27,486 nucleotides of DNA from a virus. The first letter of the stretch is position 1, and the number at the start of each line of letters is the position of its first letter. The DNA lies in IMG/VR virus record IMGVR_UViG_3300032046_000175, positions 1 through 27,486 of that record; one strand, given 5' to 3'. Under the pieces are notes generated by a model. It ran no database searches. It was not told where the DNA came from and worked only from the letters and a program-made list of their open reading frames with translations. Positions 1 through 27,486 of this stretch are shown here, one piece after another. The translations under genes and the position numbers were made by a program.

Positions 1-1
1 C

Positions 2-883
2 GACGATCCAACCAAGTTATGGGCAATCGGGCAGTTCCTTGGTCTTCACCAAGGCGGGAAGGACTATTTCCGATTCCTCAGTCAGAATGGGTGCAGGAAG
101 ACCCGCTTTGGAATGCAGTTCACCGGAGGCAATTCAGTTCTGAAGAAACTCCATAGCCGTATCTACCCCGAAAAGGGTAATCGTCTGAGGCATTCTGACC
201 TAGGTGATGCGTTCCCTGAGACGCTGATCAAAGCGAAAGCCTTCGACATGGACAACGCAAAGAAGATTGCCAATGAATACGAAGACCTCTGTAATCGAAT
301 CGAAGAGCTACGGATGCAGGAAAACTTCTCAGCCAATGTCCTAGCAGAACAGACCAGAGCCAGACAAAGAATCGAGATGCTTAAAGCCCCAGCGGTAGCA
401 GCGATGGCGCGTGATCTAATTGAAGAAGGGAACTCGGTGTTCATTGCAGTCAACTACACCGAAACCCGTGAGTGGCTCATGGAGGAGTTAGATACCGACT
501 GTGCTATCTTCGGAGGACAGAACGACATTGACCGACGAGGCAAGATTGATTCGTTCCAGAATGATAAGTCGAGAGTCATTATTGGAATTATACAGGCGAG
601 CAGGGAAGGTCTGAACCTCCATGATCTCAACGGAAATCACTCACGGGTTGCGCTGATAATGCCTTCGCCTAGCGTTTTCGACCTCAAGCAGGTATTAGGT
701 CGAGTCCACAGGGCAGGCGGTAAATCCAAGTCGATCCAGTATATGATCTATGCGGCGGGTGTTCCTATCGAAGAATCCATCTGTGAAAAGCTAGATGAAA
801 AGCTAAAGCGTATGGATACACTCAACGATGGCGAGATAGATGGGACTATCTCACTAGCTCCAAAAAGTGAAGAATTGATTTAA
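2..883 (+). CDS. SF2 (SNF2-like) helicase, C-terminal part, 5' end outside the window
   Basis: The frame is open from the first bases of the window, so the gene begins upstream. The first ATG at 113 is internal. The visible C-terminal half carries the second RecA-like lobe of superfamily 2 helicases. A strand reading VFIAVNYTETREWL is followed by GIIQASREGLNLHDL (motif V region) and then QVLGRVHRAGGKSKS, which matches the motif VI pattern QxxGRxxR with its arginine finger. The family couples ATP hydrolysis to DNA or nucleoprotein remodelling, and in phages usually serves replication or recombination. The nucleotide-binding lobe (Walker A and DEAH) is not in the window. This is the only convincing rightward gene here. 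It ends 19 nt before a strong terminator and faces the leftward operon ending at 1464. The SF2 assignment is firm; the specific role is not. Confidence 0.85.
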   Translation, partial: DDPTKLWAIGQFLGLHQGGKDYFRFLSQNGCRKTRFGMQFTGGNSVLKKLHSRIYPEKGNRLRHSDLGDAFPETLIKAKAFDMDNAKKIANEYEDLCNRIEELRMQENFSANVLAEQTRARQRIEMLKAPAVAAMARDLIEEGNSVFIAVNYTETREWLMEELDTDCAIFGGQNDIDRRGKIDSFQNDKSRVIIGIIQASREGLNLHDLNGNHSRVALIMPSPSVFDLKQVLGRVHRAGGKSKSIQYMIYAAGVPIEESICEKLDEKLKRMDTLNDGEIDGTISLAPKSEELI

Positions 884-890
884 TCCAGTT

Positions 891-1118
891 TCACTTAAAC
901 TTAAAAAACCAGATTGGAAGAAATTCCTTTCTGGTTTTTTTGTTTTCTAAACTATTTCTGAAACTATTCAGAATATATTCTACTCGGAGATCAATGAATC
1001 TCCTGCGTTTCTGGCGGGGCAGAACCAGAGCGACAAGTCTCCCAAAAATTTGGGAAAACTTGCCGAATGAATCATACACGTTTCTGTATGGGTGTATCAC
1101 CTTCGCTTCGCAATCCAC
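891..1118 (-). CDS. doubtful 75-aa basic ORF
   Basis: This open frame would start with GTG at 1118, with AAAGGAG about 11 nt upstream. It encodes a basic, hydrophobic peptide with no recognisable domain. Its last dozen codons run through the terminator hairpin at 903-941 and give WFFKFK, a composition set by the A/T tract and unlike its other codons. It also lies beyond the leftward terminator at 1311-1352. The SD-like sequence is the only argument in its favour, so it is probably not a gene. Confidence 0.15.
   Translation of the reverse strand: MDCEAKVIHPYRNVYDSFGKFSQIFGRLVALVLPRQKRRRFIDLRVEYILNSFRNSLENKKTRKEFLPIWFFKFK
903..941 (+). terminator. hairpin terminator after the helicase gene, usable in both directions
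   Basis: An 11-bp perfect stem (AAAAAACCAGA at 903-913 with TCTGGTTTTTT at 930-940) encloses a TT/TT internal loop and a second stem, GGAA/TTCC, capped by a GAAA tetraloop (920-923). Seven T residues follow on the + strand. Six A residues at 903-908 provide a T tract for leftward transcription too. It sits 19 nt after the helicase stop codon. Confidence 0.9.
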
Positions 1119-1310
1119 GTCCAGCGGTTCTCCTTTACCTAGACTAGTCTAATATCGTTGACTAATTGCAAGTCGCCATTGCTGGCACATTAAGTTGGCA
1201 GGATAACAGTCTTAGCAGCCATTCCAACTCCACTCCTTCACCAGTATTTAGCAGACTACTCTCGGTGCGTCCTTCACGCATCCCCGCTGGCTACACGATC
1301 CAATGGTGGC
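942..1310. other. convergent strand-switch region without a convincing gene
   Basis: This stretch lies between the rightward terminator (903-941) and the leftward terminator (1311-1352). Short open frames exist on both strands but show no domain, no consistent start signal and no agreement with neighbouring genes. It contains a nested hairpin at 1034-1062 (CAAGT/ACTTG around TCCCAAA/TTTGGGA) and a smaller one near 1266-1281 (TGCGT/ACGCA). Inspection by eye found no tRNA T-loop consensus or cloverleaf on either strand. A structured RNA, a replication or packaging site, or a decayed gene are all possible; nothing seen chooses among them. Confidence 0.5.
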
Positions 1311-1352
1311 AAAAAATAGGGCCTGTCGTAGCTGACGGACTACAACAGACCC
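1311..1352 (-). terminator. leftward terminator of the DNA-metabolism operon
   Basis: Read on the minus strand, a 13-bp stem (1352-1340 with 1331-1319, two G-U pairs, GC-rich ends GGG/CCC) closes an 8-nt loop (1339-1332). It is followed by TATTTTTT (1318-1311). The two wobble positions pair only in the minus-strand RNA, which fixes the direction. The loop TCCGTCAG is fully complementary to 1390-1383 just upstream, so a pseudoknot is possible. Confidence 0.85.
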
Positions 1353-1409
1353 ATTTTATTGACTGAAAATTGATCTCCAAAGTCCGTCAGAACTCGTATT
1401 GGATACGAG
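1311..1409 (-). ncRNA. candidate structured RNA ending at the leftward terminator
   Basis: Three elements follow one another on the minus strand. They are a hairpin CTCGTAT-CCA-ATACGAG (1409-1393), a segment CTGACGGACT (1390-1381) and the terminator hairpin, whose loop plus two adjoining stem bases (1341-1332) are its exact 10-nt complement. Such a loop-to-upstream match forms an H-type pseudoknot. The stretch could be the 3' untranslated end of the operon or a separate RNA of roughly 95 nt started from the weak promoter at 1411-1438. No known RNA family is recognised. Confidence 0.35.
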
Positions 1410-1410
1410 C

Positions 1411-1438
1411 AACCTAGCGGACAGAAGACCAATGTCAA
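1411..1438 (-). promoter_or_regulatory. possible weak sigma70-type promoter for the structured RNA
   Basis: On the minus strand TTGACA (1438-1433) is followed after 16 nt by TAGGTT (1416-1411). The -35 box is perfect and the -10 box is poor. The layout copies the better promoter at 4939-4966 (TTGACA, 16 nt, TAGATT), and in both cases a 14-bp TATCG-N4-CGATA site lies just upstream. Confidence 0.3.
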
Positions 1439-1447
1439 ATCATTTTT

Positions 1448-1461
1448 TATCGGTTACGATA
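1448..1461. repeat. 14-bp dispersed palindrome, copy 1
   Basis: TATCGGTTACGATA on the + strand. It lies 2 nt after the stop codon of the 92-aa gene and 9 nt upstream of a possible -35 box. Intergenic copy. Confidence 0.85.
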
Positions 1462-1463
1462 CT

Positions 1464-1742
1464 TTAACTGATGATCCGAGAGACTTCTTCCTTCTCTTCC
1501 TTATCGAATCGCTTGCGGAACTGGCTTTCTTTATAGTAAAGAAATGCCGTTTCCAAGTAGCGGATAGCTTCAAACCCCTCACCCTTGCGGGATTCGGATC
1601 GGACTACCATCATTGCCGCCGTGTGTAGTAAACTACCCATAGCGTGGACTCGTTCATTTAGTTTCTCATCCTCACACTTAATAAATGAAAAGGCTTCAAG
1701 TATTGTTTTGGATGTTTCGTTTTGTTGTGTTGGTTCTGACAT
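1464..1742 (-). CDS. small helical protein resembling the Acb2 anti-CBASS family
   Basis: This 92-residue protein is predicted mostly helical. Its layout, an early EAFSF segment followed by NERVHAMGSLLHTAAMMV and then SRKGEGFEAIRYLETAFLYY, resembles Acb2-type proteins. Those are about 90-residue phage proteins that sequester cyclic nucleotide signals of CBASS and typically read EAF..., an IR helix, SRE, then A-x-x-x-LE-x-A. The likeness is judged from memory of the family, not from an alignment. It is the last gene of the leftward operon, starts 3 nt after the preceding stop codon, and has one of the few clear Shine-Dalgarno sequences here (AAAGGAG, 9 nt before ATG). Terminal operon position suits an accessory counter-defence gene. 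If the resemblance fails, it is simply a hypothetical phage protein. Confidence 0.6.
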   Translation of the reverse strand: MSEPTQQNETSKTILEAFSFIKCEDEKLNERVHAMGSLLHTAAMMVVRSESRKGEGFEAIRYLETAFLYYKESQFRKRFDKEEKEEVSRIIS

Positions 1743-1745
1743 AAA

Positions 1746-2720
1746 TTATTGCTCCTTTAAGAATTTGATCCAGTCACCTTCGGCGGGGTCGAACCATGAC
1801 TTATCGCCAAGGTCGATCAGCAGTTGATGTTCTTGGACTTCTTCTGGCATGGCGCGGACAACCTCCGAGTTGCCGAAGTTGGTGACATTGAGGACAAGGT
1901 AGCGGTGGTGGGTTGGCTTATCATCCTTACCCTGCTCATGCCTGACTAGATTGCGAACCTCGGTAGAGGATAGCTTGTCATTCTTCGCGGCTTCCAGTAG
2001 CTCATCCTGCTTCCTCTTGTTGGTCTTATCATCTCCGAAGTTAGCGTTGCCAATCTCACGATAGACTGTGAACGGAAGCATAGGATCACGCTTGCCAACA
2101 GGGAATGCGCGGCAAGCTCTAGCGTAGCCAGAGACAGTCGAGTAGGACTTCTTGAAGTTAGAGCAGAGTTGGTTGACTACATCGTCATGCCCTCCGTTCT
2201 CTAAGGCACACACCGAGTCTCCGATGATCCATTGTGCGCCCGATTCTAGAGTCAGACCGAAGGCGAATGCCGCCACCCAGTCTTTCATCTCTACCTTACC
2301 TTTGGGAACGCATTGAGTCATCCCTGCGCCAATGTCGAACTTCTGAGTGAAGGAGGATAGTTCCAATCCGTTCTTCACACTCTCCACAAGGGCGAGAGAT
2401 TCGTTGACTGGTTCTGGTGTAGCAGCGATTGGCTCTGGCTTGTAGTCATCTACATTCTGACGATCCTCTTCCATCTCTTTCGCCATGTCCCAGTCAGCAG
2501 ACATACGCTCATACATCTCCAGCATTTCATCTGGCGCATCATCATCCAGATATTCGTTCTTCTGGAGCTTGCTCCATGCCTTCTTGATATGAGCTTCGGT
2601 GATGGTGATCCCCGGCCATTCGTCTTTTACAAACTCCCCCATGTGTCGGAGGTAGGTGGACAGAGGGACTAATACTCCCTCTTGAGTTGGGCTAAACAAT
2701 TCTAGTTCTTTCTTTTTCAT
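1746..2720 (-). CDS. ParB-like / helix-turn-helix DNA-binding protein (tentative)
   Basis: This 324-residue protein has an acidic, probably flexible segment near residues 75-110, followed by a central region with the sequence logic of ParB-type DNA-binding domains. That region has QWIIGDSVCALENG, then FKKSYSTVSGYARACRAFP (a helix-turn-helix candidate near residues 180-200), FTVYREIGNANF, and KQDELLEAAKNDKLSSTEVRNLVR. ParB family members score incoming steps with the same sequence of a Y-x-x-V helix, an R-x-x-hydrophobic stretch, and an L-L-x-A helix ending in s-x-x-E-x-R. The N-terminal ParB nuclease box is not evident. The neighbours are an SSB-like protein and a nuclease, so a role in DNA replication, partition or regulation fits. 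It is one candidate for binding the 14-bp palindromes in this window. No Shine-Dalgarno precedes the ATG. Confidence 0.7.
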   Translation of the reverse strand: MKKKELELFSPTQEGVLVPLSTYLRHMGEFVKDEWPGITITEAHIKKAWSKLQKNEYLDDDAPDEMLEMYERMSADWDMAKEMEEDRQNVDDYKPEPIAATPEPVNESLALVESVKNGLELSSFTQKFDIGAGMTQCVPKGKVEMKDWVAAFAFGLTLESGAQWIIGDSVCALENGGHDDVVNQLCSNFKKSYSTVSGYARACRAFPVGKRDPMLPFTVYREIGNANFGDDKTNKRKQDELLEAAKNDKLSSTEVRNLVRHEQGKDDKPTHHRYLVLNVTNFGNSEVVRAMPEEVQEHQLLIDLGDKSWFDPAEGDWIKFLKEQ

Positions 2721-2772
2721 TTTGGTTTTATGTTATTTTGTTAGGTGTTCTAGGAGGAACAGGGGAGGGGAA

Positions 2773-3585
2773 TTAGTATGGGATGTCGTCTACTTCTTCA
2801 GTAGGCGCATCGAGGTTAAGGTCTTCAGCGGCTTTCTCCACGCACTTGGCGAATGGAGTAGTGAACCCCTTCTCCAAGTAGTATTCATAGAGTTTAGTGA
2901 GCGCAGGCTTGCCAATAGCGGCGAGTTTCTTACCCTTCTGCGATCCAGATGGGACGATAGCAGATGCCCAGTCCGATGGGTCTGGCTCAACTACCTTCGG
3001 TTCCTCTACCTTCGGCTCCTCTACCTTGTGCCTAGAGTAGCGGATGCCCTTGCGGTTAGCTTCGATGAAGACCGACGAGACATAGGAGCGAAGGGTTTCT
3101 TCATCCTCCACATCTTTGTAGGTGTGGCGCACCAAGCTATTAATGTAGCGGTGCATCTCTACGATCTCATCAATCGCCTTCTCTGGATTATCGGTTACGA
3201 TACTCTTGGGTGTATGCGCTACACGGGCAGGCTCTTCGCTAGGCTGGTCGAACTCAATCTTCCCAGTAGCTGTGACTTTAATGATGTCACGATCTACCTT
3301 GCCGTTCTTTCCTTCGTAGGACTCATGCTCTAAGGATACTCCGGTCAGCCCATGCTTTCCACGGACTGAGGACAAGGTAACTACATTACCCTTGATAGAT
3401 TGTTCCTGTGTGTTGTTGAAGAACTTGAGTCCGTAGGTATTGCCGTCGATCTCAATGTCTCCACCTTGGATGACAAACTCACCCTTGGGGCCAGTAAATG
3501 TCTTAGGTTCCCACAATTTAGTGACCTTGCCAGTCACTCGTTTGATGATGTCTTTCTGTTCGATTCCGTCTAGTTGGTTACTCAT
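2773..3585 (-). CDS. SSB-like OB-fold single-stranded DNA-binding protein
   Basis: The 270-residue product has a beta-rich N-terminal third (GKVTKLWEPKTF, FVIQGGDIEIDGNTYGLKFF, GNVVTLSSVRGK) consistent with an OB fold. A charged linker follows with a duplicated EEPKV unit near residues 186-200. The extreme C-terminus reads EEVDDIPY, close to the acidic tail ending DDDIPF by which bacterial SSB recruits replication and repair enzymes. It is longer than the usual SSB (about 150-180 residues), so the C-terminal half may hold an additional domain. The start overlaps the stop of the 31-codon ORF upstream in an ATGA arrangement, which explains the missing Shine-Dalgarno. One 14-bp palindrome lies inside the gene. 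An alternative reading is a recombination mediator or another phage ssDNA-binding protein. Confidence 0.7.
   Translation of the reverse strand: MSNQLDGIEQKDIIKRVTGKVTKLWEPKTFTGPKGEFVIQGGDIEIDGNTYGLKFFNNTQEQSIKGNVVTLSSVRGKHGLTGVSLEHESYEGKNGKVDRDIIKVTATGKIEFDQPSEEPARVAHTPKSIVTDNPEKAIDEIVEMHRYINSLVRHTYKDVEDEETLRSYVSSVFIEANRKGIRYSRHKVEEPKVEEPKVVEPDPSDWASAIVPSGSQKGKKLAAIGKPALTKLYEYYLEKGFTTPFAKCVEKAAEDLNLDAPTEEVDDIPY
3189..3202. repeat. 14-bp dispersed palindrome, copy 2
   Basis: TATCGGTTACGATA, inside the SSB-like gene, where it is read as SIVTDN. The frame differs from the copies in the 2411-aa gene. Confidence 0.85.
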
Positions 3586-3677
3586 AATAATTTTCTAATT
3601 AAAAATACTAATGCTACTATTAAACTGCCATTTATCATTCCTGCCACTAATGCAATAGCAGTATCTTTAATCTGCAT
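3582..3677 (-). CDS. 31-aa single-pass membrane microprotein
   Basis: The ORF begins with ATG at 3677, 13 nt after the nuclease stop codon, and ends with a TGA that overlaps the ATG of the SSB-like gene (ATGA). The peptide has a short charged start (MQIKD), a hydrophobic run of about 20 residues (TAIALVAGMINGSLIVALVF) and a basic end (IRKLL). This is the pattern of a single membrane segment with a cytoplasmic positive tail. It fills an otherwise empty gap and joins the two flanking genes into a translationally coupled chain. There is no Shine-Dalgarno. Function is unknown; it might also act only as a coupling leader. Confidence 0.5.
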   Translation of the reverse strand: MQIKDTAIALVAGMINGSLIVALVFLIRKLL

Positions 3678-3690
3678 TCTGGTTCTATAA

Positions 3691-4563
3691 TTAAACCTCA
3701 CTCTTGTTATAGGTTGATTTGTAGTAGTGGCAGAAGGGAGCTACTGAGCAATAACGCTCGCAACGGATATCCCCTCCGGGCCTTGCTTCGATTGAATGGT
3801 TTGCTCCATAAGTAGGAAGTAGGTTCTCTGCTTCTTCTTTTGTTTCGCAAACCTTGGTTGCTCTTTTATTTCCATTCTTCTTGATCGCAAAGGTATCTGG
3901 TTTGGCCCAGCGTTCCTTTGCATCACAGGCAGGGATGGTATCGTCTGGCATTTCAGCCGCCGCTTGGTGCAGTTTGATCCGCTCCGATGCGTAGGCGATG
4001 CACTCCTCGTTATCCCAAAGAGGAATGTCAACAATGTGGACTGCACATTGAGGATACTCTTTGTCAAACTCGGCCTTGCTTGCCTGCCAGTCACGGAGGA
4101 TGGCGACGATCTGACCTTTATTGACTTCATATCCATAGCTTCTCCAGAGCATGGCATTCAGATTGATCTGCGCTTCCCACTCAGACTTGCCGCCGAGGAG
4201 GAAGGAGAACACAGATGTTACCTTGAAGTCAGAGATTACTTTGTTGCCAGTCTCGTAGAGGTCAGTCTGTCCTGTCAGCGTCCAGTCATTGATCGACAAG
4301 TAAAGACGCTTCTCAGTCAACTCTTCCTCTCCTCCAGCTAGCTCAAGAACCTTATGCACCGACTGACCGAGTAATGCCCACACCCTATCGGATGCGTCTT
4401 CCACGATCTCGTTTGAGTAGCGTTTCTTGAGTTGGTTGATTTTTGGTGGCCCGATAAGCGTCGTAACGCTGATGTCTGCTTTCTTCGTTCCTGCCATATA
4501 CCCATCGTGCGCTAATGCCCGATACATGGGTGCTGGTAGGTCGTAGTTATTCGTTATCGTCAT
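3691..4563 (-). CDS. PD-(D/E)XK / Cas4-like nuclease
   Basis: The 290-residue protein shows hallmarks of the RecB-type PD-(D/E)XK exonuclease fold. LLGQSVHKVLEL supplies the early helix with its histidine, LTGQTDLYE and VISDFKVTS give the catalytic D...D-x-K pair, and EAQINLNAMLWRSYG matches the following Q-x-x-x-Y-like helix. A C-terminal cysteine cluster, RCERYCSVAPFC, plus an earlier cysteine near ACDAKERW, could hold an iron-sulfur cluster as in Cas4 and AddB. The role is probably processing of DNA ends during phage replication or recombination. I start at the ATG at 4563 because the longer frame from 4653 overlaps the 47-aa gene almost fully, while 4563 gives a 17-nt overlap and a good N-terminus (MTITNNYDLPAPMY). 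Confidence 0.8.
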   Translation of the reverse strand: MTITNNYDLPAPMYRALAHDGYMAGTKKADISVTTLIGPPKINQLKKRYSNEIVEDASDRVWALLGQSVHKVLELAGGEEELTEKRLYLSINDWTLTGQTDLYETGNKVISDFKVTSVFSFLLGGKSEWEAQINLNAMLWRSYGYEVNKGQIVAILRDWQASKAEFDKEYPQCAVHIVDIPLWDNEECIAYASERIKLHQAAAEMPDDTIPACDAKERWAKPDTFAIKKNGNKRATKVCETKEEAENLLPTYGANHSIEARPGGDIRCERYCSVAPFCHYYKSTYNKSEV

Positions 4564-4690
4564 TTGGTTCGTCCCAGTAGGTAGGTTGGATGCCTTGATC
4601 CATATCACGATGGGCGCACTGGTGAATGTATGCCTCGCGCTTGCCTTCCTCAATTTCTGAGGTCAGATCGTAATCGTCTTCGTCTCTCAT
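4547..4690 (-). CDS. 47-aa acidic protein, coupled to both neighbours
   Basis: ATG at 4690 overlaps the TGA of the 71-aa gene (ATGA), and the TAA at 4549-4547 lies 17 nt inside the nuclease gene. The product is strongly acidic at both ends (MRDEDDYD and EPNDDNE) with HQCAHRDMD in the middle. Its position and exact junctions argue that it is real. A small acidic protein beside a nuclease and an SSB could be a DNA mimic or a structural partner of the nuclease, but no family is recognised. Confidence 0.55.
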   Translation of the reverse strand: MRDEDDYDLTSEIEEGKREAYIHQCAHRDMDQGIQPTYWDEPNDDNE

Positions 4691-4902
4691 TTCTCGAAGC
4701 AGCTAGTAAGAAGTTCCGCTACACCGCGAAGGTGGTCGCCTTGCTTAACTACTGCATTCGCATTCGGAAGATTGCCGAGAAGGAATCGTCCGTCTGATGC
4801 TGCCGATGAAACCAAGCGGAGGTAAATCTCACGCTTAAGATCGTTGTTCTGAACTACTGGTTTTTCTGCTAATTCTTTTTTTACTGTTGGTGTATCTTTC
4901 AT
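4687..4902 (-). CDS. 71-aa hypothetical protein, first gene of the DNA-metabolism operon
   Basis: The product starts with a lysine-rich, probably disordered segment (KDTPTVKKELAEK) followed by a region that may be helical (KREIYLRLVSSAA, DHLRGVAELLTSCF). It is the promoter-proximal gene, 36 nt downstream of the -10 box at 4939-4944. It ends with a 4-nt overlap with the 47-aa gene. No Shine-Dalgarno is visible in the leader (GTCGATAAACACA before ATG). No family is recognised. Confidence 0.6.
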   Translation of the reverse strand: MKDTPTVKKELAEKPVVQNNDLKREIYLRLVSSAASDGRFLLGNLPNANAVVKQGDHLRGVAELLTSCFEK

Positions 4903-4938
4903 TGTGTTTATCGACAGGTGTTGTGCTGTCGGAGAGCC

Positions 4939-4966
4939 AATCTACATCTGCCGATAATCGTGTCAA
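4939..4966 (-). promoter_or_regulatory. promoter of the leftward DNA-metabolism operon
   Basis: On the minus strand TTGACA (4966-4961) is followed after 16 nt by TAGATT (4944-4939), about 36 nt before the ATG at 4902. The spacer contains CGATTATCGG, which resembles half of the 14-bp palindrome, and a complete copy lies at 4988-5001, 21 nt upstream of the -35 box. This suits control by whatever binds the palindrome. Confidence 0.55.
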
Positions 4967-4987
4967 TAGCTTTTATTGATTTATTTT

Positions 4988-5001
4988 TATCGGTTCCGAT
5001 A
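4988..5001. repeat. 14-bp dispersed palindrome, copy 3
   Basis: TATCGGTTCCGATA. It sits between the late-operon terminator and the -35 box of the promoter at 4939-4966, centred roughly 60 bp upstream of the likely start of transcription. Intergenic copy. Confidence 0.9.
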
Positions 5002-5037
5002 ATAAGAAAACGCACACCAGATTTCTCCGATGTGCGT
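5001..5037 (-). terminator. terminator of the late (structural) operon
   Basis: On the minus strand a 9-bp stem (ACGCACATC at 5037-5029 with GGTGTGCGT at 5018-5010, one G-U pair) and a 10-nt loop are followed by TTTTCTTATT. It lies about 70 nt after the stop codon of the 2411-aa gene, the last late gene, and just before a 14-bp palindrome. Confidence 0.8.
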
Positions 5038-5107
5038 CAACCTAATGAATAACACGAATGAATACAGCAACTGCTGCGGAGCTAGATTACATCAGCCTCC
5101 GCGAAGG

Positions 5108-8100
5108 TCAAGGCTTTTTACGAGACTTGTCAAGATTGTCGAGCGCAGTGTATTTTGATTGGGTTCCAACATTTGATATTGCGATCTTGTAAACTTCGGG
5201 ATCAAACCCATCCAACTCTTCGTAATTTTCCAAAACCAACTTCCGGTTTGACCTTGCGTAATCCTCGTTCACTGTCCTCCACTCTTGATCTGACAATGGA
5301 GTTTCAAACTTCTTGTCAAACCAACTTCTTTGTAGCGGCTCTGGGCCATTTGCATTCTTGAGAGTAATCTTTGCGAGCTTCTGGTCATCACCAGAGCTAA
5401 CCGGAACAAGAGTAATCGGAATGCCAATAGACTTCTTGATCTTCTCTGAAATTTGAACATCACCGATGGGTTGACCAAACGCATTGATTGCTGGCTTCCC
5501 AAACATAGGCCCGATGATTGGAAGGTTATTTAGAATCGCGCCTTCTTTAGTTCTGGTATCTATCGGTTCCGATAAAAAGTCTGATACGTTTTTTGTAGCA
5601 CCAAATCCTAAAACTGGGATGAACGGACTCAAGGAGAATGATGCTTCTTGTGCTATCGCCGCGATAGGATCATCTGGGTATCTACGGAAATCAATCAACC
5701 CTTGCATCAGTCCGGTAGCTGGGCCGCGACGAGCAGCAGTCAGCGCAAACGAGCCAGCAATTTGTCCAAGAGTAGAAAGTAATCCTGCATTCTCTTGAGC
5801 TTTCTTTAGCTCTTCTTTGGTCATCTTCGCGTTGTCTTGGAACTTTCTGATTTCCCAATCATCAATAGCACCCAAGATTTCAATCATTGGTTTCAATGGG
5901 CCTGCGGATTTCGAGTCGATAGCGTATCGCTTATCGCCAATGAAAATCTCAAGCGATCCGGGGTTATGCTTTTTATGCCATTGGTTGTATGCCTCTGGGT
6001 CTTTCGATCTAACTGGGCCAAACCCTGTGGTTACAACTCTGACAGGCTTCTCTTCATCGTCATCGAATGACATTGACCGCAAAAAGAAAAGCGGAAGAAG
6101 GACTGATGTGCCTACTAACTGTTCTACCAAACGCTTCCGTTGTTGGATTGCTGTTCCGTATGTAAGAGGATAATTGCCTTTGAAGATGTGACGATAAAGC
6201 GAAAGTGGAGTATAACCATAAGCAACATTTGCTACTCGCGCTACAATCAAAGGGAATCCCACTAATATTCTTTGGAAGATACGCATTATCTCACCTCGCA
6301 TTCCTTTTTCTGTGCTTGTTGCTTGTGAAAGTTTTTCGTATATTTTAAGAAACGGATAAGACAATGTGCCTTCATCCTTTAATTCAACTTCTCCACTGAA
6401 TTGTTCTTTAAATCTAGTCTTACCAATACGAGACAATGATTCATTTATAGCAGCGTCAATGATCTCAGTAGAGTTAAGGTTCAACCCAGACAAAACATTT
6501 GAAATTTCAGCCTTCATCCGCTCATTGGCGTAAATGATAGCGTCATTCTTACTGATCCCATTTGCCCTCATGTCAGCGATGTCCATCTGTCTCGCTTGAG
6601 CAATCATCCTTAAAGCTCCAAGTTGTTTTTTCTTGGGAATCTTTGCCATGTTCATTGCTGAAATCATGTATAGATTTAAAGAGTTCTGTTGGGTAAGAGA
6701 AAAAGCAGCGTCATCAAGTGCCTTCAATACTCTGGATGTTATTTCTGGATAACCAAAAAGATATTTCTTAATAGCTTGTGCATACTTACCGCTCTTCCAC
6801 AAGTTATTAGCATCATTGTTGAGTCGTTTGAGTTTTCTGTCTTGAGTCTCAAGATAATCAACCAATCTACCGCTTCTGGTTATATCGTTCTTAAAGGAAA
6901 AGGCAGCTTCTCTTGCAGCATTTATCAATGATGATACATAGTTGCTCCATATCTGCATTACCTGCGATGGACTTGTTACATTCCTTGCACTTGCAACTGC
7001 CGAATCCCATGCAGAAAATATAATAGGGTCAATAACCTGCACTGTTGCAACAGTAAATCGTCCGAGTGCCTGTCCAATGTAGAAAGCGGAGAGGGCATCA
7101 CGAACCCTTGTAGGTAGGGAAACTTTATCAATGATCTTCTTGATGCCTTCAAGTGCTACTGCTCGCTCTGCGTCGGTAATAGTGTCATCGTTGATCTTAG
7201 AATCAAATTCATTCAGAGCTTTCAATTGCTCTGCTGTGAATCCTTTCCATCCCATTGCTCGGCCAAACTCAGTAGCAACATTGCTGCCGGGGTTTAAGAC
7301 TTGAGCGCGGATTGCTTCGATCAATGCTGTGAATCCTCGGTTTGATTCTGGCTTGATGCCTTTCAAAAGTTTCTTTGTGATGGATGCAGCGGCTTCTTCT
7401 TGAGCCTTGGCAAATCTTTTCTGAAGCGAAATGTCCATCAGTTTTGCTATTCGTTCAGCTTGTGTTGCAGATAGTCCAGCATTGCGGAGGTAGTCACGCA
7501 TGACTTCGTATCTCCAGTTAGGCTTCTGCTGGTCGGCCAATGGAGTATTCTTGATAGCATTGATTACTCCAGTGAGCGCACCCTTATTAATAGCGGTGTC
7601 GATTGAATCAAGGTTTCTACTAACGGAATCCAACTCAATCTGCCTGCCAACAACATCAGTCAGAGTCAGTGCCGTTGTCTCATCAACTCCGAGTTGTTGG
7701 AGTTCAGCAGCAAATTCCTTCTTCCAGTTCCGCATGATGTCCGCTGCCGCCTTCGGATCAAACATTGGATTAAGATTCAGTTTAAGAGCATTCCTAACTG
7801 CATCCCTAACTGGATTGGCAATCTTATCTGAGGTAGGGAAGTTGGGTGTATCGGATTGAATCTTGGCTAACTTATCAAGTTCGCTTTGCGCTTGGTTGGC
7901 TTTGACTTTTTCTTTGGTCTTAACAACCTTCTTCTCTGTTTGCTTCTCTCGAACCAATGATTCAAGTTGATTGCTCAGATATTCTTTGAGTGCCGCATAG
8001 TCAGCGGGATTCTGACCCTCAAATGTAACGCCAGCAATTTTGTTGATGATAGACGATACGATCCTATCCTGCCTGCTGGTTCCAATCGTAGGCTCCTCGT

Positions 8101-11100
8101 TCATCAATGTAGCAAGTTGAGTAACGCTCGTCTTGCCTTCTTTCAATTCATTGAAGATGAGCCTGCGAAGCATGGATTCGCTTACTGGCATATCTAATTG
8201 TTGAGACATTGCCTTATCCCAAGCAGATTCTATCTCATCGTATTTGAGGTTGATAGCGTCTTGAGCATCTTGATCCTCTGTTTCTGAAAGTTCTTTTTCC
8301 CGCTTGCGATTGATCTCATCCCTAATCTTTTCATCAGCAAGTTTGATTTTGTCGTTAGAAAGTGGCTTCTCCCCAAGGATGCTGGCAACCTGCTCGTAGA
8401 TGTCCATCTTCTTTTCATCTGGAGATAATGGTTTGCCGAGCTTACCTTTTAACCCAAGAGATATAAGCATACTCTTTACGATATTCCCAAGCTCTCGGTT
8501 CTGCGCGGCATCAAGTTCTCCAAGAGGGCCAATCCGTTTTTGTTCAGATGCAAGTGTCTTCCAGAATCCAGTCTCTAGTCCAGAAGCCGCGCCCTCTACA
8601 AGTTTGCCCCGATAGTTCGTGATGCCACCCTTGATTATTTTCTCTACCGCTGCTTTGATTTTGTTCTTGGTCTTCCTATAAGTAAAGGTTCCGCCAAGTC
8701 TTAGCATCGCAGTAATAGCGGCAACCATTGGGTCTTTGACCTCTGGCTTGGATGCTTTATCAATTTGAGTATTGATGTTCTCTACGAGTTCAGTTCCTAC
8801 CTTCTCTCCAACTTGAGTGAGTTCATCAAGGATTGCTTCTTCCTCGTTTACCTTTGTTTCGTTTACAGCAGTAAAAATCTTTTTGATTTTGGCAATCTGA
8901 TCTTCAGTTGGAGTAGTTGTGTTGAAGAACCTTTGTGCTGCCAGTTGAATGAATCCAGCCTGCTCCGCTTCGTTGGCTTGGATGATGTAGCTCTTAAGCC
9001 CTTCAAGCGCACCGAGGGTTCTTCCCACATCTCCTCTTGATTTAACACTTGTTCCAACTACATTCAGTTCATTGTTGAGAAGATAATTCAACATGGAATT
9101 ATCGCCTTGCCCCGCTAACTTGATAGCATACTTGAACAACTCGTTGTTGAGTTTAGTTGCTCCAACTGTTTGCTTGATGGCTTCAAATGCCGTGCGCTCG
9201 CCCTCAGTCGCATCTTCTGCTACATCTACCTCCTGCATTGTTTCGCGGGTAAGCTGGTTGATAGCCTCGGCGTTGCCTGTGGAGTCTGGGTTAGTTACAA
9301 CCAATCTCTCAATCAATCCCCATGCCTTCTTGGTAGCAGACTCGGATGGAGCAGAGTCACCATCGAATACCCTTTGCTTAATGATCTTTATCGTTTCCGA
9401 TAATATACCTTTTGGAGTATCCTTCTCTTGTTTGATGGCAAGTTTTACAATCGTTCCTCTATCAGTATAGCGATCTAACTTACCAGTCTTCCCAACAGAC
9501 AACGCACCAGCTTCACCTTTACCCGGCAAGTAACCCATGAGTTCATTGAACTTCGCTGGCGCACCACTCACTGCTTGCCATACTTCCCCAAGGAACTCTC
9601 TCACAGCATCACCGAATTGCTGGATCATTTGTTTAGCCCAAGCACCAAACTCCATTCCAGCCTCGTAGATGTTCTGTCCTGCTTGGATGAAGTCTTCTTT
9701 GGTAGGGATTAGAACGCCGCCTTTTTCTCCGAGTTTTGGTTTCACAGGCTTCATGTCGTTCTTCTCGACTACCTGCGTCTTGCCTGTGCGCTCGTTCTTT
9801 ACATTGTAATACTGCTCTCCGAACTTCTTGTCGTTAGCACTCTGCGGGATTACTTCTTCGATGGTGTATGTCTGCGGACTCTTGCCTAGCTTGACTCGGT
9901 TGCCTACTGCGATGCCTACTGGCTCTTGGGCGGTAATTAAATTTTCTTTCCAAGAATTATACTCTTCAAACAATTCTTTTTGTTTATCTAATGGTAATTT
10001 ATTAAGTTTTTCAGAAGTTAATTTTTTTTCTTTTAAGAATTTATTTCTGGCCTCATCTGGAGTCATGCCATATTTCTTGGTGAAATTAGCATTGGCTTGC
10101 TCCATTACCGATAGCGGCTTGCTGGGCTTTTGCTCAACTAATGCTGGCTCCGTTATCGTTTCCGATACTGCGGGGGTGGGTTGCTCTTTCTTGTATTTAT
10201 TTACAAGTTCAGCGATAGCGTCTTTGCGCGTTTCCGTTGAAAGCAAACCCAACCACGGCATTCCTTGAATTGATTTACCTTGAGTTACAGCATCTTCTCG
10301 GACTACCGCATCATACCAGTATCCACTTTCTGAATCTTTGAAAATCCTATATTTTTTATCCCCAATCGACACATTGTATTCTCCATCCATAGAGAAATTT
10401 TCTCCACGGGATATTTTAACAGTAGGTTCTGCAATAGGCGCAACCTCTGGCGCGGGAGCTTCTGCTGGTGCAGTTTCGACGGCTTGAGCTTTAGGCTTGA
10501 AACTTCTAATATCAACAATCTCGCTGGTAGATGCTGGTCTATTCGGGCCTTTAGCTGGCTCAACAGTTACGATCCCATCGTAACCTGCGTCGCGCACTGC
10601 TTGCGATAATTCAGCACCTGTCTTCCCTCCATACTGACTTGATAAAACATTCTTCCAGTTCGTTTCGCTTCCGTATTCTCCACCAAAGTTAATAACTAGA
10701 GGATTTTCAAAACGAACAGTTCCTTTCTCAAATCTTTCATCCAGATTCTGAGCGGCACTTGGAGTTGATTCCGAAACATATTTACCGCTTGGCTCAATGT
10801 CTTGTCCAAACTGCGCTCCAAGATTCGGAGCTTTTTCTGTATTTCGTATTGAGAAAAATTCAAATGGCTTACCTGTAGTTGGAGTGGTTACAGCTTCTGC
10901 TGGTGCAGCTTGCTCGGTGACTGGTGCGGGTGCGGTTGGCGCGACCTCTGCGATGGTTGGCGCAACCTCTACTGGTGGCGTGACTACTTGTTCTACTGGT
11001 GCGGCTACGGGCGTTACAGCTTCTGCTACGGGCGCGGCTTGTGCAGGAGGAACTGGTAAGGGTTCAGTTGGGGCAGGTTCTTCTACTATCGCCTTGGCTA

Positions 11101-12343
11101 ACTCGGCTTGCTGACGATTGGCTTCTGTTATCGGTTCCGATAAAAATTCTTCTCCAAGGGACTGCTTTAGTCCTGTAGCTTTCTTTTGCTCCTCGGAGAT
11201 TCGCATCCGCAATTGCTGCGCTTTTGGATCAGTGGGTTCTAAAACATCTAACTCCTGTCTTAAAGAATCAATCGCGTTCTCAGATTGGTTAAGATCATTG
11301 ATAACCTTTTTGGTTGTGGAGTCAGTAGTGGAAAGCGATCTTGCTTCTCTATCTGCGGAACGATTGATGTCTTGTTCAGCTTTCTCTTCCGCTGAAAGAA
11401 ATTCAACTCCCTTCAACCCACCACCAATCACGCCGCCTGCCACCGCACCCATCGTAGCTACTTGCGGGACATTCTGGAAAGTAGGAACATTCTTGCCCTC
11501 TCTTTGTAGGGCGATGTTCTGAGAAATCTGTTCTGCTGCTTCTTGAGTTCCTTCAGTTAGAGCTTCTACACCACCAGCAGCGGCCCCTTGTTTTAAGAAC
11601 TGTCCAAGAGTTTTCTTGGTTACAGCTTGCCCTCTACCAGTAAGAATGCGTGTCGCTATCCTCTCCGCTCCAGTTGATGCGGCTAATGCTCCAATGCCAG
11701 CGTTAGTAAGAATCAAGTCTAAGTTCTTACCACCATAGGATTGAGCTTCAGTAGCGGCACGATCAGCCTCTACCTCATCAAGTCCTTGCTCACGGGAGTA
11801 GTCTCTGACTGATTGGTAGATGTCACCCTTAATCGAGCCTGCCGCTTGAGCAGCACCCATAGTAGCTTGCGCTCCGATTTGAACTGGAATAGATGCGCCT
11901 CCAGTTAATACGCCAACAGCTAAAGATGGAAGCATATACCCTGCCATCTCTGGCCCAAGCGTCTCTGGAGATACAGCTACAGCTTGAAGCCCAGCCAATA
12001 CCTTCGCACCAAGACCTTTTCCTTCTGCTTCTTGGAATAACCTATTAATCTCTTCCTTGTCTTGCTTGGCTTGTGCGCTAGTGAATTGGTCAATGTAGTC
12101 TTCTACTCCAGCAATCTCTTTAGATACTTTATTATTAGCACCAAATAGATCGGTAATCATTCTTGCCGATCCAACTGCTGATTTCGCAAATGCTCCACCA
12201 GCCCTGCCAATTCCAGCTTCTAATTCTTCTGTAGCTGTCTGGAGTTTGTCAGTAAAAGAAGTGCCTACTGGTTCTTTTGTTTCTTCATCAAGAAACGTGA
12301 TTTTTCTTCCCGTTGGTTCTTCATCTAGGAATGTAATAGCCAT
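5108..12343 (-). CDS. giant 2411-aa internal virion / polyvalent ejection protein with ADP-ribosyltransferase-like region
   Basis: One uninterrupted frame of 2411 codons. The N-terminus repeats ITFLDEE twice, then come Ala/Gly-rich hydrophobic segments (about 130-170 and 295-310) of membrane-active type. A Pro/Ala-rich linker (about 420-490) precedes a region at about 494-610 (FEFFSIRNTEKAPNL, ENPLVINFGGEYG, ELSQAVRDAGYDGIVTV) that resembles the ADP-ribosyltransferase domain of phage polyvalent proteins. A small beta domain follows near 806, then over 1000 residues of mostly helical sequence with charged coiled-coil stretches and late hydrophobic segments (about 2020-2045 and 2075-2090). Length, context after two internal-virion-like genes, and architecture fit an ejected channel protein of the T7 gp16 kind that also carries an effector. 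It starts in a TAATG overlap with the upstream gene. Four 14-bp palindromes lie inside it. Enzymatic activity is inferred, not shown. Confidence 0.8.
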   Translation of the reverse strand: MAITFLDEEPTGRKITFLDEETKEPVGTSFTDKLQTATEELEAGIGRAGGAFAKSAVGSARMITDLFGANNKVSKEIAGVEDYIDQFTSAQAKQDKEEINRLFQEAEGKGLGAKVLAGLQAVAVSPETLGPEMAGYMLPSLAVGVLTGGASIPVQIGAQATMGAAQAAGSIKGDIYQSVRDYSREQGLDEVEADRAATEAQSYGGKNLDLILTNAGIGALAASTGAERIATRILTGRGQAVTKKTLGQFLKQGAAAGGVEALTEGTQEAAEQISQNIALQREGKNVPTFQNVPQVATMGAVAGGVIGGGLKGVEFLSAEEKAEQDINRSADREARSLSTTDSTTKKVINDLNQSENAIDSLRQELDVLEPTDPKAQQLRMRISEEQKKATGLKQSLGEEFLSEPITEANRQQAELAKAIVEEPAPTEPLPVPPAQAAPVAEAVTPVAAPVEQVVTPPVEVAPTIAEVAPTAPAPVTEQAAPAEAVTTPTTGKPFEFFSIRNTEKAPNLGAQFGQDIEPSGKYVSESTPSAAQNLDERFEKGTVRFENPLVINFGGEYGSETNWKNVLSSQYGGKTGAELSQAVRDAGYDGIVTVEPAKGPNRPASTSEIVDIRSFKPKAQAVETAPAEAPAPEVAPIAEPTVKISRGENFSMDGEYNVSIGDKKYRIFKDSESGYWYDAVVREDAVTQGKSIQGMPWLGLLSTETRKDAIAELVNKYKKEQPTPAVSETITEPALVEQKPSKPLSVMEQANANFTKKYGMTPDEARNKFLKEKKLTSEKLNKLPLDKQKELFEEYNSWKENLITAQEPVGIAVGNRVKLGKSPQTYTIEEVIPQSANDKKFGEQYYNVKNERTGKTQVVEKNDMKPVKPKLGEKGGVLIPTKEDFIQAGQNIYEAGMEFGAWAKQMIQQFGDAVREFLGEVWQAVSGAPAKFNELMGYLPGKGEAGALSVGKTGKLDRYTDRGTIVKLAIKQEKDTPKGILSETIKIIKQRVFDGDSAPSESATKKAWGLIERLVVTNPDSTGNAEAINQLTRETMQEVDVAEDATEGERTAFEAIKQTVGATKLNNELFKYAIKLAGQGDNSMLNYLLNNELNVVGTSVKSRGDVGRTLGALEGLKSYIIQANEAEQAGFIQLAAQRFFNTTTPTEDQIAKIKKIFTAVNETKVNEEEAILDELTQVGEKVGTELVENINTQIDKASKPEVKDPMVAAITAMLRLGGTFTYRKTKNKIKAAVEKIIKGGITNYRGKLVEGAASGLETGFWKTLASEQKRIGPLGELDAAQNRELGNIVKSMLISLGLKGKLGKPLSPDEKKMDIYEQVASILGEKPLSNDKIKLADEKIRDEINRKREKELSETEDQDAQDAINLKYDEIESAWDKAMSQQLDMPVSESMLRRLIFNELKEGKTSVTQLATLMNEEPTIGTSRQDRIVSSIINKIAGVTFEGQNPADYAALKEYLSNQLESLVREKQTEKKVVKTKEKVKANQAQSELDKLAKIQSDTPNFPTSDKIANPVRDAVRNALKLNLNPMFDPKAAADIMRNWKKEFAAELQQLGVDETTALTLTDVVGRQIELDSVSRNLDSIDTAINKGALTGVINAIKNTPLADQQKPNWRYEVMRDYLRNAGLSATQAERIAKLMDISLQKRFAKAQEEAAASITKKLLKGIKPESNRGFTALIEAIRAQVLNPGSNVATEFGRAMGWKGFTAEQLKALNEFDSKINDDTITDAERAVALEGIKKIIDKVSLPTRVRDALSAFYIGQALGRFTVATVQVIDPIIFSAWDSAVASARNVTSPSQVMQIWSNYVSSLINAAREAAFSFKNDITRSGRLVDYLETQDRKLKRLNNDANNLWKSGKYAQAIKKYLFGYPEITSRVLKALDDAAFSLTQQNSLNLYMISAMNMAKIPKKKQLGALRMIAQARQMDIADMRANGISKNDAIIYANERMKAEISNVLSGLNLNSTEIIDAAINESLSRIGKTRFKEQFSGEVELKDEGTLSYPFLKIYEKLSQATSTEKGMRGEIMRIFQRILVGFPLIVARVANVAYGYTPLSLYRHIFKGNYPLTYGTAIQQRKRLVEQLVGTSVLLPLFFLRSMSFDDDEEKPVRVVTTGFGPVRSKDPEAYNQWHKKHNPGSLEIFIGDKRYAIDSKSAGPLKPMIEILGAIDDWEIRKFQDNAKMTKEELKKAQENAGLLSTLGQIAGSFALTAARRGPATGLMQGLIDFRRYPDDPIAAIAQEASFSLSPFIPVLGFGATKNVSDFLSEPIDTRTKEGAILNNLPIIGPMFGKPAINAFGQPIGDVQISEKIKKSIGIPITLVPVSSGDDQKLAKITLKNANGPEPLQRSWFDKKFETPLSDQEWRTVNEDYARSNRKLVLENYEELDGFDPEVYKIAISNVGTQSKYTALDNLDKSRKKP
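5561..5574. repeat. 14-bp dispersed palindrome, copy 4
   Basis: TATCGGTTCCGATA, near the 3' end of the 2411-aa gene, read as LSEPI (about residue 2255). Confidence 0.85.
9389..9402. repeat. 14-bp dispersed palindrome, copy 5
   Basis: TATCGTTTCCGATA, inside the 2411-aa gene, read as LSETI (about residue 983). Confidence 0.85.
10154..10167. repeat. 14-bp dispersed palindrome, copy 6
   Basis: TATCGTTTCCGATA, inside the 2411-aa gene, read as VSETI (about residue 727). Confidence 0.85.
11129..11142. repeat. 14-bp dispersed palindrome, copy 7
   Basis: TATCGGTTCCGATA, inside the 2411-aa gene just before the Pro/Ala-rich linker, read as LSEPI (about residue 402). Confidence 0.85.
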
Positions 12344-13833
12344 TAGTCGATCCTTGCTTTACGACCATTTATAGTAATCATCGTTCCTTTTGGCAAGCCA
12401 GAAGCTTCTGCTTCTTCAATTGTTTTAAATGAAGTATTTGCCGTTGCTGCTTGCGGAATCATTTTAGCTCCTTCTCTTATCGGGCCAGTTGGTGCAATGC
12501 GAACAAATGAAGAATCACTATCTCCAGCCCTCAATTGCCGAATCTTGCTTGGAGAAGTTTGAATGATTTTCAATGCAGCAAGTTGTCCATCAGTAAGCTC
12601 TATTACTGGAGTTGTCTTTTTATTCGGATCACGATTCTTTTGATACAATATAGCCTTACCCGGTATTGTCATTTTTCCACCTTGAGCTGCCATTGTTGGA
12701 ATTACTTCTGATGGGGTTTCTGTATATGTCATATTGAATGCCCCTCCATTTTGTTTCAAAAACTTACCTAGCTTACCTTGGCTTAATTCAGTTGAAGCCG
12801 CTATAAATTGCTGTTGGTATTTATCAATGTCATCCTTGTTGGTTCCGAATGTCATTGAGTCTGAATTTGCGCCAGCGGTAAAAGATTTTACTTCCTCTAC
12901 AGGAGTAAGAACCAATCCGGTAATATTATCACCAACTGCGTCTCGTTGTTCTTTTGTTAGAGGATAGAAATTTTTACCTAACTGTGGTTTAACTTCATTA
13001 AACTTTTTATCAGATGGGAATACAACAGACAATTCTTGTCTGAACGCATTCTGTTCTGGCTCTGGCATTGAATTATATTGTTTAGCGAATTCAGCAAATG
13101 ATAACTCTTGCTCTTTTGAAGGTGGATTATTTGCAGAGTTTAGTAATGCCTTCTTGAATTGTGGCGTTTGCGCGGTTTGAGCTATTGCTCTTACAGCTTG
13201 GGATTGTTGCTCCATACTTGGCGCGGCGGCTTGTGCTGGCTGATTTTGAGTAGGCATCTGGCCCTCTATTGGCCCTTCACCTAAAGGGTTGACAAAATCT
13301 ATATTCTCAGATTTCTCAGATGGTTGGTCTTGCTGTCCGTCAACAAAATAAACATCTGAAGAATCTGTCATTGTAGGCGTTGGTGCGTTTGGATTAGACG
13401 TTCCCAGTGCTGCTGCTGCCCTTTCTCTTGGAGTGAAAATACTCCTGTCGTCACTACCACCGCCACCACTATAGCGATCCCTGTATGCTTCTACTTGTAT
13501 ATTCCGAGCGTATTGGGTCGCCGAGGCATCAATCAATTTAAGGGCGTTTTCTATAGCTGGGAAAGTATAAGGATTTTTTGCTGTTGCTGGGTTTGTGATG
13601 AATGGCATCAGCTTTGCATACGCCAATCCAGCATCGCCCTCGTTAGCATAAGTCATAGCTTCCTGCATACTCTGCTGGAACATAGGTAGCATCTCTTGCG
13701 CTTGCTTCTGTTGCTCACGATCAGCTAATACTTTCCCTACATTCTGACCAAGTTTAGCCAAAGAATCTGCCACCCAATCCGTTGATTTGGATGCTCGCTC
13801 CGTTCCTGTCATTATGAGTTCTGCGATAGACAT
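12343..13833 (-). CDS. internal virion protein-like structural protein
   Basis: The 496-residue product starts with a helical region (residues 1-110, IAELIMTGTERASKSTDW, then many Q, K and E residues). A glycine stretch (SGGGGS) and a low-complexity Pro/Gln/Asn-rich centre follow. The C-terminal part shows strands and ends TMITINGRKARID. No enzymatic motif is visible. Its position between the 395-aa protein and the giant ejection protein matches the middle member of three internal virion genes in podoviruses (gp14, gp15, gp16 order in T7), so a role in the ejectosome is the best guess. The stop TAA overlaps the next ATG (TAATG). There is no clear Shine-Dalgarno in the leader (AGGTAAAATATT before ATG). 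Confidence 0.65.
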   Translation of the reverse strand: MSIAELIMTGTERASKSTDWVADSLAKLGQNVGKVLADREQQKQAQEMLPMFQQSMQEAMTYANEGDAGLAYAKLMPFITNPATAKNPYTFPAIENALKLIDASATQYARNIQVEAYRDRYSGGGGSDDRSIFTPRERAAAALGTSNPNAPTPTMTDSSDVYFVDGQQDQPSEKSENIDFVNPLGEGPIEGQMPTQNQPAQAAAPSMEQQSQAVRAIAQTAQTPQFKKALLNSANNPPSKEQELSFAEFAKQYNSMPEPEQNAFRQELSVVFPSDKKFNEVKPQLGKNFYPLTKEQRDAVGDNITGLVLTPVEEVKSFTAGANSDSMTFGTNKDDIDKYQQQFIAASTELSQGKLGKFLKQNGGAFNMTYTETPSEVIPTMAAQGGKMTIPGKAILYQKNRDPNKKTTPVIELTDGQLAALKIIQTSPSKIRQLRAGDSDSSFVRIAPTGPIREGAKMIPQAATANTSFKTIEEAEASGLPKGTMITINGRKARID

Positions 13834-13839
13834 AATATT

Positions 13840-15027
13840 TTACCTATAAATTTGTGATGCTGGGTCGTAGGTTCTTCCTGTTGCTTGCGCTCTTGGGACA
13901 TATCCCATTCCTTGAACTTGACTAATACTTCCAGCGTATGGAGCCGCTTGTTGTGCCGCAGCCGATGAACCATAAGTTGTTCCGCCTGCGCCAGCCGCCC
14001 CCATCTGACCATAAGCATTACTCACCCCCATCAACGCACCAGAGGTAGCCTTACCAATGTCAGAGACACCTTGGCCGACTGCTTGCTGGGCGGCGTAACT
14101 TGCGGCGATGTTTTCTTTATTCGCTCCGTAAATTTGCGTAGCCAATCCAGATTGAGCATTGTAGAGATTGCCATACATATCAGATGTCATCTGTGCTTTC
14201 TTTAATCCGACCTCTGCTTGGGCAGTCTGGTAGCCAAGTTGCAGTCTTCCTACATCGAGTGGGTCTGCTGTGAATGCTTTTGCTAATTGCTGCCAGTTCT
14301 GTGCTGTTCCTTGGACGGATGGCAATGCGGAGAGTCCCATGCCTTGAATCTGTAATGAGGTTAGTCCAAGGTTACGCGCCATCTGCCCTTGTGCCGCTTG
14401 GAATCCACCCGCTTGCCCTGCTGTTGCTGGATTGAATCCCGCTCCTGCACTCTCGGCAACATTCCGTGTGATCTGGTCTTTGACATCTTGGGGGATATCT
14501 CCACGAAGGTAGCTAGAAACAACATCCATCGCTTGCCCGATTTGACCTTGAGCTTGTTGGCGTTGCTGTGCCGCTCCGGGCTGGAATTGCTCAAGTTGTT
14601 GGCGATAGTAATCTGAAATCTTGCGAGCATCGCCGATCATTGATGGTTTCTTTACGACAACATCTTTAACTTGCTTTACTTTCCTTATCTTTCCTCCCTT
14701 ACCCTTAACTCTCTTGTAACTTACAACTTTTTGAATCTCTTCTTCTTGATCTAAATTATACTGAGGTGCAGAAACACCTTTGATCATTTTTTCAACACCA
14801 GTAAGGTTTTCTTCATATGTAGATGTGGCACTCTTAATGCCTTTTTGGTATCTTGCTGATGCTGCACCTTGAGCTTTCTTTGCTCGATCCGCTGCTGACA
14901 TGGAGACGGCAGCAGCAGTTCCAGCGGCGGCAACGGCAACCACACCAGCACCAATAGCAAGTGCTGTTGAGTGAAACATCTGTGGATGTCTATTGTTGCC
15001 TAGCGGGTCTGGTAAAAGAAATCTCAT
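13840..15027 (-). CDS. internal virion protein-like, Ala/Gln-rich with N-terminal hydrophobic segment
   Basis: The 395-residue product has a hydrophobic Ala/Val stretch at residues 20-45 (ALAIGAGVVAVAAAGTAAA). Next comes a helical segment with a very basic patch (YKRVKGKGGKIRKVKQVKD, near 103-122). A long Gln/Ala/Gly-rich body follows, with helices such as DYYRQQLEQFQPGAAQQRQQ. This resembles the smallest internal virion protein of podoviruses, which enters the outer membrane during DNA ejection. The start at 15027 overlaps the previous stop as ATGA. The methionine at residue 17 is an alternative start that would place the hydrophobic segment almost at the N-terminus. Function is inferred from order and composition. 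Confidence 0.65.
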   Translation of the reverse strand: MRFLLPDPLGNNRHPQMFHSTALAIGAGVVAVAAAGTAAAVSMSAADRAKKAQGAASARYQKGIKSATSTYEENLTGVEKMIKGVSAPQYNLDQEEEIQKVVSYKRVKGKGGKIRKVKQVKDVVVKKPSMIGDARKISDYYRQQLEQFQPGAAQQRQQAQGQIGQAMDVVSSYLRGDIPQDVKDQITRNVAESAGAGFNPATAGQAGGFQAAQGQMARNLGLTSLQIQGMGLSALPSVQGTAQNWQQLAKAFTADPLDVGRLQLGYQTAQAEVGLKKAQMTSDMYGNLYNAQSGLATQIYGANKENIAASYAAQQAVGQGVSDIGKATSGALMGVSNAYGQMGAAGAGGTTYGSSAAAQQAAPYAGSISQVQGMGYVPRAQATGRTYDPASQIYR

Positions 15028-15512
15028 TTGATTAGATCGGTTCGGTTATGACGCCACTTCTGCACCCTTGGGTCTTCCTTGGCGATGTGGGGATTAAAGT
15101 CTCTAGAAGTGATGCTGTCAATAATTTCGTCTGGATCAGTTAAATCAGTTACATGGCACGTTATCCAAATCGTGTCTTTATGAGTAGCCAACAAACGCCT
15201 TGTGCCTGCTTGTGTGATACCAGTATAACCCGTTTTGTAGCGGTGGGCAGGGATACCATGATACCAGACAGTCACATCACCCTTCATTACAAAGAAGGGA
15301 TGGGTAGTAAGATGGAGAAGAGTAGTCAGGATCGTATCCTTCGGCATATAGATTTCCCGAATATACATCCCCGGCGTGAACTTGTGAACCAACGGACATT
15401 CCCGTGGAGGTAACTTTAGAATCTCCAAGTCCATTAGATTAAGCTCGTAGTCTGGATCACCATATCCAACGACATTCCTTGCATCAATCTTATCTGGGAT
15501 TGTCAGCGTCAT
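15024..15512 (-). CDS. cupin-like phage protein
   Basis: The 162-residue protein has a compact core with beta-barrel character (FTPGMYIREIYMPKDTILTT, HPFFVMKGDVTVWYHG, HRYKTGYTGITQAGTRRLLA, IWITCHVT). The pattern of G-M-Y-x-R-E, an F-F-V-x-K-G-D-V turn, and a late H-V strand is that of a single cupin barrel. A small cupin-like protein is common next to adaptor genes in phages of this type. Whether it binds metal is uncertain; H72, H85 and later H113 are visible but the canonical cupin metal motif is incomplete. It overlaps both neighbours by 4 nt (ATGA), so it is tightly co-translated with the adaptor gene. Confidence 0.65.
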   Translation of the reverse strand: MTLTIPDKIDARNVVGYGDPDYELNLMDLEILKLPPRECPLVHKFTPGMYIREIYMPKDTILTTLLHLTTHPFFVMKGDVTVWYHGIPAHRYKTGYTGITQAGTRRLLATHKDTIWITCHVTDLTDPDEIIDSITSRDFNPHIAKEDPRVQKWRHNRTDLIK

Positions 15513-16471
15513 CTTGAAAGGAAGTAATCGTTTGGTGAGGGAGAGAGTAGGTCAGACCCGATTAGGTTATCTGCTCTGCTATAGTTAGCGAAGCGGATTG
15601 GCGCGGCGGTTGGTATCTCTACATTTGACATCTCCTTCTCTTGCTCTTGCACAGCAAGGGATAGGTTACTCAAGAACTCCTGCGCCTTGCGATTCTCACG
15701 CGAGTTCAATGCCAGAACAGCATAGATCATCGCATCAGGAATAAACTCAACCAACTCTTTCGGGTCGGTCAGATCAAAGTATTTCTTCGATGCGTAAAGC
15801 GTGATACACTCGCAGGTCTTGGGTGCTTTGAATCTACGGAAGGTTGGGTTAGCATCGTTCGGTTGATAGATTGCTATCAGCGTCTTTGCTTCCAATGCCG
15901 TATCGTAGGCATACACCCGAATCCTACCTTTAGTTACTGGTTTGCTGACTCCCCGAATTCCTTTTACAAGGAGGTCGGATTTAGCCAGCGTTGGAGGATT
16001 GGCAGTAGCCACCTTAACCTTGTGGTAGGTGTCATACTGGTCTTGCGCTTCAAACATCAACTCTACGCCGATGTCTTCAGCTTCCTCGGCCATTACTCCG
16101 ATTTGGTATGGATGCGTTGTGTAGTCGCGGAAGAGGACATGGAGTCCTCCTACCTCTACTATTCCTCTATGGCATGAGTGATCCGCATGGAGAGCAAAAG
16201 CGTTGGTCGCATTGAACCATTCGTCTGCTAGAGACGTTGATTCATTCCCGATCCAAGCTAGTTTGATTTGCTCATAGCGGGCTGGAAGCGTGAAGCAATC
16301 GTTCACGCAGCAGATTTGGACATACTCTTCTTGAGAAGTCCACGCTCGCTTATTCCATAGCAGTCGCCTTGCTTGGTTTACGGCTTTAACTCCGCGCTCG
16401 TATGAACAAGTGCCAGAGTCTCCGACGAAACCCTTCACAAGCTCTACCATCTCTTCGAGGGTATCAGCCAT
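15509..16471 (-). CDS. adaptor / tail tubular protein A-like head-tail connector (tentative)
   Basis: The 320-residue product begins with a helical segment, LEEMVELVKGFVGD, followed by SYERGVKAVNQARRLLWNKR and a W. This is the arrangement of adaptor (gp11-type) proteins that ring the portal in podoviruses. The rest alternates strands and helices with no enzymatic motif, including FTLPARYEQIKLAWIG and PKELVEFIPDAMIYAVLALNS. It is followed by cupin-like and internal virion genes and preceded by nozzle and fiber genes. There is no Shine-Dalgarno. The whole gap before its ATG is taken up by a 14-bp palindrome (16478-16491), 6 nt from the start codon. Confidence 0.6.
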   Translation of the reverse strand: MADTLEEMVELVKGFVGDSGTCSYERGVKAVNQARRLLWNKRAWTSQEEYVQICCVNDCFTLPARYEQIKLAWIGNESTSLADEWFNATNAFALHADHSCHRGIVEVGGLHVLFRDYTTHPYQIGVMAEEAEDIGVELMFEAQDQYDTYHKVKVATANPPTLAKSDLLVKGIRGVSKPVTKGRIRVYAYDTALEAKTLIAIYQPNDANPTFRRFKAPKTCECITLYASKKYFDLTDPKELVEFIPDAMIYAVLALNSRENRKAQEFLSNLSLAVQEQEKEMSNVEIPTAAPIRFANYSRADNLIGSDLLSPSPNDYFLSR

Positions 16472-16477
16472 AGGGAT

Positions 16478-16491
16478 TATCGTTTCCGATA
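16478..16491. repeat. 14-bp dispersed palindrome, copy 8, directly before a start codon
   Basis: TATCGTTTCCGATA fills most of the 21-nt gap between the stop of the 52-aa gene and the ATG of the adaptor-like gene, ending 6 nt before that ATG. Confidence 0.9.
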
Positions 16492-16492
16492 A

Positions 16493-16651
16493 TTACTTTT
16501 GGTAGCCTTGCTTTGGAGTGCCAGCAGTCGTGTAGATGCTTGGCTTTTTGGCTCCGAGGTTAGGCATATTGCCCATACCTTCACGGATGCTTCCACGGGT
16601 TGGCGAACCACCGCTGACGAGTTTAGGATCAGTTCCTTTTAGTGTTGTCAT
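16493..16651 (-). CDS. 52-aa small Gly/Thr-rich protein
   Basis: ATG at 16651, TAA at 16495-16493. The product (start MTTLKGTDPKLVSGG, end AGTPKQGYQK) is basic, rich in Gly, Thr and Pro, and probably disordered. It lies in an otherwise empty 200-nt gap between the fiber and adaptor genes and uses codons like its neighbours. There is no Shine-Dalgarno (AAAACTAAATAT before ATG). A small virion or decoration peptide is possible; no family is recognised. Confidence 0.55.
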   Translation of the reverse strand: MTTLKGTDPKLVSGGSPTRGSIREGMGNMPNLGAKKPSIYTTAGTPKQGYQK

Positions 16652-16678
16652 ATATTTAGTTTTCTTATGGCTTGTTTA

Positions 16679-17197
16679 TTACGAAGTGTGAACCGCCATC
16701 CAGTCAACACTTGTGATCTCTGCAATGTTATTTTCAATGCGGATCGAAAATCCTGTTGTTGTATTACTTCCATTTACCATAGCAAACAATGGGGTTGCTT
16801 GCGCTCCAATTGTGGCATTGCAAATAGGAGTAATTGAAACTCCGTAACTTGCACTCGGCAATGCAGCAAACGTTACTGTCTGTATAGAGTCTAATGTAGG
16901 TAGTCCGGTAATTGTTCCATAACGAACTTTAACAACAGGAATAGCATTAACCTGAGTTGTAAGATTCGTAATGTTCGTGGTGTTGGCCGAAATTTGGTTT
17001 TGCTGATCAGCGAGTGTTTGATTGATTTGATTGATCTGCGCTGGAGTTACATCGCCAAGACCCGGAACATTGATGGTTCCGTTAGTCAGAACTTCATCAA
17101 TGAATACTTGAAAGACATTCTGCCAGTTACCAGTTGGACAGAAGTCATCTGGGACATTTGGAAATGTAAGTGCTGGCGATGAAGATTGATTGTCCAT
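16679..17197 (-). CDS. short fiber-like protein with coiled-coil neck
   Basis: The 172-residue product starts at 17197 (MDNQSSSP), 5 nt after the stop of the nozzle-like gene. The longer frame from 17260 overlaps that gene and is unlikely. After a 40-residue N-terminus (NVPDDFCPTGNWQNVFQVF) comes a heptad-like stretch, PAQINQINQTLADQQNQISA, typical of a trimeric coiled coil. A beta-rich C-terminal head (residues about 90-172) ends in a tryptophan-bearing strand (SVDWMAVHTS). This layout is common in small phage fibers or appendages. No enzymatic motif is seen. Confidence 0.6.
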   Translation of the reverse strand: MDNQSSSPALTFPNVPDDFCPTGNWQNVFQVFIDEVLTNGTINVPGLGDVTPAQINQINQTLADQQNQISANTTNITNLTTQVNAIPVVKVRYGTITGLPTLDSIQTVTFAALPSASYGVSITPICNATIGAQATPLFAMVNGSNTTTGFSIRIENNIAEITSVDWMAVHTS

Positions 17198-17202
17198 TGA
17201 AT

Positions 17203-19221
17203 TTAATTGACGATATTGTAGTTCCAGTATTTCTCTTGGCAACACAAAAATGGTTCGCACTCTTGATTTTCTTCTGGGCAGTCACCAACTGGAGAGTCAT
17301 CGTTGTTCTTGATGTTTGCCATCAACCTTACTCGGTCAACTGTAGCTGCTCCGGTTAGGTTTACTTTGATCTGGAATTCTGATCCTTCTACTGATGGGAT
17401 GCCTGCCAAGTCATTACATTCACTTGGGTCAGGTGTGTTAAACTTGTAGCGTTTGTAGCGATTACCGCCCCGTTGTGGGAAGCATTCAGTTACTACTGGT
17501 GAGCATGGATCGCACCCGAATGTCGTAGGCACTTTGAGTTGTGACCAGCAAGGGTTAGAGTCTGCGCGGAAATCGACGTAGCTATCTACTTCCCCTTTAA
17601 TCTCACTCATCCACATTTCTCCACCAGTAATCTTTTTACGGAGGAACTTGTTTGTAGCCCCGCTTCGGTTGAAGTCATACCTACCAGTTGTGAAGAAGGA
17701 TTCGATCTGTCTAGTTCCGTTAGGGCCGTAGTCATCGCCTTGTGCTGTGGTGAACTCGTATAAGCGGTTCTTGTTGTCTTTGTCGAATGAGAATCCAAAT
17801 CCCCGCTTTTCACCTTGGATCAGTGCAGTCAGAAGTTGGGTTGGTCTGATGCCTGTCCATACTCCATTCCAGCGGAATGATAGTTGCGCGTCCGGTGCTG
17901 GCGTTGAGGATTGGTCGAGGTCGAGAACAACCATACCGCGATGATACCTATTCAGTCCTTCCACGCCTTCTGCTCGATAGGTTTGTGGCGCAACTGTGCT
18001 AATTAGATAGTTATCAAAGAACATTGTAGAAGCGAATTGCTTCAGCCAAGGAGTATCATTAGATACCCACTTGTTCACATCCCTCGATAGTTTACGAAGG
18101 GAGAAGTATCTATTGAACTCGGATTGGGTATTGGAATAGAACGCCCAACCATCGTGTGATCTGAACCAAAGTTCGGAGTTTACCAATGCAAGATTAGGGC
18201 TGGTGCATCCGCGCCCAAGGAGTGAGATGCGCTGGATGTTCGATGTGTTCCATTGTGACCTTGGTAGGGAGACATCCATTGAGAATGCCCCAGCTCCTGT
18301 AAGGACTACTAGCTGACCTTGGCCGCGAAGGTTGTAGCCTAGCTCTGGCATTACCTTCATCCCTGTGATATTTCCCATCATGGCTGGAGTCGAGAACGCC
18401 CCGCCTTCTGCCCAGTATCCTATCTCTGTGAAGTTCTCGGTATTCTTGGTGTCCGTAAACCCACCGCCATAGATGATGTCAGAAGCGTAGATTTGGTTGA
18501 ACCTATCAGATACGAAGACTCGCCCAAAAGCATACTCCATGATCGTTCCAATCGGCATCTTTGCCAAGTATGGGTTCAATCGGTAGGCAGGTAGTTTGAC
18601 TGTTCCTGTCCCTGTTCCTCTTTGAGTGTCTGTAATGACTGCTGTGAACTTAACTCCAATCGTATTGGATGGTGCGCCGATCAATGTAAAGTTGGTATTT
18701 GTAATCCCATCTCCAAGAGAAACGATTTCACAGTAGTCTCCGTTTTGGATTTCACTTGCGGTCAGTGTTCCCAATACTCCATCCCATGCTATGGCGTTCT
18801 GGTAGCCATTTTGGATGTATGCCCGATCTTCAGCTTGCACGAAGAATGTGTGCATCATGCCCGGATCGTTACCTTCGATGAGTTTGTATGCGAACGCTTG
18901 GTTGTTTACGATCTTTAGGAAGTAGATAATCCCAGATACAGATAGCAACATTCCATCGCTCGTTCTGTAGTTGGTTGACCGATATGGATACGCGCCTTGG
19001 AAACTGCCACCAAGAATATCGTTAACGATAGTCTCCGATTGGTCTGCTCCTGCAAGAATCGGGATGTTCCGAATGCTTGGTCTGGTTCGGTTGATGCCGC
19101 CTCGGAATGTCCTATTTACTGACTCTGATACTACAGACTCTGGTAAATACGATGGATGAGTATCTGCGTCTTGCGCAATGATACTTGTGAATCCATCAAA
19201 GACTGATCCTTCTGCTGGCAT
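17203..19221 (-). CDS. tail nozzle / tail tubular protein B-like structural protein
   Basis: The 672-residue product opens with SYLPESVVSESVNRTFRGG and then INRTRPSIRNIPIL. Podovirus tail proteins of the nozzle type often open in the same way (a segment ending in N-x-x-F-R-G-G, then T-R-P). The body is rich in strands and aromatic residues and includes a segment resembling a beta-propeller (WFRSHDGWAFYSN, FSFDKDNKNRLYEFTT). The last 120 residues hold an unusual cysteine cluster (CWSQLKVPTTFGCDPC and ECEPFLCC among others), possibly disulfide- or metal-stabilised. The start codon overlaps the previous stop (TAATG). The gene precedes the short fiber and adaptor-like genes. Confidence 0.65.
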   Translation of the reverse strand: MPAEGSVFDGFTSIIAQDADTHPSYLPESVVSESVNRTFRGGINRTRPSIRNIPILAGADQSETIVNDILGGSFQGAYPYRSTNYRTSDGMLLSVSGIIYFLKIVNNQAFAYKLIEGNDPGMMHTFFVQAEDRAYIQNGYQNAIAWDGVLGTLTASEIQNGDYCEIVSLGDGITNTNFTLIGAPSNTIGVKFTAVITDTQRGTGTGTVKLPAYRLNPYLAKMPIGTIMEYAFGRVFVSDRFNQIYASDIIYGGGFTDTKNTENFTEIGYWAEGGAFSTPAMMGNITGMKVMPELGYNLRGQGQLVVLTGAGAFSMDVSLPRSQWNTSNIQRISLLGRGCTSPNLALVNSELWFRSHDGWAFYSNTQSEFNRYFSLRKLSRDVNKWVSNDTPWLKQFASTMFFDNYLISTVAPQTYRAEGVEGLNRYHRGMVVLDLDQSSTPAPDAQLSFRWNGVWTGIRPTQLLTALIQGEKRGFGFSFDKDNKNRLYEFTTAQGDDYGPNGTRQIESFFTTGRYDFNRSGATNKFLRKKITGGEMWMSEIKGEVDSYVDFRADSNPCWSQLKVPTTFGCDPCSPVVTECFPQRGGNRYKRYKFNTPDPSECNDLAGIPSVEGSEFQIKVNLTGAATVDRVRLMANIKNNDDSPVGDCPEENQECEPFLCCQEKYWNYNIVN
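19017..19030. repeat. 14-bp dispersed palindrome, copy 9 (perfect palindrome)
   Basis: TATCGTTAACGATA, fully symmetric, inside the nozzle-like gene, read as TIVNDI. Confidence 0.85.
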
Positions 19222-20090
19222 TAGGCGTTGACACTCTTGATTACGATAAAGCGCAATGTCAGTGCTTCAGACAAACTTCCTGCGGTGATATTGCGGATCA
19301 CGATATTCGCATTGCCTGCCGCTGGAGCTACCGCAAAGTTGTATGCGCCAAGCGTTCCACCAGAGATGTGACTTACCACAACGATGTCCGTAGCTTCGAT
19401 AACTGAATTGCTCAAGTTAAAGGTAACGGCAGTAGCGGATGCGAGGGCAGCGTTATCGGTTACGATAATTCCAGTAGGACGATTCAGCGTAACAGAGTTT
19501 GTTTTTGCTCCTGCGCCTTGGGTAATTGTTCCACCTGCGCCAGTGTCATATCCAATTTTAGATGAGTTTCCATTAGCGAGGATCGTGCTGTTTGATGCTA
19601 TTGTGCTATTCACAATAAGCGCACCAGTCATCGTATCTCCAGCCTTATTAAGTTTCAGAACATCAGCCGCATCAACGTATTGTTTGGTTGTCGCTTGAAG
19701 GTTTGTAGTTGGATTCGCGGCAAGAGTCACGCTTGCTGCCGTTACTACACCTGTAGCAGTTACACTTGTTGCATTTATCGCTCCAGTAGTAGTCAATGGT
19801 TGGCTACCAAGATCAACTGGACTGGATTGAAGGACGCTATTGAGCGTAGCAAACTCAAGCAGTCCGGTTGAATCTTTCCGTAAGACAGTTCCACTCGCTC
19901 CGTTTGTCCAAGTCAGATTACCAGCACCATCAGTCTTCAAGACTTGTTGGGCAACTGGAGTCTGAATTGTCTTTTGGCAAGCAGCAGAGTCTTCTACTAC
20001 CAATCGTTTGCCATCGGCGGTTGTTTCGAGTGGTTCACACAACAACGGAAAGTTCGTGTCGCATGGCGGACATGGAGTGCAGTAGCTCAT
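19221..20090 (-). CDS. tail fiber protein with KAGDTMTGAL repeat motif
   Basis: The 289-residue product has a cysteine-rich N-terminus (SYCTPCPPCDTNFPLLCE). It then shows the tail-fiber signature ATTKQYVDAADVLKL followed by NKAGDTMTGALIVN near residues 131-165, found in many phage fibers. The C-terminal part is a Thr/Ala/Gly-rich beta region typical of an intertwined fiber shaft. The N-terminal cysteines are shared with two other proteins in this operon and may anchor the fiber. It starts without a Shine-Dalgarno, 4 nt after the preceding stop, and ends in TAATG with the nozzle-like gene. One 14-bp palindrome is inside it. Confidence 0.75.
   Translation of the reverse strand: MSYCTPCPPCDTNFPLLCEPLETTADGKRLVVEDSAACQKTIQTPVAQQVLKTDGAGNLTWTNGASGTVLRKDSTGLLEFATLNSVLQSSPVDLGSQPLTTTGAINATSVTATGVVTAASVTLAANPTTNLQATTKQYVDAADVLKLNKAGDTMTGALIVNSTIASNSTILANGNSSKIGYDTGAGGTITQGAGAKTNSVTLNRPTGIIVTDNAALASATAVTFNLSNSVIEATDIVVVSHISGGTLGAYNFAVAPAAGNANIVIRNITAGSLSEALTLRFIVIKSVNA
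19454..19467. repeat. 14-bp dispersed palindrome, copy 10
   Basis: TATCGGTTACGATA, inside the tail fiber gene, read as IIVTDN. Confidence 0.85.
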
Positions 20091-20094
20091 ACGA

Positions 20095-20358
20095 TTAGCA
20101 GTCTACCGCATCCGCGAATTCTGGTAATGTTTTAAGATAGAGATACGCTTGCTTGATTGGGTTCTCTCCGTTGATATTGTAGTCAGTTACTTTGTTTTTA
20201 GAAAAATATGGAATACTTTCTGAATCTTTTTTAATTTCTAAAATAAAGTTAATTTGATTTTTGGTGCATTCCAGCTTTGGAATCTTGATATAAGCATTTG
20301 GAATTTCTACTTCAATTCCAAAGTTGTCTGTCAGCTTGATGTTTTTTTGTATTGCCAT
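20095..20358 (-). CDS. 87-aa hypothetical protein in the fiber cluster
   Basis: The product (start MAIQKNIKLTDNFGIEVEI) is a small alternating-strand protein with a helical end (IKQAYLYLKTLPEFADAV). It lies 12 nt after the tailspike gene and 4 nt before the next fiber gene. Base composition is AT-rich like the tailspike gene, so the two may have arrived together. Small proteins of this kind in fiber clusters can be chaperones or baseplate parts; no family is recognised. There is no Shine-Dalgarno (CATAATATT before ATG). Confidence 0.6.
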   Translation of the reverse strand: MAIQKNIKLTDNFGIEVEIPNAYIKIPKLECTKNQINFILEIKKDSESIPYFSKNKVTDYNINGENPIKQAYLYLKTLPEFADAVDC

Positions 20359-20370
20359 AATATTATGTTG

Positions 20371-22137
20371 TTATAATGTTTTCCAAAACCCAGAATCTAA
20401 TGCTACTATTTTGATGTTTGTTGATGTTAGTAAATTTACAGAAGTTGATGAATCTATAACATCTCCAGACTGAGAATATACTTTAATGGTATTCCCAGTT
20501 TGATTAAAAATTGTAATTTGTCTTCCAATATTTTCTGATGCCAATGGAATTGCTACTCCAGAATTTAATGCTCCAGATGAAACATAATTAAATGTTTTTT
20601 GTATTGGATATGCAGTTCCTAAATTTGTTCCAATAGATGTTATCGCATAATCAACACTTTCCAAAAATGCAATATCTGTTTTTACTTTTTGTTTGAAAAA
20701 CCATCTATTATTTGTTTTATCAATTGTTTGTTCAAAGCCGGAACTCGTTGGAATTCCTGTTGATGTTTGGTTGATTACTCCGAATGTTGATCCTAATAGA
20801 TTATTGCTTGAAACAATTGATGTTGATGAATCAATTTTTACAGATGCTCCAGTTGTTGTGCAACCATCTGATGTATTCCCAAAAACAATATTTTCAGTTC
20901 CCCAAGCATTAATGTATGAATTGCTTCCAACAGATGAATTTAATATATTATTATTTATTATTGATACATTATATGAATTTCCACTTCCATCTGTATTTAC
21001 ATTGATAGGAACCCCATTACTTGCTATTCTTTTTATAGTATTTCCATAGATCAATACATTATTTGAACGAGCAATAGTAATTCCATTTGGAGAAAAAACA
21101 TTTATATTATTTTGATCTAATATATTTGAAATTATTTTAACATCCTGACAAGCTGCCGTGCTGTTTAATGGAGCAACAAATATACAAGCAGCACCGCCAC
21201 CTTGAAAATAATTTCCTTCAATAACAGCATTTTGAGCTGTTAGAGAGCCAAGGTTTTGGGTATCAACAGCATTCCAATTACATCCATTGTTTGAATTAAA
21301 TGCAAAATTGTTTTTAACAATTACATTATTACAACCCTCCCAAAAATCGTATGCTGAATTTGACATATTATATGCAGTATTGTTTTCAACAACCACATTA
21401 TAACAATTCATATTTCCACATCCGTCTGCAATATCTTGAAAATAACAATTTTTTATATGCAAACCATTTACATTTCTTGAATCAATTCCATGTCCATTCC
21501 AAGCTGTTCCAAGATACCAAGTAAAATCACGATTTGTTGCTATAATTCTTACTCCTTCATAAGAAATATTGTAATCAAAAATACCAGTAGATGTGAAATT
21601 TTGATTGATAAAAACAGCATATCCAAATGTATATGTTGGCATTTGAATTGGCGTAAATGAACTTAATGCAACTGGATTTATATAAGCATTGGGGTCAAAT
21701 ATTGTTTTAGTATTTGATTTTACAATTATTGAAGATGATGTTTTATATTGTCCTTTAGGCCAAAATACAATTGATCCAGTTGTTGGAATCGAATTATATG
21801 CAGCTTGAAGTGCAGTAGTATCATCTGCAACGCCATCACCAACTGCACCAAAATCTTTGACATTTACGACATCAGCGAATCTATTAGCTAATGTCCTTGC
21901 TACTGCCGCCGCTCCAGTTCCAGAACTTGCTCCATCAGTTGCTGCCGTGAATAGCGAGCCTATGACATAAGTTTGTCCCGTGGTTCCAGCAATAGTATTC
22001 CATTGCGATTGCGTTGTTGTTCCGAGAGAAGTAATCTTGTATTGCTGTCCTACTTGAAATGATCCAGCGGATACTCCAGTTGATCCAGTCGAAACAATTC
22101 CTTCGATTACGTTTTGTGTTGCTTTAGTTAGTGGCAT
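20371..22137 (-). CDS. pectate-lyase-like right-handed beta-helix tailspike
   Basis: The 588-residue product carries the pectate lyase superfamily motif VKDFGAVGDGVADDTTALQA near residues 94-113. It is followed by VFWPKGQYKTSSSIIV and a long series of asparagine-rich coils of a parallel beta-helix (NVVVENNTAYN, NVIVKNNFAF, NVLIYGNTIKR). The first 90 residues are a separate N-terminal domain (GQQYKITSLGTTTQSQW) that probably joins the spike to the tail. Such spikes usually bind and often cut a host surface polysaccharide. Catalytic residues cannot be assigned by eye. The gene is visibly AT-richer than its neighbours, apart from the domain-encoding N-terminal part, which suggests the helix region was acquired separately. 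Confidence 0.85.
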   Translation of the reverse strand: MPLTKATQNVIEGIVSTGSTGVSAGSFQVGQQYKITSLGTTTQSQWNTIAGTTGQTYVIGSLFTAATDGASSGTGAAAVARTLANRFADVVNVKDFGAVGDGVADDTTALQAAYNSIPTTGSIVFWPKGQYKTSSSIIVKSNTKTIFDPNAYINPVALSSFTPIQMPTYTFGYAVFINQNFTSTGIFDYNISYEGVRIIATNRDFTWYLGTAWNGHGIDSRNVNGLHIKNCYFQDIADGCGNMNCYNVVVENNTAYNMSNSAYDFWEGCNNVIVKNNFAFNSNNGCNWNAVDTQNLGSLTAQNAVIEGNYFQGGGAACIFVAPLNSTAACQDVKIISNILDQNNINVFSPNGITIARSNNVLIYGNTIKRIASNGVPINVNTDGSGNSYNVSIINNNILNSSVGSNSYINAWGTENIVFGNTSDGCTTTGASVKIDSSTSIVSSNNLLGSTFGVINQTSTGIPTSSGFEQTIDKTNNRWFFKQKVKTDIAFLESVDYAITSIGTNLGTAYPIQKTFNYVSSGALNSGVAIPLASENIGRQITIFNQTGNTIKVYSQSGDVIDSSTSVNLLTSTNIKIVALDSGFWKTL

Positions 22138-22139
22138 TT

Positions 22140-22484
22140 TTAATGAGTGGTTATTGTTATTTCCGATCCCGCTGGAACTGGAGTTGACATGATAAGCGTT
22201 TTAGGTGCGGTATTGTTTATTGAATAATTTGATGGCTTTTGATACACCCCATCAATGTGAACGATATATCCCCCGCTAACTTGGCTTATGCCTTCGGAAA
22301 TATTAAATGTAGTTTGAGTTCCATCAGAAACATATTCCCAAGTTTCCGGTTCAGTTGTGGCTTGATTAACCGCCTCGATTGCTATACGAGCGTAGTAAGC
22401 TGCACGATCTGCAATTGAATTCATTGCCGCCTCACTTGGGCCGCACGGATTGCATTTAGAACTTCTGGAATTTCCGCAACTCAT
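22140..22484 (-). CDS. 114-aa adhesin-like protein with Cys-rich N-terminus
   Basis: I start at 22484 (MSCGNSRSSKCNPCGPSEA) because the longer frame from 22520 would translate the 14-bp palindrome as TIVND and lacks any start signal. The product has an N-terminal cysteine cluster, a helix (ADRAAYYARIAIEAVNQ), and a beta domain of about 67 residues (22140-22343). That domain closely matches the C-terminus of the 331-aa collagen-like protein: both contain H-x-DGV-x-Q-x-P-x-NY-x-INN-x-x-P-x-TL-x-x-ST. A receptor-binding or capping role is plausible, since the domain ends two different fiber-type proteins. Confidence 0.7.
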   Translation of the reverse strand: MSCGNSRSSKCNPCGPSEAAMNSIADRAAYYARIAIEAVNQATTEPETWEYVSDGTQTTFNISEGISQVSGGYIVHIDGVYQKPSNYSINNTAPKTLIMSTPVPAGSEITITTH

Positions 22485-22489
22485 AGTTT

Positions 22490-22503
22490 TATCGTTAACG
22501 ATA
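22490..22503. repeat. 14-bp dispersed palindrome, copy 11, directly before a start codon
   Basis: TATCGTTAACGATA, fully symmetric, ending 5 nt before the ATG of the 114-aa gene and lying in the gap after the 331-aa gene. Confidence 0.9.
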
Positions 22504-22526
22504 GTTAAAGTTTCTGTCAAGTGTTT

Positions 22527-23522
<996 letters not shown>

Positions 23523-23529
23523 GGTGTTT

Positions 23530-23543
23530 TATCGTTTACGATA
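23530..23543. repeat. 14-bp dispersed palindrome, copy 12, directly before a start codon
   Basis: TATCGTTTACGATA lies in the 35-nt gap after the lysin gene, ending 7 nt before the ATG of the 331-aa gene. Confidence 0.9.
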
Positions 23544-23557
23544 ATTGAGTATTTAAT

Positions 23558-24100
23558 TCAAGCGTTTTCCACCAATAGATATGGAATCGTCTTTTGGTTG
23601 TATCTACTCATTTCAGAGTAAACTAAATTGATAAATCCATCCCATTGAGGTGGGTAGATCGTCTGACAGCCGAGGCTGCTCGTAGTGTTATATCCTCCTT
23701 TATGGATGTTTATCGCAGTCCCCATCGAATCACCTTCACCATCTCGCGTAACAGGGAGTTGTTCTTTTGCGTTAGCAGGTCGTAACGCTGGGTAGCCACC
23801 TCCGGGTTTAGAGATACCATGATTGCCTTTACGAAAGCGATGCACACCCGTTTTAAGAACCGCGATACCTTTCCTAAAAACAGAAGGATCGGTATTAGCG
23901 TTAAACGTAGCGTGAACGCTTGGTGATAGAAGAATGATCGCATCGTCGTAGATACCTCTGTCGTTCTTTCCTTTTGCTCCCATTGAATCGAGGTAGTATC
24001 CACGAATCCCGACCAAGCAAACCAAGTCTTCGATACCCGCTTTGATTACCATTGCGAGTGTCTTTTCCTTGGCCTGCTGTGGTCTGGAGCGGGGAATCAT
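23558..24100 (-). CDS. putative lysin with L,D-transpeptidase (YkuD)-like active-site pattern
   Basis: I start at 24100 (MIPRSRPQQAKEK), where the ATG overlaps the previous stop as ATGA. The longer frame from 24316 would overlap two other genes. The 180-residue product ends in a segment reading INIHKGGYNTTSSLGCQTI then PPQWDGF near residues 133-158. The order I-x-IH-x-G ... S-x-GCQ resembles the H...S-x-GC active site of YkuD-type L,D-transpeptidase folds, which act on peptidoglycan peptides. GIYDDAIILLSPSVHATFNANTDPS precedes it as the likely barrel core. As the last of four overlapping genes with holin-like and lipoprotein partners, a cell-wall lytic role fits. A phage hydrolase of an unrelated fold is the alternative. 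Confidence 0.65.
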   Translation of the reverse strand: MIPRSRPQQAKEKTLAMVIKAGIEDLVCLVGIRGYYLDSMGAKGKNDRGIYDDAIILLSPSVHATFNANTDPSVFRKGIAVLKTGVHRFRKGNHGISKPGGGYPALRPANAKEQLPVTRDGEGDSMGTAINIHKGGYNTTSSLGCQTIYPPQWDGFINLVYSEMSRYNQKTIPYLLVENA

Positions 24101-24270
24101 TTTCCTTTGCGGATAACGTTGATGAGTCCTACGAGTCCTAGCCCCGCGACGATGATGGACTCTTGAAGTTCTGGTTCCAGCTTCACTCCTACCGCCGTAG
24201 CGATTAGGATGATGCCGCGCCATGTGCTGTTCTCTGACAGCCGTTCTAATAGTATATTTACGATTTTCAT
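24097..24270 (-). CDS. 57-aa holin-like membrane protein
   Basis: ATG at 24270 overlaps the lipoprotein stop and its TGA overlaps the lysin ATG. The peptide has an amphipathic start (KIVNILLERLSENSTWRG), a first hydrophobic segment (IILIATAVGV), a short acidic turn (KLEPELQES), a second hydrophobic segment (IIVAGLGLVGLINVI) and a basic tail (RKGK). Two close membrane segments with a basic end are typical of small holins. AAGAGGA lies about 10 nt before the ATG. Confidence in the ORF is good and in the function moderate. Confidence 0.6.
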   Translation of the reverse strand: MKIVNILLERLSENSTWRGIILIATAVGVKLEPELQESIIVAGLGLVGLINVIRKGK

Positions 24271-24425
24271 TTTTTAGTTCCTCTTGGTTCTGGCAGTTCG
24301 TATGTGAACCGACCATATTGTGTTTCTAGGGAGACTCCAAGCGTTGTGCATCCGGTTAGGAATGCCAATGCGAGAAAAGCAAACGAGATCAAGATCAGTC
24401 CAAGTGCCATTTGTTTTGCGCTCAT
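24267..24425 (-). CDS. 52-aa lipoprotein, spanin-like position
   Basis: ATG at 24425 and TGA at 24269-24267, both in ATGA overlaps. The first 26 residues form a lipoprotein signal: KQMA, a hydrophobic core (LGLILISFAFLALAFL), then LTGC, with cysteine 26 as the predicted lipidation site. The mature part is only 27 residues (TTLGVSLETQYGRFTYEL...). Within a lysis cassette this suggests an Rz1-like outer-membrane spanin part, although no proline-rich Rz1 sequence or Rz partner is seen. If correct it implies a diderm host. Confidence 0.55.
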   Translation of the reverse strand: MSAKQMALGLILISFAFLALAFLTGCTTLGVSLETQYGRFTYELPEPRGTKK

Positions 24426-24598
24426 TTTTTCATTATTTGTTTGGTCATGTAGATGCAGGTTAGCACACCAGCGATTATACTGATGATACCGCCTGCTACT
24501 CTAATAGACGCTTCTATTTCTGGTAGCATACTTACTATAAATCCTGTGGTCGAAATGATCGTTCCAAATATTCCGTGAGTTGTTGTATTATCGTTCAT
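24422..24598 (-). CDS. 58-aa two-segment membrane protein, holin candidate
   Basis: ATG at 24598, 4 nt after the stop of the 525-aa collagen gene, with AGGA about 6 nt before it; its TGA overlaps the lipoprotein ATG. The peptide has a polar start (MNDNTTTHG), a hydrophobic segment (IFGTIISTTGFIVSML), a turn (PEIEASIRVA), a second hydrophobic segment (GGIISIIAGVLTCIYM) and a basic tail (TKQIMKK). It opens the four-gene lysis cassette. Having two different holin-like proteins suggests a holin plus antiholin or pinholin pair. A degenerate copy of the 14-bp palindrome (24589-24602, two mismatches) covers its start codon. Confidence 0.6.
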   Translation of the reverse strand: MNDNTTTHGIFGTIISTTGFIVSMLPEIEASIRVAGGIISIIAGVLTCIYMTKQIMKK

Positions 24599-24602
24599 GA
24601 TA

Positions 24603-26180
24603 TTATCCTACGATGATATAAATTGTATTTGCGTTAGGTGTGACGATTAAATCGTATCCAGCTTGCGTGATTTGAACGATATTAGAAAGTTGAGTCGCAC
24701 CCGTAAGCCCAGTAGTGTCTGATAGAACAATATTTGCTGGCGTTACCCCAGTTGCTCCCGTCGAGCCTTGTGTTCCTACTCCAGTAGCCCCTGTAGCTCC
24801 TGTCGCTCCGCTTGCGCCTATTCCAGTAGCCCCAGTTGCACCAGCGTTACCTTGAATTCCTGTCGCACCTGTCGATCCTGTAGCCCCAGTTGCACCAGCA
24901 ACACCCGTGGCTCCAGTCGAGCCTGTATCGCCAATAACGCCCGTAGCTCCTGTAGAGCCAGTCGCCCCGTCATTTCCAGCAACGCCCGTTGCACCCGTAG
25001 CCCCGATTCCCGTGGCTCCTGTCGCTCCTTCTAAACCAGTCGCGCCAGTCGCACCAGTCGCGCCACCCGATCCCGCAACGCCTGTCGCGCCAGTTGCGCC
25101 TACTCCGGTTGCTCCTGTCGCTCCAGTGATACCTGCCGCGAATACAATAAACGCAAGGTCATGGTTGTTCGCAAAATTAGTTGTGCCTGTCCCAGCCGAG
25201 GTAACTAATGTAACTGGATACTCAACATATCCAGTTTGCGGAACTGGGGGTGCAGAAACAGTCCATTTTTGATAGTTATTGCTATTGGTTGCGTCTTGCA
25301 GAATGAGCGTGTCCCCTTGCTTTATCAGTCCCAGAAACACATCGACATCGACATTGTTTTTGTCAATGTGCGAGACATTGATTTGCGTAGCAGATACTTG
25401 AGTCGCATTGTTCCAGATTAGATGCGTTGAAGTTGGGTCGCCAGTTGTGATCGTCGTTTTTGCTTTATAGTCGAAAAATGATGCCGATTGTCCAGCATTT
25501 CCTTGTGGGCCAGTGGCTCCCGTGGCTCCGATACCAGTCGCTCCAGTCGCGCCTTCCAGACCTGTTGCACCTGTCGAGCCGTCTATCCCTGCTATGCCAG
25601 TTGCTCCCGTAGCCCCTCTAACCCCAGTCAATCCCGTAGCACCAGTCGCGCCCGTGGCTCCGAGATCGCCAGTAGCTCCTGTGGCTCCGATATCACCTTG
25701 GACTCCAGTTGCTCCTGTCGAACCAGTTGCTCCATTTGTTCCAGAAATTCCTGTCGCGCCAGTTGAACCAGTCGCTCCATCAAGTCCAGCTATCCCTGTT
25801 GCGCCAGTGGAACCAGTTGATCCATTAATGCCAGAAATTCCAGTTGCCCCTGTTGATCCTGTCGCGCCTGTGGCTCCATCTGTTCCAGAAAGACCAGTGG
25901 CTCCAGTGCTTCCTGTGGCTCCATTAATTCCAGATACACCCGTGGCTCCAGTAGCTCCAGTAGCTCCAACGCCTGTTGCGCCAGTCGCGCCTGTGCTTCC
26001 ATTTATACCAGCAATGCCAGTAGCACCATCAGAACCCGTTGCTCCTGTGTTTCCAGTCGCTCCCGTAGCACCCGTTGGGCCTCCAGCTGGGCCTGTGGCC
26101 CCAGTTGCCCCAATTGCTGCGCTGGATTGACTTCCAATGAAGTCAAGTTTTCCAGTAAATGGGTTAAATGTGAGTGCCAT
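24603..26180 (-). CDS. 525-aa collagen-like fiber protein
   Basis: The N-terminus ([18 protein letters not shown]) is of the type found at the start of phage collagen-like fibers and probably docks to the tail. Two blocks of Gly-x-y triplets, mostly Gly-Ala-Thr (residues about 23-225 and 348-477), flank a globular beta domain (about 230-345: [36 protein letters not shown]). A C-terminal module [12 protein letters not shown]...[10 protein letters not shown] (about 490-525) also ends the partial gene at 27293-27486, so it is a mobile or duplicated tip or trimerisation unit. AAAGGAA lies about 12 nt before the ATG. Confidence 0.85.
24750..25137 (-). repeat. collagen-like triplet repeat block 2 (525-aa gene)
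   Basis: Gly-Ala-Thr-rich triplet coding repeats between the globular domain and the C-terminal tip module. Confidence 0.8.
25505..26115 (-). repeat. collagen-like triplet repeat block 1 (525-aa gene)
   Basis: Gly-Ala-Thr-rich triplet coding repeats between the N-terminal docking segment and the globular domain. Units GINGSTG, GTDGATG and GLDGATG recur, suggesting growth by duplication. Confidence 0.8.
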
Positions 26181-26211
26181 ATTTTATTGTTCCTTTTTTT
26201 AAATTATTTTG

Positions 26212-26427
26212 TCAAGCAGTTATGTCAGGGCCAACAGGCCAAGATAAGCCCTCTTTCACTATCTGCTCTTCGCATTCTTCGTGTGTTCCAACAAATAATG
26301 TTTGTGGCGTGGCAATGGATTGGTCTGTTTGTTGGTAGAAAATAATTGTCTTATCTTCATATGCCAATTTCCATTTTCCAACAGAATCGTCATATGACCA
26401 GCCATTTGCGCTTGGAGGAATTATCAT
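26212..26427 (-). CDS. 71-aa small protein between fiber genes
   Basis: The product contains SANGWSYDDSVGKWKLAYEDK and EECEEQIVKEGLSWPVG, a small mixed strand and helix protein with several tryptophans. The start overlaps the stop of the autotransporter-repeat fiber (ATGA). The gene lies 31 nt before the 525-aa collagen gene. Small proteins in such a place can be fiber chaperones or virion parts; no family is recognised. Confidence 0.6.
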   Translation of the reverse strand: MIIPPSANGWSYDDSVGKWKLAYEDKTIIFYQQTDQSIATPQTLFVGTHEECEEQIVKEGLSWPVGPDITA

Positions 26428-27296
26428 GGGACAGTCACTGAGAGGGTTGAGTTTGTTGAATTATAGGTCGCCGTTGTTCCGCCGGGAACTCCTGTAAGGG
26501 TTCCTATTGTCCAAGTTCCTGTTGTCGAACTTTGGAAAAATCGGAATGTTGTAACTCCAGACGGAGGAGAAACATTGAACGAGACGCTTAATACTGTAGT
26601 GGTTCCGTTATTGTTAAAAGTTGCTGTTGCGGTTGATGCTCCAGTTGTTTTGAACGCTCGCAAATTGCCCGAAGTGATCGTTGTAGACCCCGTGTAAGTT
26701 AATGTTCCAGACAAAACTACAGTCCCAGTTCCCGTTTTGTTTACATTGCCCGCTCCCGAAATGTTGCCAGAAATTGTGTATGTTTGTGCGCCATTTGTGC
26801 GAAATTGGAGCGTCGAGCTATTTATCGCAAAATTATTTGGTAGGGTTACGGCATTTGCAGTAATTATTTGGCATGGGCCATTGCAAGTAACTGCGCCAGT
26901 CCCAAAAGCATTTCCCGAGGAAAAGGTTATCGTTGCCGTCGCCGAGCTTGAGCTATAATTTGTTCCACCAGAATAAGTATTATTGCCGCCAAGAGTTATT
27001 GGCAATGATCCACTTTTTGCAAGCGTCCCCGCTCCGCTAATGACCCCATTCAAAATGGATTGTCCCGTGAGCAAAAGCGAGCCTTGGTTAATTTGCGTTG
27101 GCCCTGTATAATTGCAAGTGCCAGATAGAGTTAATTGACCAACCCCGTTTTTAATTAGCCCTCTTGTGCCTGTCAATGCGGTGGAGATAGTCGTGCTTAA
27201 ATAGCACATGAGTTGACGGAAAGATGCCGTTGCAGACGCGATTGCAGTTACATTGCTTGCGCCTGCCTTTGCTGCGTTAGAGTTTGTTAAAATCAT
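26424..27296 (-). CDS. fiber with autotransporter-associated beta-strand repeats
   Basis: The 290-residue product carries repeated units of the passenger-associated autotransporter type: GLIKNGVGQLTLSGTCNYTG, then ISGAGTLAKSG...LGGNNTYSGGT, then ISGAGNVNKTGTGTVVLSG and TYTGSTTITSGNLR. The family consensus is G-x-G-x-L-x-K-x-G-x-G-x-L-x-L-S-G-x-N-T-Y-T-G-x-T. Such repeats form right-handed beta-helices in bacterial surface proteins and are numerous in Verrucomicrobia. Here they appear in a phage fiber gene lacking a signal peptide and a beta-barrel, so they were probably taken from a bacterial gene. Both ends overlap neighbours as ATGA. Confidence 0.75.
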   Translation of the reverse strand: MILTNSNAAKAGASNVTAIASATASFRQLMCYLSTTISTALTGTRGLIKNGVGQLTLSGTCNYTGPTQINQGSLLLTGQSILNGVISGAGTLAKSGSLPITLGGNNTYSGGTNYSSSSATATITFSSGNAFGTGAVTCNGPCQIITANAVTLPNNFAINSSTLQFRTNGAQTYTISGNISGAGNVNKTGTGTVVLSGTLTYTGSTTITSGNLRAFKTTGASTATATFNNNGTTTVLSVSFNVSPPSGVTTFRFFQSSTTGTWTIGTLTGVPGGTTATYNSTNSTLSVTVP

Positions 27297-27486
27297 CCTA
27301 CAATTATGTAAATTGTGTTTGCGTTAATGCCAGCCCCAAGAGCGTTATACCCTGCCAAAGTGATTTGCATCATGTTTGTCAATGCTGTTGCTCCTGTTGC
27401 TCCGCTAATATTGCTACCGATCTTGCCGTCTAAAGCAGTCTGCGTAGCTGTTGAAATTGGTTTGCTTGCATCCGAGGTGTTGTCCA
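27293..27486 (-). CDS. 3' end of another fiber gene (5' part outside the window)
   Basis: The frame is open at the window edge and ends in a TGA overlapping the ATG of the next gene. The visible 63 residues include SKPISTATQTALDGKI, GATGATALTN and the tip ITLAGYNAL...[10 protein letters not shown]. This tip repeats the C-terminus of the 525-aa collagen-like protein, so the missing part is probably also a fiber. Confidence 0.7.
   Translation of the reverse strand, partial: DNTSDASKPISTATQTALDGKIGSNISGATGATALTNMMQITLAGYNALGAGINANTIYIIVG

Follow-up and report, generated by a model that had tools for sequence, protein, structure and literature searches.

The minus-strand open reading frame at positions 1464–1742 of the window, i.e. 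the whole 27,486-base virus record analysed here, encodes a 92-aa, predicted all-helical protein, a candidate divergent Acb2-type protein on the basis of the ORF, the structural models and the family alignment. Taken as a whole, the best explanation is that of a divergent member of the Acb2/Tad1 helical-hairpin group that binds a signal and acts against host defence (probability of about 0.5). Within the group, this very divergent member would be closer to the short Acb2-like proteins, known from phages that infect Mycobacterium, Gordonia, Paenibacillus and other hosts, than to the T4 type. It would be translated from a DNA-metabolism operon and oligomerize via its last helix. A cyclic nucleotide or a similar signal would most likely be bound via F20 (at the place of T4 Y8), R/K48 and R52, and the bound signal would be kept from the host defence effector. 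We infer all four elements of this explanation, namely common descent with Acb2, oligomerization, ligand binding and an anti-defence role. Common descent is quite probable, judging from the sequence comparisons and the models, and a function as nucleotide sponge is an evenly balanced proposition. The initial annotation had given the position and size of this ORF, which are exact (the minus strand was absent from it), and had read the protein as Acb2-like. The fold layout and a profile signal from the short-type Acb2s speak for that reading, while the match to PF24729 and several residues of T4 Acb2 are missing.

Gene order and conservation

The operon lies on the minus strand, in the order p71, exonuclease, p270, p324 and the 92-aa gene. 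The first gene of the conserved block, p71 (4687–4902), encodes a 71-aa protein and is followed by the exonuclease (3691–4653; phrog_2139 match, E = 1.9e-51), whose ORF as listed begins at a TTG, the first ATG being at 4563. Next are p270 (2773–3585), a 270-aa protein with an acidic DDIPY tail and no family match, and p324 (1746–2720), a 324-aa protein encoded directly or closely upstream of the 92-aa gene in relatives. The C-terminus of p270 reads D-x-I-P-Y/W in all 16 aligned sequences, the window p270 included. This tail resembles those of single-strand binding proteins, and p270 is presumably SSB-like. The TAA stop of p324 (1748–1746) and the ATG of the 92-aa gene (1742–1740) are separated by 3 bases.

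As claimed in the initial annotation, the 92-aa gene is the terminal one: beyond it lies a convergent helicase (C-terminal part, PF00271; plus strand, 113–883), with a terminator-like hairpin in between, 3' of the 92-aa gene (minus strand, 1319–1352). The 14-pair stem of this hairpin (6-nt loop, T-rich tail) is located 111 nt beyond the stop of the 92-aa gene and is followed by TATTTTTTGC; the scan that detected it found one site against 1.5 expected by chance and alone is little proof. The hairpin is part of a stretch of about 580 bases between the convergent operons (884–1463) that holds no convincing gene. An Rfam scan of the window yielded no RNA family at the gathering score. Elsewhere, the window holds an open frame of 2411 aa (5108–12343) as well as two proteins that are collagen-like and rich in G-A-T-G repeats (22527–23522 and 24603–26180).

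The initial annotation had also noted a strong Shine-Dalgarno proper to this gene. The site is indeed present, as AGGAG at 1752–1756 (minus strand), within the final codons of p324, and it is the sole 5-base match to AGGAGG among 23 starts in the window (the exonuclease start being uncounted). A match of at least 4 bases precedes five of these 23 starts, and most starts have none. Among 59 related loci, a site of 4 or more bases was found for 20 of the 28 copies located directly after p324 vs. 2 of the 31 copies displaced by an insert, and in the 31 insert loci the first ATG after p324 has such a site in 24 cases. The Shine-Dalgarno is thus a property of the p324 end or junction, not of the 92-aa gene as such. 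Consequently, the high, sponge-like level of expression proposed from this site loses its evidence.

The slot between p324 and the 92-aa gene holds 143–1134 bp in the 31 insert loci out of 59 (L241–L300), and positions 1743–1745 of the window are the empty form of this cargo slot. Small ORFs are present in the inserts read (18 of 31), some of them recurrent across several contigs. Nine of the cargo-slot ORFs were compared with Pfam, none scoring above cut-off.

Relatives of the 92-aa protein at 73–95% identity are encoded in 47 IMG/VR viral loci (39 in the first search). In 46 of them the exonuclease, p270 and p324 are found upstream in that order, the remaining locus (L089) being a contig end, and a convergent helicase lies downstream in 44. 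From a scan with p324, 56 loci were obtained, ten of them with a p324 identity of only 52–61%, and a member of the 92-aa family was present on the same strand in all 56. The median dN/dS of the 92-aa gene is 0.105 (47 sequences, 1081 pairs, 74 pairs with saturated dS excluded), close to that of its neighbours, also calculated without saturated pairs (0.094 for p324, 0.133 for p270 and 0.083 for the exonuclease). The 92-aa gene is a core gene of the loci examined, under purifying selection.

For an accessory anti-defence gene, one would less readily expect presence in every locus and such slow evolution. Both observations favour the main rival explanation, in which the protein is a core accessory of the DNA metabolism of the clade, in replication or recombination, e.g. 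a partner of the exonuclease, p270 or p324, and its resemblance to Acb2 is one of shape and helix-heptad pattern. We consider this unlikely, in view of the profile and fold matches to named Acb2 proteins described below.

Beyond these viral loci, tblastn against isolate phages gave no match to the 92-aa protein, p324 or p270, and two pattern-based scans of bacterial genome contigs gave no relative of the 92-aa protein. The exonuclease is common to Pelagibacter phages Baldr and vir555 (41–43%), and no clear counterpart of the 92-aa gene was seen by eye in the annotated neighbourhoods of their exonucleases. Matches of a divergent member to Bacillus SPbeta were attributed to chance, being antisense to annotated genes, yorR among them, in the two records checked.

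Profile similarity to short-type Acb2 proteins

We searched the family with stock profiles, among them PF24729 (curated cut-off, 27 bits), a search against the Acb2 family having been named by the initial annotation as a check. None of the 33 close-clade members, window protein included, nor any of the six divergent members matched it at E ≤ 10, so that this check came out negative for all 39. The controls behaved well (T4 Vs.4, 71.5 bits; Rhizobium phage, 58.7; Vibrio D60, 70.8), and PF24729 exceeded its cut-off in 21 of 22 Acb2-bearing test records, LilMcDreamy being below. The record of the window and 13 related ones contained no PF24729 match. Cyanophage S-2L has one of 68.5 bits (35220–35405; L097:121–306), mostly in an unannotated stretch before and into a tail assembly gene.

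The solved Acb2 chains gave no sequence match to the 92-aa family, and nothing convincing emerged from Pfam, PHROGs, NCBIfam or PDB sequences. Four recurring weak matches were taken as chance. Their E-values were at best 0.034 for phrog_37732, 0.0075 for Srp19 (window protein, 15.6 of 131 bits) and 0.0012 for a methyltransferase model, and 0.0027 for DUF1101, which stays below its cut-off. Under the one name searched, the family is absent from the available parts of PMC12657218, PMC12043709, PMC10097602, PMC11722364, PMC11953737, PMC13348362 and PMC10793342.

With a Neff of 1.4, the close clade varies too little to make a useful profile. Synteny yielded relatives at 33–46% identity and hence a better one, the family profile F, built from 43 members. 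For comparison, we assembled 80 short Acb2 ORFs, of which seven were dropped; nine phage rows were added and identical rows merged, giving 76. In hhalign, F matched these 76 short Acb2s over 72 columns with P = 0.0018–0.0022 (Prob 13–15%). None of 100 column shuffles scored as high, the best one coming near (21.0 vs. 21.5). With p26-type and T4-type Acb2s (3 of 32 rows of the latter dropped beforehand) there was no match, 18 and 26 of 100 shuffles, respectively, scoring as high or higher. For reference, comparisons among the three Acb2 sets gave Prob of 38, 63 and 98%. The close clade alone (A1 vs. A2, Prob 0.3) and the comparison of A5 with A2 (P = 0.02) are each too weak by themselves.

In the reverse direction, the 76-sequence Acb2 profile gave the window protein 1.3 bits and four members with FSFH 7.5–7.8 bits, against 5.9 for the best unrelated ORF out of 1967, with one shuffled sequence reaching 9.0. 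In a mixed pool, the family profile scored the 76 short Acb2s at a median of 3.1 and a maximum of 12.7 bits, and the decoys at a maximum of 2.8 (284 scored of 430 decoy ORFs, which are mechanical ORFs, many of them not real genes). At least 5 bits were reached by 23 of the 76 real short Acb2s vs. 1 of 76 reversed sequences and 9 of 1520 shuffles (maximum 8.7). Half-swapped short Acb2s reached this score just as often (23/76). The similarity therefore rests on local segments and need not be co-linear over the full length. When built from the 33 close rows only, the profile brought 3 of the 76 to at least 5 bits, and a shuffle reached 12.5 bits. From these sequence comparisons, we conclude that the similarity between the family and the short Acb2s exceeds composition but is local.

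We then searched ten phage genomes (235–740 ORFs each, 4407 in total) with the family profile, filters disabled. The labelled Acb2 gene ranked 1, 1, 1, 1, 3, 3, 4, 6, 91 and 192; as Acb2 rows are mutually related, these ranks, like the counts above, are not independent tests. The E-values at rank 1 were 0.19 for Anthony, 0.0066 for MinecraftSteve (the best single value), 0.07 for LilMcDreamy and 2.2 for Ley, which is marginal. In Gordonia phage Gray, the labelled gene was fourth, and the three PF24729 places of this genome ranked 1, 3 and 4 of 740 ORFs (best E = 0.51). With these three places counted, a PF24729-type gene came first in five of the ten genomes and among the top six in eight. Because the two unlabelled competitors in Gray sit on PF24729 places, the probability given to the best explanation was raised from 0.45 to 0.5, and common ancestry with Acb2, already likely, became more so. 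The selection of PF24729-type genes out of whole phage genomes also counts against a mere likeness of shape, as the core accessory explanation supposes.

The Acb2 genes of Xandras and of Vibrio D60 (p26 type) are those ranked only 192nd and 91st. With filters on, alignment A6 found no match in 22 of 23 Acb2-bearing records, and its single match (E = 0.011) falls on the Acb2 gene of that record. The close-clade profile alone reached rank 1 in one of the ten genomes. The PF24729-type places of Gray (MK279853.1) are located at 5727–5888 (45.6 bits), 8845–9003 (20.4 bits) and 11871–12041 (69 bits), two of the three being without W-A-N. The record of L169 carries a second pair of PF24729-type places.

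Predicted fold and residues at Acb2 positions

Two AlphaFold2 monomer models were obtained, one from a shallower alignment (helices 6–19, 26–48 and 53–79; pLDDT 74) and one from a deeper alignment (6–17, 26–48 and 53–75; pLDDT 70). Both predict, with medium confidence, a short N-terminal helix followed by two long antiparallel helices, without any strand, so that the helical layout proposed at the outset recurs in each. According to the available text of PMC12043709, the Acb2 protomer consists of a short N-terminal helix and two long antiparallel helices, and the predicted layout of the 92-aa protein agrees with it. The initial annotation had named two outcomes that together would refute Acb2: the absence of a profile match, which was observed with the stock profile, and a predicted fold unlike Acb2, which was not observed.

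Foldseek searches of BFVD with the deeper model returned proteins named as Acb2/Tad1 hairpins at ranks 3, 7, 9 and 10 (probabilities of 0.72, 0.80, 0.60 and 0.47), four such names in the top ten that argue against the core accessory explanation. Rank 1 was a 75-aa LilMcDreamy protein (probability 1.00, TM 0.61/0.73). Three annotated genes of this phage share that length, and gp72 is the only one of them that the Acb2 profile hits (35 bits); by elimination, the match is gp72. Annotated as hypothetical, gp72 (L418:24757–24984) is itself Acb2-like, with a PF24729 score of 20.9 of the 27 bits and no W-A-N. All BFVD E-values were at least 0.1, none being ≤ 0.001, and with the shallower model no named Acb2 was among the best 50 of 105 matches. 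PDB fold searches with both models, VIA-align being among the tools, gave no Acb2 chain among the matches listed, an absence that does not exclude the Acb2 family. In VIA-align, the best PDB match of the deeper model was an unrelated helical domain (Z = 8.2), and generic helical matches fill the list, as would be expected if the protein were a core accessory resembling Acb2 by shape.

The residues of the 92-aa protein (F18-S-F20; S51-R52..E55-G56..A59-I60..L63-E64..A66..Y69-Y70) were assigned to Acb2 positions in a 43-row family alignment, on which these assignments depend. In T4 Acb2, cGAMP is stacked by Y8 and F82 and contacted by Y8, H11, K23 and R79, hexamerization involves L29, A66, A73 and A77, and A77I clashes with the hexamer interface (available text of PMC10097602). 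At the place of Y8, F20 is aromatic in 41 of the 42 rows with a residue (F 40, Y 1, V 1). The places of A66 and A73 are occupied by A59 (A, C or S in 43/43) and A66 (A 40, G 2, V 1). In addition, F18 (42/43) aligns with the F of the short Acb2s (74/76), E55 (43/43) with the Glu of their R-E-K motif (75/76) and E64 (33/43) with their E (75/76). The conserved basic residues of the family are R/K48 (43/43) and R52 (R in 42 of 43 rows, K in one).

At the K23 place, which is Arg in all 76 short Acb2s, the basic residue is lost in the family (A 38, G 4, S 1 of 43). The A77 place is Tyr70 in all 43 rows. Neither the R79 place (E72; E, N, S, Q, I, V or A) nor the F82 place (F75; F 33, E 4, T 4, S 2) is conserved. 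Because of these changes, a canonical T4-like hexamer pocket is unlikely. The short Acb2s also lack R79 and F82, whose absence thus rules out the T4 pocket only. That the 92-aa protein would be a canonical Acb2, its pocket and hexamer interface being those of T4, is very improbable: size, helical layout, the F-x-F and the two alanine positions fit, but neither PF24729 nor the T4-type profile matches, K23 and A77 are replaced and R79 and F82 are not conserved.

On this sequence evidence, a changed interface and a changed ligand are possible. The protein might also have kept the Acb2 descent and fold, lost the nucleotide pocket and become a structural or regulatory partner in replication, which would account for profile and fold similarity alongside the loss of K23/Arg, R79 and F82 and the Tyr at A77. 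We regard this as improbable, since the aromatic F20 and the conserved R/K48 and R52 would suit a retained ligand site. Furthermore, E30, S37, G56 and Y70 are invariant and correspond to no binding residue of Acb2, a point in favour of the core accessory explanation.

Comparison with known systems

The preferred reading, a divergent hairpin member with a retained signal-binding site, can be carried further. Tentatively, the family may be a new branch of Acb2/Tad1-hairpin sponges that has become a fixed core gene of one uncultured phage clade. Its oligomer interface would be rebuilt around Tyr in place of Ala77, its ligand site would lack K23/Arg, and its signal would probably differ from those of known Acb2 proteins. 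If the protein is a sponge, the Acb2 group reaches beyond what stock profiles detect and into uncultured phages, and the gene, universal in the examined loci, is not an accessory one; the range of bound signals may then be wider. Profiles built from synteny can recover such distant relatives. If the protein has another function, it shows where Acb2 calls made from shape and size reach their limit.

Among known proteins, Tad1 is also a sponge and has an N-terminal beta-sheet (available text of PMC12043709). It has in common the hairpin domain for which the Pfam family is named, whereas neither model of the window protein contains a strand. T4 Vs.4/Acb2 (7uq2; 88 aa) and the p26-type protein of Pseudomonas phage PaP2 (8h2j) are similar in size and also consist of a hairpin plus an N-terminal segment. 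Likeness to the T4 type extends to the aromatic residue at Y8, the alanines at A66 and A73 and, in 33 of 43 family rows, the Phe at F82. However, there is no profile match with the T4 and p26 types, K23, R79 and A77 differ, and the solved structures were not retrieved by sequence.

The short-type Acb2s (PF24729; e.g. Xandras gp101 and MinecraftSteve gp52) are of similar size, with 57–91 aa in the 76 used. They and the family share the F-x-[YFH]-H start of the hairpin, a long helix, a turn with a conserved Glu and the A..L-E-x-A pattern in the last helix. The short-type genes have ThyX as a neighbour in two phages and SSB close by in another, the Acb2 gene of Xandras lying two genes after SSB. 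Unlike them, the family is without the W-A-N-A motif, the invariant Arg of V-R and the Arg of R-E-K, has the invariant Tyr at the A77 place and falls below Pfam detection.

The divergent PF24729-type genes, i.e. LilMcDreamy gp72 and those of Gray at 5685–5894 and 8695–9015, are top-ranked by the family profile and, like the family, lack W-A-N. In gp72, E-Q-A-V-A-I-K-C-L-E corresponds to E-G-F-E-A-I-R-Y-L-E, and in Gray L-E-T-A-C-M-Y corresponds to L-E-T-A-F-L-Y and L-E-L-A-Y-L-L to L-E-L-A-F in relatives. These genes are still found by PF24729 (20.4–45.6 bits), whereas the window protein is not found at all.
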